Positions 1 to 64,000 of a stretch of DNA of 64,000 nucleotides are shown one piece after another (the first letter of the stretch is position 1; each line of letters begins with the position of its first letter). Under the pieces are notes generated by a model. It was not told where the DNA came from. It saw nothing but the letters and a program-made list of their open reading frames with translations, and did not search any database. Made by a program: the position numbers and the translations under genes. Source of the DNA: Flagellimonas sp. CMM7 (GTDB lineage Bacteria > Bacteroidota > Bacteroidia > Flavobacteriales > Flavobacteriaceae); contig NZ_CP090003.1 in assembly GCF_021390195.1 (NCBI RefSeq), forward strand, positions 2,220,001 through 2,284,000, read 5' to 3'.

Positions 1-2
1 CG

Positions 3-428
3 GTTGAAAAACTGTTGGAAACCAATATGGAGTTGTTGGAATCGATAGACGAAAGAGGTTCCACTCCTTTAATTCTGGCTACATACTACGAGCATGAAAA
101 AATTGCTGAACTATTGCTAAGAAAAGGAGCTAAGATTGATTCCAAAGATGGGTCGGGCAATACGGCATTAATGGGTGTATGTTTCAAAGGGTATACCAGT
201 ATAGCAAAATTGTTGATAGAAGCAGGAGCCAATGTTAACCAAACCAATGCTATGGGAGCCACCTGTTTAATTTATGCCGCTACGTTTAATCGAATTGAAA
301 TTGCCCAATTGCTCTTGGAAAATGGTGTGGATACTTCAACAAAGGATGCTAGAGGAAACACAGCCCTGGACCATGCCAAAATGCAAGGCATAAAACAACT
401 AATAGAACTACTGGAAACCAAGGGTTAA
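3..428 (+). CDS. Ankyrin-repeat protein (5' end outside window)
   Basis: The reading frame is open to the left edge, and the first visible codons (V-E-K-L-L-E) continue a helix, so the true start lies outside. About four ankyrin repeats are visible, each with the G-x-T-x-L consensus helix followed by I-A-x-L-L-L and a G-A/V-x-x-x turn; examples are GSTPLILAT, GNTALMGVC and GNTALDHAK. Ankyrin stacks are protein-binding scaffolds; no catalytic domain or partner is visible in this part. The Nudix gene follows after 12 bases on the same strand, so co-transcription is possible. The fold is clear, the function is unknown. Confidence 0.85.
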   Translation, partial: VEKLLETNMELLESIDERGSTPLILATYYEHEKIAELLLRKGAKIDSKDGSGNTALMGVCFKGYTSIAKLLIEAGANVNQTNAMGATCLIYAATFNRIEIAQLLLENGVDTSTKDARGNTALDHAKMQGIKQLIELLETKG

Positions 429-440
429 CAAACATATTTA

Positions 441-1064
441 ATGGACTCAAAAGAACAGCTCAATCTTGTTAAACGAATAAAGGCTATTTCTGAAACAGGT
501 TTGGTATATGCTACAGACCTTTACGCTAGGGAGCGCTATGAAGAACTAAAACAGATTAGCTTAAAGTTAATGGCCTATATGGCGGATTCCCCAATGGAGA
601 TCATTAGGGATTTCTTTATACCAGAGAAGGACTATCCCACTCCCAAAGTTGATGTTAGGGGTTTTGTTCTGAACGATAAGAATGAGATTTTGATGGCCAA
701 GGAAAGTGTGGATAGTAAATGGACCATTCCAGGAGGTTGGGCAGATATAGGGAATACACCTTCTGAAATCGCAGTTAAGGAAATTGAGGAAGAAACGGGA
801 ATAGAGACAGAAGCGATAAGACTTTTAGCGGTTTATGATAAACAGGTGCATCCGCATCCTCCTGAGCCATACTATATTTATAAGCTTATTTTCTTATGCC
901 GAATGAAGGGGGGAAAACTTAAGGCAGGTTTTGATATGCTTGGAGCCGATTTTTTTCCTTTGGATAATCTTCCAGAGCTTTCAAAAGATAGAATTTTGGA
1001 AGCCCAATTGAAGCATTTGTTCCAATTGACCAAATCTTCAGAATCTCAAGTTTATTTTGATTAA
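441..1064 (+). CDS. Nudix hydrolase with N-terminal NUDIX_N domain
   Basis: A 207-residue protein. Residues 1-60 form a helical region like the NUDIX_N domain found in front of some ADP-ribose/nucleotide-sugar pyrophosphatases. The Nudix domain follows, with its box at about residues 98-121 (GGWADIGNTPSEIAVKEIEE, then ETGI). The metal-binding EEETG core is intact. The first Glu of the consensus box (GX5E) reads Asn104 and the usual Arg of RE is Lys. The expected reaction is cleavage of a nucleoside diphosphate linked to another group; the substrate cannot be read from sequence. The nitrilase-family gene starts 5 bases after the stop, so the two are probably one transcript. Confidence 0.85.
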   Translation: MDSKEQLNLVKRIKAISETGLVYATDLYARERYEELKQISLKLMAYMADSPMEIIRDFFIPEKDYPTPKVDVRGFVLNDKNEILMAKESVDSKWTIPGGWADIGNTPSEIAVKEIEEETGIETEAIRLLAVYDKQVHPHPPEPYYIYKLIFLCRMKGGKLKAGFDMLGADFFPLDNLPELSKDRILEAQLKHLFQLTKSSESQVYFD

Positions 1065-1069
1065 AGGAA

Positions 1070-1846
1070 ATGTCACAATATCTCAACATAGCACTTATAC
1101 AATCACACTTGCTTTGGGAAAACCCGCGAGCAAATAGAGAAGCTTTCTCCAAAAAAATCACTTCTATTCCCCAAGATGTAGATTTAATTATTTTGCCAGA
1201 GATGTTCTCTACAGGGTTTACCATGAGCCCAAAGAACATTGAAGCCTCAGAGGGAGAAAAGACTTTAAAATGGATGCAGCAACAAGCAAAAAAGAGTAAT
1301 GTAGCTGTAGTTGGGAGTATAGTTTTTACAGAAAACAACCAAAACTTTAATAGATTGTTTTTTGTCTACCCAAATGGCGAATACGAGAGCTATGACAAAA
1401 AGCACACATTTACTCTAGCAGGGGAGGATAAAGTTTATAAAGCAGGAAACAGTAAATTAATAGTTGATTATAAAGGCTATAAAATCTGCCCTTTGGTCTG
1501 TTATGACCTTCGTTTTCCAGTATGGGCCAGAAATGTTGAGGATTATGACGTACTTATCTATGTTGCCAATTGGCCCAAACCACGCATTGCTGCTTGGGAT
1601 ACTCTTCTAAAAGCACGTGCCATAGAAAATATGTCTTATTGTATAGGGGTAAACCGAATTGGATTGGACGGATTAGGTTATGAATACTCTGGACATTCAG
1701 CGGTTTATGATGTTTTGGGAAATCAAACGGGATATTCTGAAAAGGAAGAAATTCTATATGCTACCTTGGATAAGGAGCATATTCATTCTACTAGAAAAAA
1801 ATTAAAATTTCTAGAAGACCGGGATCAATTTAGTCTGTTATCGTAA
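1070..1846 (+). CDS. Carbon-nitrogen hydrolase, omega-amidase (YafV/NIT2-like)
   Basis: A 258-residue single-domain nitrilase-superfamily amidase. The Glu-Lys-Cys triad is visible: E44 in ILPEMFSTGF, K110 in YDKKHTF, and C144 in PLVCYDLRFP. The CYDLRFP and WPKPR signatures match the YafV/NIT2 omega-amidase branch, which hydrolyses alpha-ketoglutaramate or alpha-ketosuccinamate left by glutamine or asparagine transaminases (metabolite repair). No signal peptide, so cytoplasmic. It follows the Nudix gene by 5 bases. Its 3' end overlaps the convergent lipoprotein gene by 17 bases. The omega-amidase assignment rests on family signatures, not on substrate evidence. Confidence 0.85.
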   Translation: MSQYLNIALIQSHLLWENPRANREAFSKKITSIPQDVDLIILPEMFSTGFTMSPKNIEASEGEKTLKWMQQQAKKSNVAVVGSIVFTENNQNFNRLFFVYPNGEYESYDKKHTFTLAGEDKVYKAGNSKLIVDYKGYKICPLVCYDLRFPVWARNVEDYDVLIYVANWPKPRIAAWDTLLKARAIENMSYCIGVNRIGLDGLGYEYSGHSAVYDVLGNQTGYSEKEEILYATLDKEHIHSTRKKLKFLEDRDQFSLLS

Positions 1847-3449
1847 AGGTCTGTTCCAACTCCCAGTTAGCACGCACGTCGATGACATCTGGATAATAAC
1901 TCACCTTTTCGGGCTGTAGTTTTTTAAGATAGCTTCCTGTGTCCCAAATACCATTTCCATTATCATCAAAAATAACCCGAATCATATACTTTCCTGGCTC
2001 TAAGTTATTAAACTCAAAGGCCTTTGGTACCGTTGCCACAAGTTCGCGCTGGATTTCTCCTTGCTCATTGGTCAATTGTACAATCAAAGGATAACTTACA
2101 TTGCCACCAATGTTTACCCGCAAGTTTCCATAATCTGCGTAGCTACCAACAGAAAAGTTATAATCCAAGGTATCACTTACCATCCCAAAAAAATCAGTGA
2201 CTGCTCCTGGTAAAAAAGCAAAACGATAACGCTGATTGGGTTCAACGTCAAAATCAAAATCAAACTTGTTATTGATAGAATCAAGAGTGTAGGTATAAGG
2301 AGCCAAGAGAGAGTCGTTGACCACTAATCCAACCTGTGAAGTATCTAAACGACTTAATGGGGTATTGCCAAGAATACTAAAAGAATCTTCAAAATTAAAT
2401 TTACCTCTAACGCTTGAGTTAAGTGCTATGGAGTCTAAAGGCAGTTTTCGGGTTTTAACCGTAAAAGTGTCAATTTCTTCAAGTTTTTCATTGCTAACTT
2501 TAAAAATAATTGAATCCAAATCGGTTGGAGTAAACCAATAATGCAATGTATCCTTTTCCCTATCTTTTAAAAGTACTGTTTTGACTGAATCTGGCAGAAT
2601 GGTCAAGGGCTCAATTTTAATATCTCTATGGTCCCCTTGATATCCGAATAAAATATGGTTTTTGGCCACATAGCTGGGAACGGAAATATTATACCCTGGT
2701 TCTTCCAGAAATAGATTCAATAAATAAATGGAATCTGTTGGTATGGTAATCGTGTCTTTTAAAAAACCAATCTTATCCTGTCTTTGATCAAAGAGGTTAT
2801 TTTTATTTAAATCCTTAATCCCTACCATAACATATTTACCTGCCTTTAAATTTTTAAGCTCAAAAAATGGAAGACTGTCCAATGTATTGGTAATATAATT
2901 AGGGGGACTTTTATAGATGGTGGAATCTGTATAGGCAGTATCTAACTCATACAACATTACACTTATAAACTGATCTGCTTTGCGGTTGAATGCGTCTTTT
3001 ACGGCTCCAGATACGCTTAAAGAATCAATATAGGAGCCTGTTGAAAAAACGTATGTTAGAAAACTATTGGGGTTTCCTTCATTATGATCAACGATACTCT
3101 GACCAAAATTAAGTGTATATGTAGTGTTTTCTTTTAGGGTGTCCTTAAGAATAACTTCAATATACTTGCTTGCTCCGCCCAACGGTCTTACTTCAGGAAG
3201 GTTCTTTAGTGGGGGTGATACAATAAGCTGATTCTGGACATCCTCCAGCTTTATATATTCATCAAAATACAAACGTATTTTTTTGGCTTTAAAATTGGTG
3301 GTAAAATTGTCAGGCTCGGTACGCAAGAGCTCCGGTGGAGTTTTATCTTCTGGTCCCCCTGTTGGATTTCCTCTTTTAGCGCATTGCCAAAGTGCCAAAC
3401 CTATTAAGGTAAGAAAGATATAGCTTAGTAGTTTTTTTAGGTATTGCAT
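1830..3449 (-). CDS. Lipoprotein with Big_5 (Ig-like) domain
   Basis: A 539-residue envelope protein conserved in Bacteroidota. I take the ATG at 3449 (MQYLKKLLSY) because it begins directly with a hydrophobic signal segment ending in W-Q-C; an upstream in-frame start would add ten residues. The mature N-terminus, AKRGNPTGGPEDKTPPE, is followed by an Ig-like bacterial domain (about residues 30-130) typical of the Big_5 family. The C-terminal third has a prealbumin-like stretch with an acidic DDNGNGIWDTG turn. No enzymatic motif is visible. It is likely outer-membrane anchored; function unknown. Its stop overlaps the amidase gene tail to tail. Confidence 0.8.
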   Translation of the reverse strand: MQYLKKLLSYIFLTLIGLALWQCAKRGNPTGGPEDKTPPELLRTEPDNFTTNFKAKKIRLYFDEYIKLEDVQNQLIVSPPLKNLPEVRPLGGASKYIEVILKDTLKENTTYTLNFGQSIVDHNEGNPNSFLTYVFSTGSYIDSLSVSGAVKDAFNRKADQFISVMLYELDTAYTDSTIYKSPPNYITNTLDSLPFFELKNLKAGKYVMVGIKDLNKNNLFDQRQDKIGFLKDTITIPTDSIYLLNLFLEEPGYNISVPSYVAKNHILFGYQGDHRDIKIEPLTILPDSVKTVLLKDREKDTLHYWFTPTDLDSIIFKVSNEKLEEIDTFTVKTRKLPLDSIALNSSVRGKFNFEDSFSILGNTPLSRLDTSQVGLVVNDSLLAPYTYTLDSINNKFDFDFDVEPNQRYRFAFLPGAVTDFFGMVSDTLDYNFSVGSYADYGNLRVNIGGNVSYPLIVQLTNEQGEIQRELVATVPKAFEFNNLEPGKYMIRVIFDDNGNGIWDTGSYLKKLQPEKVSYYPDVIDVRANWELEQTFTITD

Positions 3450-3520
3450 GTTAAAAACTAGTCTGGAACAAAGAAACAACTAATTTAAAAATTGGAAACA
3501 AGCATTAATAAAATTTAACC

Positions 3521-4225
3521 TCATGGAACAACGGCGATGCTCAGAACCGAAATGTCAATATTTCCAATTTGGTGAAGTTTTTTTGCGCAAGCCTCAATAG
3601 TAGCACCAGTGGTAATAACATCATCGACCAACAAAACATGATTAAAATCCATTTTGGAAGAAGTATTCAATTGAAAAACTTCTTTTGTGTTCTCCCAACG
3701 TAATTGCCTATCCTTTTTTGTCTGTGTTTTTGTGTTGATGATTTTGGTAAGCACATCATCTCTATAATCTGCTTTGATGGATGCAGCAATGTTTTTGGCA
3801 AACAGAGCTACTTGGTTATATCCTCTTTTCTTTATCTTTTTTGGGTGTAAGGGCACTGGAATTACCACATCAACATTTTGTAGCATTTCCTCATTTTCCA
3901 AAAAGGAACCGCACCAATCCCCAAAAAACACCCCTATTTGCTCTTGATTTTTATATTTTAAATGGTGTAACAGGTTTTTTACAACACCATTTTTGGTAAA
4001 AAACACGAAAGAAGCTGCTTTTTTTATAGGAATTCTCCCATAAAATATAAGATCTACTGGGTTCTCATCAGCATAGTTGTAATCGGTGAGTGGTAATTCA
4101 TGTCGACAAACGGTACATAAAATGCTTTCTCCTCTAGATAATTGTGCATTACAACCAAAACAGACCAATGGCAATAGGATGTTGTTAATATCGTTTAGTA
4201 TCTTAGCCAACCTTTTTATATTCAA
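3521..4225 (-). CDS. comF: ComF family phosphoribosyltransferase-like protein
   Basis: A 234-residue ComFC-type protein. The N-terminus has a four-cysteine zinc ribbon (C22-x2-C25, C37-x2-C40). The C-terminus has the PRPP-binding loop LLVDDVITTGAT at about residues 198-209, and the K-K-R-G-Y-N-Q segment typical of the family lies between them. ComF proteins act in the cytoplasm in DNA uptake during transformation in several bacteria; the reaction is not established. No ATG is available between the upstream in-frame stop and the conserved region, so TTG at 4225 is the likely start. It is divergent from the coiled-coil membrane protein gene, 33 bases away. Confidence 0.85.
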   Translation of the reverse strand: MNIKRLAKILNDINNILLPLVCFGCNAQLSRGESILCTVCRHELPLTDYNYADENPVDLIFYGRIPIKKAASFVFFTKNGVVKNLLHHLKYKNQEQIGVFFGDWCGSFLENEEMLQNVDVVIPVPLHPKKIKKRGYNQVALFAKNIAASIKADYRDDVLTKIINTKTQTKKDRQLRWENTKEVFQLNTSSKMDFNHVLLVDDVITTGATIEACAKKLHQIGNIDISVLSIAVVP

Positions 4226-4258
4226 ATCTTATTGCATATTATAGTAGTGTATTAACCC

Positions 4259-5155
4259 ATGGATGCCCAGGATAACAATTTCAACTACAAGATTATTTTT
4301 GCAGCACTAGTTGCTGTAATTGTGGGTATTTTAATAGCCTTCTACTACAGTTATGCGCAGTCCAATAATCAAATGTCTTTTTTAGAGCAGGAAAAATCTC
4401 TTCTGGTGAAGGATTTAACACTCATGAAGGCAGAGGTAGATCGATTGTCTGGACTTAATGAGGTTAATGATATCGAGTTGCAGACTTCACGATTCAAGGT
4501 ACGACAATTATTGGACTCAGTAGGCCGTCTGAATTTCAGCATTACCAAATTAAAAGAAACTCGTAAAGAGCTTCGTATGCTGGAGGTTAAGTTTGATAGT
4601 TTAAAACTCAAGAATAATTTTCTTAGGTACAACAATAGCTTAATGGCCAGTAGGTTTGAAGAAACGCGAAAGCAGTTGGAAGATGCAAGAGGAAGGGCAA
4701 ACAACATGGAGCAAGCAGAGTCTTTATTGCGTGAAACCAATAAAGAACTTAGCAGAGAACTTAAAATTAAAAGCTATTTAAAACTACAAGATGCCGAGGG
4801 CAGTGGTTTTAGATTAAGAGCAGGAAGACCTTTAAAAACCAATAAAGCTTCAACCATTGAAAAATTAAGAGGTTGCGTCACCATTTTAAGTGATGAAACC
4901 GAAAATGGGGATGTAAAAGTACTTTACCTACAGTTTTTAGGCCCTAATATGGCTGTTATAGAAGACAATGCCAGTACTATTTCGGTTAGTGGTAACACCT
5001 ACAGCAAAAAAGTGGAAATCGTTTACACAGGAAAAGAGATCAGTGTTTGTGACGCTATTACGGTTCCTGAAGCATCCTTGCAAGAGGGAATTTATACCCT
5101 TAACGTTTTTGAGGACGAAAGACTTCTCGCTTCTACAGAATTTCAGTTGAAATAA
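4259..5155 (+). CDS. Membrane-anchored coiled-coil protein
   Basis: A 298-residue protein of unknown function. It has a short cytoplasmic N-terminus, one transmembrane helix at about residues 11-32, then a long heptad-rich coiled coil (about 36-165) with many Leu/Lys/Glu/Arg residues. The C-terminal region (about 175-298) is predicted beta-rich. The topology is that of a type II membrane protein with its coil and C-domain in the periplasm. Homologues are often labelled chromosome-partitioning-like because of the coil, which is weak evidence. It ends 36 bases before glyS on the same strand. I do not assign a function. Confidence 0.75.
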   Translation: MDAQDNNFNYKIIFAALVAVIVGILIAFYYSYAQSNNQMSFLEQEKSLLVKDLTLMKAEVDRLSGLNEVNDIELQTSRFKVRQLLDSVGRLNFSITKLKETRKELRMLEVKFDSLKLKNNFLRYNNSLMASRFEETRKQLEDARGRANNMEQAESLLRETNKELSRELKIKSYLKLQDAEGSGFRLRAGRPLKTNKASTIEKLRGCVTILSDETENGDVKVLYLQFLGPNMAVIEDNASTISVSGNTYSKKVEIVYTGKEISVCDAITVPEASLQEGIYTLNVFEDERLLASTEFQLK

Positions 5156-5191
5156 ATCACTTCTTTTAGGGTAAAATTCTATTTTTGCCCA

Positions 5192-6733
5192 ATGGCAAAT
5201 CAGGAAGACATTTTTAAGAAGGTTATCTCTCATGCAAAGGAATATGGATATGTGTTCCAATCCAGTGAGATTTATGATGGACTCAGTGCAGTGTATGACT
5301 ATGCGCAGAATGGAGCTGAGCTAAAGAAGAATATTCGCGAATATTGGTGGCAGGCCATGGTTCAGCTCAATGACAACATTGTTGGGATTGATGCCGCCAT
5401 TTTTATGCATCCTACTACTTGGAAGGCATCTGGGCACGTTGATGCTTTTAACGACCCATTAATAGATAACAAAGATTCCAAAAAAAGATATCGCGCAGAT
5501 GTTTTGGTTGAAGATTATGTAGCCAAGATAGAAGCTAAAATAGATAAAGAAGTTGCTAAAGCAGCCAAACGCTTTGGGGACAGTTTTGATAAAAAACAAT
5601 TTTTGGAAACCAATCAGCGCGTAGTTGACTACAAAGCTAAAGGAGATGGTATTCTAAAACGCTTGGGCAAATCTTTAGAAAATGAAGATTTGGTTGACGT
5701 AAAGGCACTGATTGAAGAATTGGAAATTGCCTGTCCACTTTCAGGTTCTAAAAACTGGACAGATGTTAAACAGTTCAATTTAATGTTTGGCACTAAGTTA
5801 GGAGCTTCTGCAGATAGCGCAATGGACCTTTACCTGCGCCCGGAAACGGCTCAAGGTATTTTTGTAAATTTTTTAAATGTTCAGAAGACGGGTCGAATGA
5901 AGATTCCCTTCGGAATTGCCCAAACCGGAAAGGCGTTTCGTAACGAGATTGTTGCGCGCCAGTTCATTTTCCGTATGCGGGAGTTTGAACAGATGGAAAT
6001 GCAATACTTTATTAAACCGGGCACGCAACAGGAATGGTATGAAAAATGGAAGGAAAAGCGAATGAACTGGCATCTCTCATTAGGTATGGGAGAAGATAAT
6101 TATCGTTTTCACGATCATGAAAAGTTAGCACATTATGCAGATGCTGCCGCTGATATTGAATTTAAATTCCCTTTCGGATTCAAAGAGTTGGAAGGGATTC
6201 ATTCCCGAACGGATTTTGATCTAAGTCAGCATGAAAAATTTTCTGGTAAAAAACTTCAATATTTTGACCCCGAAGAAAACAAAAGTTATGTTCCTTATGT
6301 CTTGGAAACTTCAATAGGGTTAGATCGAATGTTTTTGGCGGTATTTTCCAATTCATTGCAAGAAGAAGAACTGGAAAACGGAACAACAAGAACAGTACTA
6401 AAACTTCCAGCAGTATTGGCGCCGACCAAAGCTGCGATTCTTCCTCTTTTAAAACGAGACGGACTACCAGAAGTCGCCCACAAACTTGTGGATGAGCTTA
6501 AATGGGATTTTAACGTGGTCTATGATGAAAAAGATGCGGTGGGTCGTCGTTACCGTCGTCAAGATGCTGCAGGAACTCCATTCTGCATTACTGTAGATCA
6601 TCAAACTTTAGAGGATGAAACTGTCACTATTCGTCATAGAGATACAATGGAGCAACAACGTGTGTCATTATCTGAAGTAAAAGAAATTATTGCAAAGGAG
6701 GTTGATATGCGATACTGGTTACAACGCATTTAA
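5192..6733 (+). CDS. glyS: Glycine--tRNA ligase (dimeric type)
   Basis: A 513-residue class II aminoacyl-tRNA synthetase that charges tRNA-Gly. Motif 2 is in FRNEIVARQFIFRMREFEQM, with the QMEMQYFI continuation typical of the alpha2 enzyme. Motif 3 is SIGLDRMFLAVF. A C-terminal anticodon-binding domain covers about the last 110 residues (APTKAAILPLL onward). Length fits the single-polypeptide alpha2 enzyme rather than the split alpha2beta2 glyQ/glyS form. The insertion near residues 95-150 is lysine-rich. A TATTTTTG box at 5180-5187 ends only 4 bases before the ATG, which would give an almost leaderless mRNA if used. The gene is convergent with fhs, 21 bases apart. Confidence 0.95.
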   Translation: MANQEDIFKKVISHAKEYGYVFQSSEIYDGLSAVYDYAQNGAELKKNIREYWWQAMVQLNDNIVGIDAAIFMHPTTWKASGHVDAFNDPLIDNKDSKKRYRADVLVEDYVAKIEAKIDKEVAKAAKRFGDSFDKKQFLETNQRVVDYKAKGDGILKRLGKSLENEDLVDVKALIEELEIACPLSGSKNWTDVKQFNLMFGTKLGASADSAMDLYLRPETAQGIFVNFLNVQKTGRMKIPFGIAQTGKAFRNEIVARQFIFRMREFEQMEMQYFIKPGTQQEWYEKWKEKRMNWHLSLGMGEDNYRFHDHEKLAHYADAAADIEFKFPFGFKELEGIHSRTDFDLSQHEKFSGKKLQYFDPEENKSYVPYVLETSIGLDRMFLAVFSNSLQEEELENGTTRTVLKLPAVLAPTKAAILPLLKRDGLPEVAHKLVDELKWDFNVVYDEKDAVGRRYRRQDAAGTPFCITVDHQTLEDETVTIRHRDTMEQQRVSLSEVKEIIAKEVDMRYWLQRI

Positions 6734-6754
6734 TCAAGCGAGTTGTCCTGTAAG

Positions 6755-8422
6755 CTAAAACAACCCGGTGATTTCACCATCCTCGTTAACATCTATACCT
6801 TCAGATGAAGGGTGCGCAGGCAAGCCCGGCATTCGCATGATGTCACCAGTAATTGGGACCAGAAACCCGGCACCAACGGCTATTTCAATTTCTCTGACAG
6901 TAATGATAAAGTCTTTTGGTCGTCCCAAAAGTTTGGGATTATCTGATAGCGATTTTTGGGTCTTTGCAATACAAACGGGTAAATGATCTAAGCCCAAATT
7001 GGAGATTTTTTTCAAATGGGCTTTCGCTTTTGAAGTATAATCTACATGTTCCGCACCATAAATTTCGGTGGCAATAGTGCTAATTTTATCCATAACACTG
7101 GAATTCCAATCATACAAAGGCTTAAAATCCGAAGCATTGGACTCCACTACGTCAATGACATGTTGTGCCAATTCTTCTGCACCTTCGCCGCCTTTGGCCC
7201 AAACTTCGGCCAAGGCCACTCGAATACCTTTGGATGATGCCAGTTGTTTAATTACCTCAATTTCAGCATCCGTATCGGTAACAAACTTGTTAATGGCAAT
7301 CACAGGAACTATATTAAATTTTGCAATATTCTCCAGATGTTTTTCCAAGTTGGGCAGGCCTTTTTTAAGAGCCTCTACATTGGGTTCAGTTAGGGACTTG
7401 ATATCTGCCCCACCATGATACTTAAGAGCGCGTATGGTAGCCGTAAGAACAACCACTTTCGGTTTTAAACCGGCACTCTGGCATTTGATGTCAAAAAACT
7501 TTTCAGCCCCCAAATCAAATCCAAAACCAGCTTCGGTAACGGTATATTCAGAGTAAGACATGCCCATTCGGGTAGCAATTACGGAGTTGGTTCCTTGCGC
7601 AATATTGGCAAACGGCCCTCCATGGATAATTGCAGGATTCCCTTCTATGGTCTGCACTAAATTGGGCTTAACGGCATCTTTGAGCAATGCGGTCATGGCA
7701 CCTTCGGCTTTAAGGTCTTTGGCGTAAATAGGCTCTTTATCAAATGTATAGCCTATGAAAATGTTCCCTAGGCGCTCTTTTAGGTCACTTAGATTTTCAG
7801 CCAAACAAAGAATAGCCATAATTTCGGATGCAGCAGTAATATCAAAACCGGTTTCCCTGGGCACTCCAGAAGTGGTTCCTCCCAGACCTACAATAACATG
7901 ACGTAGGGAACGGTCGTTCATGTCCATAACTCGTTTCCAGCCAATGGTCCTTGGATCTAAGCGCAAAGATCTTGTCTTGCTTTGAATATTGTTGTCAATT
8001 ACTGCGGACAAGAGGTTATGGGCCTTTTCAATGGCGGCAAAGTCACCCGTAAAGTGGAGATTTATGTCCTCCATGGGGAGCACTTGAGAATACCCACCTC
8101 CAGTGGCGCCACCTTTTATTCCAAAAACAGGCCCCAAAGAAGGTTCCCGTAGAACGACAGTGGTCTTTTTGTTTAATCGATTTAAACCTTCGGTCAGTCC
8201 AATGGACATGGTTGTTTTTCCTTCTCCCGCTGGCGTCGGAGAAATGGCTGAAACCAGGATAAGATGGCTTTTGTCCAAATTCTTCTTGTCAATCGCCTCT
8301 AAAGGTAACTTAGCTTTATATTTACCATACATTTCAATGTTATCAGGATCTACTCCAAATTTTTTTGCAATTGTTGAAATGGGTTGAAGTGTTATGCCTT
8401 TGGCAATTTGCAGATCGTTCAT
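6755..8422 (-). CDS. fhs: Formate--tetrahydrofolate ligase
   Basis: A 555-residue protein that makes 10-formyl-tetrahydrofolate from formate, THF and ATP in one-carbon metabolism. The P-loop TPAGEGKTT lies at residues 63-71, followed by the REPSLGPVFGIKGGATGGG segment highly conserved in the family. EGNPAIIHGGPFANIAQGTNS and the C-terminal GDIMRMPGLPA are also present. Full length for the family, no signal peptide. The upstream region carries a 23-bp motif (8479-8501) that recurs in front of the VPS10-type gene. It stands alone between glyS (convergent) and a DUF4442 gene. Confidence 0.96.
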   Translation of the reverse strand: MNDLQIAKGITLQPISTIAKKFGVDPDNIEMYGKYKAKLPLEAIDKKNLDKSHLILVSAISPTPAGEGKTTMSIGLTEGLNRLNKKTTVVLREPSLGPVFGIKGGATGGGYSQVLPMEDINLHFTGDFAAIEKAHNLLSAVIDNNIQSKTRSLRLDPRTIGWKRVMDMNDRSLRHVIVGLGGTTSGVPRETGFDITAASEIMAILCLAENLSDLKERLGNIFIGYTFDKEPIYAKDLKAEGAMTALLKDAVKPNLVQTIEGNPAIIHGGPFANIAQGTNSVIATRMGMSYSEYTVTEAGFGFDLGAEKFFDIKCQSAGLKPKVVVLTATIRALKYHGGADIKSLTEPNVEALKKGLPNLEKHLENIAKFNIVPVIAINKFVTDTDAEIEVIKQLASSKGIRVALAEVWAKGGEGAEELAQHVIDVVESNASDFKPLYDWNSSVMDKISTIATEIYGAEHVDYTSKAKAHLKKISNLGLDHLPVCIAKTQKSLSDNPKLLGRPKDFIITVREIEIAVGAGFLVPITGDIMRMPGLPAHPSSEGIDVNEDGEITGLF

Positions 8423-8478
8423 TGAAAGGTGTTTTGAGTTAATTCCGAAGGCCTAAAAAAGCACTTCGTTTTACGACA

Positions 8479-8501
8479 TACAATATACTATAATCAAGTG
8501 A
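8479..8501 (-). promoter_or_regulatory. 23-bp upstream motif, copy 1 (fhs)
   Basis: On the minus strand this reads TCACTTGATTATAGTATATT plus GTA, starting 57 bases before the fhs ATG. It matches 21 of 23 positions with 13894-13916, which lies 59 bases before another minus-strand start codon. The shared distance to the start suggests a promoter or an operator; the TATATTG part resembles a shortened TAnnTTTG box. Confidence 0.5.
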
Positions 8502-8505
8502 TTAT

Positions 8506-9030
8506 TTAAGCTCGTTTGTTTTCCCTTTTCTTTTTAAAATAGGTTTTATCGGCTATATAAATAGTTTTCTCAACCCGGCAATAGACTATGGTTTGATCCT
8601 GGTTGGTGAGTGAGGTGGTTTTAAGAATCTCCATTTCATTATTATGGGCGACATGGTTTCTGATTTCGTCCAGTTCTTTAAGGGTGTAGGTGAAGTTGGC
8701 ATATAGGTTTTCCTTTGCCGGACGTTTAAAAAATACTTCTGCTGATTTATCCCAAACCACGAAGTCTGTACCCAGCAAATTGATTAATTGCACCATAGGA
8801 ATTGGGTCCACTGCTGAAAACATACTACCTCCAAAAATAGAATTAACGTAGTTTCTGTTTTTGTATGTAATAGGAAGTTTTATTGTAATATTTAATAGAT
8901 CTTCAGAAACATGAATGATCCTTCCTGTACTTCTGCGATACATTGGAGATAGGTTAAAACCATATTTAAAGAGGGTATGTTTTTTAACAAACTTGGATCC
9001 TACCTCTGCTAAATTTTGATATAACGACAT
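8506..9030 (-). CDS. DUF4442 hotdog-fold protein
   Basis: A 174-residue protein resembling the DUF4442 family of putative hotdog-fold thioesterases. Visible family traits are the N-terminal helix with NLSPMYRRSTGRI, the NRNYVNSIFGGSMFSAVDPI segment that would form the central hotdog helix, and a basic C-terminal tail (KKKRENKRA). No catalytic residue can be named with confidence. No signal peptide, so probably cytoplasmic. It lies 8 bases downstream of the DUF1287 gene on the same strand, so they may be co-transcribed. Confidence 0.7.
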   Translation of the reverse strand: MSLYQNLAEVGSKFVKKHTLFKYGFNLSPMYRRSTGRIIHVSEDLLNITIKLPITYKNRNYVNSIFGGSMFSAVDPIPMVQLINLLGTDFVVWDKSAEVFFKRPAKENLYANFTYTLKELDEIRNHVAHNNEMEILKTTSLTNQDQTIVYCRVEKTIYIADKTYFKKKRENKRA

Positions 9031-9038
9031 CTGATTTT

Positions 9039-9644
9039 CTAATTTGGAGATTGAGCACTGATAAAACGATAATGACCTATAATCCTAAAGTCAAAAAGCA
9101 TGTCTTCTAAGACTTGACCTCGTCCAATATTGTGGACTATTAGGTTCCGTTTGTGATCCCTCGATTTTTTATCTACCACAATACCAATATGAGTAATAGC
9201 CCCTCTTAGGTTCCAACATACAATATCTCCTGGAAGGTAGTCTTCAGCATTATTTGATATTGATTTTTCTGCACCTATACGCTTAAAGAAAGTCATTAGA
9301 TTAGGAACTCGTCTATGATCAATGTTTTTATCTGTGGAACTAAGGCCCCAAATTTTGGGATAAGCGTTAAAATTGGCTTTCATATCTTCATGTACTAACT
9401 GCTGCAGATCAACACCTATTTTCCTATATGCCCTAATTATAACATCGGTGCAGACGCCTTTGTCACTTGGTACATCTCCATTGGGGTAGTCAATCGAAAA
9501 ATAACTTGGGTCATAGGTTACGTCCTGTTTTGTCAATTCCAGAGCACTTTCAACCAAATCAACTTCCTCAATTACAGTTTGGGACCAAACCATATTGAAG
9601 AGTAACACTAGGAGTATTAAAAGAGTTCTTTCCATAAGCCTCAT
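9039..9644 (-). CDS. Secreted DUF1287 protein (NlpC/P60-like fold)
   Basis: A 201-residue protein with an N-terminal signal peptide (hydrophobic core LLILLVLLFNMVW, then SQ). The mature part fits DUF1287, a periplasmic family related to the papain-like NlpC/P60 peptidases. It has GVCTDVIIRAYRKIGVDLQ (candidate nucleophile Cys at the start of a helix), LPGDIVCWNL, and ITHIGIVVD with the candidate catalytic His. ATG codons occur at residues 1 and 4; either works. The likely site of action is the periplasm or outer membrane, and the substrate, perhaps a peptide, is unknown. DUF4442 follows closely on the same strand. Confidence 0.8.
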   Translation of the reverse strand: MRLMERTLLILLVLLFNMVWSQTVIEEVDLVESALELTKQDVTYDPSYFSIDYPNGDVPSDKGVCTDVIIRAYRKIGVDLQQLVHEDMKANFNAYPKIWGLSSTDKNIDHRRVPNLMTFFKRIGAEKSISNNAEDYLPGDIVCWNLRGAITHIGIVVDKKSRDHKRNLIVHNIGRGQVLEDMLFDFRIIGHYRFISAQSPN

Positions 9645-9683
9645 AATGCTAAGATAACAAGCAAAGTAGTAAAGAAATATACT

Positions 9684-10235
9684 TTAACGTTGGGTTATGA
9701 ATTGCCCACTATTTATGAATCCTTTAGCTATATGATCTACTAAATGGTGGTGCTTATTCCATGATTGATACACTTCCATACCCCATCCTTCAACCAATTG
9801 CTGACATTCCGCTTCGTTTTTTGAATTATGAATAATATGCGTAGTAGTAATGTTCCCGCGTTCCAATACTTCTGGTGGATTTAAAAACTCATTGGGGTCA
9901 CCTTTTTTATAGACGTTTAAATAATCACTAAGCCTAGGTGATAAATCATAGTTCCAGACAACGTTATAGGCAAACATTAAATGTTGTCTTGTAAGGTGAA
10001 AATGGTTGCTCCACCGGCCATGTATTTCTGGGTGCTGGAGTGTATGTGCATCAACACTCAAGAAACGATATCTATGGTTTTCCTTTTTGGAATAATCCAA
10101 AAATTGAAAACCCAAATTGAAAATCTCTAAACATTCATGTATGTTTCTTGTGGTATTGGCTCCGCAAAACTGACAGTTTCCGGTTTCTAGAAGAGTAATT
10201 CCATTCTTTTGAGCAAGGTCTCTATAGTCTTGCAT
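9684..10235 (-). CDS. DUF5946-like protein
   Basis: A 183-residue cytoplasmic protein of unknown function. A CxxC pair (CQFCGANT, about residues 21-27) at the N-terminus suggests a metal-binding knuckle. The segment SVDAHTLQHPEIHG resembles the V-D-x-Y-x-x-Q-H-P signature of the DUF5946 family, and His residues are abundant throughout (HFHLTRQHLM, NKHHHLVDH). The metal-binding reading is inference. It sits 8 bases upstream of nothing essential: the DUF1801 gene precedes it by 8 bases on the same strand, so the two may form an operon. Confidence 0.55.
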   Translation of the reverse strand: MQDYRDLAQKNGITLLETGNCQFCGANTTRNIHECLEIFNLGFQFLDYSKKENHRYRFLSVDAHTLQHPEIHGRWSNHFHLTRQHLMFAYNVVWNYDLSPRLSDYLNVYKKGDPNEFLNPPEVLERGNITTTHIIHNSKNEAECQQLVEGWGMEVYQSWNKHHHLVDHIAKGFINSGQFITQR

Positions 10236-10243
10236 ATTTTTTG

Positions 10244-10672
10244 TTATAGCCCCAATAAGGGGAGGTGCTTTATATTATGGTAGGTTAACGCTGCTTTAAT
10301 ACACTGCTTTAGTTCTACTTCTGGAAGTTTGTCATCCAGTTGAAAAACAATGGCTCGATTTTTCTCAAAAGTAAACAAGTCTTTAAACACTATTCTGAAC
10401 GAAGGGACCAATTGGCTTGTACATTTAAAATATAGCGCATATTGGTTTGGTGTTTTGGATTTCCAGTCCATGCGCAACGTACTCCCTTTTTTGGCCAAAT
10501 AACTTGGCTCACCCCATTTGAGCGTTTCCTCCAAAACCTCGATTTCATCTACTTCCTCTGCTACTTCTAAAACCAATTGTCTAAGGGCTTCCATTTTCTC
10601 CTTCACCAAATCGGGATAATTACTGAAAACGACTTTAACTTCCGGGTTTGCCTGTATTTGTAAAGCCTTCAT
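10244..10672 (-). CDS. DUF1801 domain protein
   Basis: A 142-residue protein matching the DUF1801 (YdhG-like) family: an N-terminal helix ending in LRQLVLEVAEEV, then EETLKWGEPSYLAKKGSTLRM, which contains the family's KWGxPxY core, then a C-terminal alpha/beta part. I start at the ATG at 10672 (MKALQIQANPEV); a longer frame reaching 10744 would overlap the preceding gene and adds residues unlike the family. Cytoplasmic, function not established; the fold is related to iron-chaperone-like small domains, but no such role can be claimed here. Confidence 0.75.
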   Translation of the reverse strand: MKALQIQANPEVKVVFSNYPDLVKEKMEALRQLVLEVAEEVDEIEVLEETLKWGEPSYLAKKGSTLRMDWKSKTPNQYALYFKCTSQLVPSFRIVFKDLFTFEKNRAIVFQLDDKLPEVELKQCIKAALTYHNIKHLPLLGL

Positions 10673-10715
10673 TTTTGCTAACCGTGATTTTTGATTCAAT
10701 CTTGGTGTTTGGATA

Positions 10716-13700
10716 TTACTTTGTTGCCTTAATTTGTTCAACACCTATATTTTCCAAAATAGCGTTTACTTTTGGCAAATCTTTCTTTAGAATCCCATTT
10801 AAGTTGCCAAGATGTTCTTCAAGTTCGGCAGAAAGTTCCTTGTATACTTTGTACGTCCCATTGGTTGGCTTGGCATCGCCGCTTTCAACGCTTCGCCTTA
10901 GAGAAGCCAATCGATTATTTAGTTTTATCGGAAAATTCAAAGGATCTTGACCTGATTGATTTTTAACCTGATAGAGTTCTTCTTCAATTGCAGTTATTTT
11001 GTTCAGGAAAGGAGTAATGGTCTTTTTGGTGGCAGCACTGGAGATTTTTTCCTTGTTCGCCTGAATTACATCACGCATTTTTCTAATATGTATGACCGCT
11101 TCGTTAGCCGAGCTGGTCTTCTGCATAATGTTATTGGCCAGCTCAAACTGTTCTTTTAAATCAGCTTCTGTAATTCCTTTAAGATTAGGATCTATAGTAA
11201 CGGAAAAAGGATAGGTTTTCTCATAATCCTTTGTTTTCATTCTAACTTTGTAGGTGCCCAAAGGAGCTTTGGGACCTCTTTGAGGACGAGCACTCCAAAT
11301 AATCATTCCCTCAAATTCCGTAGCGCCAGGATATCTCAAATCCCAGGTAAAGGTATTAATGCCCTTCGCAGTAGTGGGTTTTGATGAGCCACCCTTTTGC
11401 CACCATGGAATATTGGGATCTTCTTCATATTCAGGCTTGCTTCCGGTAAACGTATTGATGAGGTTGTCATTGGCATCCAAAACTTCAAAAGTGATGGTGT
11501 CCAATTGCTCTTTCAGATAATACTGGATAGATGCATCTTGAATACCTCTAATGGCATCCGAAGGCTTAAAAAGGATGGCAGATTGATTTTTCATATTATC
11601 CTTATACTGCCTCAAGGGGTGAATATCATCCAAAATCCAAAATCCACGTCCATGGGAACCCAAAACCACATCATTGTCTTTAACCACTAAATCGCGGATT
11701 GGCGTATCTGGCAGTTTTAACTGTAAACTTTTCCAGAGCACTCCATCATTCATGGAAAAATAGACACCATGCTCAGTTGCTAAAAACAACAATCCTTCTC
11801 TTACCGGATCTTCACGAATTGCTCTTGCAAAATGCCCGTCTTCTATTCCTGTTATGATTTTCGTCCATGTTTTGCCATAATCATGCGTTTTAAAGACATA
11901 AGGTTGTCTGTCATCCACTTGATAGCGGTTGGCAGCTACAAACAAAGTTCCCGGGCGATGTTTAGATTCATCTATAATACTAACTCGAGAGAATTTTGGT
12001 AAATCCTTAGGGGTAATGTCCTGCCAATTTTCACCTCCGTCTCTTGTGATATGTATTTTTCCATCATCTGATCCCGCCCAAATGGTGTTGATATCATGGA
12101 AGGAAGGTGCCAATGCAAAAACGGTCGCATAAATTTCAGGTCCGTTCATATCCATGGTGATTATACCGCCTGTTTTTCCCAAGGTAGTGGGGTCCGCATA
12201 CGTTAGATCTGGACTGATTTTCTCCCAAGATTGTCCATCATCCGTTGTTTTCCATACATGCTGTGAACAGGTATACATTATGTTGGAGTCCTGTGGAGCA
12301 AACATAATGGGAAAGGTCCATTGCCAACGTTCTGGAAGTGCTTCGGCAGGTTCTCCAGAAAAAAACCTCGGATATACTTGAATATCTCTAGACTGTCCAT
12401 TACTGCGGTCGTAACGGGTGAGTAATGCGCCTTGACTCCCGGCATAAAAAATATCCAGATTCTCGGGATGTTGGGTAATCCATCCACTTTCGCCACCGCC
12501 TACAGCGTAAAACCATCCATGGTTAGGACCTCTTGCCTGCATATGGTCCCATCCGTCACTGGGCATGGCCAAAGTGCTATTATCTTGTTGCGCACCGGCA
12601 ACATGATAAGGCACATCGTTCGTGGCCATAACATGATAAAACTGAGTGGTTACATAATCCTGTTCTGTCCAGCTTTTTCCTCCATTGATACTTACATTTC
12701 CGCCCCCGTCATTGGAATTGATCATACGATTTGGATTGGAGGGATCAATCCACAAATCATGATTGTCGCCATGAGGCGTTTTTATAATAGTATCAAAAGT
12801 CTTTCCGCCATCTGTAGATTTATAAAATCGGGTATTGAGACCATAAACCGTTTCTTTGTCCAAAGGATCGGCATAAATTCTGGAATAATAAAAGGCGCGT
12901 TGTCTTAGTTTACGTTCATCGTTGGTACGTTCCCATGTCTTACCGGCATCATCTGAGCGAAAAACACCACCTTCATTTGCTTCTACAATGGCCCAAACGC
13001 GATTCGAATCTACTGGAGAAACCGTAACCCCAATCTTTCCTATAGGTCCAGCGGGCATTCCAGCATTACCGGTTAGGTCTGTCCAAGTATCGCCGCCATC
13101 TACCGACTTCCATAGCTTACAATCGCCGCCACCGCCCCACATTTTCCATGCTTTACGCTGTACTTGCCAGGTGCTGGCATATAAAACTTTAGGATTGTTT
13201 CGGTCGATGATCAAATCGACAGCACCAGCTTTTGGGCTTGTATACAGTACCTTTTCCCAAGTTTCACCACCATTTTTACTTCTAAATACTCCACGTTCTT
13301 CATTATCACCATACGGATGTCCCAATGCTGCAACGTAGACAATATCTGGATCCGTTGGGTGAATTCTGATACGGGACACCGCCTGTGTTTCTTTTAGGCC
13401 TAAATGGCTCCATGTTTTTCCACCATCAATCGTTTTATAGACACCATCACCCTGAGTAATGCTTCCGCGCAATTGTACTTCTCCCATACCGATGTAAACG
13501 ATATCTGGATTGGTTTCTGCTACTGCCACGGCCCCTACAGATGAACTGGTTACCTGTCCATCAGTAACAGCTTTCCATTCGTTACCTCCATCTGTGGTTT
13601 TCCATAATCCGCCACCGGTAGCACCAAAATAATATTCGTTGGGTCTAGTAGGACTACCCGCACATCCTAAAGATCGCCCGCCCCTACTTGGTCCAATGTT

Positions 13701-13835
13701 ACGCCACTCCAGCCCTTCATAAAAATTTTTATGAATTGTTGTTGATTTAACTGTTGCTGTTTTGTCTTGCGCCAAAAGGGTAAAGGCACAATTTAGAAAA
13801 GCGAATAGAAATACAAATTTGACTTGTTCTTTCAT
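10716..13835 (-). CDS. Sortilin/VPS10-type secreted beta-propeller protein
   Basis: A 1039-residue exported protein. A signal peptide (about residues 1-22, ending LLAQ) precedes a large sortilin-like propeller with many BNR/Asp-box turns of the S-x-D-G-G-x-T-W type: KTTDGGNEW, KTIDGGKTW, RSKNGGETW, KSVDGGDTW, RSDDAGKTW, KSTDGGKTF, KTTDDGQSW and ITRDGGENW. The last 300 residues form a distinct C-terminal part with a beta segment (FTWDLRYPGATEFEGMI) and a helical tail. Databases often call such proteins glycosyl hydrolases, but no sialidase catalytic Arg triad is evident; binding or peptidase-associated roles are equally possible. Its upstream region carries the motif shared with fhs. Confidence 0.85.
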   Translation of the reverse strand: MKEQVKFVFLFAFLNCAFTLLAQDKTATVKSTTIHKNFYEGLEWRNIGPSRGGRSLGCAGSPTRPNEYYFGATGGGLWKTTDGGNEWKAVTDGQVTSSSVGAVAVAETNPDIVYIGMGEVQLRGSITQGDGVYKTIDGGKTWSHLGLKETQAVSRIRIHPTDPDIVYVAALGHPYGDNEERGVFRSKNGGETWEKVLYTSPKAGAVDLIIDRNNPKVLYASTWQVQRKAWKMWGGGGDCKLWKSVDGGDTWTDLTGNAGMPAGPIGKIGVTVSPVDSNRVWAIVEANEGGVFRSDDAGKTWERTNDERKLRQRAFYYSRIYADPLDKETVYGLNTRFYKSTDGGKTFDTIIKTPHGDNHDLWIDPSNPNRMINSNDGGGNVSINGGKSWTEQDYVTTQFYHVMATNDVPYHVAGAQQDNSTLAMPSDGWDHMQARGPNHGWFYAVGGGESGWITQHPENLDIFYAGSQGALLTRYDRSNGQSRDIQVYPRFFSGEPAEALPERWQWTFPIMFAPQDSNIMYTCSQHVWKTTDDGQSWEKISPDLTYADPTTLGKTGGIITMDMNGPEIYATVFALAPSFHDINTIWAGSDDGKIHITRDGGENWQDITPKDLPKFSRVSIIDESKHRPGTLFVAANRYQVDDRQPYVFKTHDYGKTWTKIITGIEDGHFARAIREDPVREGLLFLATEHGVYFSMNDGVLWKSLQLKLPDTPIRDLVVKDNDVVLGSHGRGFWILDDIHPLRQYKDNMKNQSAILFKPSDAIRGIQDASIQYYLKEQLDTITFEVLDANDNLINTFTGSKPEYEEDPNIPWWQKGGSSKPTTAKGINTFTWDLRYPGATEFEGMIIWSARPQRGPKAPLGTYKVRMKTKDYEKTYPFSVTIDPNLKGITEADLKEQFELANNIMQKTSSANEAVIHIRKMRDVIQANKEKISSAATKKTITPFLNKITAIEEELYQVKNQSGQDPLNFPIKLNNRLASLRRSVESGDAKPTNGTYKVYKELSAELEEHLGNLNGILKKDLPKVNAILENIGVEQIKATK

Positions 13836-13893
13836 TTTTGAAGGTATTTTGTGTTGGTTCTAGAGGGACTAAAAAATGTTCTATATAATAATC

Positions 13894-13916
13894 TACAAGA
13901 TACTATAATCAGGTGA
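13894..13916 (-). promoter_or_regulatory. 23-bp upstream motif, copy 2 (VPS10-type gene)
   Basis: Minus strand TCACCTGATTATAGTATCTT plus GTA, 59 bases before the ATG of the VPS10-type gene. It differs from the fhs copy (8479-8501) at 2 of 23 positions. It could be a promoter with a TATCTTG box or a binding site for a shared regulator. Confidence 0.5.
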
Positions 13917-13965
13917 GAAAAAATGATAGGAAAAGGCGTTGGGTTTTTTTAAATGGGACTATGGG

Positions 13966-15228
13966 TTATTGGTTTTTTCGTTGTGCTTTTATATAAACAT
14001 CAATAAGATCAGGACGGTCATTTACAAAGCGAAGTGTAGTCAACCCATCCTCATTCTGAGAAATTATTGCCGGAATGGAAGATGTGGTCAAAAACCAACC
14101 GAAAGGTAGTACCACCGTGTTTCTATTTCTGCCAAAACTCCTATCCCACACCAATTGATTTTTATAGACCATGTAACGATTGGCATCTGTGTAGGTTTCA
14201 GTAATGCGAAGGCGTTTGGTTTCCCCTTCTTTTAGGGGATCATACCAGATAGCAACGACTTCTGTTTCTGGAGTGATTTCTGAATTGATGGTAATGCCGC
14301 GTTTTGAAATTGCCTCTCCTTTCAAGGTTTCAACCTTTAATTCTTCCCCAGTATCCAAGATAATCGCGGAGGGTTTAGAGGCCTTACTACCAGGTCTAAC
14401 AACATTTATGTAGCGATCTATACCAGGTCTTGTTTCGGTATAATCGTGATATAACAAAAAGGAATGGGTTTCTGGTTGCTGTAAAAAATAAACGATGTCC
14501 CTGTTTTGAAATGCACGCTCGTTAAACTGCCAACCCAAACGTGCTTTAGAGGCATCTCTTCCGCTTCCGTTTGTGGGCACATAACTTTCTTCTTGGGGCA
14601 ATTCTATTTTTGAAGTGAGCTTTGTTGCTTTTATTGCAAGCGGCACTGCCTGCGCATCACGATTTAGGAAGCTTACCTTAATACGGGCATCATCTGTAAG
14701 TTGCACTTGTGATGGGTAATTGCAATGGGTTAACTCATAACCCGCAGGTAATATAATGCTATTGCGTTTTATACCCAATGATCTTGAAAATACAATGGTA
14801 TTACCTTCACTAAAATAACTGGCAGGGTCTTTATAGGTTTTGTCAATACGTATTCTTGCCTGTCCACCATTAGGAATGGGTCGCGCCAAGGTCACCTGAA
14901 GATAGTCGGTGTCTTCGAAAGCATTAGCCAATCCGTTTTGTGCAGCGGTTTTTCCATCTACAATCTCCCAGACCAATGTTTTTCCTGAAAAGAGATCCCA
15001 AACTTTGTTTACCGTGTGTTCGCTTCCTTTTCTGAGCGTGTTCCAGTAGTATTTAGCGCCAGAGGTTGTTCCGCTTACATCATACACAATTCGAAAAGAT
15101 TGGGTATCCGGTGCTAGAAGTTCGTATTGGGTATAGCTATCTGTCTGCGTTTGTTGTGCTTGCAAATAGAAGGAAAACAACAAGAGGAAAAAAAGAAGTG
15201 CCGTGGCTGATGTATGTTTTATGCTCAT
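13966..15228 (-). CDS. Secreted protein with duplicated beta domain, unknown function
   Basis: A 420-residue protein with a clear signal peptide (LLFFLLLFSFYLQAQ). The mature part contains an internal duplication. About residues 125-205 (KTYKDPASYFSEGNTIVFSR, then SLGIKRNSIILPAGYEL) align with about 335-415 (ETYTDANRYMVYKNQLVWDR, then SFGRNRNTVVLPFGWFL), and each copy ends in an A/V-x-I-K-A strand. The predicted fold is all-beta. I recognise no catalytic motif. It lies upstream of the VPS10-type gene on the same strand with a 130-base gap, so the two secreted proteins could work together; this is inference from proximity. Confidence 0.7.
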   Translation of the reverse strand: MSIKHTSATALLFFLLLFSFYLQAQQTQTDSYTQYELLAPDTQSFRIVYDVSGTTSGAKYYWNTLRKGSEHTVNKVWDLFSGKTLVWEIVDGKTAAQNGLANAFEDTDYLQVTLARPIPNGGQARIRIDKTYKDPASYFSEGNTIVFSRSLGIKRNSIILPAGYELTHCNYPSQVQLTDDARIKVSFLNRDAQAVPLAIKATKLTSKIELPQEESYVPTNGSGRDASKARLGWQFNERAFQNRDIVYFLQQPETHSFLLYHDYTETRPGIDRYINVVRPGSKASKPSAIILDTGEELKVETLKGEAISKRGITINSEITPETEVVAIWYDPLKEGETKRLRITETYTDANRYMVYKNQLVWDRSFGRNRNTVVLPFGWFLTTSSIPAIISQNEDGLTTLRFVNDRPDLIDVYIKAQRKNQ

Positions 15229-15237
15229 GAATGGTTT

Positions 15238-15630
15238 TTAGTCTGTGGTTTTATTATCAATACGCCAAGGCGGGTTTAACCTGTTTTCTCCAGCATGGTA
15301 TAGAATGATTTGATTTCCATCCATATCTTTTAATCTTGCTTCTCGCCAAAGCCACGGTCTATCACTGGGAGGCTCGTCAAAAACGATTCCTTTTTGGGTG
15401 AGGTCGGCTACATACCCATCCAGATTGTCGCACTCAAAATAGACATAAATACCATCGCCTTTTGGCAATTGTTCCGCCAAATGTATAGAAAAAGTGGCAG
15501 GCCCATCTGGGCACTCAAAACGAGCATAATGGGGTAGGGCCTTTACGATTAGGGTTAACCCCAGTTTTTCATAAAAAGGGATTGATTTTGTTAGATCTAA
15601 AGAGGGGACGGTTATTTGGTTGAGGTTCAT
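15238..15630 (-). CDS. VOC family (glyoxalase-fold) protein
   Basis: A 130-residue single VOC domain built of paired beta-alpha-beta-beta-beta modules: LTKSIPFYEKLGLTLIV opens the first, and GIYVYFECDNLDGYVADL opens the second. The REARLKDMDGNQIILY C-terminal strand carries the typical D-P/M-D-G-N end with the candidate metal ligand. Members include glyoxalases, dioxygenases and antibiotic-binding proteins; no substrate can be inferred. It ends 9 bases upstream of the secreted duplicated-domain gene. A truncated copy of the attC-like repeat lies 14 bases upstream of its start. Confidence 0.8.
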   Translation of the reverse strand: MNLNQITVPSLDLTKSIPFYEKLGLTLIVKALPHYARFECPDGPATFSIHLAEQLPKGDGIYVYFECDNLDGYVADLTQKGIVFDEPPSDRPWLWREARLKDMDGNQIILYHAGENRLNPPWRIDNKTTD

Positions 15631-15643
15631 TGTTTGTAATTGC

Positions 15644-15670
15644 GGTTATACATTGTCGTACGCAGTTTTT
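15644..15670. repeat. Truncated copy of the attC-like repeat
   Basis: Plus-strand GGTTATACATTGTCGTACGC then AGTTTTT matches 20 of 27 positions with the right end of the full element at 16461-16487, including the terminal CGCAGTTTTT. The core GTTGGGC is degraded here to GTCGTAC. It lies just past the stop of the DHFR-like gene, where a cassette boundary would be expected. Confidence 0.5.
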
Positions 15671-15695
15671 ATTTCTATCAGCACTACTTCATTCC

Positions 15696-16256
15696 TTATT
15701 CGTAATTCACTGAATATTTTACCTGGACAAAGTCATTAGCAAAAGCACTTGCTTTAGCTTTTTCAAGTTTAATGTCTTTTAATGTTTTTCCAAATAAAGG
15801 AATTCCTTCTCCAAGTAATACAGGAACTTTGGTTATGATTATTTCATCAATCATTTGAAGATTAATAAAGGATTGAATAGTTTTCCCCCCATCTATATAG
15901 GCATGCTTGAAACCTTCTTTTTCCAATGAAGCAACCAAGCTGTTAATATCTCCGGAGTACATTTCTATTTTTCCTTTTAGATTGTCAGGGGCTTCTTTTA
16001 TCGTGTTGCTTAATACAACAATGCGCAGGTCACCGTAAAACCATTGCTCAGGTGTCAAATTCATATTGGAAATCATTTCCATACACTTTCGTCCCATAAT
16101 CATACAATCTACAGAATCCATAAAAGCTTGAAATCCCATATCTTCTGTTCCCATATCAGCTTCCAAATCACCTGACGTATGCAACCAATCAACATTCCCG
16201 CCTAGTTTGGCAATAAAACCGTCTACACTCGTAGCTATATAAACTGAACACTTCAT
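15696..16256 (-). CDS. Dihydrofolate reductase family protein (RibD C-terminal-like)
   Basis: A 186-residue cytoplasmic protein of the RibD C-terminal/YwjB-YyaP branch of the DHFR superfamily. Visible motifs are the N-terminal SVYIATSVDGFIA strand-loop, WLHTSGDLE, the NADPH-site MIMGRKCMEM helix, VVLSNT, HAYIDGGKTIQSF and PVLLGEGIPLF. It is probably a NADPH-dependent reductase of unknown substrate; it is not the housekeeping folA. It is flanked by the full attC-like palindrome upstream (16284-16478) and a degraded copy downstream (15644-15670), so it looks like a cargo gene acquired as a cassette. DHFR-like genes are common cargo in mobile cassettes, which fits. Confidence 0.85.
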   Translation of the reverse strand: MKCSVYIATSVDGFIAKLGGNVDWLHTSGDLEADMGTEDMGFQAFMDSVDCMIMGRKCMEMISNMNLTPEQWFYGDLRIVVLSNTIKEAPDNLKGKIEMYSGDINSLVASLEKEGFKHAYIDGGKTIQSFINLQMIDEIIITKVPVLLGEGIPLFGKTLKDIKLEKAKASAFANDFVQVKYSVNYE

Positions 16257-16280
16257 ATCTGATTTCTATTTTTTTAATGG

Positions 16281-16482
16281 CATACAACGGTACGGCTAAG
16301 CGTAGTGCGGAGGCAAGGAAACCTTTCGTTTCCGTCTGTGCACGAAGCTAAAGCTTATTGTTTTGCTTTTTCTTTTTTTGTTCCAAAGCTAAATCTATAA
16401 GATTTAGCGACATTATAAATATACACTGACCTTACGGTTTTGCCCTAAAGTCCGCATTACGTTTAGGTATTGTTGGGCGCAG
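16281..16482. repeat. attC-like imperfect palindrome between two cassette-type genes
   Basis: A non-coding stretch. The left arm 16285-16311 pairs with the right arm 16451-16475: 25 pairs including G-T pairs, with two unpaired G residues (16294-16295) in one arm. The ends carry CAAC (16285-16288) and GTTG (16472-16475), and GTTGGGC at 16472-16478 fits the integron core consensus GTTRRRY. The 139-base loop holds a perfect hairpin, GCTAAATC/GATTTAGC (16388-16408), and GGAAA/TTTCC (16317-16333). Paired core ends, bulged bases and a variable loop are the architecture of integron attC sites. No integrase gene is in the window. Confidence 0.6.
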
Positions 16483-16598
16483 TTTTTCTCCGTACGAGTG
16501 CGCGTTTTTCATCACGTTTTGCTTTGATTTTTTCTGTCCGAGTTAGAAGTCCATCTGCAACAGCTGCGTTTGAGTGAAGTCCATTTAATCAAACTTGC
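16483..16598. other. Non-coding segment after the attC-like site
   Basis: Together with 16257-16482 this makes the only intergenic stretch over 300 bases. This part has no convincing coding frame, hairpin terminator or promoter. It lies between the 3' end of the small lipoprotein gene and the attC-like palindrome. Confidence 0.5.
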
Positions 16599-17042
16599 TC
16601 AAGGTTTTTTTCGAAGGTTTATTCTCTCGACTAAAATTGCATTAAAACGGATGTCAAAATCACTATTTACATTCTCAATTTCCATTGAGCGAACAAAATC
16701 CTCCATTTCTCTACCGAGTTGCATTTTGTCAAAAGTCAATAAACTGTCAAGATTATATTTTCCAACTACACTTCGTACGCCTGACCTAACAATAGATTCT
16801 GCTAAATCGTCACTTTTATTATTCTCAGAAATGAAGAAGCCTTTTTCATCAAAAAGATGTTCTCTCTTGGACTCAAAAACATAAAAAATCCGTGAATATG
16901 TTATTAACTCCTTTCCATCTTTGGACAGGGCAGTTGTTTCCACTAGATTTTCAAATTGTCTCGATTCCTTATTAGTTTTTCCAACACAGCCAAGAATAAA
17001 AATCATTAGAATTAGTGTTGATAGAATTTTACTGCTTTTCAT
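16599..17042 (-). CDS. Small lipoprotein with SPFH/prohibitin-like segment
   Basis: A 147-residue predicted lipoprotein: hydrophobic signal LILMIFIL then G-C at residue 18. The C-terminal half (VRSVVGKYNLDSLLTFDK, then MQLGREMEDF and FNAILVERINL) resembles the second half of SPFH/band-7 domains, where V-R-x-V-V-G-x-Y and I-L-V-E-R-I-x-L are recurring. The protein ends abruptly four residues later at RKKP, inside a run of seven A, where full SPFH proteins continue into a coiled coil. It may be truncated or a short variant. Inverted copies of GTTGGGCGCA bound it (16472-16481 and 17064-17073), as for a gene cassette. Function unknown. Confidence 0.6.
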   Translation of the reverse strand: MKSSKILSTLILMIFILGCVGKTNKESRQFENLVETTALSKDGKELITYSRIFYVFESKREHLFDEKGFFISENNKSDDLAESIVRSGVRSVVGKYNLDSLLTFDKMQLGREMEDFVRSMEIENVNSDFDIRFNAILVERINLRKKP

Positions 17043-17063
17043 ATTAAAATGGATGTTTCAAAT

Positions 17064-17073
17064 TGCGCCCAAC
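17064..17073 (-). repeat. Cassette boundary core (inverted GTTGGGCGCA)
   Basis: Plus-strand TGCGCCCAAC is the exact reverse complement of the right end of the attC-like element at 16472-16481. It lies 21 bases upstream of the small lipoprotein start. No full palindrome accompanies it, so it may be the upstream boundary of the cassette unit. Confidence 0.45.
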
Positions 17074-17160
17074 TTGTTTATATAGATGTAAAATACATTC
17101 GTATACCCCTAAATATAGTGGATAATCGCTGTATTTTGTAAGTGATATTTGTGATTTTAG

Positions 17161-19221
17161 TTAGAAAAGATAGGCGATTCTTGCACCTCCATAAAAGTTT
17201 CTGTCGTTACCGGGATAAAAATAACGAGGCAGGGCACCACCAAAACTGGAGGCATTGATCAATACAGATTGAGCGTAATTCGTATCAAACAAATTGTTTG
17301 CTCCAATATTCAATCCTAGCGAAAAATGAGAAGATAAACTGGTCCGGTAGGCCAGCTTGGCATTAAAGACATTAAAAGATTCACTATCCAAGGTATTGGC
17401 ATCCGTTAGGGGAATCTTATCCACAAATTGATGGGTAAGGTTCAGTTGCAGGCCATTGGTATGGCGTAAATCCAGACCAGAGGCAATCCTATTTTTGGGG
17501 ACACCTGTTAGCGGATTGCCAGAAAAATCATTTTCACCATCCACAAAATCCACAAAGCTATGGTCGCTCAAGGTATAGCTGAGGTAAGGAGAAAGTACCA
17601 TCTTTGGAGAAAGCCGTAACGCATATTTGACATCCACCTCTAAACCTTGGTGACGCGTTTCACCAGCATTCCTGCCGATAAATTGGTCTTCGCCCACCCG
17701 TTGGGCAACCAGCAGGTCGTTAATATTCATCCTAAATGCCGTGAGATTAAGGGATAATTTCTTTTTTAAAAGCGCAACATAAGCACCCAGCTCATAATTG
17801 GTCCCGGTTTCTTGTGCAATATCAGGATTGATCACCCCATCTGGTGTTAAGGTTTCTTCTAAGCTGGGATTGGAAAAGCCGCGACTTATATTGGCATATA
17901 CCTGTCCATTTTTAAAGAGGTATTGCAATCCAAAATTCGGCAAAAGAATTGCATCAAAATCCCGTTCTGCGGAAGTGTTTTCATTTCCTTGATTGAACAG
18001 GTCTTGGAAGTTATAGTTGGTCTTGTTAAGGTTGAGCCCTAGTTGTGCCGAGAATGATGGTGTAAAAGGATAGGTGAAAGATCCAAACAAATTTAACTGC
18101 CTTCTAAACTCCCGGTTTCTACTCAGGCGATCTCCTTGTAAACTGCCATTGCCATTGTTATCTTGGAACAAGTTCTGAAAAGTGCCCCAGTGGTATTCGT
18201 CCTTATAAAGCTCTCCTCCCAAAGTGTATTGTGCCTTGCCCAAATTTCCTTCAAATTGGCTGCGCAATCCAAAACCGTTGGTAAACTCATCTAAAATGTT
18301 AAATGGGCGTGGCTCGTAGTGGTCCAAGTACGAATAAAAAATACTTGTAGTATTTTTTAGGTTCTGATTGAATTCATGTGAATATGATATTCCTGCCAAG
18401 GTATATTTGTTTGCTTCAAAACCTTGTGCGGCCAACCAATTGCCTGCAGCTCGGGTAGGGTCTTCATCAAAATCTGTTTGATTAATGGAACTTGGAATCT
18501 GAGCGGTGTAATCTATATAGTTGATCAGTACCCCCAAGCTGCCTTTGGAACTAATTTTAGCGTTGGTATTCAGTAAAAAACCATCACGATCAAAGTTGTT
18601 GTTTTGTCTGTACCCATCGATTTCAAAATGATTGTAGCTAAAGGTTAAATCAAAGTTTTGCTGCGAATGTTGAAAGGAAAGATTCTCTTTTAACATGCCA
18701 TAAGAGCCTACAGTAAAGCTATTGGCCAGTTTGGTCTCTTCAACTTGAAGGTTTTTGGTGTCCAATAATATGGCACCACCCAAATTGGCTCCAAAGGAGG
18801 TGGCTTTTGGTCCTTTGATGATTTCAATGGACCCCAGGTTTTCAAAATCAAAGGCTTCAATGGTTGATGATCCCGTGCCATTGGTAACGGGAATACCATT
18901 AAAATACAAACGAAGCTTGTCCGTGCCAAAGGGTGTTCGTGCACCCACACCTCTAATGGTAATCCTATTGGTGTTTAAAGCGCCAGAGAGAATATAAACT
19001 CCAGCCACCTGATTCATGGCGGAGGCAATATCTATAGGATTGAATTTTTCAAAAGTAGCAGGACCAATAGTTGAGGCAGCTGTAATTCCTGTTGCTTTCT
19101 TGGCAATCACATCTTCTATGAGAATAATCTCGTCCAATTGGGTAACAGAATCTTTTTTAACCTCCTGTGCAATCAGTTGTGCGATAAAAAGTGAGAATAG
19201 AATTGAAAAAAGACCTTTCAT
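17161..19221 (-). CDS. TonB-dependent receptor
   Basis: A 686-residue outer-membrane receptor with signal peptide (FSILFSLFIAQLIAQ) and a candidate TonB box (LDEIILI, about residues 29-35). The plug domain (about 45-160) shows NRITIRGVGARTPFGTDKLR, GIPVTNGTGSS, IEIIKGPKATSFGANLGGAI. A 22-strand barrel follows, ending RIAYLF with the terminal Phe needed for barrel assembly. No carboxypeptidase-like N-domain, so it is the classic FecA/iron-type rather than the SusC type. Substrate cannot be read; a metal chelate is plausible. The secreted Gfo/Idh/MocA gene lies 43 bases upstream on the same strand. Confidence 0.92.
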   Translation of the reverse strand: MKGLFSILFSLFIAQLIAQEVKKDSVTQLDEIILIEDVIAKKATGITAASTIGPATFEKFNPIDIASAMNQVAGVYILSGALNTNRITIRGVGARTPFGTDKLRLYFNGIPVTNGTGSSTIEAFDFENLGSIEIIKGPKATSFGANLGGAILLDTKNLQVEETKLANSFTVGSYGMLKENLSFQHSQQNFDLTFSYNHFEIDGYRQNNNFDRDGFLLNTNAKISSKGSLGVLINYIDYTAQIPSSINQTDFDEDPTRAAGNWLAAQGFEANKYTLAGISYSHEFNQNLKNTTSIFYSYLDHYEPRPFNILDEFTNGFGLRSQFEGNLGKAQYTLGGELYKDEYHWGTFQNLFQDNNGNGSLQGDRLSRNREFRRQLNLFGSFTYPFTPSFSAQLGLNLNKTNYNFQDLFNQGNENTSAERDFDAILLPNFGLQYLFKNGQVYANISRGFSNPSLEETLTPDGVINPDIAQETGTNYELGAYVALLKKKLSLNLTAFRMNINDLLVAQRVGEDQFIGRNAGETRHQGLEVDVKYALRLSPKMVLSPYLSYTLSDHSFVDFVDGENDFSGNPLTGVPKNRIASGLDLRHTNGLQLNLTHQFVDKIPLTDANTLDSESFNVFNAKLAYRTSLSSHFSLGLNIGANNLFDTNYAQSVLINASSFGGALPRYFYPGNDRNFYGGARIAYLF

Positions 19222-19264
19222 ATAATTTATGGGGTAATGATTAAAAATAGGATTAAAAAAGTAG

Positions 19265-20371
19265 CTACTTTTTTAGTCGGATTGTTTTTCCCTTTTTGGC
19301 ACTTTCTCTCGCTGCATCCAAAATTTCCATCACCACCATATTGTTTTCTAAAGAAGAAAGGTTGTTGGGCGGAAGGGTAATTTTATTTTTGACCACTGCA
19401 GCAAAAACGGAAAAGGGATCGTTCATGGGCGCTTGTCTTTCTTCAAGGGTAAATTGCTCTTCGCTAAAGCCATCATAGCCTTCTGCCATGCGAATACGTA
19501 AGTTGTTACGATTATCAGCATAAATGGCTCCAGTTAACCCATAGATTTCCATGTCTTTTCTACCTATTGGCCAGTTCCAAGAAGGCTCTAAAATTGCTTG
19601 AGCATCATCATAGGTAAGAATGATAGTGGCATCATCATCTACCTTGGGATTATTTTCTGCCTGCAATTGTTGGGTGACTGCAGTAACAGTGTTTGGTTTT
19701 TGCCCTTTTTTAAGCCAGGTCATTAAGTTGGCACCATAACATCCAAAATCCATGATAGCGCCTCCTCCATTATCTTTTGGATCCAATAGCCAATCCAAAA
19801 ACTCACTATTGATTCCCAGTTTGGCGGGACCGCGATGCCCATCTCTTACTATGACTTTTCTTAAATCCCCAACTTTTCCCTGATCTAATAGTTCTTTTGC
19901 CCTATGGTTGGTGGGGTACCAAGTAGTTTCATAATTGGTGAGTAAATGAATGTTATGCTTTTCGGCAAGAACTTTCATTTGCTTGGCATGCTGTAAACTT
20001 ACTGCCAATGGTTTTTCCACCATGACATGAATACCTTTTGGAGCACAGGCTTCAACTACTTCCAAATGGTCATAGATGGTCCCAAAGGCGGTGACTGCTT
20101 CGGGTTTTGTTGCAGCTATCATTTCTTCCAAGGTATTAAAGACCAAATCCATGGAATAACCATATTGTTTTGAATAGCGTTCGGCCAAATCTCGGTTAGG
20201 CTCTACCATCCCTACAATTTCGATATCGCCAATATCTTCCCGGCCCAAAATCCAATGTACATGGGTATGGGTAAGACCGGCCACTCCTATACTAAGTGGC
20301 TTTTCTTGAGCCAGACCATTGGGGGTATTCATGAGAAGACAAAAAATAAAAATAATTTCATAGCGAAGCAT
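19265..20371 (-). CDS. Exported Gfo/Idh/MocA family oxidoreductase
   Basis: A 368-residue NAD(P)-dependent oxidoreductase-fold protein. The N-terminal Rossmann domain has IGVAGLTHTHVHWIL in place of the usual GxGxxG loop. The family E-K-P motif is present (VMVEKPLAV, about residues 113-121), and the C-terminal domain has DNGGGAIMDFGCYGANLMTW. Unusually, residues 1-22 look like a signal peptide (IIFIFCLLMNTPNGLAQ), so it may be periplasmic like the Tat/Sec-exported Bacteroidota members. Sugar or inositol dehydrogenases and glycosidases share this fold. The TonB receptor follows directly and the isochorismatase-fold gene precedes it. Confidence 0.85.
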   Translation of the reverse strand: MLRYEIIFIFCLLMNTPNGLAQEKPLSIGVAGLTHTHVHWILGREDIGDIEIVGMVEPNRDLAERYSKQYGYSMDLVFNTLEEMIAATKPEAVTAFGTIYDHLEVVEACAPKGIHVMVEKPLAVSLQHAKQMKVLAEKHNIHLLTNYETTWYPTNHRAKELLDQGKVGDLRKVIVRDGHRGPAKLGINSEFLDWLLDPKDNGGGAIMDFGCYGANLMTWLKKGQKPNTVTAVTQQLQAENNPKVDDDATIILTYDDAQAILEPSWNWPIGRKDMEIYGLTGAIYADNRNNLRIRMAEGYDGFSEEQFTLEERQAPMNDPFSVFAAVVKNKITLPPNNLSSLENNMVVMEILDAARESAKKGKTIRLKK

Positions 20372-20414
20372 AAAACAGTGTTTGAATTAAGGGAATATGG
20401 TATAAAAATAGCGA

Positions 20415-20969
20415 CTAATTGTCTAGTTCCTTTAAAAAGGAGACCGTATCCTTTATGGTTGCAAATTCTTCATTAAGGTTGGCCAATGCAATATTGTGAA
20501 TTACTTCTGCACTATACTTTTCTCCTGCAACTCCAGTTTTATTGAAAGAAGCAGTGGCATCAGAAATTAAAGTGGCATTAAACCCAAGGTTGGAGGCCAT
20601 TCTGGTTGAGGTAGAAACACAATGCTCGGTTGTAAGGCCTACGATGACAACATCTGTAATACCATTGTCCTTGAGTTGCGATTCTAAATCTGTACCTATA
20701 AAAGCACTGTTGACATTTTTCTTTATGACCGGCTCACCCGCCTTGGGTTCCGTTAGAGGATTAAAAGCATTCCCTTTTTTGGTAGGGTGCAAGGGAGATT
20801 CAGGGTTTGTGGAACAATGTTGAATGTGAAACCTTGGGAGATCTTTGGCTCTAAAAGCTTCCAAAATTTTTTGGCAATTTGCTTCTGCTTGTGGATTACT
20901 TCGTTCTTCCCCATAATAGTCCACTTCTTGTAAACCCAGTTGGAGATCAATTAATAATAAGGCTGTCAT
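20415..20969 (-). CDS. Cysteine hydrolase, isochorismatase family
   Basis: A 184-residue cytoplasmic alpha/beta hydrolase of the isochorismatase/nicotinamidase superfamily. The Asp-Lys-Cys triad is visible: D8 in LLLIDLQLG, K83 or K84 in VIKKNVNSAF, and C117 in GLTTEHCVSTST, with the cis-peptide region GLTTE before it. The SDATASF strand follows as expected. The reaction is hydrolysis of an amide or enol-ether; substrate not assignable, and it lacks the lyase-specific features of true isochorismatases. Same strand as the surrounding TonB-receptor group. Confidence 0.88.
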   Translation of the reverse strand: MTALLLIDLQLGLQEVDYYGEERSNPQAEANCQKILEAFRAKDLPRFHIQHCSTNPESPLHPTKKGNAFNPLTEPKAGEPVIKKNVNSAFIGTDLESQLKDNGITDVVIVGLTTEHCVSTSTRMASNLGFNATLISDATASFNKTGVAGEKYSAEVIHNIALANLNEEFATIKDTVSFLKELDN

Positions 20970-20998
20970 TTATAAAAATTAAGCCTTAAAATTAAGGA

Positions 20999-21517
20999 TT
21001 AAAACCTGAAGCCCACAGATAATCCAGCTCTGTACATGAATGTATCCTGAAAATCTTCTGGGTTGACATTTCTACCAAAACCACCATGAATTTCCAAGGT
21101 GAATTTTTGACTTCGGGTGGCCCACTTGTTCCCCAAGCCCAGACCCAATGCTACTGTGCTGTACTCGTTGTCCCTGAATGCCAAAGGATCTGCTACTTCA
21201 TCATCTTCCCCGGTGTAATAAAGGCCAAAAGCTTCAGCAAAAAAACCACTACGGGGTTGGTATCCAAAATAAGCTCTAAAGTTGGCTCCAATTCCAAAAT
21301 CCCCATTGTAATCCGCAGCATCATTATCAAAATAAATTGTTCCCCCAAAACTAGTGTCCTCACTTAAATAATATTCGTAAGAACCTTCTATGGTACTAGT
21401 AGCTATAAAAAGCCCAGCATTAAATTTTATCTCGTGGTTATTGCTAAATGCCGGATACGCTTGGGCAACCATAAAACAACTGGAAAGTAAAAGACCCAAA
21501 AACAATAATTTCTTCAT
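20999..21517 (-). CDS. Small outer-membrane beta-barrel protein
   Basis: A 172-residue protein. I choose the ATG at 21517 (MKKLLFLGLLL) because it opens a clean signal peptide ending at VAQA; a longer frame adds eleven unlikely residues. The mature part alternates hydrophobic and polar residues in strands with glycine- and aromatic-rich turns (FNAGLFIATSTIEGSYEYY, FGIGANFRAYFGYQ, YRAGLSVGFRF) and ends in Arg-Phe, as eight-stranded OmpA/OmpW-like barrels do. No ligand can be inferred. It is divergent from xth, 127 bases away. Confidence 0.8.
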   Translation of the reverse strand: MKKLLFLGLLLSSCFMVAQAYPAFSNNHEIKFNAGLFIATSTIEGSYEYYLSEDTSFGGTIYFDNDAADYNGDFGIGANFRAYFGYQPRSGFFAEAFGLYYTGEDDEVADPLAFRDNEYSTVALGLGLGNKWATRSQKFTLEIHGGFGRNVNPEDFQDTFMYRAGLSVGFRF

Positions 21518-21644
21518 GATAATAGTGTTAAATCCAACAGGAATAATCAATTAGCGTTCCAAAAATCAAATTTAAAACATGTTGGTCAAATAGTTCAATT
21601 TTATAGAGCCGAACACATTGGTTATTTTTAGGGAAAATTTAGGT

Positions 21645-22409
21645 ATGAAGATAGTATCGTATAATGTAAATGGAATTAGGGCTGCTCTAAACAAAGGTTT
21701 TATAGATTGGTTGCAAGCCGTGGGGCCAGATGTAGTTTGCTTACAGGAAACCAAAGCCATGAAGGAGCAGGTAGATTTGTCTTTGTTTGAGGCTGCGGGC
21801 TATAAACATCATTATTGGTTTAGTGCCCAAAAGAAAGGGTATAGCGGGGTTGCTCTATTATGTAAGGAGAAGCCAGATCATGTGGAATACGGCACTGGGA
21901 TTGACTATATGGATTTTGAGGGACGAAATATACGAGCTGATTTTGGTGATATATCCATAATGAGCATGTACTTGCCATCTGGCACCAATATGGATCGCTT
22001 GGAATTTAAGCTAACCTATATGGCAGATTTTCACAAGTACGCCAATGAACTAAGAAATGAGCGACCTAATTTGATTGTTTGTGGCGATTATAATATTTGT
22101 CATGAAGCTATTGATATTCACGACCCGGTCCGCAACAAAAATGTATCCGGCTTTTTACCTGTAGAAAGGGAGTGGATTGGCAACTTCATGGATGGTGGCT
22201 TTATTGATAGTTTTAGGCATTTTAATAAAGACCCTCACAATTATACATGGTGGAGTTATAGAGCAAATTCAAGGACCAATAACAAAGGTTGGCGTTTAGA
22301 TTACGGAATGGTAAGTTCTTCACTAGAGAACAGATTGAAACGTTCTGTAATTCTGTCTGATGCAAAACATAGTGATCATTGCCCAATTCTGTTAGAAGTA
22401 GAAAAATAA
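21645..22409 (+). CDS. xth: Exodeoxyribonuclease III
   Basis: A 254-residue AP endonuclease/3'-5' exonuclease of base excision repair. I start at the ATG at 21645 (MKIVSYNVNGIRA), which matches the conserved N-terminus; an upstream in-frame start adds nine residues. Visible catalytic segments are the metal-binding QETKAM, the D-Y-N of CGDYNICH, the WWSYR loop that follows YTW, DYGMVSSSL, and the C-terminal SDHCPILLEV with the catalytic Asp-His. Cytoplasmic. It is followed by the aldo-keto reductase gene, 62 bases downstream, which has its own -7 box. Confidence 0.94.
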   Translation: MKIVSYNVNGIRAALNKGFIDWLQAVGPDVVCLQETKAMKEQVDLSLFEAAGYKHHYWFSAQKKGYSGVALLCKEKPDHVEYGTGIDYMDFEGRNIRADFGDISIMSMYLPSGTNMDRLEFKLTYMADFHKYANELRNERPNLIVCGDYNICHEAIDIHDPVRNKNVSGFLPVEREWIGNFMDGGFIDSFRHFNKDPHNYTWWSYRANSRTNNKGWRLDYGMVSSSLENRLKRSVILSDAKHSDHCPILLEVEK

Positions 22410-22442
22410 CGTTTGCTTTAAAAACCAGAAATAAGGATTAAC

Positions 22443-22450
22443 TACTTTTG
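22443..22450 (+). promoter_or_regulatory. -7 element for aldo-keto reductase gene
   Basis: TACTTTTG fits the Bacteroidota primary sigma -7 consensus TAnnTTTG and lies 21 bases before the ATG at 22472. No good -33 TTG is found at the usual 17-23 base spacing. Confidence 0.5.
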
Positions 22451-22471
22451 CAAGTCAAAAAAAATAGCTAA

Positions 22472-23512
22472 ATGAAATACACCAGACTTCCACATACCGA
22501 TATTAAGGTTAGTAAAATCTGTTTGGGAACCATGACCTGGGGAAGACAGAATACTGAGGATGAAGGTCATGAGCAAATGGACTATGCTCTTGAACAAGGA
22601 ATTAATTTCTTTGATACGGCGGAACTTTATCCAGTGCCCGCCAAGAAAGAACTCTATGCTGTTACGGAAGAATTTATTGGGAATTGGTTTAAAAAGACAG
22701 GTAATAGGGAGAAAGTGGTCTTGGCATCAAAAATTGCTGGGAGAGGTGACTACACCAAATTTATTAGAACAACAGGATTTAGTAAAGAATCCATAATAAA
22801 AGCTGTTGAGGGAAGCCTACAAAGATTGCAAACAGATTATATAGACCTTTACCAATTACACTGGCCGGAAAGGAATACCAATTATTTTGGACAACGGGGA
22901 TACAATGCCCACACCTTAGATGGATGGGAGGACAATATTCACCAAATTCTTGAAACTCTTCGTGATTTAATATCCGAAGGAAAGATAAGACATGTTGGAA
23001 TTTCCAATGAAACTCCTTGGGGGGCTATGCGCTTTTTGGAAGAAAGTAAAGTGCATAGAAGTTTACCAAGAATGCTGACCATCCAAAACCCTTATAATCT
23101 TTTAAACCGACTCTTTGAAGTTGGCCTTTCTGAGGTTTCAATGCGGGAAAATATTGGATTGTTGCCATATTCTCCTCTTGGTTTTGGTGTTTTGAGTGGA
23201 AAATATTTGGGAGGGCACAAGCCTAGGAAAGGAAGAGTAACTCTTTTTCCCAATTATAACAGATACAGTGGTGATACCGCTAATTTGGCAACCGAAAAGT
23301 ATCACAAATTGGCAGAGGACAATGAATTGAGTCTTGCCCAGATGGCTTTAGCATTTGTAAACTCAAGGCCTTTTGTAACCAGCAATATTATTGGAGCCAC
23401 AACAATGGAACAGTTAAAGGAAAACATTGGAAGTATAGATATTGAACTTTCGGATGAGGTCTTAAACGGGATTGAAGCTATTCATAATGAAATTCCAAAC
23501 CCCGCGCCTTAA
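22472..23512 (+). CDS. tas: Aldo/keto reductase, Tas type
   Basis: A 346-residue TIM-barrel NADPH-dependent oxidoreductase like E. coli Tas. The catalytic tetrad positions are visible: D and Y in FFDTAELYP, K in VVLASKIAG, H in YQLHWPERN. Features of the Tas branch are the LGTMTWGRQN strand, the TEDEGHEQMDYAL helix and the WPERNTNYFGQ loop, and the C-terminal NIIGATTMEQLKENI that binds the NADP phosphate. Cytoplasmic; substrate unknown. It is convergent with the quinoprotein gene, 5 bases apart, with no terminator hairpin between them. Confidence 0.85.
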   Translation: MKYTRLPHTDIKVSKICLGTMTWGRQNTEDEGHEQMDYALEQGINFFDTAELYPVPAKKELYAVTEEFIGNWFKKTGNREKVVLASKIAGRGDYTKFIRTTGFSKESIIKAVEGSLQRLQTDYIDLYQLHWPERNTNYFGQRGYNAHTLDGWEDNIHQILETLRDLISEGKIRHVGISNETPWGAMRFLEESKVHRSLPRMLTIQNPYNLLNRLFEVGLSEVSMRENIGLLPYSPLGFGVLSGKYLGGHKPRKGRVTLFPNYNRYSGDTANLATEKYHKLAEDNELSLAQMALAFVNSRPFVTSNIIGATTMEQLKENIGSIDIELSDEVLNGIEAIHNEIPNPAP

Positions 23513-23517
23513 TGAAC

Positions 23518-25680
23518 TTATTCTAAAGCATAAGCTCTATATTCATCACCAGAGGCCGTTCCCATTTTTCCGCCTCCACAAGCAATGACCAAATACTGTT
23601 TACCATTAATTTGATAAGTGGCCGGAGTGGCATAACCCCCTGCGGGTAAATTATCTTGCCATAATAACTTGCCCGTTTTCATATTAAAAGCACGGATTTT
23701 TTCATCCTTGGTAGCGGCAATAAATAAAACTCCTCCTGCGGTAATAGCAGGACCACCGTAATTTTCAATTCCCGAAACGGGAATCTTGGGGTCTTCAAGG
23801 CTTTCTTCATGACCTAAGGGAACTTTCCAAAGGTATTCACCTGTATTTAAATTGATGGCGTTTAAGGTTCCCCATGGTGGCCTAACCGCAGGAAATCCTC
23901 TATCATCTTTAAAACGCCCAAAACCAGAAAGGGCATAAGGAACGTCCAAAGTTGTTTTTTCTGCCCTATGGTCAGTTTCTTTTTCAAGCTTAGTTAGAAA
24001 ATGAGTTATTTCATCTATCTCTTTTTCTGAGAGGTTCGGCATACCCGGCATGGCACCTTTCCCATTTTTAATAATTGTCTTAATCGAATCGGGACCCAAT
24101 CTCAGGTTTACATTTTTAAGCTCTGGAATTCCGGTCAATCCTTGAAGCTTTCCACCATGGCAGCGAGCACAATGTATCTGCGTTAGTGATTCACCAATAC
24201 TCGTATTAGTGCCATTTGTGCCAATTGCTTTCATCTTTACAATCCATGCCATTTCATTTGAATTTACATACATGACACTGGTTGTAGGGTCCAAAGCTGC
24301 CCCTCCCCATTCTGCCCCGCCGTCTGCGCCTGGGTAAAGAATTACTCCAGTTGTATCAATAGGAACAAATTGACCTTGTGAGGTGATTGAGTTAAATTTT
24401 TCAAGAACAGTGGGAGAATCATCATTTTCAGCTTTGTCTACCAAATCATCCACAAAGGCTTTTCGGTCTGGATCATATAAATCATTTTCTGTAAGAATTT
24501 GTCTTGCGAATGGTTTTGGGTTAAGTGGTAAGGGTTGTGTTTCAAAAGCCTGTTCTCCACTTAATTTTGATTTGGGATATTGTTTTTCTTCAATAGGGAA
24601 TAGTGGCTCGCCTGTTACCCGATTGAATATAAATACGTGTCCACTTTTTGTTACTTGCGCTACTGCGGGAATATCTTTCCCATCTCTTTTTATCGTCAAT
24701 AGGTTTGGAGGGGCAGGTAAATCTCTGTCCCACATATCATGATGCACCATTTGAAAGTGCCACATTCGCTCACCCGTTTTTGCATCAAGGGCCAACAGCG
24801 AATTGGCAAACAGATTGGCTCCACTGCGATCACCCCCATACCAATCAAACGCTGCGGACCCTGTGGGAACATAGACGATGCCTCTTTCTGTATCCATTGC
24901 CATTCCTGCCCAGCTATTGGCTCCTCCAACACTTTTATAAGCATCTTTGGGCCATGTATCATAACCAAATTGATCAGGTTGTGGAATGGTATGAAATGTC
25001 CATTCAATTTTGCCCGTTAAAACATTGTACGCCCTTATGTGTCCCGGGGAAGAACCCGGTCCTTCACCAACCCTAGTTCCCTGAATCAATAAATTCTTGT
25101 AAAGGGCACCAGGTGTATTTGAAACTACAGATAATCGTTCAGGATCCCTTCCAAGACCTTCCCTTAAGTCAATGCTGCCTTCATTCCCAAAAGAAGTGAT
25201 TGGTTTGCCATTTTCAATATCTATTGCAAATAGCTTGGAACCAGAAGTAAAAAAGATGCGACTTTTTTCGTTTTTTTCAGATTTCCAAAAAACTAGCCCC
25301 CTATTAACCCCCAGACCAGAATTGTCTTTTGCTGAAGGACTAAACTTCCAGATTTCCTTACCTGTTCCAGCATTGATTGCGAAGAGCTCAATCGCAGCAT
25401 TTACTCCGTAAAGCACATCGCCAACGATTAATGGATTGGTTTGAATTTGAGTTGTTCTGCCTTCTTCAACACCGCCGCTTTTGTACTTCCAAACCAAGCG
25501 AAGTTCGCTTACATTAAGAGTATCAATTTGGTCTAGGGTTGAATAATGTGATCTTTCAGGATCACCAAGATAATGCTGCCATGTGGTATGATATTCCTTG
25601 TGACTTGAATCACGGGAAGTTTTGGTACAGTTGAAAAAAAGTATACCAATCAAAAAAAAGCAATAGATCGGAGTTTTCAC
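23518..25680 (-). CDS. Quinoprotein dehydrogenase with embedded cytochrome c domain
   Basis: A 720-residue predicted lipoprotein (signal LIGILFFN-C18, start GTG at 25680). The chain opens a PQQ-type eight-blade propeller (W-Q-H-Y-L-G-D-P, then LRLVWKYKSGG). W-docking blades such as TGKEIWKFSP, TGKIEWTFHT and TGERMWHFQM are spread through it. A heme c domain is inserted between blades at about residues 495-570: C504-x2-C507-H508 (CARCH) with a candidate axial Met in GAMPGMPNL. The propeller then resumes (DVPYALSGFGRF). This fits a periplasmic alcohol, aldose or similar dehydrogenase passing electrons from PQQ to its own heme. PQQ biosynthesis genes are not in the window. Confidence 0.88.
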   Translation of the reverse strand: MKTPIYCFFLIGILFFNCTKTSRDSSHKEYHTTWQHYLGDPERSHYSTLDQIDTLNVSELRLVWKYKSGGVEEGRTTQIQTNPLIVGDVLYGVNAAIELFAINAGTGKEIWKFSPSAKDNSGLGVNRGLVFWKSEKNEKSRIFFTSGSKLFAIDIENGKPITSFGNEGSIDLREGLGRDPERLSVVSNTPGALYKNLLIQGTRVGEGPGSSPGHIRAYNVLTGKIEWTFHTIPQPDQFGYDTWPKDAYKSVGGANSWAGMAMDTERGIVYVPTGSAAFDWYGGDRSGANLFANSLLALDAKTGERMWHFQMVHHDMWDRDLPAPPNLLTIKRDGKDIPAVAQVTKSGHVFIFNRVTGEPLFPIEEKQYPKSKLSGEQAFETQPLPLNPKPFARQILTENDLYDPDRKAFVDDLVDKAENDDSPTVLEKFNSITSQGQFVPIDTTGVILYPGADGGAEWGGAALDPTTSVMYVNSNEMAWIVKMKAIGTNGTNTSIGESLTQIHCARCHGGKLQGLTGIPELKNVNLRLGPDSIKTIIKNGKGAMPGMPNLSEKEIDEITHFLTKLEKETDHRAEKTTLDVPYALSGFGRFKDDRGFPAVRPPWGTLNAINLNTGEYLWKVPLGHEESLEDPKIPVSGIENYGGPAITAGGVLFIAATKDEKIRAFNMKTGKLLWQDNLPAGGYATPATYQINGKQYLVIACGGGKMGTASGDEYRAYALE

Positions 25681-25731
25681 AAAGATGGTTTTCTAAATAT
25701 AAAAAGATATGGTTTAGAAAACTAGTTGTAA

Positions 25732-27090
25732 TCAGAATAGTGAGCTTACCAAATCTTCTATTTTGGCAACCAATTGTATTTGAATGGAAGTGTTTTTAAG
25801 ACCAATTTTGTTGCTCTTGGAAACATAAATTTGGGTAAAACCTAATTTTTCAGCTTCCAGAATGCGCTGATCTACGCGTTGTACAGGTCTTATTTCTCCT
25901 GCCAATCCCACTTCTGCAGCAAAACAAATGCCTTTTTCAATAGGGATGTCGGCATTACTGGATAGAATTGCGGCCATAACGGCCAAGTCAATTGCCGGAT
26001 CGTCTACAGAGATTCCCCCTGTTATATTTAGAAAAACATCCTTTGCAGCTAGTTTAAAACCTGCTCTTTTTTCAAGAACGGCTAAAAGCATATTTAATCT
26101 TTTAGCATTGAACCCAGTTGCCGAGCGTTGTGGAGTGCCATAAACAGCAGTGCTCACCAAAGCCTGTATTTCAATCAGTAAAGGCCTCATGCCTTCAACT
26201 GTAGCGGCAATTGCTGTTCCGCTTAGGTCTTCATCGTTTTTTGAAATCAGTACTTCCGATGGATTGTTCACTTCACGTAGCCCACTTCCTTGCATTTCGT
26301 AAATACCCAATTCTGCTGTGGAACCAAATCTGTTTTTAAGTGAACGAAGAATCCGGTATACATAATTGCGATCCCCTTCAAACTGAAGCACAGTATCTAC
26401 CATATGCTCCAATATTTTGGGTCCAGCTATAGTACCGTCTTTAGTAATATGACCTACCAAAATTACCGGAGTGCTACTTTCCTTGGCAAATTTGATAAGT
26501 TCGGCGGTGCTCTCCCTTATTTGTGAGATGCTTCCAGCGGCAGATTCAATATAATCAGTATGTAATGTTTGGATAGAATCAATAACTACCAAGTCTGGTT
26601 CTATGGCAGCTATTTGCTGAAATATATTTTGTGTTTTGGTTTCGGTAAGGATAAAGCAATTTTCACTATTGGGGTGAATGCGGTCTGCACGCATTTTTAT
26701 CTGTTTCTGGCTTTCCTCACCGGACACATACAGGGTTTTGTATGCTAGTTTAAGTGCTATTTGTAGTAGCAAGGTGCTTTTTCCTATGCCAGGTTCACCT
26801 CCCAATAAGGTTAAAGAACCAGGTACAAGTCCCCCGCCCAAAACTCTATTAAATTCTTGATCTTGGGTATCTAATCGAATTTCCTTTTCGTTGGTTATTT
26901 CAGAAACTCGTAAAGGTGTTGAAGCTTTTTTTAGTGAATTAGAGCTGCTTTTCCAACCCTTTTTCTCTTCTTTTTGAACTACTTCTTCCACAATGGTATT
27001 CCATTGTTTGCAAGAAGAACATTGCCCAACCCACTTAGCATGCTGAGCGCCACAATTTTGACAAAAGAAAGCAGTTTTAATTTTAGCCAT
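25732..27090 (-). CDS. radA: DNA repair protein RadA
   Basis: A 452-residue branch-migration ATPase acting in recombination repair. The N-terminal zinc finger uses C10, C13, C24 and C27. The RecA-like core has Walker A GGEPGIGKST at residues 97-106, Walker B in LVVIDSIQT, and the RadA-specific K-N-R-F-G motif (SLKNRFGSTAELG). The C-terminal Lon-protease-like domain starts near FNAKRLNMLLAVLEKR. Cytoplasmic, full length. It lies downstream of the esterase-like gene on the same strand with a 78-base gap. Confidence 0.96.
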   Translation of the reverse strand: MAKIKTAFFCQNCGAQHAKWVGQCSSCKQWNTIVEEVVQKEEKKGWKSSSNSLKKASTPLRVSEITNEKEIRLDTQDQEFNRVLGGGLVPGSLTLLGGEPGIGKSTLLLQIALKLAYKTLYVSGEESQKQIKMRADRIHPNSENCFILTETKTQNIFQQIAAIEPDLVVIDSIQTLHTDYIESAAGSISQIRESTAELIKFAKESSTPVILVGHITKDGTIAGPKILEHMVDTVLQFEGDRNYVYRILRSLKNRFGSTAELGIYEMQGSGLREVNNPSEVLISKNDEDLSGTAIAATVEGMRPLLIEIQALVSTAVYGTPQRSATGFNAKRLNMLLAVLEKRAGFKLAAKDVFLNITGGISVDDPAIDLAVMAAILSSNADIPIEKGICFAAEVGLAGEIRPVQRVDQRILEAEKLGFTQIYVSKSNKIGLKNTSIQIQLVAKIEDLVSSLF

Positions 27091-27168
27091 TAACCTTTTT
27101 GGTTTTGGCTAAAGATATTGATTTTGATGAATTGTTTGTGGAATCCCTTGTGCTAAAAATTCAGCTAT

Positions 27169-28311
27169 TTAGTAGCCGAAGTCGGCTTTTAACGCATCTA
27201 TTTTTTCAAGTGCCATGTCTTTGGTCAAGAAGTCAATCTCCTCCATTTGAAATGCTTTTTCAAATGTTTTGAATGCTTTTTTGGGCTCTCCCAATTCCTC
27301 ATAGTATTCGCCTTCAAAATAGAATCCTAGCATGGTATCCGGAAATTGCTTTTTACAGAGTTCGGCCAATGGCTTTAATGATTCTATATCTTCTTTTTTA
27401 AGACAGGCAGCATAAATGGCCATGATGTCATTCAGTTCTACTGGCTTTTTGAAGCCCAAGAGGTTTTCTATCATATTGTACCTATCTTCCAGGTATTTGA
27501 AAACGGGTTCATCCGAAGTTAGAATTTCAGTTTTGTATTCTTTTGGACTGATAGGTCTAAATATTTTAAAGACATTGTCAAAAGCCTTACTTATGCCATA
27601 GGCGGCAATAGAGACATGATCGGCATCATTATATTCATCAAAAAAATAATGAAGCGTTTCCTTATCTATTGATTTGATTGCATTGTTCATTTGAAGTATG
27701 CGCTGCCGATCCTCCGTTTTTTCTTTTTCTAAAATGATATTATAGAAAATTTCTTGGTTTAAATCTGATAGGCGTGAAGGAACTCTGCTTTCCATTTCTG
27801 TAGCTAACACAGGCGAAATGGATAGGTAAGAGTTAAAAAGTGATTTATCCTTAAAAAGGAAATAGTTGCCAAAATTTGCGGTGATGTCATAGCCCGCAAA
27901 CATTTTAAAAGGAGCAATGTTATAATTTGTTTCTAGGTATGGAATTAGTTCTGTGCCAAGGAATTCATAAAACTGGGTCCCTTTTTCTGTGGGCAAACCT
28001 GTGGTCTGTTCAAAATCACAATCCTCCCAACGAATATCATCCTCAGCCTGATCAATACCTACAATAATAGCTTGCGGCATTCTATGATGCTTGCTGTAAA
28101 ATTTAGCATTGGCAACAACAATATCAAAAAGATATTCAGCATCCAATACAAGGATCAACGGATATTTTTTCTCATCGGAATAATCTTCAGGAAAGTAATA
28201 GGATACCCCTCTTCTTTCCTGGAGTTTGAACGATTCAAAAATTTCTTTTTTTACTTGGGCGCCAAGATTAAAACATAGTAGGCCTATTAGTAGAAATAGA
28301 CATCTTTTCAT
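27169..28311 (-). CDS. Secreted esterase-like protein with lost nucleophile, C-terminal TPR
   Basis: A 380-residue protein with signal peptide (FLLIGLLCFNLGAQ). Residues 25-250 align with the Fes/EstD-type alpha/beta hydrolases (PF00756): YPLILVLDAEYLF, AIIVGIDQ, and SYLSISPVL after the nucleophile elbow. The elbow itself, normally A-G-H-S-x-G-G, reads FAGYDITANF with Asp142 in the Ser position. The catalytic His region (DADHVSIAAYG) remains. The C-terminal 100 residues are helical and contain a TPR-like pair (AELCKKQFPDTMLGFYFEGE, EPKKAFKTFEKAF). It is therefore probably not a serine esterase; a binding role is possible. Confidence 0.75.
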   Translation of the reverse strand: MKRCLFLLIGLLCFNLGAQVKKEIFESFKLQERRGVSYYFPEDYSDEKKYPLILVLDAEYLFDIVVANAKFYSKHHRMPQAIIVGIDQAEDDIRWEDCDFEQTTGLPTEKGTQFYEFLGTELIPYLETNYNIAPFKMFAGYDITANFGNYFLFKDKSLFNSYLSISPVLATEMESRVPSRLSDLNQEIFYNIILEKEKTEDRQRILQMNNAIKSIDKETLHYFFDEYNDADHVSIAAYGISKAFDNVFKIFRPISPKEYKTEILTSDEPVFKYLEDRYNMIENLLGFKKPVELNDIMAIYAACLKKEDIESLKPLAELCKKQFPDTMLGFYFEGEYYEELGEPKKAFKTFEKAFQMEEIDFLTKDMALEKIDALKADFGY

Positions 28312-28338
28312 TTGGTCAAGTTTTAATGTGGTAGGGGT

Positions 28339-29304
28339 TTACCGATTTCTATTCAATAACGGTAAGACGATAAAGGATATTGTGCCAAAAACAACCACCA
28401 TAAGTGTTTGGGCCGTCCACATGATCCAACCATAAGCATCTCCAGAGGTTTTACTTACTCCATAAACGGATAGTGCTGCAGTGACAACTATTGGGAAAAG
28501 CCCCAATCCGCCGTTTGTGGCTGCCATGGCAAAAGCACCCGCTACAAATGCTACAAGAAATGCTCCCAATGGGAGTTCAGTAGTTTCTGGTACGGTAAAC
28601 TTGATGACCCAAAACATACCAATATAACAGGCCCAAATAAAGAAGGTGTGAAAAATAAAGGCTGCTTTATTCTTCATTTTAAAAATACTAAGCACGCCAT
28701 CTAAAAGTCCATTTAGGAATGTTTTGATTTTAATGGCAAATTTTGAGGTGGATTTTTTAATAAGGCGTATGGCAATATAAAGTCCAAGTATCCCCACTAA
28801 TAACAGCAGTAGTGAGCCTACAAGCCCTATTCCATTTTCCTGAAGAATCCCTAAGATAACATCTGTTTGGAAGAGAAGCGCCGCTGTTATAACCAACAAA
28901 AGCATTATCACATCAATAATCCTTTCGGTAACTATAGTGCCAAAACCTTTTTCAAAAGGTACACTTTCGTATGTATTCAATGCAGTTGCCCTTAAAAATT
29001 CACCAGACCTAAGAACCAATGTATTGGCAAAATAGCTTATTAAGATGATAAGAACGTTATTAATAAGCTTTGACTTGTGACCTAACGGAGCTAAAAGGAA
29101 ATTCCACCGAATGGCTCTAGAGACATGACTTAGTATGCCAATAAATATGGATAAAAAGACCCAAGTCAAGTCTGCGTTTTGGATGGATTCAAGAATCTTC
29201 TCCCGGTCCTCTGGTGAAGTTGAAGAGAAGGAGTAAAAAACAAGTCCCGCTCCAATAAGGATGGGAATTGCTATTTTAAGAATCTTTTTGAGAGAACTGT
29301 TCAA
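28339..29304 (-). CDS. Flippase-like membrane protein (LPG synthase TM-region family)
   Basis: A 321-residue polytopic protein of the UPF0104/lysylphosphatidylglycerol-synthase transmembrane-region family, with about eight transmembrane helices. The family signature R-A-I-R-W (SRAIRWNFLL) follows the second helix; EFLRATALNTYESVPFEKGF, TIVTERIID and the C-terminal GGLGLFPIV are also conserved. It lacks the soluble synthase domain, so it is a lipid transporter/flippase candidate in the inner membrane. The start is TTG at 29304, two bases after the panD stop, so it is probably translated from the pan transcript. Confidence 0.82.
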   Translation of the reverse strand: MNSSLKKILKIAIPILIGAGLVFYSFSSTSPEDREKILESIQNADLTWVFLSIFIGILSHVSRAIRWNFLLAPLGHKSKLINNVLIILISYFANTLVLRSGEFLRATALNTYESVPFEKGFGTIVTERIIDVIMLLLVITAALLFQTDVILGILQENGIGLVGSLLLLLVGILGLYIAIRLIKKSTSKFAIKIKTFLNGLLDGVLSIFKMKNKAAFIFHTFFIWACYIGMFWVIKFTVPETTELPLGAFLVAFVAGAFAMAATNGGLGLFPIVVTAALSVYGVSKTSGDAYGWIMWTAQTLMVVVFGTISFIVLPLLNRNR

Positions 29305-29306
29305 AA

Positions 29307-29657
29307 TTAGTTCAAAAGGTTGGTCTCTTCATTAGGGAAAACCAATGCAGGATTAAAGGCTTTTGCTTCCTCGATATCCATCCATGCATAGGTTATAAGT
29401 ATTAATACATCGCCCACGGCAACTTTGCGGGCGGCGGCTCCATTTAAGGTAAGTTCACCAGATCCCCTAGGGCCGGGAATGGCATAGGTCTCTAATCGCT
29501 CACCGTTGTTGTTGTTCACAATTTGAACTTTTTCTCCTCTAATGATATTTGCGGCATCCATTACATCTTCGTCAATGGTTATGCTGCCTATATAGTTAAG
29601 GTCTGCTCCGGTAACTTTTACCCTGTGAATTTTAGATTTTACAACTTGTACTTGCAT
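29307..29657 (-). CDS. panD: Aspartate 1-decarboxylase precursor
   Basis: A 116-residue pyruvoyl enzyme that makes beta-alanine for pantothenate. The self-cleavage site is Gly24-Ser25 in [10 protein letters not shown], giving the beta chain and the pyruvoyl alpha chain. Tyr58 (ETYAIPG) and Asn72 (LNGAAARK), needed for processing and substrate binding, are present. Cytoplasmic tetramer in known cases. It lies 13 bases downstream of panC on the same strand; the membrane-protein gene follows, so panC-panD-flippase form an operon. Confidence 0.96.
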
Positions 29658-29670
29658 GGCGCAAAATTAA

Positions 29671-30519
29671 TTAATTCAATCTTAGATTGTCTATTAAGCG
29701 AACGTCATTTGCGTAAACGGCTATAAACGCCCTATATTTTCTATCTATCTGCTTTTTAAGCATTGGAGTAAGTGTATCCTCATCTGCAATTTCAAAATAC
29801 TCTAGTTTCATAAAGGTATTTTGCTCAAACTGGGATTTAACCCACTCCCTAATATTATAAGCACTTTCCGTGCCAAATTTTGTCTTGGCAGTTAGTAGGG
29901 TATTGTAGATAAAACTTGCTTCTTGTCTTACTTTTTTTGATAAACGTTCATTACGGGAACTCATGGCCAATCCATTGGGCTCTCGTTCTATGGGGCAACC
30001 AATAATTTGGTATGGTAGATTCTTCGATTCCACCATTTTTCTTATGATTTGTAATTGTTGAAAATCTTTTTCTCCAAAGTAGGCTTTAGTTGGGGAAACG
30101 GTTTTAAGAAACAGCTCTACGATGGTACCAACACCATCAAAATGCCCTTCTCTAAATTCACCTTCCATTACCTTGTCCAATCCATCAAATTGGTAGGGTT
30201 TTGACTTTATACTGTTGCCATAAATTTCATCAGTAGAGGGAGTAAAAACAATAATGTGCTTTGAAACACTCTTTAAGAGATTAAAATCTTGCTCTAGATT
30301 TTTTGGATATTTCTCCAAATCATCTTTTTTATCAAATTGTGTTGGATTCACAAAAATGCTTACAACTACTAGATCATTTTCCGTAAGTGCAGTTTTTACC
30401 AAGGAAAGATGGCCTTGATGCAACGCTCCCATGGTGGGTACCAAACCAACAGTATGGTTTTTGTTTCTTTCTTTTTGCAAGAAGGAGTCAAGTTCCTTTT
30501 TTTGGTCAAATATGTGCAT
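29671..30519 (-). CDS. panC: Pantothenate synthetase
   Basis: A 282-residue enzyme joining pantoate and beta-alanine with ATP. The nucleotidyltransferase motif is PTMGALHQGHLSL (residues 28-40; H34-x2-H37), followed by VVSIFVNPTQF, KAYFGEKDFQQL, and the SSRNERLS loop that closes over ATP. C-terminal dimer domain is complete. With panD directly downstream it supplies pantothenate for coenzyme A. Divergent from the GT5-like gene. Confidence 0.96.
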   Translation of the reverse strand: MHIFDQKKELDSFLQKERNKNHTVGLVPTMGALHQGHLSLVKTALTENDLVVVSIFVNPTQFDKKDDLEKYPKNLEQDFNLLKSVSKHIIVFTPSTDEIYGNSIKSKPYQFDGLDKVMEGEFREGHFDGVGTIVELFLKTVSPTKAYFGEKDFQQLQIIRKMVESKNLPYQIIGCPIEREPNGLAMSSRNERLSKKVRQEASFIYNTLLTAKTKFGTESAYNIREWVKSQFEQNTFMKLEYFEIADEDTLTPMLKKQIDRKYRAFIAVYANDVRLIDNLRLN

Positions 30520-30577
30520 GTAGCGGTTTAAAAACGTGCAAAAATACTATAAATACTGCTAATCGGCATAATTTTTG

Positions 30578-30585
30578 TATTTTTG
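30578..30585 (+). promoter_or_regulatory. -7 element of GT5-like gene
   Basis: TATTTTTG matches TAnnTTTG exactly, 36 bases before the ATG at 30622. No -33 TTG is found at ideal spacing. It lies in the divergent gap with panC. Confidence 0.5.
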
Positions 30586-30621
30586 CAGCTACGTTTTTCA
30601 GATAAGAAAAAGAAAGTGTTT

Positions 30622-31431
30622 ATGAATGGTAAAAAGATATTGTTTGTATCTTCTGAATTAGTGCCTTACCTCCCAGAGAATCCAGTTTCCTTAATGTCTT
30701 ACGAAGCGCCAAGAATGGTGAACAGTAATGGAGGGCAGATACGAATTTTTATGCCAAGATATGGCAATATTAATGAAAGAAGACATCAATTACATGAAGT
30801 AATTCGTTTGTCAGGAATGAATTTGGTTATCAATGATATGGATATGCCCTTAATAATTAAGGTGGCATCTATTCCTAAAGAACGAATCCAGGTCTATTTT
30901 ATTGATAACGAGGAATATTTTAAAAGAAAAGCAACTTTTGAAGATGCTGAGGGAAATTTGTTTTCAGACAACGATGAGCGTGCAATTTTCTTTGCAAAAG
31001 GAGTTGTTGAGACAGTCAAAAAACTAAATTGGTCACCAGATATCATTCATGTTCATGGATGGATGGCGTCTTTGCTTCCACTATACCTTAGGAAATATTA
31101 TGCAGATGAACCTTTGTTTGCGGACAGCAAGATTGTGACCTCTGTTTACGGTAAAGGTTATGAAGGCGAATTGGATAATGAGATGATGAACAAAATTGCT
31201 TTTGATGGCATTCCGAAGGAGAATATTTCTTCGCTTTCCGCGCCTGACTATAATAATTTGTTAAAAGTAGCAGTAGATTATTCTGATGCGATTATTTTAG
31301 CCTCTGAAGAGATTTCGGATGACCTAAAAAATCACATTGCAAATCTTTCCAAACCTGTACTGCCCTACGTTTCGCTTCAAGAAGCGGAGGATGCGTACAC
31401 AAATTTCTATAAAGCAGAAGTTTTAAAATAA
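30622..31431 (+). CDS. Glycogen/starch synthase N-terminal domain (GT5) only
   Basis: A 269-residue cytoplasmic protein matching the N-terminal Rossmann domain of glycogen synthase: [20 protein letters not shown] at the start, [40 protein letters not shown]. The start ATG at 30622 is preferred to an upstream TTG because it begins exactly at the family N-terminus. The protein stops where the second, GT1-like domain (with the catalytic E-x7-E) would begin. The usual K-x-G-G-L ADP-glucose motif is replaced by [14 protein letters not shown]. It is therefore unlikely to be a full synthase. A conserved position in front of DUF4270 and glmS suggests an envelope-related role. Confidence 0.8.
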
Positions 31432-31436
31432 ATTGC

Positions 31437-33269
31437 ATGAAATTTTCTAGGATTATTAAAGTTTCAGCTTTGGTTGGGGCCTTGTTCGTAATAGTAACTT
31501 CCTGTGAAGAAGAACAATTGGGGACTATTGGAGAAGGTGTAGTAGCGGGAGAACCATTTACAACGGGTAAAGAGGTATTTGACGTTTTTGCTTTTAATAA
31601 AGGGATAACAGCTGTACAGACCAATCGTTTACCCTTATATCAACTGGGGACATATAATGACCCTATTTATGGAAAAAGAAATGCAAGTATTGTGTCTCAG
31701 GTTACTTTATCTGCTGTAAACCCTACATTCGGAGATTCTTCTCAGGCTACTGAAGATGGTGCTGATACAGACAATATTGATAGCACAATTCCAGAAAATG
31801 AAACAGTTACAGAAGTATACTTGTTTTTACCATTTCAACAGGCGGCATCGGCATTCAGGGATGCTGATGGAGATGGAGTTGATGATGATTTTGATGCAGA
31901 TTCTACTGACCCAAGCTCAGATACGGATGGAGATGGCGTAACAGATAACGATGAGCGTATTATTGGATCTAATCCTTTGGACGCTTCTGAAGATGGTACT
32001 GGCGATGATTTTGTTGCCAATACTTTTCCAAAAAGATTTGATATTGATAGTATTTATGGAAATACTGAGGCATCATTTAACCTAAAAGTGTTTAGATCAA
32101 CTTTTTTTCTTAGGGATTTAGATCCAAATTCAAACTTTGAAGAAGCTCAGGAATATTTTTCAAATCAGGATTTTTCTGGCTTTGTTGGTGAAGAATTTTT
32201 TGATGGTGCGGTTACGGTTGATAATGAAGAAATGTTATTTTTTGCTGAAGATGATCCAGAAACGGAAGATATAGATGAATCTCTTCAAGTGGAGACTAGA
32301 CTTAATCCAGGGATTCGAGTGTCTTTGAACACTGCATTTTTTCAGGAGATTTTAGATAAAGAGGGACAATCAGAATTGTTGAGTCAAGCAAATTTTAATG
32401 ACTATTTCAGAGGAATTAATATCTCAGGAACAGATATGGAAGAATTGATGTTTTTGCTTGATTTGACTCAGGCCAACATCACTATCACCTATAATTTTCA
32501 GGATTACAATACCACAGAGGAGGAGATAGAAACAGTAGAGCGAGATTTTGTTCTAAACCTTCTTGTAAATGCTAACGGGGGCCTTATAGGCAATGCCGTT
32601 AATACATTAACTGATGAAATTTTTCCAGGAGAAATATCCAATGCTTTGGACAATGGTGAAAATGCTTCAAGAGTATATGTAAAAGGTGGGCCAGGGACTA
32701 TTAGCGAAATAAGGCTTTTTGGAGAAGACGAGGATAGTCAAGTTCGAGGGCAAAACTTTATAGATGAGATAAAGGCCAACAATTGGATTATCAATGAGGC
32801 TAATTTAGTTTTTTATGTAGATGATAGTGCATTTCCAGCTACAAGTTCTGATGAGCCTATAAGATTGTATCTGTATAATGCCGAGACAAGTCAACCTATT
32901 TATAATGCCATAACTGAAAACAGGGAAACGGATGATTTTGTTAATGAATCTTTACGTTCTTTTTTAAATTATGATGGCATACTTGAAAAGGAGAATGACA
33001 GAGGAATAAAATATACGTTAAGAATAACGGATCATATCAACAATATCATCATAAGAGATTCCACTAATGCCAAATTGGCTTTAACAGTAACTTCTAATAT
33101 TTCAATAGCAAATGTTACTGAAGCAATGGATGCGGAAGGAGACCCTATAAATATGCCAATTATGTCTACTGTAAATCCTTTAGGAACAGTTCTTTTTGGG
33201 GGCCAAGTAGAGGACTCGAATATGGATAAAAGATTGAAACTCGAAATTCTTTATACTGAGGCCAATTAG
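31437..33269 (+). CDS. DUF4270 lipoprotein with thrombospondin-type-3 insert
   Basis: A 610-residue exported protein; signal ALFVIVTS-C, so lipidated. The body fits DUF4270, a Bacteroidota outer-membrane lipoprotein family with [20 protein letters not shown] near the N-terminus and a beta-rich remainder. An acidic calcium-binding type stretch is inserted at about residues 139-180: [20 protein letters not shown], then [13 protein letters not shown], which is the thrombospondin type 3 pattern. It follows the GT5-like gene by 5 bases, so the two are co-transcribed. Function unknown. Confidence 0.8.
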
Positions 33270-33311
33270 AAATACCTTTTACAGAGTTTTTTGGTCGTAC
33301 AGCATATAGAA

Positions 33312-33343
33312 TTGCTAACTTTCCCCCATAGATTTTAACTTTG
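33312..33343 (+). promoter_or_regulatory. Promoter of glmS
   Basis: TTG at 33312-33314, 21-base spacer, TAACTTTG at 33336-33343. This fits the Bacteroidota pattern TTG-N17-23-TAnnTTTG, and the glmS ATG follows 32 bases later. Confidence 0.6.
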
Positions 33344-33375
33344 TGCTTTTAAACTTAATTTTTTAAGATTTTTTT

Positions 33376-35223
33376 ATGTGTGGAATTGTAGGTTATATAG
33401 GTCATAGGGATGCTTATCCCATTATAATGAAAGGCTTACAACGACTGGAATATCGTGGTTACGATAGTGCAGGGATTGTTTTATATGATGGTGAGGATAC
33501 ACATCTTTCTAAAACAAAAGGGAAAGTAGATGACCTTAGAAAAAAATCAGAGGCTACTATTTCTACAAACGGGAAGTTGGGTCTGGGACATACTAGATGG
33601 GCAACCCACGGTGTCCCCAATGATATTAATTCTCACCCTCATTATTCAAGCTCTGGTGACTTGGTTATCATTCACAATGGAATCATAGAGAATTATGAGT
33701 CGATAAAAAAGGCACTTATAGGGCGTGGGTATTCTTTTGAATCTGATACGGATACTGAGGTTTTGGTAAACCTAATAGAAGAAATCAAGAAGAAAGAAGG
33801 GGTTAAGCTTGGAAAAGCAGTTCAGATAGCACTTAATCAAGTTGTTGGTGCCTATGCCATTGCGGTTTTTGATAGAAATAAGCCAGATGAAATTGTAGTC
33901 GCCAAATTAGGTAGTCCATTGGCTATTGGAATTGGTGAGAATGAATATTTTATAGCTTCAGATGCTTCTCCATTCATAGAATTCACTAATAATGCTGTGT
34001 ATTTAGAGGATGAAGAGATGGCCATAATCCGTATTGGGAAAGAAATTAAATTGCGAAAAATTAAAGATGATGCAATTGCTTACCCTAATATCATGGAGCT
34101 TCAAATGAATCTTGAGGAAATTGAAAAGGGGGGCTATGATCATTTTATGCTCAAGGAGATTTATGAACAACCAAGAGCAATTTTAGATACGTACAGAGGA
34201 AGGCTTTTGGCAGATCAGGGCATTGTTAAAATGGCCGGGATTGACCAAAACCTAGAAAAATTCCTGAATGCAAATAGAATCATAATCGTTGCTTGTGGTA
34301 CTTCATGGCATGCCGGATTAGTTGCAGAATATATTTTTGAAGATTTAGCAAGAATTCCAGTTGAAGTTGAATACGCCTCTGAGTTTCGTTACAGAAACCC
34401 AGTTATAACGGAAAACGACATTTTAATTGCTATATCCCAATCAGGGGAGACCGCAGATACTTTGGCGGCTATAAAATTGGCAAAAGAAAAAGGAGCCTTT
34501 GTTTTTGGAGTTTGTAACGTAGTGGGTTCATCCATAGCAAGGGAAACACATGCTGGAGCATATACCCACGCAGGCCCAGAAATTGGTGTGGCATCAACAA
34601 AAGCTTTTACCACGCAAATCACCGTTCTTACACTAATTGCATTAAAACTGGCAAATGAAAAAGGAATCTTTTCTGAGTCCAAATACCATGAATTTTTAAC
34701 AGAGCTGGAAAGTATCCCCGCTAAGGTAGAAAGGACATTGCAGTCTAATGAAATTGTGGAACAGATTGCAGAGATATATAAGGACTCCAATAATTGTCTT
34801 TATCTAGGTAGAGGGTATAATTTCCCAGTGGCTTTGGAAGGAGCACTAAAACTTAAGGAAATTAGTTACATTCATGCAGAAGGGTATCCCGCAGCAGAAA
34901 TGAAGCATGGCCCAATTGCATTGATAGATGAACAAATGCCCGTAATTGTAATTGCTACTAAAAAAGGACATTACGAAAAAGTGGTAAGCAATATTCAAGA
35001 AATTAAATCGAGGAGCGGAAAGATTATAGCCATAGTTACAGAAGGAGACAAGTCTGTTAAAGAATTGGCAGATCATGTAGTTGAGGTGCCAGAGACTTCA
35101 GAAAGTCTTACGCCACTGCTTACAACCATACCATTACAGTTATTGTCATACCACATTGCGGTTATGAGAGGTTGTAATGTAGATCAACCAAGAAACTTGG
35201 CCAAATCAGTTACCGTAGAGTAA
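33376..35223 (+). CDS. glmS: Glutamine--fructose-6-phosphate aminotransferase (isomerizing)
   Basis: A 615-residue enzyme making glucosamine-6-phosphate, first committed step to UDP-GlcNAc for peptidoglycan and LPS. Cys2 at the mature N-terminus (MCGIVGYIG) is the glutaminase nucleophile; LGHTRWATHG and IHNGIIENY complete the class II amidotransferase domain. Two SIS domains follow, with VACGTSWHAGLVAEY, SQSGETADT and EGYPAAEMKHGPIAL. The C-terminus NLAKSVTVE is canonical. It has its own promoter and a strong terminator. Confidence 0.97.
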   Translation: MCGIVGYIGHRDAYPIIMKGLQRLEYRGYDSAGIVLYDGEDTHLSKTKGKVDDLRKKSEATISTNGKLGLGHTRWATHGVPNDINSHPHYSSSGDLVIIHNGIIENYESIKKALIGRGYSFESDTDTEVLVNLIEEIKKKEGVKLGKAVQIALNQVVGAYAIAVFDRNKPDEIVVAKLGSPLAIGIGENEYFIASDASPFIEFTNNAVYLEDEEMAIIRIGKEIKLRKIKDDAIAYPNIMELQMNLEEIEKGGYDHFMLKEIYEQPRAILDTYRGRLLADQGIVKMAGIDQNLEKFLNANRIIIVACGTSWHAGLVAEYIFEDLARIPVEVEYASEFRYRNPVITENDILIAISQSGETADTLAAIKLAKEKGAFVFGVCNVVGSSIARETHAGAYTHAGPEIGVASTKAFTTQITVLTLIALKLANEKGIFSESKYHEFLTELESIPAKVERTLQSNEIVEQIAEIYKDSNNCLYLGRGYNFPVALEGALKLKEISYIHAEGYPAAEMKHGPIALIDEQMPVIVIATKKGHYEKVVSNIQEIKSRSGKIIAIVTEGDKSVKELADHVVEVPETSESLTPLLTTIPLQLLSYHIAVMRGCNVDQPRNLAKSVTVE

Positions 35224-35246
35224 CTTTATAAATCATAAAAATGTAA

Positions 35247-35275
35247 TAAAGGCACTGATATCAGTGCTTTTTTTT
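35247..35275 (+). terminator. Terminator after glmS
   Basis: The perfect palindrome GCACTGATATCAGTGC (35252-35267) is followed by nine T. It lies 28 bases after the glmS stop. Confidence 0.85.
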
Positions 35276-35317
35276 GTTAAAAACGTAGTCAAAACATGTT
35301 TTTTTTAGCAAAAAAGT

Positions 35318-35333
35318 ATTATGCATGCATAAT
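35318..35333. promoter_or_regulatory. 16-bp perfect palindrome upstream of TonB receptor
   Basis: ATTATGCATGCATAAT is a perfect palindrome, six bases before CACTTTTG (35340-35347), a near-match to the -7 box, in front of the receptor gene at 35433. It is a candidate operator for a dimeric regulator. Confidence 0.4.
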
Positions 35334-35432
35334 TTTTTTCACTTTTGTAGAAATCAAATGAAAAAAAATGTATCTTCCCCCTCCAATACTTAACAGATAC
35401 TTAATAACTAAATTAACTCTAATTCAAAGCTA

Positions 35433-38195
35433 ATGAGAAGACTAGTAATCATTTCCCTCATGCTGTTTGGTGTTATCTCTTATGCGCAGACAACAGTACA
35501 GGGAACAGTGGTCGATGAAAATAATGAACCTATTCCTGGAGCCAATGTGGTTTTGGTTGGAAAAGCTGAAGGAACTACTACAGATTTCGATGGAAATTTC
35601 ACCTTTAACACCTCAGAGCAACCCCCATTTGCACTTCGTTTTACGAGTATAGGATTTTCTGATTTAATAATGCAAGTCACTTCTAATAATCAGACACTTT
35701 CTGTAACATTAAGTGAGGCGTCTACACTTTTAGACGAAATTGTAATCTCGGCTTCCAGAACTCCGGAAAGAATTTTTGAATCTCCGGTTTCAGTTGAGAG
35801 ATTTGGATTGAAGGAAATTAAAAATACAACCGCTGAATCTTTTTATGGTGGTTTACAAAATTTAAAAGGTGTAGATATCAACACAAACAGTTTAACCTTC
35901 CAATCTATAAACACAAGAGGTTTTGCCGCATTCTCCAACAATAGATTTTTGCAGCTTGTAGATGGGATGGACAACTCCGCTCCAGGTCTAAACTTTGTTT
36001 TAGGAAACTTGGTTGGTATGTCAGAATTGGAAGTACAGAGTGTTGAGATTCTTCCAGGAGCTTCTTCTGCATTATATGGTGCTGGTGCATTCAACGGGAT
36101 TCTTTTTATGACCAGTAAGAGTCCTTTTGATTTTCAAGGGATTAGTGCCTATGGAAAAACAGGTTTAACATCGCAAGATGCAGCAGGGGATAATAACTAT
36201 TATGATTTTGGTATTAGAGTGGCCCATGCATTTAGTGATAAGGTAGCAGTCAAAGCAAATTTATCTTTTTTAAAGGGTGAGGATTGGCATGCGGTGAACA
36301 CAACGGATTTATCAAACCTTGGAGCGGATAGAACAGACCCTAATTACAATGGGCTTAATATTTATGGTGATGAAGTAACTACACTTTTAAATTTTGATGC
36401 TGCTGCTGGATTCCCAACAGGAACTGTTGGTACGGCAGATGTTTCAAGAACAGGTTATGCAGAAAATCAATTGGTGGATTATGATGCGCAAAGTGTTAAA
36501 TCTGACTTTTCTGTTTTCTATAGACCTTTTGCAGATGATTTTGAGATTATCTACAACGGAAGAGTGGGTAGAGGAAACACTATCTATCAAGGCGCTAATA
36601 GGTACTCGGTAAAAAACTTTATCCTGCAACAACACAAAATTGAATTTAGAAACAAGAATTTCTTCTTAAGAGGATATATTACTACGGAGAACTCCGGAGA
36701 TTCATATGATACCCGTTTTGCGGCAATTAATGTAAACAGAAGATGGAAATCGGATACGCAATGGTTCACTGAATATGCCGGGGCTTATATACCTGCTTTT
36801 CTTGGAGGAATACAACAAGGAGGGCTTTCAAGGGAAGATGCTTCGACTGCAGCACATGCGGTAGCAAGACAAGCTGCAGATACAGGAAGACTTGTTCCTG
36901 GCACACCTGCATTTCAAAATGCGTTAAACTCTGTTATTAGTGATGGAGATTTGTCGACAGGAGCAAAATTTATAGACAATACTAAATTCCGTCATGTAAA
37001 TGGTAATTATAATATAGCGCATCTTATAGATGACTGGGCAGATATTCAAATAGGAGGTTCTTTCCGTGAGTATGAATTAAACTCTGGGGGAACAATATTT
37101 ACTGACTTTGATGGTCCTATAAAATATAATGAATATGGTGCCTATGTTCAGGTGCAAAAGAAGTTCATGGATGATCGAATTAAGTTCACAGGCTCTGCTC
37201 GTTATGACAAGAACGAATTCTTTGATGGCTTTCTGTCACCAAGGCTTGGTTTATCCTATACTGCCGGGGAGAAGAGAAATCATAACATTAGAATTTCCGC
37301 CCAACAAGGATTTAGAAACCCTACAACACAAGATTTGTTTATTGGTTTAAATGCTGGCTCGGCTATTTTAGTTGGTTCGGCTCCTTCAAATTTGGATAGA
37401 GATGTCAGAACATTTAATGTAACTCAAAGTGGTCAAGATTTGATTGGACAATCAACTGTGGATATCGTGGGACGAGCTGCCTATGAAAATGCATACTCAC
37501 TAAATTCAGTTCTGGCAGGAGCGCCTGAAGTTGCAAATACTTCCGTGATTAAACCAGAAGAGATTACAGCTTTTGAAGCAGGGTACAGAGGGCAAATAGG
37601 AAAATTCACAGTAGATTTAAGTGGATACTATAATAGGTACAAAGATTTTATCTCAAATGTAACCGTATTGGTTCCTTTTTATGGAACTGCAGGAGATGGT
37701 GGACTTTCATTGCTTGCTTTGCAAAATGGAGATAGACAAGCATATCAAACTTATACCAATGCAGAAGTTGATATTGATTCTTGGGGAGGTACTATTGGAG
37801 TAGATACCAAGGTGATGGGTAATTTTGATTTAGGCGTTAACTACACCTATGCAGAATTTGATTTTGATAAAGCACGATTCCCAGACTTTGAAACCAATTT
37901 CAATACTCCAAAACACAAAGTGAAAGCTTCTTTTGGGAATACAGCACTTTTTGAAAACTTTGGTTTTAATGTAAATTACAGATGGAGCGATAGTTTCTTT
38001 TGGGAGGCTACCTTTGCTGATGGGGATGTTCCAGCATATACTGTGCTAGATGCTCAAATCAATTATTCAGTTCCAAGCATAAAATCAATTTTTAAAGCTG
38101 GAGGTTCAAACCTTTTAGGGGATGAATATTTTCAAGCTGTTGGTACAGGTAACATAGGATCTATCTACTACGTATCTTGGACAATTAACCCATAG
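35433..38195 (+). CDS. TonB-dependent receptor with carboxypeptidase-like N-domain
   Basis: A 920-residue outer-membrane receptor. Signal peptide 1-19 (ends SYAQ), carboxypeptidase-regulatory-like beta domain about 20-105 (VQGTVVDENNEPIPGANVVL), then the plug with SLTFQSINTRGFAAFSNNRF, VEILPGASSALYGAGAFNG. The barrel region is long and ends YYVSWTINP rather than a terminal aromatic, which is slightly unusual. No SusD partner follows, so it is not a standard glycan-uptake SusC. Substrate unknown. The gene stands alone between two intrinsic terminators with a palindrome in its promoter region, so it is probably regulated individually. Confidence 0.9.
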   Translation: MRRLVIISLMLFGVISYAQTTVQGTVVDENNEPIPGANVVLVGKAEGTTTDFDGNFTFNTSEQPPFALRFTSIGFSDLIMQVTSNNQTLSVTLSEASTLLDEIVISASRTPERIFESPVSVERFGLKEIKNTTAESFYGGLQNLKGVDINTNSLTFQSINTRGFAAFSNNRFLQLVDGMDNSAPGLNFVLGNLVGMSELEVQSVEILPGASSALYGAGAFNGILFMTSKSPFDFQGISAYGKTGLTSQDAAGDNNYYDFGIRVAHAFSDKVAVKANLSFLKGEDWHAVNTTDLSNLGADRTDPNYNGLNIYGDEVTTLLNFDAAAGFPTGTVGTADVSRTGYAENQLVDYDAQSVKSDFSVFYRPFADDFEIIYNGRVGRGNTIYQGANRYSVKNFILQQHKIEFRNKNFFLRGYITTENSGDSYDTRFAAINVNRRWKSDTQWFTEYAGAYIPAFLGGIQQGGLSREDASTAAHAVARQAADTGRLVPGTPAFQNALNSVISDGDLSTGAKFIDNTKFRHVNGNYNIAHLIDDWADIQIGGSFREYELNSGGTIFTDFDGPIKYNEYGAYVQVQKKFMDDRIKFTGSARYDKNEFFDGFLSPRLGLSYTAGEKRNHNIRISAQQGFRNPTTQDLFIGLNAGSAILVGSAPSNLDRDVRTFNVTQSGQDLIGQSTVDIVGRAAYENAYSLNSVLAGAPEVANTSVIKPEEITAFEAGYRGQIGKFTVDLSGYYNRYKDFISNVTVLVPFYGTAGDGGLSLLALQNGDRQAYQTYTNAEVDIDSWGGTIGVDTKVMGNFDLGVNYTYAEFDFDKARFPDFETNFNTPKHKVKASFGNTALFENFGFNVNYRWSDSFFWEATFADGDVPAYTVLDAQINYSVPSIKSIFKAGGSNLLGDEYFQAVGTGNIGSIYYVSWTINP

Positions 38196-38220
38196 GATAC
38201 AACTTTAAAATACATTCAAA

Positions 38221-38247
38221 GGCACTGAGAAAATCAGTGCCTTTTTT
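38221..38247 (+). terminator. Terminator after TonB receptor
   Basis: GGCACTGA (38221-38228), loop GAAAA, TCAGTGCC (38234-38241), then six T. The stem shares GCACTGA/TCAGTGC with the glmS terminator at 35247. Confidence 0.88.
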
Positions 38248-38268
38248 GTTGCTAAAAAAAGGGTTTAG

Positions 38269-39867
<1,599 letters not shown>

Positions 39868-39870
39868 GAT

Positions 39871-40149
39871 ATGTATTTAGAAATTGTATCACCAGAAGCT
39901 ACGTTATTTGCAGGTGAAGTAACCTCGGTTACTGTACCTGGTATAAATGGCGAATTTCAAATGTTGCAGAATCACGCACCTATTGTTTCCTTACTTCAAG
40001 AAGGAGATGTTAAGGTTCAGGGAGACATTGCCATTGATGAAGATTTTCAAAATAAATTTTCTAAAGGCTCTAATGGTGAGACCATTCTTTCCATTGTAAG
40101 TGGAACAATCGAAATGAAAGACAACAAAGTGATTGTTTTGGCGGATTAA
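39871..40149 (+). CDS. atpC: F0F1 ATP synthase subunit epsilon, short form
   Basis: A 92-residue protein holding only the N-terminal beta-sandwich of epsilon (YLEIVSPEATLFAGEVTSVT, then GINGEFQMLQNHAPIVSLL). The C-terminal two-helix regulatory domain found in roughly 130-140-residue epsilons is absent, so helix-based self-inhibition of ATP hydrolysis is not expected. It ends before a strong hairpin terminator. Confidence 0.93.
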   Translation: MYLEIVSPEATLFAGEVTSVTVPGINGEFQMLQNHAPIVSLLQEGDVKVQGDIAIDEDFQNKFSKGSNGETILSIVSGTIEMKDNKVIVLAD

Positions 40150-40171
40150 GCGATACAGAAGTATAAAGAAT

Positions 40172-40200
40172 AAAAAGCCGCTCAAACGAGCGGCTTTTTT
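40172..40200. terminator. Bidirectional terminator between atpC and GNAT gene
   Basis: AAAAAGCCGCTC (40172-40183), loop AAAC, GAGCGGCTTTTTT (40188-40200). It serves atpC on the plus strand, and its A-tract gives a U-tract for the convergent acetyltransferase gene, whose stop overlaps its edge. Confidence 0.9.
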
Positions 40201-40729
40201 ATGTCAAGAGAGTAAGAGACCACTCTTTTCCTTTAGAACTGTATCTTTTTAGTTCTATAAATCCAACAGCGCTATGTGCATGTAAAGAACGTTTGTTCTT
40301 AGCATCAACTTCGGTTATTATGGTATCAAAACCTTTTGGAAGTTTTTCTTTCATAGTGCTGTACAACCCTCTGAATACACCTTTGCCCCTATATTCTTTT
40401 GAAACACAAATTTGACCCATAACCATATAATTGCAATTGTTTTGCGTCAGCCTATTGATTTCGTGAAACATGGGTTTTAAAACTTCAATGAGACTGGCAA
40501 ACTTAGGATGCATACATAACGCATACCCAACAACCTTTCCGTGTTCCAAAGCAATAATATGAGGGCATTCATCATTCATTTCTTTTAGAGAACCCAACGA
40601 ATGTTCTACAGTTAAAAATCCTTCTTGCTCCTTTTCTTTGGCAGATAAATTTTTTGGGAGATTCTGTTGTTGAAGTGCAAGAATTTGCTCAAGCTGGTTA
40701 ATTGTTGAGGCCTGTTTATAGGTAATCAT
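40199..40729 (-). CDS. GNAT family N-acetyltransferase
   Basis: A 176-residue GNAT domain. Motif A, which binds acetyl-CoA, is visible: QICVSKEYRGKGVFRGLYST (R-G-K-G). ITEVDAKNKRSLHAHSAVGFIELKRY supplies the typical motif B with N-x-R-S-L-x-A-H and G-F. Substrate unknown; probably a small molecule or protein N-terminus. It lies directly downstream of the M61 peptidase gene with no gap, so the pair is co-transcribed. Confidence 0.85.
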   Translation of the reverse strand: MITYKQASTINQLEQILALQQQNLPKNLSAKEKEQEGFLTVEHSLGSLKEMNDECPHIIALEHGKVVGYALCMHPKFASLIEVLKPMFHEINRLTQNNCNYMVMGQICVSKEYRGKGVFRGLYSTMKEKLPKGFDTIITEVDAKNKRSLHAHSAVGFIELKRYSSKGKEWSLTLLT

Positions 40730-42526
40730 CTATTCACTTTTGAGCCACTCTTTTCGCCGCTGTAACATTTCCGCAGTAGGTACTTGCTCTGCATCTTCCA
40801 TTAAACGGATTGAATAACTAGGATGTGACTCTGGAATTAACGTAGTGGTTTTTGTATTTCCAAATCGAGAAAAGTTAACCTCTAAAGAATCACCTTTATT
40901 GAATTGTTTAAGGTAATCGGCAAACTCCTGTCCTTCAGTAAAAGGAATATTGTTGATGCTTAAAATAACATCTCCTTTACTCAGTTTTGAATTATAAGCA
41001 GGACTTCCAATTTTTGGGTTTCTTCTGATGCGTGCCCCTTTGCCATCCTCATTTATGGAGACCGAAAAACCAAAATAGGGTTTGTCCTTACTTTGTTGAA
41101 GCGTTACACCCACGGATTGAAAAAGCGCGTTATAATTTGGCATATTGCTTTTATGGATGTAGTCATTAAAAAAGGTATCCCCTAAAGTTTTACCTGCATA
41201 TTGAGTCAATACCGCATGAAGATTGTCTATGGTGTACGGAATTTCCTTTTTTCCGTATTGTTGCCAGACCATTTTCATATAATCATCAAGGTTCAGGTTG
41301 TTTTGTCTTAAAGATAAATCCAATGCTAGTCCTAAAACACTACCATAGGAATAATAAGAGATGAATGTATTTTCTCTATTCACAGGGTCAACGGAGGTAG
41401 CAGCATCTACAAAGGGAGCCTGAAAACTCATCTCTATAGGATTGAAAAATTGTCTTGCCGGAGAATTCCATACATAATTGAAGTTGCCCGTAATACCTTC
41501 TACATACTCTTTTGGAGATATTAGTCCGGCTCTGCATAAGATTAGATTGGTATAATAGCTTGTAAAACCTTCCGCGAACCAAAGTTCACCACTCATGTTT
41601 GCAGCCTCAAAACTAAAAGGTTCCAAAGTTTTAGGTCGTATTCTTTCAACATTCCATGCGTGAAAAAACTCATGGGACACCGTTCCAATATTACGTTCCA
41701 TCCCGCCGTTTGCCAAACTACGGGTACTGGTTAAAACTGTAGAATTTCTATGTTCCATGCCATCCCCTGAAGCATTGGGAACATAGCAAGCCAAAAAAGT
41801 ATAAGTTCCATAATCAAAGTTTGGAAGTTCACCATACACTTTTTTTTCAGCTAAAACTACTTTCCTCACTTTTTCAAAATAAGCATCGGCTTCGGTTTCT
41901 GTTCCATTATGGTGCAGAGCAAGCTGAATTGTTTGTCCATCCAACTCAAAGGTTTTTAAAATGAAATCACTGATTTCCGTTGGGCTATCCATAAAATAAT
42001 ACAGGTTTGGCGCCATGTAGGTAGTCCCAGATACTAATGGCAACTGAGTAGCTACTTTCCAGTTAAGGTCATCTCTAACGTTAAAAGTAACCTCTATTTT
42101 ACGTTTGCTAAGTTGGGGAGCATACATAAAAGTTGCAGGTATATTTAAGTGAGCATGAGTCTCGTCAACTTGCGAATAGGTGCCATCACCTCTGTTGGCG
42201 AACAGTGTGTATTCAATTTTTACAGAACCATCATGTCCAGTTATTTCCCATTCATATGGGTTAGGTCGATGAACACTTAGGTTATTTCCTTTACTATCCA
42301 TTGCTTTAAATCCATATACATTCTTAGCAAATTCATGCAAGGCATATCGTCCAGGAGATGTTCTGCTCATTCGAACAAAAAGTGTGTCCATGTCTAAATC
42401 GGGGAAAGAAACACTAATTGCTGCTTCATGGTGTACAGCATTCTCAAATGAAATTTCGTAAGTGTTGGTTTGGGCTTCCATGACCAAAACAGAAAATATT
42501 GCAAAAAAAGAAAAAAAGGGTTTCAT
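40730..42526 (-). CDS. M61 family metallopeptidase with PDZ domain
   Basis: A 598-residue exported glycyl-aminopeptidase-type protein. Signal peptide about 1-19 (ends MEAQT). An N-terminal beta domain leads to the gluzincin core H285-E-F-F-H289 with the distal Glu in WFAEGFTSYYTNL. A PDZ domain lies at about residues 480-570 (GFSVSINEDGKGARI, NSKLSKGDVILSINNIPF). It likely cleaves peptides in the periplasm. It is followed immediately by the GNAT gene. Confidence 0.88.
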   Translation of the reverse strand: MKPFFSFFAIFSVLVMEAQTNTYEISFENAVHHEAAISVSFPDLDMDTLFVRMSRTSPGRYALHEFAKNVYGFKAMDSKGNNLSVHRPNPYEWEITGHDGSVKIEYTLFANRGDGTYSQVDETHAHLNIPATFMYAPQLSKRKIEVTFNVRDDLNWKVATQLPLVSGTTYMAPNLYYFMDSPTEISDFILKTFELDGQTIQLALHHNGTETEADAYFEKVRKVVLAEKKVYGELPNFDYGTYTFLACYVPNASGDGMEHRNSTVLTSTRSLANGGMERNIGTVSHEFFHAWNVERIRPKTLEPFSFEAANMSGELWFAEGFTSYYTNLILCRAGLISPKEYVEGITGNFNYVWNSPARQFFNPIEMSFQAPFVDAATSVDPVNRENTFISYYSYGSVLGLALDLSLRQNNLNLDDYMKMVWQQYGKKEIPYTIDNLHAVLTQYAGKTLGDTFFNDYIHKSNMPNYNALFQSVGVTLQQSKDKPYFGFSVSINEDGKGARIRRNPKIGSPAYNSKLSKGDVILSINNIPFTEGQEFADYLKQFNKGDSLEVNFSRFGNTKTTTLIPESHPSYSIRLMEDAEQVPTAEMLQRRKEWLKSE

Positions 42527-42555
42527 TCAATAAAAGGTTTGTAAGAGACTAAAAG

Positions 42556-42573
42556 TACTATTTAAAAATAGTA
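42556..42573. promoter_or_regulatory. Inverted repeat upstream of bioF
   Basis: TACTATTT-AA-AAATAGTA is a perfect 8-bp inverted repeat with a 2-base spacer, six bases before TAAATTTG (42579-42586), which fits the -7 consensus. It is placed where a repressor operator for the biotin genes would be. No copy was found before bioA or bioB. Confidence 0.4.
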
Positions 42574-42578
42574 AATAC

Positions 42579-42586
42579 TAAATTTG
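42579..42586 (+). promoter_or_regulatory. -7 element of bioF
   Basis: TAAATTTG fits TAnnTTTG and ends four bases before the bioF ATG at 42591. If used, the transcript would be leaderless or nearly so. No -33 TTG is evident. Confidence 0.4.
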
Positions 42587-42590
42587 TGTT

Positions 42591-43751
42591 ATGGAGAGAC
42601 TGCCCCATAAGCTACAATTAAAACTATCTGAAAGATTGACAAATGGCTCCATGCGAAGCCTAAAAAAGGGTGGTGACTTAATTGATTTTTCTTCGAATGA
42701 TTATTTGGGCTTAGCAGGAAAAAAAATGATAAATGAAGCGACCACGGCAATTCTTAAAGAGCGAAATCTTAATGAAAACGGTGCCACAGGGTCTAGATTG
42801 CTAACAGGTAATCATATTTTATACAAGGAGCTTGAAGATTTTTTGGCATTGTATCATAATTCTAAGACGGCCCTTGTGTTCAACTCAGGATATGATGCCA
42901 ACATCGGATTCTTTTCCTCAGTTCCTCAACGTGGAGACATCATTTTATATGATGAGTTGGTGCATGCCAGTATTAGGGATGGGATTAAAATGAGCAATGC
43001 AAAGAGCTATAAATTCAAACATAATGATTTAAAGAACTTAGGTGAGAAAATTTCACTGTCACTTCGAGCGCAGTCGAGAAGTAAAGACAGCGAAATTTAC
43101 ATTGTTACGGAATCTGTTTTTTCCATGGATGGAGATTCACCTGATATTAAAGCATTGGCAGACTTTTGTGCTAAAAATGGTTGCTATTTGGTTATTGATG
43201 AAGCGCATGCAACAGGAATCTTTGGTGATGGAAAAGATCTGGTCTGTCAACTGGGATTGGAGGAAAAAGTTTTTGCCAGAATCATCACTTTTGGTAAAGC
43301 ATTGGGGAGTCATGGAGCAGTTGTTTTAGGGAGCCATGATTTAAAGACTTACTTGGTCAATTTTGCTCGAAGCTTAATTTATACCACCGCTCTTTCACCA
43401 CATACAGTAGCTTCAGTTTTGTCTGCATATCAGTATTTGGAAACATCTAGTAGTGCAGATAGGTTGGAGTTAAAAGAAAACATCAAGTATTTTAAAGAAC
43501 AGATTCAATTTTTAAATTTGAATGGGGGCTTTATTGAGAGTAATTCGGCAATACATTCTTTAATAATTCCTAGAAACGAAAGAGTAAAACAAGTATCAAA
43601 AAATTTACAATCTGAAGGCTTTGATGTAAAACCAATTCTGTCACCTACTGTAAAAGCTGGACAAGAGCGATTGCGATTTTGTTTGCATTCATACAATACA
43701 AAAGAAGAAATATCGCGAGTTTTGTCAATAACAAGAAATCTTATAAAATAA
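42591..43751 (+). CDS. bioF: 8-amino-7-oxononanoate synthase
   Basis: A 386-residue PLP-dependent alpha-oxoamine synthase that condenses pimeloyl-ACP/CoA with alanine in biotin synthesis. GATGSRLLTGNH, ESVFSMDGDSPDI, VIDEAHATGIFGD and the PLP-lysine segment ITFGKALGSHG are all present. An extra loop at about residues 153-170 (SLSLRAQSRSKDSE) is encoded by a 51-bp palindrome (43048-43098); the frame stays open and the flanking motifs are intact. The stop overlaps the next start (TAATG), so translation is coupled to the DUF2007 gene. Confidence 0.93.
   Translation: MERLPHKLQLKLSERLTNGSMRSLKKGGDLIDFSSNDYLGLAGKKMINEATTAILKERNLNENGATGSRLLTGNHILYKELEDFLALYHNSKTALVFNSGYDANIGFFSSVPQRGDIILYDELVHASIRDGIKMSNAKSYKFKHNDLKNLGEKISLSLRAQSRSKDSEIYIVTESVFSMDGDSPDIKALADFCAKNGCYLVIDEAHATGIFGDGKDLVCQLGLEEKVFARIITFGKALGSHGAVVLGSHDLKTYLVNFARSLIYTTALSPHTVASVLSAYQYLETSSSADRLELKENIKYFKEQIQFLNLNGGFIESNSAIHSLIIPRNERVKQVSKNLQSEGFDVKPILSPTVKAGQERLRFCLHSYNTKEEISRVLSITRNLIK
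43048..43098. repeat. REP-like palindrome inside bioF
   Basis: Arms: AAATTTC-A-CTGTC-ACTTCGAG (43048-43068) against CGAGAAGT-AAA-GACAG-C-GAAATTT (43075-43098), with CGCAGT as the loop. The centre TTCGAGCGCAGTCGAGAA resembles interspersed palindromes common in Bacteroidota genomes. Its length is 51 bases, 17 codons, so it leaves the bioF frame intact. Confidence 0.7.
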
Positions 43752-44137
43752 TGGCGGAAGAATTTTACACACTTGCTTCTTTTGAATTCCCTGCAGATGT
43801 TCAAATTATTAAAGGAAGGCTTGAAGCAGAGGGTATTGCTGTTTTTTTAAAAGATGAGAATACCATTAACTCAGACCCTTTAATTAGTAGTGCTATAGGT
43901 GGGGTGAAATTACGAGTTTATGCTATAGATAAAGAAAGAGCAAAGGAGATTTATGATGAGGTGCGAAACTACGCGACGGATAATCAAGGTAATCTTATTA
44001 TTTGCCCCAATTGTAAAGCAACAAAGTCTGAGACATACTACTCTAGAAACAGTATCTTTTACAAACTCTTCCCCTTTTTTGAGCCTAAAAAATACAAGTG
44101 CGCTCAATGTAATTTTATTACCAAACCGCAACAATGA
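43751..44137 (+). CDS. DUF2007 protein with C-terminal zinc ribbon
   Basis: A 128-residue protein. The N-terminal DUF2007 domain (YTLASFEFPADVQIIKGRLE, then AEGIAVFLKDENTI, GGVKLRVYAIDKERAKEIYD) is a small ferredoxin-like fold called putative signal-transducing in databases. A C-terminal Cys4 zinc ribbon follows: CPNC and CAQC pairs about 32 residues apart. The start ATG at 43751 overlaps the bioF stop (TAATG), and its stop overlaps bioD (ATGA-type), so it is translationally coupled into the biotin operon. Its role there is unknown. Confidence 0.8.
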   Translation: MAEEFYTLASFEFPADVQIIKGRLEAEGIAVFLKDENTINSDPLISSAIGGVKLRVYAIDKERAKEIYDEVRNYATDNQGNLIICPNCKATKSETYYSRNSIFYKLFPFFEPKKYKCAQCNFITKPQQ

Positions 44138-44748
44138 GATTTTTTATAACAGGTATATCAACGGATGTTGGTAAAACCATTGCATCAGCAATAGTAGTAG
44201 AAGCACTTCAAGCAGATTATTGGAAACCAGTGCAAGCTGGGGATTTAAAATATTCGGATAGTCATAAGATTGAAGAGTTAATTTCAAACAGTAAGACAAA
44301 AATCCATATGAACAGTTATGCTTTACATACTCCAATGAGCCCTCATGCTGCCGCGGAAATAGATAGAGTCACTATTGAGGTTGACAAAATCAAAGAACCG
44401 AACACGGAAAACCGTCTGGTAATTGAAGGGGCTGGTGGATTGTTGGTGCCTTTAAACGATTCCGAAACCATCTTTGATTTGATTAAGTTGGATTACAAAG
44501 TCATAGTAGTGTCCAGACATTATTTAGGGAGCATAAACCATTCACTTTTGACCATAGAAAAACTTCAAGAAAAAAATCTAAACGTTGGTGTTATTTTCAG
44601 CGGAGATGAACACCCGACCACAGAAAGTATCATTTTAAAGAAAACCGGGGTTACATTTCTTGGGCGAATTAAGGAGGAGAAAGTTTTTAACAAGGAAGTG
44701 GTTAAAAAATATGCGGAACAATTTAGATCCGCTCTAGAGTCATTCTAA
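44134..44748 (+). CDS. bioD: Dethiobiotin synthetase
   Basis: A 204-residue P-loop enzyme closing the ureido ring of dethiobiotin with CO2 and ATP. The N-terminal P-loop is FITGISTDVGKTIASA with the family's T-D-x-G-K-T. YWKPVQAGDL, MSPHAAAEID, and VIEGAGGLLVPL complete the substrate sites. It overlaps the DUF2007 gene by 4 bases and the convergent GT39 gene by 9 bases at its 3' end. Confidence 0.94.
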   Translation: MRFFITGISTDVGKTIASAIVVEALQADYWKPVQAGDLKYSDSHKIEELISNSKTKIHMNSYALHTPMSPHAAAEIDRVTIEVDKIKEPNTENRLVIEGAGGLLVPLNDSETIFDLIKLDYKVIVVSRHYLGSINHSLLTIEKLQEKNLNVGVIFSGDEHPTTESIILKKTGVTFLGRIKEEKVFNKEVVKKYAEQFRSALESF

Positions 44749-46224
44749 CCTTTGGTAGATGAGTCCTCTGTCTATAGTTTTAACCAAGGCATAGTTTTTT
44801 TCTAGATAACCATCTATATAAGAGTTAAACTCTTCTAATTTTTTGTCAAAAATCTTTTTCCCTTTTCGGGTTATGACAGTTTTAGGTTGAACCACTTCTA
44901 AAATATAACGCAATTCTTCTATTCCTGTTTGCCGAGGATTTTTCATAAATGGGAAAAGCTCATCCCGGGTTATACTACTGGGGTGAGTGGCCGCTTTTGT
45001 AGGTGGTGTTTCGTCCAAAACCCAATATCCAATGTGATATTCTGTAAAAAAAATATTTTTGGTTTCTATTTCGTTGTCAACAATATATCTAGGAACATCA
45101 ATTCCTTCGCCATTAAAAAAAGTGCCCTTTTTCATTTTGTTTGAAACAATATTTCCATATTCCAGATATGCTTCAACTGGAAGAAACACTAGCAGAAAAA
45201 TAACAATCACGGTATACTTTTTCTTTATTGAAGGGAGCTTGCTTATGGCCATACCAGCTGGAACAAGAATAAATGGGTACAACTGTATTAGATAATGCCC
45301 GTTTACCTTTCCCGCTTGCATGAACGAGAGCAAAATACCAATAGTAATGACTGTTAACAACTGTAATTGTTTAGATTTAAAGTCAATTACTTTTGAGGCA
45401 AATCCGGCATATAATAGGCCTAGAATAACAAAAACAACAGGAAGCGTTTTAACCACAGAGTGTTGTTTTGAACCGGAATAGGCTAGTGGGGCTTCAAAAA
45501 TGGATTGCCACCAGGTGGTAATCTCATTTTGTAAATAGTAGGGAATTGCAGTTGATATAATGAGACATACAAACCCAATGCCCATCACAAAAAGCCTTTG
45601 AAAACTATACCAAAATTGTTTTTCATGAACTGCTTTCCAAAGAAAATAGATTCCTAAAGCAAGTAAGGGATAAGCCATATTCAGTTTAGACATTACAGAA
45701 AGTCCAAAAAGAATCCCCGTTATAAAATACCAACCTTGATTCTGTTTGGCAAACAACAAATACACTCCTGCAGCAAAAAACATAGTGCAGATATGTTCAG
45801 ACATTACCCCTTGTAAACTTCCAAACATGCTTTGAAAAAGGACACAAAATATAGCACACCAGAAACTCACCTTTTTAGAAGTGATTTTGGTTCCAATTCC
45901 GTACGTAAACAGCGCGGTTATGGCAACTAGGAAAACTCCAGCAAGGCGGATAGCGATAAAACTCTTTCCAAAAACTGAAATAACCGTAGCAAAAAATAAA
46001 AATGTAATAGGGGGCTTAAGGTCCCAAAGCTGTGTATATGGCAAATGGCCATTGATCCATGATTGTGCCATTATAATAAATGTACTTTCATCACGATCAA
46101 TATAGTCCCTAAAAAAGAACGGAAACCGAATGAAGAAGGCGATTAAAAAAAGAACGACAAAAACAGTTTTCCAGTTCAGGTCTTTGTAGTTGGTAAGGTT
46201 AAATAAGGTAGCGTTTTTAAGCAC
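44740..46224 (-). CDS. Glycosyltransferase family 39 membrane protein
   Basis: A 494-residue polytopic inner-membrane protein of the ArnT/PMT-like GT39 group. About 11 hydrophobic helices are visible, and the first periplasmic loop carries the catalytic acidic motif DYIDRDEST. The C-terminal soluble part is about 130 residues. It would transfer a sugar from a polyprenyl phosphate donor to an envelope acceptor. Start GTG at 46224. It lies on the opposite strand inside the biotin locus, between bioD and bioA, with a 9-base tail overlap with bioD, which suggests an insertion into an ancestral bio operon. Confidence 0.82.
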   Translation of the reverse strand: MLKNATLFNLTNYKDLNWKTVFVVLFLIAFFIRFPFFFRDYIDRDESTFIIMAQSWINGHLPYTQLWDLKPPITFLFFATVISVFGKSFIAIRLAGVFLVAITALFTYGIGTKITSKKVSFWCAIFCVLFQSMFGSLQGVMSEHICTMFFAAGVYLLFAKQNQGWYFITGILFGLSVMSKLNMAYPLLALGIYFLWKAVHEKQFWYSFQRLFVMGIGFVCLIISTAIPYYLQNEITTWWQSIFEAPLAYSGSKQHSVVKTLPVVFVILGLLYAGFASKVIDFKSKQLQLLTVITIGILLSFMQAGKVNGHYLIQLYPFILVPAGMAISKLPSIKKKYTVIVIFLLVFLPVEAYLEYGNIVSNKMKKGTFFNGEGIDVPRYIVDNEIETKNIFFTEYHIGYWVLDETPPTKAATHPSSITRDELFPFMKNPRQTGIEELRYILEVVQPKTVITRKGKKIFDKKLEEFNSYIDGYLEKNYALVKTIDRGLIYQRLE

Positions 46225-46277
46225 TTTAGAGATTAAGTTTTTTGTGTTTTAATTACCATCTTTGCAAGATAGATAAA

Positions 46278-47573
46278 TTGAAACATTTGATTAATCCAGA
46301 ATTATTGGAAAAATTATCGGATAGAGATAAAAAACACCTTTGGCATCCATTGACCCAGCACAAAATTCATTCGGAGATGTTGGCGATTTCAAGGGCAAAA
46401 GGGGCGGTTCTTTATGATGACAATGGGAAAGAATATATAGATGGCATTTCTTCTTGGTATACAGCTATGTACGGACATTGCCATCCTTATATTTTAGAAA
46501 AAGTTGGAGCACAAATGCAACAATTAGATCAGGTTGTATTTAGTGGTTTCACCCATGAACCTGCGGTAAAACTATCTGAAGAATTGATTAAAGTTCTTCC
46601 AGACAATCAAGAAAAACTCTTTTTTTCTGACAATGGTTCCACAGCTACTGAAATAGGGATTAAAATGGCACTGCAATACCATTTTAACAAAGGAGAAAAA
46701 CGTAATGTGTTGCTGGCGTTTGAAGAAGGGTTTCATGGTGATACTTTTGGAGCAATGTCTGTTTCTGGGCTATCAGTTTATAACGGTCCTTTTGCAGATT
46801 TCTTTATTGAGGTAGAGCGTATTCCCGTGCCTACTGAAGAAAATATTGAGACCATTCTAAATCATCTGCAAATCCAATTGAAGCAAAATAATATAGCCGG
46901 ATTTATCTATGAGCCACTGGTTCAGGGGGCAGCAGCAATGAAAATGCATAATGCAGAAGGGCTTGACCGAATATTGAGCCTGTTGAAAGAACACCATGTG
47001 CTTACTATTGCAGATGAAGTAATGACAGGATTTGGAAAAACAGGCAAGTATTTTGCTTCTGATTACATGGAGGCCAAGCCAGACATCATTTGCCTTTCTA
47101 AAGCACTAACGGCAGGATTAGTGCCTATGGGGCTTACTACCTGCACCGAAAATGTTTACAATGCATTTTATAGTGATGAGCTTGCTAAAGGACTGTTTCA
47201 TGGCCATACCTATACAGCAAATCCGTTAGCTTGTGCAGCAGCACTAGCTGCCTTGGAATTGCTTAAGACAGATGAGATTCAGGATAATATTCAAAACATC
47301 ATCCAATGGCACAAAGAGTTTGATGATGGGATTAAAAATCATCCAAAAATTTCGTCAACACGTCAATTGGGTGTGATTTATGCCTTGGATTTGAATGTGA
47401 AAATGGAACGATACGGCAATTTGAGGGATAGGCTTTTCAAACATTTTATGGATAACGGTGTTTTTCTGCGTCCGTTGGGAAACACCATTTATATTCTAGC
47501 CCCTTTTATTACTACAAAAAAACAGATGGATTGTATTTACGATAACATCAAGTCTGCTATAGAAATGGTATAA
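46278..47573 (+). CDS. bioA: Adenosylmethionine--8-amino-7-oxononanoate aminotransferase
   Basis: A 431-residue class III PLP aminotransferase using SAM as amino donor in biotin synthesis. DKKHLWHPLTQHK, DGISSWYTAMYGHCHP, FFSDNGSTATEIGIKMA, ADEVMTGFGKTGKYFA, and the PLP-lysine segment ICLSKALTAGLVPMG are present. No ATG is available before the conserved DRDKKHLWHP; I use TTG at 46278, 15 bases after CATCTTTG (46256-46263), a near -7 box. The ketoacyl-synthase homologue follows after 10 bases. Confidence 0.92.
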   Translation: MKHLINPELLEKLSDRDKKHLWHPLTQHKIHSEMLAISRAKGAVLYDDNGKEYIDGISSWYTAMYGHCHPYILEKVGAQMQQLDQVVFSGFTHEPAVKLSEELIKVLPDNQEKLFFSDNGSTATEIGIKMALQYHFNKGEKRNVLLAFEEGFHGDTFGAMSVSGLSVYNGPFADFFIEVERIPVPTEENIETILNHLQIQLKQNNIAGFIYEPLVQGAAAMKMHNAEGLDRILSLLKEHHVLTIADEVMTGFGKTGKYFASDYMEAKPDIICLSKALTAGLVPMGLTTCTENVYNAFYSDELAKGLFHGHTYTANPLACAAALAALELLKTDEIQDNIQNIIQWHKEFDDGIKNHPKISSTRQLGVIYALDLNVKMERYGNLRDRLFKHFMDNGVFLRPLGNTIYILAPFITTKKQMDCIYDNIKSAIEMV

Positions 47574-47583
47574 TTGGATTAAA

Positions 47584-48753
47584 ATGTTGAAAGAACCAAT
47601 TTCGATAACAGCGATATCCTCAATTTCTTCACTTGGAAATTCTTCAGAAGAAATATGGAATTCCTATTTAGACGATAATCATTATTTGTCCCAAATAACC
47701 ATTGGCGAACAAAATGTTTGGGGATCAACAGTCTCAAACAAAATAAGATTAGACATTGAAAATCTAAGGGAATCAGATTCCAAGTACAGAGAGTTGGACG
47801 ATTCGGTTCTTTTTGCAATGTATTCCGCTAGGCATGTAGTTTCTGATGCAGGTTGGGATGAGCATACCGATTTTGGAATCAATATTGGTTCATCTCGCGG
47901 AGCCACTTCACTTTTTGAAAAGTATCATGAGGAATTTTTAAGAGAGGGAAAATCTTCTACGCTATCTTCACCAACTACAACTTTAGGTAACATATCATCC
48001 TGGGTTGCCCATGATTTAAAATCCAAAGGCCCGGACATTTCACACTCCATCACATGTTCAACTGCTTTACATGCCCTTTTAAATGGTGTTGCTTGGATTC
48101 AAAGTGGTATGGCGGACAAGTTTTTAATAGGAGGTAGTGAAGCTCCATTAACACCCTTTACCATTGCTCAAATGCAAGCTTTAAAGATATACTCCGAAGA
48201 TACGGGAGAGTTTCCGTGCAGAGCTTTTGATTTAGAAAAAAAGCAAAATACGATGGTTTTGGGAGAAGCCGCAGCAATGGCGTGTTTAGAAAAAGGCAAA
48301 AAAAACAGTACACTTGCTTTGATAGAAGGAATAGGGTTTGCAACAGAACCTTTGGAGCATAACGTTTCTATTTCCGCCGATGCGCTATGTTTTCAACAAT
48401 CTATGAAGATGGCTTTGGGAGATTTACATCCAGATGAGGTAGATGCCATAGTGATGCATGCACCAGGAACAGTTAAAGGTGATTTATCTGAATTTAAAGC
48501 AATAGAAAAAGTTTTTTGTAACAAAACCCCTTTTTTAACTACCAATAAATGGAAAGTAGGTCATACTTTTGGTGCTTCGGGGATGTTAAGTGTCGAAATG
48601 GCAATTTTAATGTTACAGTACCAACAAGTCATAAAAGTCCCTAAGATAGCCTACAATACCATACCCAATACAATACAAAGAATAATAATAAACGCCGTGG
48701 GTTTTGGTGGAAATGCTGTGAGTATTCTTTTAAAAAAGACAAATTCTTTATAA
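47584..48753 (+). CDS. Ketoacyl-synthase homologue of the biotin locus
   Basis: A 389-residue thiolase-fold protein like FabF/KAS II. The nucleophile is C158 in HSITCSTALHALLNG. The second active-site His is H327 in KWKVGHTFGASGMLS. The first His position, next to the Gly-Thr of the AHGT motif in FabF, is Pro294 here (MHAPGTVKGD), with a His at 292 instead. MVLGEAAAMACLE and NAVGFGGNAVSIL are typical of the fold. It lies 10 bases after bioA and 81 before bioB. No bioC, bioH or other known pimelate genes are nearby, so a role in making the pimeloyl chain is plausible but inferred. Confidence 0.82.
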   Translation: MLKEPISITAISSISSLGNSSEEIWNSYLDDNHYLSQITIGEQNVWGSTVSNKIRLDIENLRESDSKYRELDDSVLFAMYSARHVVSDAGWDEHTDFGINIGSSRGATSLFEKYHEEFLREGKSSTLSSPTTTLGNISSWVAHDLKSKGPDISHSITCSTALHALLNGVAWIQSGMADKFLIGGSEAPLTPFTIAQMQALKIYSEDTGEFPCRAFDLEKKQNTMVLGEAAAMACLEKGKKNSTLALIEGIGFATEPLEHNVSISADALCFQQSMKMALGDLHPDEVDAIVMHAPGTVKGDLSEFKAIEKVFCNKTPFLTTNKWKVGHTFGASGMLSVEMAILMLQYQQVIKVPKIAYNTIPNTIQRIIINAVGFGGNAVSILLKKTNSL

Positions 48754-48781
48754 CCCTCTCATTTAGTTAATTCAAACTTCC

Positions 48782-48815
48782 TTGTTCTTTATTCTTATAA
48801 TATGCTGTATTTTTG
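48782..48815 (+). promoter_or_regulatory. Promoter of bioB
   Basis: TTG at 48782-48784, 23-base spacer, TATTTTTG at 48808-48815. This fits TTG-N17-23-TAnnTTTG; the bioB ATG follows 19 bases later. Confidence 0.6.
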
Positions 48816-48834
48816 ATTTTGATATTCAAGAAAC

Positions 48835-49935
48835 ATGAGTACTACAAGACACAACTGGACAAAGGAAGAAATCCTTAATATATATAACAGACCAATGATG
48901 GAGCTGCTTTACGATGCGGCAACTATCCATCGTAAAAATCATGACCCAAACACGGTACAGGTTTCCACATTACTTTCTATAAAAACAGGAGGTTGTCCAG
49001 AGGACTGTGGGTATTGCCCCCAAGCGGCGCGTTATCACACAGATATTGAAGGGAACGATTTAATGACCGTTTCTCATGTAAAGGCGCAGGCTTTAAGAGC
49101 TAAGGAATCCGGAAGTTCAAGGGTGTGTATGGGAGCAGCATGGAGAAATGTAAAGGATGGTCCAGAATTTGACCAGGTCTTAGAAATGGTTCGTACCATC
49201 AACAAATTGGATATGGAAGTTTGTTGTACCTTGGGAATGATTACTGAAAATCAAGCAAAAAGATTAGCGGAAGCTGGCTTGTATGCCTATAATCACAACT
49301 TGGACACTTCCGAGGACTATTACAAAGATGTAATTTCTACCCGCGCTTTTGAGGATAGACTGGAGACCATAGATAATGTAAGGAAGAGCAATGTTACTGT
49401 CTGCAGTGGAGGAATTATAGGAATGGGAGAGCAGTTGGAAGATCGTGCCGGAATGTTGGTAGCTTTAGCTTCTTTAAATCCGCAACCAGAATCCGTGCCA
49501 ATAAATGCATTAGTTGCTGTAGAAGGCACACCTATGGAAGATATAGCCCCTATCTCTATCTGGGAAATGGTCAGGATGGTAGCAACTACAAGAATTGTAA
49601 TGCCAGAGACTCAGGTTAGGTTATCTGCAGGGCGTACAGAGATGAGCAGAGAAGGACAAGCCATGTGCTTTTTTGCTGGGGCCAATTCTATTTTTGCCGG
49701 GGATAAATTGCTGACTACTCCAAATCCTGATGTGAATGAGGACATGGAAATGTTCAAACTTTTGGGATTGAATCCACAAAAACCTTTCACTAAAATCTCA
49801 CAGCCCAAAACTGTTGAAGCTTCAGATTCTGAATATGAGTCATTAGGGGAGAAACCCAAATGGACCCGTCCAGGGCATACTATTGAACGCAATGAAGAAG
49901 CAAAACAAAAGCCCAATTTAGTTGCCAAGGAATGA
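48835..49935 (+). CDS. bioB: Biotin synthase
   Basis: A 366-residue radical-SAM enzyme inserting sulfur into dethiobiotin. The [4Fe-4S] cluster motif is C54-x3-C58-x2-C61 in GGCPEDCGYCPQ. VSTLLSIKTGG, SSRVCMGAAWRN, VCCTLGMI, YNHNLDTSEDYY and RLSAGRTEM are family signatures. The C-terminal tail (about 320-366) is an extension rich in Glu/Lys beyond the catalytic barrel. It has its own promoter despite following the KS gene. Confidence 0.96.
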   Translation: MSTTRHNWTKEEILNIYNRPMMELLYDAATIHRKNHDPNTVQVSTLLSIKTGGCPEDCGYCPQAARYHTDIEGNDLMTVSHVKAQALRAKESGSSRVCMGAAWRNVKDGPEFDQVLEMVRTINKLDMEVCCTLGMITENQAKRLAEAGLYAYNHNLDTSEDYYKDVISTRAFEDRLETIDNVRKSNVTVCSGGIIGMGEQLEDRAGMLVALASLNPQPESVPINALVAVEGTPMEDIAPISIWEMVRMVATTRIVMPETQVRLSAGRTEMSREGQAMCFFAGANSIFAGDKLLTTPNPDVNEDMEMFKLLGLNPQKPFTKISQPKTVEASDSEYESLGEKPKWTRPGHTIERNEEAKQKPNLVAKE

Positions 49936-49994
49936 GGTTATAGAACTATTTAAAAACCTTTTATTAATTTAGTTGTTTCAAAATAAGTGAAATT

Positions 49995-50864
49995 TTGGAG
50001 CTCAACCTTGAACAAATTCCTCGAGAACAAACACTTTCAAAGAAAGAGTTCATCCGTAAGTATTTCAAGCCACAAAAGCCAGTGGTGATAGAGAACTTTG
50101 TTGAGGATTGGCCAGCATATTCTAAGTGGAACTTGGAATATATGAAGGACATTGCAGGAGAGAAAATTGTCCCGCTCTATGATGATAGACCTGTAAAGCA
50201 TGATGAAGGGTTTAACGAACCCCATGCTAGGATGAAGATGAAAGACTATATTGAACTTTTAAAAAGTGAACCTACAAAATATCGTATTTTTCTTTGGAAT
50301 GTTTTAAAGGAAGTCCCGCAACTGCAAGACGACTTCACATATCCTAACTTTGGCCTAAGACTAATGAAAAGATTGCCGATGTTATTTTTTGGAGGGAGTA
50401 ACTCGCATACATTTATGCATTATGACATTGATTTGGCCAACATTTTCCATTTTCATTTTGAAGGAAAGAAACAATGTATTCTTTTTTCACAATCAGAAAC
50501 AAAATTCTTGTATAAGATTCCACATTCTTTAATTACTAGGGAGGATATAGATTTTGCAAAACCAGATTTAAAAAAATGGCCGGCATTAAAAAATGCCAAA
50601 GGCCATAAAACGCAATTGGAGCATGGGAATGTGCTATATATACCGGAAGGATATTGGCATCATATGAAATATATGACACCAGGGTTTTCCTTAAGTTTAA
50701 GGGCGATTGCCAGGAATCCAAAAAACTTTGGAAAAGCGGCTTATAATATTCTTTTTATGCGTCATTTTGATAATCTAATGCGCAGACTCAAAGGACAAGA
50801 ATGGATCGATTGGAAGAATGAAAAAGCAATTAAGCGTACACATAGTGCACTAATTCAAGAATAG
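49995..50864 (+). CDS. JmjC/cupin-like protein
   Basis: A 289-residue cupin-like protein of the JmjC/Fe(II)-2-oxoglutarate oxygenase fold. The metal-binding pair is H142-x-D144 in FMHYDIDLANI, and a distal His follows in EGYWHHMKY (H222 or H223). PVVIENFVEDWPAYSKW at the N-terminus matches the cupin_8 family. It may be a protein or peptide hydroxylase; substrate unknown. The likely start is TTG at 49995, as there is no ATG nearby. Convergent with recX. Confidence 0.78.
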   Translation: MELNLEQIPREQTLSKKEFIRKYFKPQKPVVIENFVEDWPAYSKWNLEYMKDIAGEKIVPLYDDRPVKHDEGFNEPHARMKMKDYIELLKSEPTKYRIFLWNVLKEVPQLQDDFTYPNFGLRLMKRLPMLFFGGSNSHTFMHYDIDLANIFHFHFEGKKQCILFSQSETKFLYKIPHSLITREDIDFAKPDLKKWPALKNAKGHKTQLEHGNVLYIPEGYWHHMKYMTPGFSLSLRAIARNPKNFGKAAYNILFMRHFDNLMRRLKGQEWIDWKNEKAIKRTHSALIQE

Positions 50865-50875
50865 GGCTCTTAGGG

Positions 50876-51346
50876 TTATATGAGTTCCTTTAGCTTTTCA
50901 TAGACTAGATTACTTTCCCAGCCTCTATAGAGAAGATAATCGGCCAATTTTTTCTTTTTCTTTTGAACGTTGGTTTCACTGATTTGAGTCACCCTTTTTT
51001 TGGCAAGTTCATCTAGGGTCCTGTGATAATCTTCTTCGTTTATTTCTGCCAAGGCACTTTTAATATTGAATTTTGATACTTGACGTAGCTTCAATTCGTT
51101 CACAATACGATTTTTGCCCCATTTTTTAATGGTAAATTTTCCTCTAGCATAGCTTTTTGAAAAACGTTCCTCGTTTAAGAAATTCTCTTGAATAAGGTGT
51201 GTGGTAATTTGATCTATAGCTTCTGGAATCATGCGCATGCCCTTTAGCTTTTCTACTACTTCTTTATGGCAACGCTCTTGGTAGGCACAATAACGCTCTA
51301 ATTTCTTGGTAGCTTCGGTAAGGCTATATGCTTTATGGCTGATCAA
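50876..51346 (-). CDS. recX: RecX family regulatory protein
   Basis: A 156-residue helical protein of the RecX family, modulators of RecA filaments. Three tandem three-helix repeats are visible: CAYQERCHKEVVEKLKGM, LIQENFLNEERFSKSYARG (the F-x-x-x-R-x-A-x-x-x motif), and KWGKNRIVNELKLRQ. Start TTG at 51346, one base after the stop of the small membrane-protein gene. Confidence 0.85.
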   Translation of the reverse strand: MISHKAYSLTEATKKLERYCAYQERCHKEVVEKLKGMRMIPEAIDQITTHLIQENFLNEERFSKSYARGKFTIKKWGKNRIVNELKLRQVSKFNIKSALAEINEEDYHRTLDELAKKRVTQISETNVQKKKKKLADYLLYRGWESNLVYEKLKELI

Positions 51347-51347
51347 G

Positions 51348-51605
51348 TTATCGGTTTTTACGGGAGTTCAGTTCAGCTTGCATTATCTTGGCTTGTTTCA
51401 GATTAATGATAACAATAATCGCGGAGCCTATAGTAACGATTAAAAGAGGTAGTGCAGAAGTATCTTTTTTGAATATAAAGAGATATAGAACCGTAAGCAA
51501 TACAAGAATAGAGGTTCCAATCAACATCGCAACAATTGCTTTAATGGTTTTTATATTTTGTCTTAACTGTTCAGACGATTGTGTCTTTATTTTTTTGTTC
51601 TTCAT
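51348..51605 (-). CDS. Small two-helix membrane protein
   Basis: An 85-residue protein with a basic, charged N-terminus (about 1-22), two transmembrane helices (about 24-47 and 53-70) and a basic tail (LNSRKNR). No known domain recognised. It is directly upstream of recX (1-base gap), so they share a transcript, but no functional link is evident. Upstream lies the RNase E/G terminator. Confidence 0.6.
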   Translation of the reverse strand: MKNKKIKTQSSEQLRQNIKTIKAIVAMLIGTSILVLLTVLYLFIFKKDTSALPLLIVTIGSAIIVIINLKQAKIMQAELNSRKNR

Positions 51606-51657
51606 TTTAAGATATAATACCTCTCAATAATTAGCTTTCAATATACTAAAAACAAAA

Positions 51658-51685
51658 AAAGCGACTCTAGAAATAGAGTCGCTTT
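51658..51685 (-). terminator. Terminator of RNase E/G gene
   Basis: AAAGCGACTCTA (51658-51669), loop GAAA, TAGAGTCGCTTT (51674-51685). On the minus strand the stem is followed by a run of T, three bases after the RNase gene stop. Confidence 0.9.
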
Positions 51686-51688
51686 GTA

Positions 51689-53236
51689 TTATCTAATTGT
51701 TTTACCGTCTTTGTTTTTAAAACGATATTCAAGGTATGTATAGGCATCTCTGGGTTGAATTTTAACCCATTTCTTATAATCTAAGAACCACTTATAGCGT
51801 GGAGATGGAAATCCTTTAGTTAAGTAAGCAGCAATAAAAGGGTGTATATTCAAAATAATACCATTCTCTTTTTGGTTACCTTTCATGATTCGCTCTAAAT
51901 CAACATTGATTTTGTCTATTAAAACTATGGGAGCTTCAACTTCGGTTCCTGAACCATTTGGATTTTCCTCACTTGTCTTGATATTCATTTCTGGACGAAC
52001 CCTTTGTCTGGTTATTTGTACCAGGCCAAATTTACTGGGGGGCAAGATTTTGTGCTTTGCCCTATCATCTTTCATTTCATCCCTTAAATGATCAAACAAT
52101 TTTCTTCTGTGATCACCTTTGATCATATCAATGAAATCGACAACAATAATTCCACCCATGTCACGAAGGCGAAGCTGTCGTGCTATTTCGGATGCTGCTG
52201 AAAGATTTACTTCCAGGGCAGTATCTTCTTGATTTTTAGCTTTATTAGAACGGTTACCACTGTTCACATCAATTACGTGAAGCGCTTCTGTATGTTCTAT
52301 AACAAGATAAGCTCCTCGGCTCATGGAAGCCGTTCGACCAAAGGAAGTCTTTATTTGACGTTCAATTCCAAATTTTTCAAAAATTGGAGATGTGCCAGAA
52401 TAATGTTTTACAATAGACTCCTTTTGGGGTGCGATTTCATGTAAATAATCCTTGATTTGATTATAAAGCGTTTCATCGTCAACATGTATTCCTGTAAAGG
52501 AATCGTTAAAGACATCTCTTAATATGGAAGAAGCTCTGTTTAGCTCTACCAATACTTTGGATGGATGAGGTGCTTTTTGCAGTCTCCTGCACATTTTCAT
52601 CCATTTGGATGATAAATTCTGAAGATCTTTGTCTAGTTCTGCAACTTTTTTGCCTTCTGCAACGGTACGTATAATTACGCCAAAACCTTTGGGCTTAATA
52701 CTCTTTACAAGACGTATTAGCCTATCTTTTTCTTCTTTGCTTCCTATTTTTTGTGATACGGAAACACGGTCAGAAAATGGAACCATAACCAAATAACGCC
52801 CTGCTAAGGAAAGTTCTGAGCTTATTCTTGGTCCTTTGGTGGAAATGGGTTCTTTTACAATCTGTACCAATAATGACTGATTGGCCTTAATAACTTCGTT
52901 AATACTGCCATTCTTGTCTATATCTTTTTCAAATGGAAAATCTTTCAAGGAATAGTCTTTTAACTTTCCCGTTCTAACTTTTTTTATGAATTGCAACATG
53001 GATGATAATTGCGGACCTAGGTCATGATAGTGCAGGAACGCATCTTTTTCATAACCTACATTTACGAATGCCGCATTTAGACCGGTAACGGGTTTTCTTA
53101 TCTTAGCTAAGAAAATATCCCCTACGGAAAAATTGTTGTCATCCTCATCTTTGTGTAATTCTATAAGTTTTCCATCCTTTAGTAAGGCAAAATCGACTGC
53201 TTCCGGGCTAGATCTAACAATTAACTCTCTATTCAC
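51689..53236 (-). CDS. rng: Ribonuclease E/G family protein
   Basis: A 515-residue RNase G/CafA-type endoribonuclease for RNA processing and decay. An N-terminal S1 RNA-binding domain lies at about 38-120 (VGDIFLAKIRKPVTGLNAAF, VNVGYEKDAFLHYHDL). The catalytic part has HVIDVNSGNRS and GGIIVVDFIDM, the two Asp segments that bind Mg. GLVQITRQRVRP is also conserved. It lacks the long C-terminal scaffold of E. coli RNase E. Start GTG at 53236. The tiny basic protein and HU lie upstream on the same strand. Confidence 0.93.
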   Translation of the reverse strand: MNRELIVRSSPEAVDFALLKDGKLIELHKDEDDNNFSVGDIFLAKIRKPVTGLNAAFVNVGYEKDAFLHYHDLGPQLSSMLQFIKKVRTGKLKDYSLKDFPFEKDIDKNGSINEVIKANQSLLVQIVKEPISTKGPRISSELSLAGRYLVMVPFSDRVSVSQKIGSKEEKDRLIRLVKSIKPKGFGVIIRTVAEGKKVAELDKDLQNLSSKWMKMCRRLQKAPHPSKVLVELNRASSILRDVFNDSFTGIHVDDETLYNQIKDYLHEIAPQKESIVKHYSGTSPIFEKFGIERQIKTSFGRTASMSRGAYLVIEHTEALHVIDVNSGNRSNKAKNQEDTALEVNLSAASEIARQLRLRDMGGIIVVDFIDMIKGDHRRKLFDHLRDEMKDDRAKHKILPPSKFGLVQITRQRVRPEMNIKTSEENPNGSGTEVEAPIVLIDKINVDLERIMKGNQKENGIILNIHPFIAAYLTKGFPSPRYKWFLDYKKWVKIQPRDAYTYLEYRFKNKDGKTIR

Positions 53237-53368
53237 CTGAATCGATTTTTATTTATCCTGTAATATTTTACGGGATAAATGATTAAACAATATATAGAAT
53301 CGGTTTTTTCAAACCGATTGAAATTCTTTTTTTGAATCTCTATGTCAAAGAACGTATGTGTGTAAAAT

Positions 53369-53397
53369 GAAAAAGTAGTTGTTACAACTACTTTTTC
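53369..53397. terminator. Hairpin overlapping the end of the tiny basic-protein gene
   Basis: Perfect 13-bp arms, GAAAAAGTAGTTG (53369-53381) and CAACTACTTTTTC (53385-53397), loop TTA. The last Lys codons and the stop of the gene form one arm. On the minus strand a T-rich tract follows, so it can act as an intrinsic terminator. Confidence 0.8.
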
Positions 53398-53477
53398 TTG
53401 TGTCGGTTAGCTCTCCTGCGTTTTTTACGCTTATGGGTAGCTACCTTATGTCTTTTTCTTTTTTTACCACTCGGCAT
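53388..53477 (-). CDS. AURKAIP1/COX24-like tiny basic protein
   Basis: A 29-residue open frame, MPSGKKRKRHKVATHKRKKR then RRANRHKKK, almost all Lys, Arg and His. Conserved proteins of this kind in Bacteroidota are named AURKAIP1/COX24 domain proteins, related to the C-terminus of mitochondrial ribosomal protein mS38 and to small actinobacterial ribosomal protein bS22. I infer a ribosome-associated role. The ATG at 53477 is 27 bases downstream of the HU stop. Its 3' end forms part of a terminator hairpin. Confidence 0.75.
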   Translation of the reverse strand: MPSGKKRKRHKVATHKRKKRRRANRHKKK

Positions 53478-53504
53478 ATGGCTCTTCCTTTAATGTTAAT
53501 TATA

Positions 53505-53795
53505 TTATTTTACTTGAACGTTGCTCTTTACACCTTCAACAAACACTTTTGCTGGTTTGAAGGCAGGAATATTGTGTGCGGGAATTTTAATGGTAGTGTT
53601 CTTAGAAATGTTTCTACCTGTTTTTTCCGCTCTTGTCTTAATGATAAAACTTCCGAAACCTCTTAAATAAACATTATCACCATTCTCCAAGGACGATTTA
53701 ACCTCCTCCATAAACGATTCTACCGTTGCTTGTACGTCTCCTTTTTCAATACCTAGTTTTTCTGAGATTCTAGTTACAATATCTGCTTTCGTCAT
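53505..53795 (-). CDS. HU/IHF family DNA-binding protein
   Basis: A 96-residue nucleoid protein. The helical dimer body MTKADIVTRISEKLGIEKGD then VQATVESFMEEVKSSLENGD is followed by the beta arm with G-F-G-S-F (YLRGFGSFIIK) and the DNA-intercalating Pro in NTTIKIPAHNIPAFKP. It binds and bends DNA as a dimer. A TATATTTG box on the minus strand at 53830-53837 lies 34 bases before the ATG. The tiny basic-protein gene follows. Confidence 0.94.
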   Translation of the reverse strand: MTKADIVTRISEKLGIEKGDVQATVESFMEEVKSSLENGDNVYLRGFGSFIIKTRAEKTGRNISKNTTIKIPAHNIPAFKPAKVFVEGVKSNVQVK

Positions 53796-53829
53796 TTCGT
53801 ATTATTATTTTCTTATTTTTTTAGGCTTG

Positions 53830-53837
53830 CAAATATA
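53830..53837 (-). promoter_or_regulatory. -7 element of HU gene
   Basis: Minus-strand TATATTTG fits TAnnTTTG, 34 bases before the HU ATG at 53795, in the divergent gap with mutY. Confidence 0.55.
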
Positions 53838-53918
53838 AAAATTAAAATCAATCTTTTGTTTAAACCCTTTAATTTTAAGTATATAAACTGCTACATTTAA
53901 CCATTAGTATTTACCTGC

Positions 53919-54956
53919 ATGTCTTTTTCCTTAAAAATCTTGAAATGGTACGATGAACATAAACGTGAACTTCCATGGAGAGCTACCAGAGATCCATACA
54001 AGATTTGGCTTTCTGAAATTATGTTGCAGCAAACACGTGTTGCACAAGGAACACCTTATTATCACAAGTTTTTGGAAGCTTTTCCTACGGTCTACGATCT
54101 TGCAAATGCAAAAGAGGACGAGGTTTTAAAGCTCTGGCAAGGTTTGGGATACTATTCTAGGGCTAGAAACCTTCATGCAACCGCAAAAATAGTGGTTGAG
54201 CAATATAAAGGTGAATTTCCCAACACTTATAAGGAACTAAAAGAACTAAAAGGAGTTGGAGATTATACCGCCAGTGCTATCGCATCCATTTGTTTTGATG
54301 TGCCTGAACCCGTTGTAGATGGTAATGTATATCGTGTTTTGTCTAGGTATTTTGGAGTGGATTTACCTATAAACAGTCCAAAAGGGATTCAACATTTTAA
54401 GCAATTGGCGCGAGATGTAATGAATACGGAAAATATTAGAGACTACAATCAAGGTATCATGGAATTCGGGGCGATACAATGTGCCCCAAAAAAACCATAC
54501 TGCTTATTGTGTCCTTTAAATGATAGTTGCGTGGCCCTAAAAGAAAACAAAGTAGGCCAGTTACCGGTAAAACTTAAAAAAACCAAAGTTAAAGATAGAT
54601 ATTTTAATTATTTGGTTGTTTTGGATTCTAATAAGAACACTTTATTGGAACAAAGACAAGGTAGAGGAATATGGCAAAACCTATATCAGTTTCCTTTATT
54701 GGAATCAGAAAAAATACTGGAATTGAATGAATTACATGAGCAAATGTCCAAAGAATCTAGTTTGCCCGTTTCGCAAACGGTAACACTATTTAATGAGCAA
54801 GCTATAGTGCACAAACTATCCCATCAACACTTGCATACAAAGTTTTGGATTTTGGAAACAAAGGACGCAATTGAAGGGGGGGTTTCATGGGAACAGATTC
54901 ATACTTTTCCCGTTCCGGTTTTGATTGCCGATTTCATCAAAACATTTAAAATTTAG
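53919..54956 (+). CDS. mutY: A/G-specific adenine glycosylase
   Basis: A 345-residue base-excision enzyme removing A opposite 8-oxoG. ELPWRATRDPYKIWLSEIML contains the catalytic Glu of the helix; the helix-hairpin-helix is LKGVGDYTASAIAS, with the catalytic Asp in PVVDGNVYRVLSR. The [4Fe-4S] loop is C-x6-C-x2-C-x5-C (CAPKKPYCLLCPLNDSC). A C-terminal NUDIX-like domain that reads 8-oxoG follows (YFNYLVVLDSNKN). Its neighbours ssb, gldE and gldD follow a synteny seen in Flavobacteriia. Confidence 0.95.
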   Translation: MSFSLKILKWYDEHKRELPWRATRDPYKIWLSEIMLQQTRVAQGTPYYHKFLEAFPTVYDLANAKEDEVLKLWQGLGYYSRARNLHATAKIVVEQYKGEFPNTYKELKELKGVGDYTASAIASICFDVPEPVVDGNVYRVLSRYFGVDLPINSPKGIQHFKQLARDVMNTENIRDYNQGIMEFGAIQCAPKKPYCLLCPLNDSCVALKENKVGQLPVKLKKTKVKDRYFNYLVVLDSNKNTLLEQRQGRGIWQNLYQFPLLESEKILELNELHEQMSKESSLPVSQTVTLFNEQAIVHKLSHQHLHTKFWILETKDAIEGGVSWEQIHTFPVPVLIADFIKTFKI

Positions 54957-54964
54957 TACTTTTG
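54957..54964 (+). promoter_or_regulatory. -7 element of ssb
   Basis: TACTTTTG fits TAnnTTTG, 15 bases before the ssb ATG at 54980, directly after the mutY stop. No -33 TTG at ideal spacing. Confidence 0.45.
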
Positions 54965-54979
54965 ACTAATTAAAGAATT

Positions 54980-55435
54980 ATGAGCGGGACATTAAATAAA
55001 GTGATGCTAATTGGGCATTTGGGAGACGAAGTAAAAATCCATTATTTTGAAGGAGGCAACTGTATTGGAAGATTTCCTTTGGCCACCAATGAAACCTATA
55101 CCAATAGACAAACGGGAGAGAAAGTCACCAACACGGATTGGCATAATATTGTTGTAAGAAATAAAGCTGCTGAAATATGTGAAAAATACCTGAGCAAAGG
55201 AGATAAGGTATATTTAGAAGGAAGGTTGAAAAACCGACAATGGCAAGGTGAAGATGGCAATACCAGGTATACTACAGAAGTACATGTTCAGGATTTTACA
55301 TTCTTGTCCACTAAGAAGGAGAGTATGGCTAATACACAACAGTCCTCAGGACCAGCAGTGCAAAACGACCCTGTTAAACCTACAGAACCTGCACCGGTTG
55401 ATGGAACGGAACAGGATGATGACCTACCATTCTAG
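54980..55435 (+). CDS. ssb: Single-stranded DNA-binding protein
   Basis: A 151-residue OB-fold protein. LNKVMLIGHLGDEVKIHYFE opens the OB fold; TDWHNIVVRNKAAEICEKYL and KGDKVYLEGRLKNRQWQ complete it. A low-complexity Gln/Pro linker leads to the acidic DDDLPF C-terminal tip that binds partner repair proteins. The gldE gene follows after 26 bases. Confidence 0.95.
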   Translation: MSGTLNKVMLIGHLGDEVKIHYFEGGNCIGRFPLATNETYTNRQTGEKVTNTDWHNIVVRNKAAEICEKYLSKGDKVYLEGRLKNRQWQGEDGNTRYTTEVHVQDFTFLSTKKESMANTQQSSGPAVQNDPVKPTEPAPVDGTEQDDDLPF

Positions 55436-55461
55436 AGAAATAAGTTTAAAACAATTTACAT

Positions 55462-56790
55462 TTGGATCCTGAGCCCTATTGTTTGGCGTTTTTCTTGACC
55501 ACTTTTAGCGGTATATTCACAATCAAGGTGATTGTACTTTTACTTCTTTTAGGATGTTCTGCACTAATATCTGGAGCTGAGGTGGCATTGTTTGGCCTCT
55601 CCCAGACAGATTTAAACGAACTTGAAGAAACAGATACCTCAAGAGGGAAACTTATAGTCCGGTTATTGAACAAGCCAAAAAAACTGTTGGCAACGATATT
55701 GATTACCAATAATGCCATCAATATTGGAATAGTTTTATTGTTCAGCTCAATTGGGAATACCATTTTCTCAGAGATAACCCAAAACCTTTTTGGAGTGGTC
55801 TCCGTGCGTTTTCTTTTAGAGGTCATCGTTGCTACATTTTTAATTTTAATGTTTGGCGAAATCTTACCGAAAATCTATGCAAATAGAAATAAGGTTCAGT
55901 TTTCGCATTTTATGTCTATTCCCTTAAAACTTTTAAATACTCTCTTTACACCTTTAAGTTCGCCCATGAGTTCCGCTACGGTTTTTCTTCAAGAGAAATT
56001 GGGAAAGCAAAAATCCAATTTAAGTGTGGATCACTTATCTCAAGCATTAGAGCTTGCTTCGGAAGGAGATACTACAAAAGAAGAACAAAAGATATTGGAA
56101 GGGATAGTAACCTTTGGGAACACGGATACAAAACAGGTCATGCGTCCTCGCATTGATATTTTTGCGTTGGATGAGGAGATGAAGTTTCTGGAGGTTATAC
56201 AAGAGATAAAAAAGAATGGCTATTCTAGAATCCCTGTTTTTTCAGAAAATATGGACAATGTCCTCGGTGTTCTTTATGTCAAAGACTTGTTGCCATATAT
56301 AGATAGAAAGAGTTTCAATTGGATGTCATTGATTCGTGAACCCTATTTTGTTCCAGAAAATAAAAAGTTGGATGATTTGTTATTAGAATTCCAAGAGAAG
56401 AAAAACCACCTTGCCGTTGTAGTGGATGAATATGGTGGAACTTCTGGGATAGTAACACTGGAAGATATTATTGAAGAAATTGTTGGGGATATTAGTGATG
56501 AATTTGACGATGAGGATTTAGTTTTCTCCAAGCTGGACGATTATAATTATGTTTTTGATGGAAAAACCACATTGAAGGATTTTTACCGTGTTGTTAAGAT
56601 TGAGGATGAAGAAGATTTTGAAGGGCAAAAAGGAGAATCAGAAACCATTGCCGGGTTTGTGTTGGAGATTTCGGGGAACTTTCCAAAGCGAGGAGAAAAA
56701 GTACTGTTTAAGAACTATCAATTCATTGTAGAAAGTTTAGATAAGAAGAGGTTAAAACGTATAAAAATTACATTGCCGCATGAAGCATAG
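55462..56790 (+). CDS. gldE: Gliding motility-associated protein GldE (CNNM/CBS)
   Basis: A 442-residue membrane protein of the hemolysin C/CorC-like group. An N-terminal CNNM/DUF21 membrane domain has about four helices (about 20-150), then a CBS pair (VMRPRIDIFALDEEMKFLEV, SRIPVFSENMDNVLGVLYVK), and a C-terminal transporter-associated domain (AVVVDEYGGTSGIVTLEDII). Start TTG at 55462 (MDPEP). Placement between ssb and gldD supports the gldE assignment; gldE is needed for gliding with gldD in Flavobacterium. The two genes overlap by 11 bases. Confidence 0.88.
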   Translation: MDPEPYCLAFFLTTFSGIFTIKVIVLLLLLGCSALISGAEVALFGLSQTDLNELEETDTSRGKLIVRLLNKPKKLLATILITNNAINIGIVLLFSSIGNTIFSEITQNLFGVVSVRFLLEVIVATFLILMFGEILPKIYANRNKVQFSHFMSIPLKLLNTLFTPLSSPMSSATVFLQEKLGKQKSNLSVDHLSQALELASEGDTTKEEQKILEGIVTFGNTDTKQVMRPRIDIFALDEEMKFLEVIQEIKKNGYSRIPVFSENMDNVLGVLYVKDLLPYIDRKSFNWMSLIREPYFVPENKKLDDLLLEFQEKKNHLAVVVDEYGGTSGIVTLEDIIEEIVGDISDEFDDEDLVFSKLDDYNYVFDGKTTLKDFYRVVKIEDEEDFEGQKGESETIAGFVLEISGNFPKRGEKVLFKNYQFIVESLDKKRLKRIKITLPHEA

Positions 56791-57337
56791 TTGGATTTCA
56801 ATCGTAGTTATTCTTGTTCTTTTTGTAAGTTGTAAGGACGAAGTCTTGCCAAAACCAAAGGCAATGTTGCGTTTGGAATATCCAAAAGCGGAGTACAAAG
56901 AACTGGACGCTGACTGCTCCTACATTTTTGACCTAAATACCTTATCCGTGGTAAAAGAAAATAAAGATTGCTCTTTGGTTTTGGATTATCCAGCCATGAA
57001 AGGGTCAATTTATATTACCTATAAACCTGTTAAAGACAATCTTAATACGCTGCTGACAGATGCGCAAAAACTCTCATATGAGCATGTGGTAAAGGCGGAT
57101 AATATAGTAGAACAGCCCTTTATAAATTCCAATGGTAGAGTTTATGGAATGTTTTATGAGGTTAGTGGCAATGCAGCATCCCAGTCACAATTCTATATTA
57201 CGGACAGTATCAACCATTTTGTAACTGGGTCACTCTATTTTTACGCGAAACCTAATTATGATTCTATTCTTCCTGCAGCTTTTTATATGCAAAAAGATGT
57301 TAGACGGATAATGGAAACCTTACGCTGGAAAGAATAA
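56780..57337 (+). CDS. gldD: Gliding motility lipoprotein GldD
   Basis: A 185-residue lipoprotein; signal IVVILVLFVS-C18. The mature part starts KDEVLPKPKAMLRLEYPKAE, typical of GldD, with NTLSVVKENKDCSLVLDYPA, GMFYEVSGNAASQSQFYITD and HFVTGSLYFYAKPNYDSI. GldD is required for gliding and for stability of the type IX/gliding apparatus in Flavobacterium. It overlaps gldE by 11 bases. It is convergent with the small lipoprotein gene at 57340, with no clear terminator. Confidence 0.92.
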   Translation: MKHSWISIVVILVLFVSCKDEVLPKPKAMLRLEYPKAEYKELDADCSYIFDLNTLSVVKENKDCSLVLDYPAMKGSIYITYKPVKDNLNTLLTDAQKLSYEHVVKADNIVEQPFINSNGRVYGMFYEVSGNAASQSQFYITDSINHFVTGSLYFYAKPNYDSILPAAFYMQKDVRRIMETLRWKE

Positions 57338-57339
57338 CA

Positions 57340-57759
57340 TTATTCCGTAGCCAATAACGCTTCTGCTTTTTTAATACTGGAATTAATCTGTTCCTTCAGC
57401 GCGTTCACCTTAGCTTCTTCTTCATTTAACCATCCTTGTTTTTCTTCGGAAAGTTCTTTTCCGTCTAAAATTTCATCAGAATCAAAACGGTTCCCAAATG
57501 ACATCATCCAGTCCATCATATTAGTATTGGCCGCTTGAAGGTCTTTCATAGCTGCTTCGTATTGACGACCGGTTTCGGTCGTGTCTACTTTGCTTTTGAG
57601 TTCTCCTACCAATTTCCCTAATTTCCCCATTTTGGGCATTACCTCATCATGAACAGCCATTACTTGCTCCATTTGAGTTGGTCCTTCAGGCACTTTTTTT
57701 TCTTCCTTACATGCAGTTGCAAAAAGCAAAAGCGCAATTAAAAACATGGGATATTTCAT
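57340..57759 (-). CDS. Small coiled-coil lipoprotein
   Basis: A 139-residue predicted lipoprotein: LIALLLFATA-C17, then KEEKKVPEG. The rest is charged and helical, with Met-rich ANTNMMDWMMSFGNRF in the middle and a coiled-coil C-terminus (EEAKVNALKEQINSSIKKAE). No known domain recognised. It lies 26 bases downstream of the DJ-1/PfpI gene on the same strand and may share its transcript. The Met-rich core could suit a metal-handling role, but that is only inferred from the neighbours. Confidence 0.6.
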   Translation of the reverse strand: MKYPMFLIALLLFATACKEEKKVPEGPTQMEQVMAVHDEVMPKMGKLGKLVGELKSKVDTTETGRQYEAAMKDLQAANTNMMDWMMSFGNRFDSDEILDGKELSEEKQGWLNEEEAKVNALKEQINSSIKKAEALLATE

Positions 57760-57785
57760 TATTTCTTTCTTTTGTTCAAATGTAT

Positions 57786-58655
57786 TTATTTTTCAATATA
57801 TGGATCCAAACCTAAATCATACATTTTTTCAGTCATAATGCTTACAACGCGATCCGCTTTATCGGGGTGTCCACTTTCAAAAGGAGGTTGTGGGTCATAC
57901 TCTAAATTTAATGCTACAAACTCGGCATAGTTACGACCTAAAATTTTGTCTACCAGAGCCATGCTCATATCAATGCCAGCAGAAACTCCCGCGCTTGTCC
58001 AGTATTTACCATCATTTGTGTAACGCTCTTTAACAAAAGTTGCTCCATATTCGGCCAATTTTTCTTCGGCACGGTACCAATGGGTAGTTGCATTTTTTCC
58101 TTTTAAAAGTCCTGCTGCACCTAAAATCCAAGCGCCAGTGCACACACTAACTGTATATTTGCTGTTTTGGTCAATTTTACGCACCCAATCCAATAGCTCT
58201 TGATCTTTGGTGGCTTGGTATGTTTCTATAAAACCTCCAGGAATGACCAACATATCCAGCTGTTCAATATCTTCAATCCCGTACTCAACTTCAATTTTCA
58301 CCTTGTCACTGCTGGTAATGGTTCCTTTGTTCCTTCCTATGAGTATTTTCTCGGTAGGGAACATACTGTTCAATACGGAAAGCGGCCCCATGGCATCCAT
58401 AGTAAAAAAACCATCATAAAGTAAAATCCCAATGCTTTCAATGGTATCCGTTGGGACCTCGTATAAAACGGCCATAGACTCTGTGTGTCCCATAAGGGCC
58501 AATTCTTCATTGGAATAGGCCGTGCCATCTGGTTTTAAGTTACGATCTTGTTTTTTTACCACTGCCTTTTCGTGGGCATTTGTATTGGAAGGGGTCTGTT
58601 TTTCTTGGCATGATAGAAGCCCTATTACTAAAAAGATGATTATTGTATTTTTCAT
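57786..58655 (-). CDS. DJ-1/PfpI family lipoprotein
   Basis: A 289-residue protein with a lipoprotein signal (FLVIGLLS-C16) and a linker to about residue 70, then a class-I glutamine amidotransferase-like DJ-1/PfpI domain: SIGILLYDGFFTMDAMGPLS, MLVIPGG, and the Cys nucleophile in VSVCTGAWILGAAGLLKGK, THWYRAEEKL. The pattern resembles isonitrile hydratase-type members. A lipid-anchored DJ-1 is unusual; it would work in the periplasm. It overlaps the PepSY gene by 4 bases (ATGA), so they are translated together. Confidence 0.82.
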   Translation of the reverse strand: MKNTIIIFLVIGLLSCQEKQTPSNTNAHEKAVVKKQDRNLKPDGTAYSNEELALMGHTESMAVLYEVPTDTIESIGILLYDGFFTMDAMGPLSVLNSMFPTEKILIGRNKGTITSSDKVKIEVEYGIEDIEQLDMLVIPGGFIETYQATKDQELLDWVRKIDQNSKYTVSVCTGAWILGAAGLLKGKNATTHWYRAEEKLAEYGATFVKERYTNDGKYWTSAGVSAGIDMSMALVDKILGRNYAEFVALNLEYDPQPPFESGHPDKADRVVSIMTEKMYDLGLDPYIEK

Positions 58656-59389
58656 TTTGTACTTTTTTTTGGATTAAAAATTCTTGAGGTTAATAGGTAA
58701 AGACTGAATCCTGAAAGGATGGTTACCAATCCAAACAGGGCAAACGCCCTAAGCAAAAGGTTGTTGAAGTTATCCCGCTCTTGATAGTCCATGGTATGAA
58801 GCATCCAAAAGAAATCAAAAACACGCCATTTGTTGCTTCTAAAGGTTTGTACGTTCCCATATTCGGTAGAAACATATACGGTTGTGTTCGCAGGCTCATC
58901 AAAAGTAATGGCGTATGCAGGTAATGGTCTGCCCCTATACTCATGATGTTTCCCCGTTTCGGTTAGATATTCTACCATTGTTATTGGAGCATTTACGGAA
59001 AGTTTTGCTTTGGCCACATCTATGCTTTGTTTCTTACTCAATGAGGGTAGTTTTTGTCCAGTTTTTGCATCAAATAGAAAAACTTTTTCACCCTCTCCCG
59101 TCCGTACTATCAATCTATAAGCGGGATGATTTAGATTTGAGAAAACTTCTAAAGAAACAATACTGTCGTTATCCCCAAGATTCTGAGTGAATATTGATGG
59201 AGACACTAAAGTATCTGAGACAAAAATTGGGGCATCTTTTTTCTTTAGGGTACTGCCTCGTATTTCCTCAATGTTGGTCCAACTGAAATAGAGACCGCCA
59301 AGGGTCCAAAGAAAGAATTGGATTCCTAAGATAACGCCCAAATAGCGATGCCATTTTCGATTAAGTTGAATAAGTTTTCTCTTTGTCAT
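58652..59389 (-). CDS. PepSY-domain membrane protein
   Basis: A 245-residue inner-membrane protein. I start at 59389 (MTKRKLIQLNRKWHRYLG), which begins the PepSY-associated TM helix (ILGIQFFLWTLGGLYFSW, about 18-38); a longer frame adds eleven residues overlapping a hairpin. A periplasmic PepSY-like domain (EKVFLFDAKTGQKLPSLSKK) and a second TM helix (about 212-235) follow. Such proteins accompany TonB receptors for ferric siderophores and may reduce or release the metal in the periplasm. It overlaps the DJ-1 gene by 4 bases. Confidence 0.8.
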   Translation of the reverse strand: MTKRKLIQLNRKWHRYLGVILGIQFFLWTLGGLYFSWTNIEEIRGSTLKKKDAPIFVSDTLVSPSIFTQNLGDNDSIVSLEVFSNLNHPAYRLIVRTGEGEKVFLFDAKTGQKLPSLSKKQSIDVAKAKLSVNAPITMVEYLTETGKHHEYRGRPLPAYAITFDEPANTTVYVSTEYGNVQTFRSNKWRVFDFFWMLHTMDYQERDNFNNLLLRAFALFGLVTILSGFSLYLLTSRIFNPKKSTK

Positions 59390-59397
59390 AATGGTAA

Positions 59398-59420
59398 GCC
59401 CGGAAGCATTGCTTCCGGGC
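59398..59420. promoter_or_regulatory. Intercistronic hairpin between TonB receptor and PepSY genes
   Basis: GCCCGGAAGC (59398-59407), loop ATT, GCTTCCGGGC (59411-59420): a perfect 10-bp stem in the 39-base gap, ending 8 bases before the PepSY ATG. On the transcribed minus strand no T-tract follows, so it is more likely an mRNA-stability or translation-control hairpin than a terminator. Confidence 0.5.
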
Positions 59421-59428
59421 ATTTTTGG

Positions 59429-61831
59429 TTAAAATCTATAAATAACTGAACTTCCAAAGGTTAATGGCGCTGCTGTCCTAACATTTCTACTTCCAAAACT
59501 AGTATCCGCATTTCCAAAGGCCAAGTAGGTTTCATCCGTGAGGTTTTGTCCCCAAATAGCCAATTGGTAATTTTTATACCCAAAAGTGACCCTAGCGTTC
59601 AGCAATGTGTATGAAGGTTGTTCCAAGGTATTTTGAATATCTGTATAGTAACGGCCTATACTTCTAAGTTCCGTTCTAAAGGTTCCCTCGATTTCTTTAG
59701 AAAGGCCTGCGGTATATTGAGCGCCTAGAAATAATGTATACTCAGGTGCATTACCCAGTGAGTTACCGCTAATATCTGTACGTACCTCTTCTCCAGAAAG
59801 GAAATCCTGCCGAACCAGTTCAAAATCCTTGTACTCAGTGTCCGTAAATCCAAAACTTGCATCAAATTGTAATCCGTTCACTGGTATTATGGCAGTTTCC
59901 AACTCAACACCCAACGATCTTGCATCGCCAACATTTTCCCTTGCAAATGTAGATGGCGCCACTAAGTTGAAAAATTGAATATCTGTCCAGTCAATATAAA
60001 AAGCTGTTGCTCCCAACCTAAAACGATTGTTAGGGGTGTTTACCTTATAACCCAACTCAAAGTTGTTTGAGTATTCTGGGTCAAAGGTCTGTTTTGTCCC
60101 TTCTGGCAATCGCTGTGCATTTATGCCTCCTGCCCTAAAACCCCTGGTGTAACTTGCATACAAATTGGAATTGTTATTAGGGGTAAAAGAGACGGCAGCT
60201 TTAGGTGATATTGCTGAATAGTTACCATTTTCAGTAATCTCCGGATTAAATTCAACAAACGTTCCATTGGAAAAGATTAAATCTCCAAATCCATTGAATG
60301 TGGCTTTGCGTTCCTCATAATCATAGCGAAGGCCTCCTGTAAACTGAAACTTTTGGGTAAGGTTGACAGTAAATTCCCCAAAAGCAGCAAACCCTTTGTT
60401 TGATCCTTCGTTTTTGGAGATAATGTTGGAACCTCTTGGAAGCCCAAAAAAATCAGCTTCGGGGTCAGTCAATTCTTGAGCTAAATTGGTGGAAGGTTCA
60501 AATGCATTTTGTGTGAACCCAAAAAGCCCCCCGGTGTATTGCCATCTAGAATCTAAATTGACCGAATTAATTCTAAACTCCTGACTCCATACTTCTTGTG
60601 GTGGAAGTTTCTCACTAATCTCATCATCAACAAAAGAATGAAAAAAACCAGGAAAATCGATATCTTCAAACGCCAGAACAAGATTTTGATAGGTTGTTAT
60701 GGAGCTCAATGTATAGCTTTCCCCAAAATGTTTGGCAACCAAAGCTGTATTGACAATGTTTCTATTATGGCTTGCCAGTCGGCTTAAATAAATCTTATCA
60801 GGATTTTCAAAAGCGATTTCTTCATTCGGTTGGGAGACGAAAAATCCAGAGGCATCGGACCAATCTCTTTGTCCTTTTACATTAAGAGAAAGACTTAGCT
60901 TTTGACTTGCCAACCACTTTAAACTAAGATTCCCATATAAATTGCTGAAATCACCAACCGATTCCCCATTTAAGGAGATATCTGGTATTGGCGCTAGAGA
61001 AGCATCGTTTTCCCAATATCCGTCCCTAGATTGAAACAGACCATTAAAACCAAAGAACAGTTTGTTCTTTACTAAAGGAGTTTTAATGCTTATTGCATGA
61101 CGCTGTAAACTTAAATTCCCAAAACCAACCTCGGCAAAACCTTCGGTTTTATTTGTTGGTTGCTTAGTCAAGATATTTATTACCCCGCCCATTGCGTTTC
61201 TGCCAAATAATGTTCCTTGAGGCCCTCTAAGGACCTCAATACGCTCAATATCTGTTAATGCAAATCCGTTTGCAAGAATGTCCAACTGATTCACATCATC
61301 AATATAAGTTGCCACTGCAGGGTTCTCACTAAAAACCTGTATGCCCCTAATAGATTGGATGGCCTGGAATGGCACACCAGATTCTTGATAGAGATAATTG
61401 GGTACAACTGCTGTAAGTCCATCCAACCCCCAAGTACGAGTATCCTCAATGGTCTTACTGCTTAATGAACTGATCGAGATGGGAGAGGCCACTAAGGTTT
61501 CTTCACGTTTTCTTGCTGAAACCACCACATCTCCCAAAACTGTAGTTTGTTCCAATAAGACTATAGTTAGCTCAGATTCCTCAAAGATGACCACGGTCTG
61601 TGCTGCAAAACCCAACGCAGAAACCACCACAGCTTTTGAGGGAGTATTTAACTTTAGTGTAAACAGCCCCTTTTTGTCCGTAGCTGTACCAAGATCGCTA
61701 TTTAGAACCGAGATGTTTGCCAAAGGGATTGGATTTCCTTGAGAATCTATAACATTCCCTTTTAATGTAATTTGAGCCGTTGCGCATAAAAACGAACATG
61801 CAAAAATTGCCAGTATCAGTACTCTTTTCAT
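59429..61831 (-). CDS. TonB-dependent receptor of the metal-type cluster
   Basis: An 800-residue outer-membrane receptor. Signal peptide to about residue 19 (CSFLCATAQ), carboxypeptidase-like domain about 20-100 (LKGNVIDSQGNPIPLANISV), candidate TonB box in TTVLGDVVVSARKRE, plug with AIQSIRGIQVFSENPAVATY and IERIEVLRGPQGTLFGRNAM then GGVINILTKQ, and a barrel ending SSVIYRF. FecA-like in length, so a small chelate is likely. The Met/His-rich protein gene lies 9 bases upstream and PepSY 39 bases downstream, which points to uptake of a metal complex. Confidence 0.9.
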   Translation of the reverse strand: MKRVLILAIFACSFLCATAQITLKGNVIDSQGNPIPLANISVLNSDLGTATDKKGLFTLKLNTPSKAVVVSALGFAAQTVVIFEESELTIVLLEQTTVLGDVVVSARKREETLVASPISISSLSSKTIEDTRTWGLDGLTAVVPNYLYQESGVPFQAIQSIRGIQVFSENPAVATYIDDVNQLDILANGFALTDIERIEVLRGPQGTLFGRNAMGGVINILTKQPTNKTEGFAEVGFGNLSLQRHAISIKTPLVKNKLFFGFNGLFQSRDGYWENDASLAPIPDISLNGESVGDFSNLYGNLSLKWLASQKLSLSLNVKGQRDWSDASGFFVSQPNEEIAFENPDKIYLSRLASHNRNIVNTALVAKHFGESYTLSSITTYQNLVLAFEDIDFPGFFHSFVDDEISEKLPPQEVWSQEFRINSVNLDSRWQYTGGLFGFTQNAFEPSTNLAQELTDPEADFFGLPRGSNIISKNEGSNKGFAAFGEFTVNLTQKFQFTGGLRYDYEERKATFNGFGDLIFSNGTFVEFNPEITENGNYSAISPKAAVSFTPNNNSNLYASYTRGFRAGGINAQRLPEGTKQTFDPEYSNNFELGYKVNTPNNRFRLGATAFYIDWTDIQFFNLVAPSTFARENVGDARSLGVELETAIIPVNGLQFDASFGFTDTEYKDFELVRQDFLSGEEVRTDISGNSLGNAPEYTLFLGAQYTAGLSKEIEGTFRTELRSIGRYYTDIQNTLEQPSYTLLNARVTFGYKNYQLAIWGQNLTDETYLAFGNADTSFGSRNVRTAAPLTFGSSVIYRF

Positions 61832-61840
61832 GAATAAATC

Positions 61841-62860
61841 TTAGAAAGAGTATTGTGTGCCAAAGGTTAAGGTCTCCTTGGTCTGCAATTGAATGCCATT
61901 TAGATTTTGATAAAGTGGATATCCAAATTCAAATCCAAACCTAAGGTTTTTAAGTGCTCCCTTTGAAATATAGGTGTTTACTCCAATTCCTGAGTTTATA
62001 TAGGTTCCGCCAGAGTTGTTAGTGTCTGCCGTAATGACCATCATTGGGTTCAGGTTTGGGTCTACTCCCTCAATTTCTCCAACTATAAGACCTTCCAGTC
62101 TTGCTGAAACACTAAGCCAGTTACTTGTTTTAATTGCAAACCAGTTGTTTAGACTGTATCGATTGCCATAGCGGTACTCCCTATCATTTTCTCCAAATCG
62201 GAAGACCCCTCTTATTTGACTTCCCCAAGAAATAGATTCATTTTGACCTAAATAAGTCAATGACAAGTTGGGATCAAACGTACCACTGCCTACTTGCATG
62301 GGATAGGGCAATTCAGTTTCATTTGGTGCTGAAGCCGGAGTAACATCACTCTCCGTAACACTTCCGGTAGGAATTGAAAATCCTAATTGCCCATGTAGTG
62401 TTTGTTGGTTTTTGTTGAAGAATTTATACAAAATGGCAAGTTGAATATCTCCAAAACCACTAGACTCTGTAGTAAATGTTCCACCCATACGAGTAATATG
62501 ATCCATTTCCATGGATAGATAATTGAACATGGCCATTAAGGTGATTTTGTCACTTGGCGCAAACATGGCCCCAAGCATATGCATGTTCATGGGCATATTT
62601 GTAGGGGTTACCATATAATTGGCCAAAGCGTCATCAAAAGAAGCATCATCACTGCCCTGTTTAAGCTCATCCATATTCATATACATATAGCGATAGGAAA
62701 ACATCCATTCTCCCTTACCGTGCATATGATCTCCCATGACGGAAATTGGGGCGTGTCCATCTGGTCTGCCCGCGGACCATTTTTGAGATTCATCATTAGT
62801 TTCTTGTGCATAAAATGCGATTGTGGCCACCATAAAAATGGCCGATATATATATTTTCAT
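61841..62860 (-). CDS. Met/His-rich outer-membrane protein
   Basis: A 339-residue exported beta-barrel-like protein with signal peptide (IFMVATIAFYAQ). Early mature residues are very rich in Met and His: HAPISVMGDHMHGKG, YRYMYMNMDELKQ, MPMNMHMLGAM, MEMDHITRMGG. The remainder is beta-rich (GFGDIQLAILYKFF, IGVNTYISKGALK) and ends in TQYSF with terminal Phe, like MetA-pathway/transporter barrels. Met/His clusters suit copper or other soft-metal binding, which is inferred. It lies 9 bases upstream of the TonB receptor gene. Confidence 0.75.
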   Translation of the reverse strand: MKIYISAIFMVATIAFYAQETNDESQKWSAGRPDGHAPISVMGDHMHGKGEWMFSYRYMYMNMDELKQGSDDASFDDALANYMVTPTNMPMNMHMLGAMFAPSDKITLMAMFNYLSMEMDHITRMGGTFTTESSGFGDIQLAILYKFFNKNQQTLHGQLGFSIPTGSVTESDVTPASAPNETELPYPMQVGSGTFDPNLSLTYLGQNESISWGSQIRGVFRFGENDREYRYGNRYSLNNWFAIKTSNWLSVSARLEGLIVGEIEGVDPNLNPMMVITADTNNSGGTYINSGIGVNTYISKGALKNLRFGFEFGYPLYQNLNGIQLQTKETLTFGTQYSF

Positions 62861-62944
62861 CGGTTTTTATTATTGAAGTTGTTGGTGATTTTTGCAACGA
62901 ATGTTTTAATGAATCACCTTAAAATAAATTTGTGTAAGCGTATG

Positions 62945-63319
62945 CTAGGAAATAGCGCTGGGCGGATGAAAATTGTAAGCAGAATACAAAAAAGTATAGC
63001 TGTTGGAATAATCAAAATGATTTTGATTAGGAACTAGATGAGGTTTTTTGGAATTGTAAAACATTAAATCAACAAAGCCAATAGGATATTCTTCTAAAGC
63101 AATTTTGGGAAGGTTTTGTTTTTTTTCCTCATTTTGTTCAGAAAGTCGCTGCATAAGATAGCACTTACCATTACATTGCAACTCCACCTTATCCTTGTTG
63201 ACACAAAGAAATTCGGCTATGTAATCTTCATAGATGACATACTCTAACATTGGACCAACGGGACGTACCATGGCCATAATGTATAGCAATACAAAACAAT
63301 ATACGATTGAGTGTTTCAA
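62945..63319 (-). CDS. Small membrane-anchored CNGKC protein
   Basis: A 124-residue protein: one N-terminal hydrophobic segment (IVYCFVLLYIMAMVRPVGPM), then a cysteine core ELQCNGKCYLMQRLSEQ (C49-x3-C53, with C39 before it) and a low-complexity tail. Small proteins with C-N-G-K-C-Y-L occur in Bacteroidota next to TonB receptor and metal genes. Start TTG at 63319, right after an in-frame TAG; no ATG gives a proper membrane segment. First gene of the minus-strand cluster. Role unknown; thiol metal binding is inferred. Confidence 0.7.
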   Translation of the reverse strand: MKHSIVYCFVLLYIMAMVRPVGPMLEYVIYEDYIAEFLCVNKDKVELQCNGKCYLMQRLSEQNEEKKQNLPKIALEEYPIGFVDLMFYNSKKPHLVPNQNHFDYSNSYTFLYSAYNFHPPSAIS

Positions 63320-63338
63320 CTATGTTCTTTACGTATTG

Positions 63339-63346
63339 CAAAATTA
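63339..63346 (-). promoter_or_regulatory. -7 element of the metal-type cluster
   Basis: Minus-strand TAATTTTG fits TAnnTTTG, 19 bases before the CNGKC gene start. No -33 TTG at ideal spacing. Confidence 0.5.
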
Positions 63347-63364
63347 GGCTATAAAGTGTAAAAA

Positions 63365-63378
63365 GTCTTAAATAAGAC
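63365..63378. promoter_or_regulatory. Inverted repeat in divergent promoter region
   Basis: GTCTTA-AA-TAAGAC, a perfect 6-bp inverted repeat with 2-base spacer, lies between the divergent CNGKC and EamA genes, 18 bases upstream of the cluster -7 box. It is a candidate operator. Confidence 0.4.
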
Positions 63379-63404
63379 GCACTTTTGCATTTTAAAATTT
63401 TAAT

Positions 63405-64000
63405 GTGAACGAACACAAAAGAAAGTGGATTTATCTAATTGTGCTGTCCATAATCTGGGGAACATCTTATATATTAATTAAAAAAGGGCTACAGGGTTTT
63501 AATCCAATTCAATTAGGTTCCATTCGTATTGTTTTGGCCGCACTTTTTTTGTTCATTGTTGGGTTTAAATCCTTAAGAACTATTTCTAAAAAAGAGTGGT
63601 TTTGGGTAGGTGTTTCTGGAATAGTTGGAAGTTTTATCCCCATGTTTTTGTTTGCTTTTGCAGAAACTGAGATAGATAGCAGTATAGCATCAATATTAAA
63701 TTCGCTGGTTCCACTTTTTACTTTGTTTGTTGGGTTGTTTGCTTTTGGGGTGGGGTTTACGAGAAATCAATTATTGGGTGTTGTAGTTGGATTGTTGGGT
63801 GCCGCTTTTCTAATCTTTTTTGGGACGGAAGTGAACCCGAACCAAAATTATTGGTATTCGGGTTTTGTTATTATTGCAACCATTTGTTATGCATGTAATG
63901 CAAATATTATAAAGAACAAGTTACAAGATGTATCTCCTATGGGAATCGCAGTTGGAAATTTTGCTGTTATTTTAGTACCTGGAATTATCGTTCTTTTGTT
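63405..64000 (+). CDS. EamA/DMT family transporter (3' end outside window)
   Basis: The first 198 codons of an inner-membrane drug/metabolite transporter of the EamA type, cut by the right edge. Start GTG at 63405 (the ATG at 63403 is out of frame and immediately followed by a stop). Four to six hydrophobic helices are visible, with IIWGTSYILIKKGLQGF, typical of the first EamA repeat, and YACNANIIKNKL opening the second. Substrate unknown. CACTTTTG at 63380-63387 is a near -7 box. Divergent from the metal-type cluster. Confidence 0.88.
   Translation, partial: MNEHKRKWIYLIVLSIIWGTSYILIKKGLQGFNPIQLGSIRIVLAALFLFIVGFKSLRTISKKEWFWVGVSGIVGSFIPMFLFAFAETEIDSSIASILNSLVPLFTLFVGLFAFGVGFTRNQLLGVVVGLLGAAFLIFFGTEVNPNQNYWYSGFVIIATICYACNANIIKNKLQDVSPMGIAVGNFAVILVPGIIVLL

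Follow-up and report, generated by a model that had tools for sequence, protein, structure and literature searches.

An imperfect palindrome lying between two small genes of Flagellimonas sp. CMM7 is very probably the attC of an integron-type gene-cassette system, and the two genes very probably sit in true integron-type cassettes. The window, by which we mean the whole 64,000-nucleotide stretch analysed, reads on its minus strand, in this order, a TonB-dependent receptor gene, an attI-like block, GTTGGGCGCA, a lipoprotein gene, TGCGCCCAAC, the palindrome, GTTGTATGCC, a DHFR/RibD_C-like gene, a truncated attC and a VOC gene. The integron gene-cassette layout that a sequence-only reading of this DNA had proposed was borne out by further copies of the site in the genome and genus, by a conserved fold and by arrays next to a tyrosine recombinase.

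All features of the locus lie on the minus strand. The attI-like site (17073-17131; family alignment A6, 30 sites) has its exact core at 17073-17096 and belongs to the attI type of loci L180, L190 and L293, where the same block precedes the first cassette downstream of a recombinase gene. Cassette 1 (785 bp, 16288-17072) extends from the TT after the attI G (17073) to the G of its own attC; we set its start at the GTT whose G is 17073, with the cut presumably between G and TT. It carries a gene for a small lipoprotein-like protein of 147 amino acids (16599-17042), which matched nothing in Pfam or NCBIfam at E ≤ 0.001, and a complete attC-type site (16279-16481) with R'' at 16472-16481 and R' at 16279-16288. 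Its start, GTTGGGCGCA, is complementary to its own R'', TGCGCCCAAC, at 10/10 positions. Cassette 2 (15636-16287) starts at the TT of GTTGTATGCC and encodes a 186-amino-acid protein of the dihydrofolate reductase/RibD C-terminal family (15696-16256; PF01872, 9e-15), a 36% identical relative of which lies between two attC sites of L186, the Flagellimonas plasmid counterpart. It ends in a truncated attC (15636-15665) that retains only R'' (15655-15664) and the beginning of the left arm; by eye, the cassette start matches this remnant R'' at 7/10 positions, or at 9/10 with G.T pairs. The 21 nucleotides at 15636-15656 are common to attCs elsewhere, and in 17 other distinct copies this sequence is followed each time by an identical block, apart from a single change in one copy; in the window it passes directly into the start of the VOC gene. 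The insert has a G+C content of 35%, compared with 38% for the window, and is flanked by a VOC/glyoxalase-like gene (15238-15630) and by a gene at 17161-19221 that we take, from the label of the sequence-only reading and general knowledge of the sequence, to encode a TonB-dependent receptor. No Rfam family scored above its gathering score in the window.

The paired arms and bulged G described for the palindrome were found, the latter as a bulged GG, and for the plus strand of 16276-16487, the equivalent of the cassette bottom strand, the predicted folding energy is -33.8 kcal/mol (shuffled mean -21.3, z -3.9, with 1/200 shuffles as good). The arms alone give -13.6 kcal/mol on the bottom strand versus -10.6 on the top strand; the difference comes from the bulged GG and from several G.T pairs, each of which turns into an A.C mismatch when the other strand folds. 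The exact inverted repeat reported at 17064-17073 is also real: the window contains two copies of GTTGGGCGCA, at 16472-16481 (+) and 17064-17073 (-), with 0.05 expected. Related sequence had further been claimed for both outer boundaries, and here the resemblance holds (75% over 32 nucleotides for that at 15644-15670) but the boundaries themselves prove to be a truncated attC and an attI-like block. Judged by its sequence, we classify the window palindrome as an attC-type recombination site.

The attC family came to light only through relatives and covariance models. Within its own genome, the site gave mostly chance-like BLASTN matches, and a 27-base pattern with up to three mismatches recovered the window copy only. 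BLASTN with a 231-bp region (E ≤ 1e-4) detected related DNA in 14/59 genomes, the own genome among them, often as several copies with a few kilobases between them. We built alignment A1 and covariance model R1 from 16 copies, and alignment A3 and model R2 from 32 shorter ones. Counting a change as compensatory when at least one sequence had both sides altered with the pair kept, we found such changes at 10/25 predicted pairs in A1 and 10/13 in A3, so the attC fold that had been anticipated is conserved as a prediction. Covariance models had been suggested as the way to further copies, and R1 indeed matched 54/60 genus genomes at E ≤ 1e-3; in the window's genome it identified 14 sites at E ≤ 1e-4, a number that rises to 17 at E ≤ 1. 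The E-values of both models are approximate, and the sequences used to build each model necessarily match it. The window's site has the top R1 score in its genome but is among the source sequences of R1. At the level of the phylum, R2 matched 123/296 genomes at E ≤ 1e-4.

Members of the family are multicopy and mostly 145-215 bp long. R1 gave 90 matches in 20 fetched regions, all on a single strand per region save one palindrome read on both, whose reverse-strand duplicate (L178 7706) was excluded from the box, cassette, attI-start, fold and ORF counts. By predicted folding only, the bottom strand was the more stable in 69/84 sites (84 of 89 were used, those shorter than 120 nucleotides being excluded). 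The GTT and AAC of the R boxes are largely conserved while the outer bases vary, and the boxes often differ from strict RYYYAAC/GTTRRRY. Some sites in L062, L067, L169 and L170 end in CGATAAGTG and not in CGTT, possibly through secondary-site integration or as another cassette class.

In integrons, the two ends of a cassette derive from one circle, so that its start, from the GTT onwards, is the complement of the R'' at the other end. The attC sites found elsewhere form one-directional cassette arrays, with a median spacing of 975 bp, in which the start (GTT...) matches the cassette's own R'' box. Comparing seven variable positions and requiring six or seven to agree, we found this match in 36/53 neighbouring R1 sites (those with a readable GTT and AAC box less than 3 kb apart) versus 165/6172 other combinations, and, with R1 and R2 sites combined, in 56/72 neighbours versus 277/9892 other pairs. 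An R2 site splits 11/17 of the R1 neighbours that failed and 0/36 of those that passed. The longest ORF runs along the array direction in 53/59 intervals, is opposed to it in two and is shorter than 50 amino acids in four. These data bear on a rival account, by which the palindromes would be nothing more than common repeats between genes (REP- or MITE-like elements, or transcription terminators) and would not recombine as cassettes. Repeated hairpins placed between genes would look much as these palindromes do, but such repeats would leave unexplained the match of each start with its own R'', as well as three observations described below: a one-cassette difference with junctions at the attI GTT, the pairing (by eye) of attI types with recombinase clades, and the link to a recombinase. 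We therefore regard this account as extremely improbable.

The DNA just ahead of the first cassettes falls into types, and these types pair, by eye, with recombinase clades (L180 with L293, L172 with L175, L176 with L185, L183 with L184 and L179 with L182). We located the start of the first cassette through the R'' of the first attC, with no mismatch in 28 and one in 10 of 38 usable loci, a set drawn from 40 sites after removal of two that lacked AAC; L186 and L237 each had an ambiguous best start, and in L195 and L261 the DNA ahead of the start resembles the end of another attC, not attI. L282 was excluded from alignment A5. A 26-base attI core, allowing up to three mismatches, occurs at 72 places in 39/60 genus genomes, with none for the reversed control. 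Among 30 of these places that we fetched and inspected (L307-L336), 14 have an attC match within reach, all 16 matches lying downstream; at 28/30 the 1.5 kb upstream is free of any related recombinase, and cassette-like starts follow. We rejected the idea that the block simply marks an integrase gene, as a recombinase match lay in those 1.5 kb at 2/30 places, one of them a match of 67 residues at 43%; by coordinates, two places outside the 30 (G031:C102 and G011:C12) also adjoin a recombinase. We likewise rejected the idea of the block as the 3' end of a single conserved gene, since the upstream ORFs fall into 22 clusters across the 30 loci.

Two loci from different genomes differ by one cassette. 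L181 and L177 are identical at 900/900 bases ahead of attI, where L177 has an extra cassette of 1246 bp; 755/760 bases then agree and the arrays differ beyond. The junctions lie at GTT, the exact cut being unreadable because both cassettes begin GTTG. Such a difference is what either insertion at attI or excision from that site would be expected to leave. Both the position of attI and the one-cassette difference point to it as an entry site for new cassettes, as in integrons.

A tyrosine recombinase gene adjoins the array at 15 genus loci, namely L167 in the window's own genome and 14 others, most of them chosen for attC matches already seen nearby (L185 and L186 were not); none does so at the window locus. 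The gene is divergent from the array in some loci and co-directional in others. These recombinases, which we take from the alignment and general knowledge to carry the catalytic residues of the family, have a KGxKDR-HxxR spacing of 58 residues in 12/12 genus proteins and of 58-63 in 29 others, versus 100 in three canonical IntI and 66 in 20 XerC/D-like controls (measured with a slightly looser motif). All 41 measured enzymes lack the additional domain of IntI, which is held to be necessary for IntI activity. The expectation of a tyrosine recombinase with an IntI-type insertion was thus half right: the recombinase adjoins the arrays, and the insertion is absent. Four recombinases scanned against TIGR02249 reached 185-206 bits, in two pieces, versus a cut-off of 265. 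The XerA-type model NF040815 was the best NCBIfam match for 3/4 array recombinases and was above its cut-off in 1/4; its name, 'site-specific tyrosine recombinase/integron integrase', is a label that NCBI already gives to some of these enzymes. An extra N-terminal region of about 100 residues is present in 7/12 aligned genus proteins. By Foldseek, the model of an Arcticiflavibacter relative (pLDDT 86) is closest to solved XerA and IntI4 structures, and a tree gave no firm separation of the domain-less enzymes, as one clade, from IntI (support 68/76, with long branches). Such domain-less recombinases occur across Bacteroidota and on plasmids.

Recombinase and attC tend to occur together. Matches to attC were present in 13/20 regions around domain-less recombinases (L187-L206) versus 2/20 around XerC/D-like genes, one of these two (L224) having been chosen with knowledge of a nearby attC. 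In six of the seven recombinase regions without a detected attC, the contig ends about 1.3 kb or less from the recombinase. Among the best 80 of a larger number of named-record loci, 35 had attC matches, on one strand per locus, and these included Winogradskyella, Arcticiflavibacter, Seonamhaeicola, Algibacter, Algoriphagus, Rufibacter and Flavobacterium psychrophilum. In one metagenome-assembled genome labelled as the gammaproteobacterium Methylophaga (L302), attC matches lie next to a related recombinase, with mis-binning possible. Across 296 phylum genomes, 73 had both recombinase and attC, 21 the recombinase only, 50 attC only and 152 neither; attC was thus absent from 21/94 recombinase-positive genomes and present in 50/202 recombinase-negative ones, some of the 50 attC-only genomes carrying canonical IntI. 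The table for the window's family alone is cleaner, since the phylum rates pool different classes and draw on no more than 10 scored attC candidates per genome, and since we chose the recombinase limit of 1e-65 by eye, from the gap to Xer-like scores. Of 30 sampled family genomes, 22 had both, none the recombinase only, one attC only and seven neither (p 4e-6), which amounts to attC in 22/22 genomes with the recombinase versus 1/8 without.

Canonical IntI, above the curated cut-off, is present in 84/296 phylum genomes and can share a genome with a domain-less recombinase. This leaves room for a scenario in which a canonical IntI from elsewhere moves the cassettes and the domain-less recombinases lie nearby by chance. 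No canonical IntI exceeded the cut-off in the 60 sampled genus genomes, however, and the 86 genomes listed with an IntI match include none from the window's family, one being marked 'same class' and the rest 'same phylum'; canonical integrons thus exist in the phylum, with none found in sampled members of the family. In addition, all 15 genus loci that we examined have the domain-less enzyme beside the start of the array, and the attI type tracks the clade of that enzyme (by eye). We consider a canonical IntI in this role very unlikely and regard the platform built around the domain-less recombinase, as classified from sequence, as a variant form of integron.

If the integron reading is correct, a tyrosine recombinase would excise circular cassettes, each of a gene and an attC, and insert them by joining attC, as a folded bottom strand, to a partner site, either a double-stranded attI or a further attC. 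Joining would take place at the GTT triplet, with the cut probably between G and TT; the enzyme is presumably active and the bottom strand presumably the one used. Between the TonB-receptor and VOC genes of the window there would be an attI-like site followed by two cassettes, the second of which later lost part of its attC, and no integrase gene lies close by. Against the integron reading we counted the absence of the additional domain, the looser R boxes, the fact that the clade of the window's attI is not among the matches listed for its own genome, the attI-like loci without a recombinase (28/30), the imperfect co-occurrence in the phylum, the regions without attC (7/20) and an empty site known from one relative.

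In that relative (G059), 57 bp separate the TonB-receptor gene from the VOC gene, in line with the empty site that the sequence-only reading had proposed to look for; G059 is the sole such comparison because synteny around the VOC gene is gone in most relatives. Across 20 VOC-gene loci, each taken with 1.5 kb on either side, sequence matching the insert occurs only at the window's own locus, and at 0/19 of the others. The reading had also seen no integrase in view, and our genome searches found no array-type integrase in the window; the nearest belongs to L167, 1.18 Mb away, an integron with an intact 382-amino-acid recombinase, attI and three detected sites, whose genes are of nitroreductase, monooxygenase, peroxiredoxin-like, ArsR and AHSA1 families. 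The L167 recombinase falls outside the clade that accompanies the window's attI type (L180, L293), and no member of that clade is among the matches listed for this genome. Such distance from the genome's integron, the missing clade among those matches and the truncated second attC would all suit a dead relic, a cassette pair inserted once and now fixed and immobile, which would be compatible with the integron reading. The first attC, in contrast, is complete and the best-scoring in the genome (by a model built with it), and it could still serve as substrate for a recombinase supplied in trans. We put the relic at slightly short of an even chance.

Sedentary chromosomal integrons (Vibrio, Xanthomonas) and mobile ones (class 1) resemble the loci described here in that attI adjoins the recombinase gene, cassettes of gene plus attC stand in tandem with GTT boundaries and a per-cassette R''/R' match, the bottom strand is predicted to fold better and the genes are mostly small and co-directional. 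Here, in contrast, the recombinase lacks the additional domain, attC often exceeds 200 bp, the orientation of the recombinase relative to the array varies and the R boxes, of about 10 bases, follow a looser consensus. XerA-type recombinases (NF040815) are alike in being the top NCBIfam match for 3/4 enzymes and in heading the fold comparison together with IntI4, but the enzymes here are tied to attI and cassette arrays, and 7/12 have the N-terminal extension. Like CALIN, which are attC clusters without an integrase, the window cassettes have no nearby integrase; unlike them, the window has one complete and one truncated attC plus an attI-like site, whereas IntegronFinder 2 requires a CALIN to have two or more attC sites (PMC9024848).

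Bacteroidota are already known to have integrons (PMC9024848, PMC8618304, PMC9668308, PMC2426708); for Bacteroidetes, the IntegronFinder 2 paper mentions an earlier study with only In0 elements and then a complete integron in Salinibacter (PMC9024848). Within the open-access literature covered (among it PMC9024848, PMC8618304, PMC9668308, PMC5458099, PMC2426708, PMC8352920 and PMC8876359), no such system is described in Flavobacteriaceae. Two earlier surveys picked IntI by the additional domain (PMC2426708, PMC8352920), which is the domain absent here, and the gene-capture system of many Bacteroidota genomes could therefore be overlooked. We consider it likely that Bacteroidota harbour a second integron lineage, whose integrases never had or have lost the additional domain and use clade-specific attI sites, that integrase-less chromosomal attI platforms seat cassettes far from the enzyme, and that domain-based surveys miss this system. 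Recognition of attC without the additional domain thereby becomes testable, and the system offers a possible route for gene movement among flavobacteria, which in one plasmid case involves the resistance gene erm(F).

Mobile integrons of the Tn402/Tn21 type are carried by transposons and plasmids. In likeness to these, an identical 272-amino-acid recombinase is found on plasmids of Flagellimonas and Arenibacter, the Flagellimonas plasmid having an array with erm(F) and an adjoining Tn3-family transposase gene; the difference is that the plasmid recombinase and attC belong to the system reported here. On the mobilizable Flagellimonas marinaquae plasmid (L362; NZ_CP092416.1, 6972-12819), the integron recombinase is accompanied by a DHFR-family cassette, erm(F) lies in the attI-proximal cassette in the direction opposite to the array, and the array adjoins the Tn3-family transposase gene. 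The Arenibacter algicola plasmid (L361; NZ_CP022516.1, 6265-7173) encodes the same 272-amino-acid recombinase with the same attI end, and the two plasmids, from different genera, share replicon and relaxase type. Elsewhere, the right array ends of L177, L181, L185 and L186 have a common GTTGTAGTGTCATAAAACGAAC sequence, which is possibly a Tn3-type transposon end. Finally, an 8.6-kb array region of L176 and L177 is 99.95% identical across two genomes, a near-identity that suggests recent transfer.
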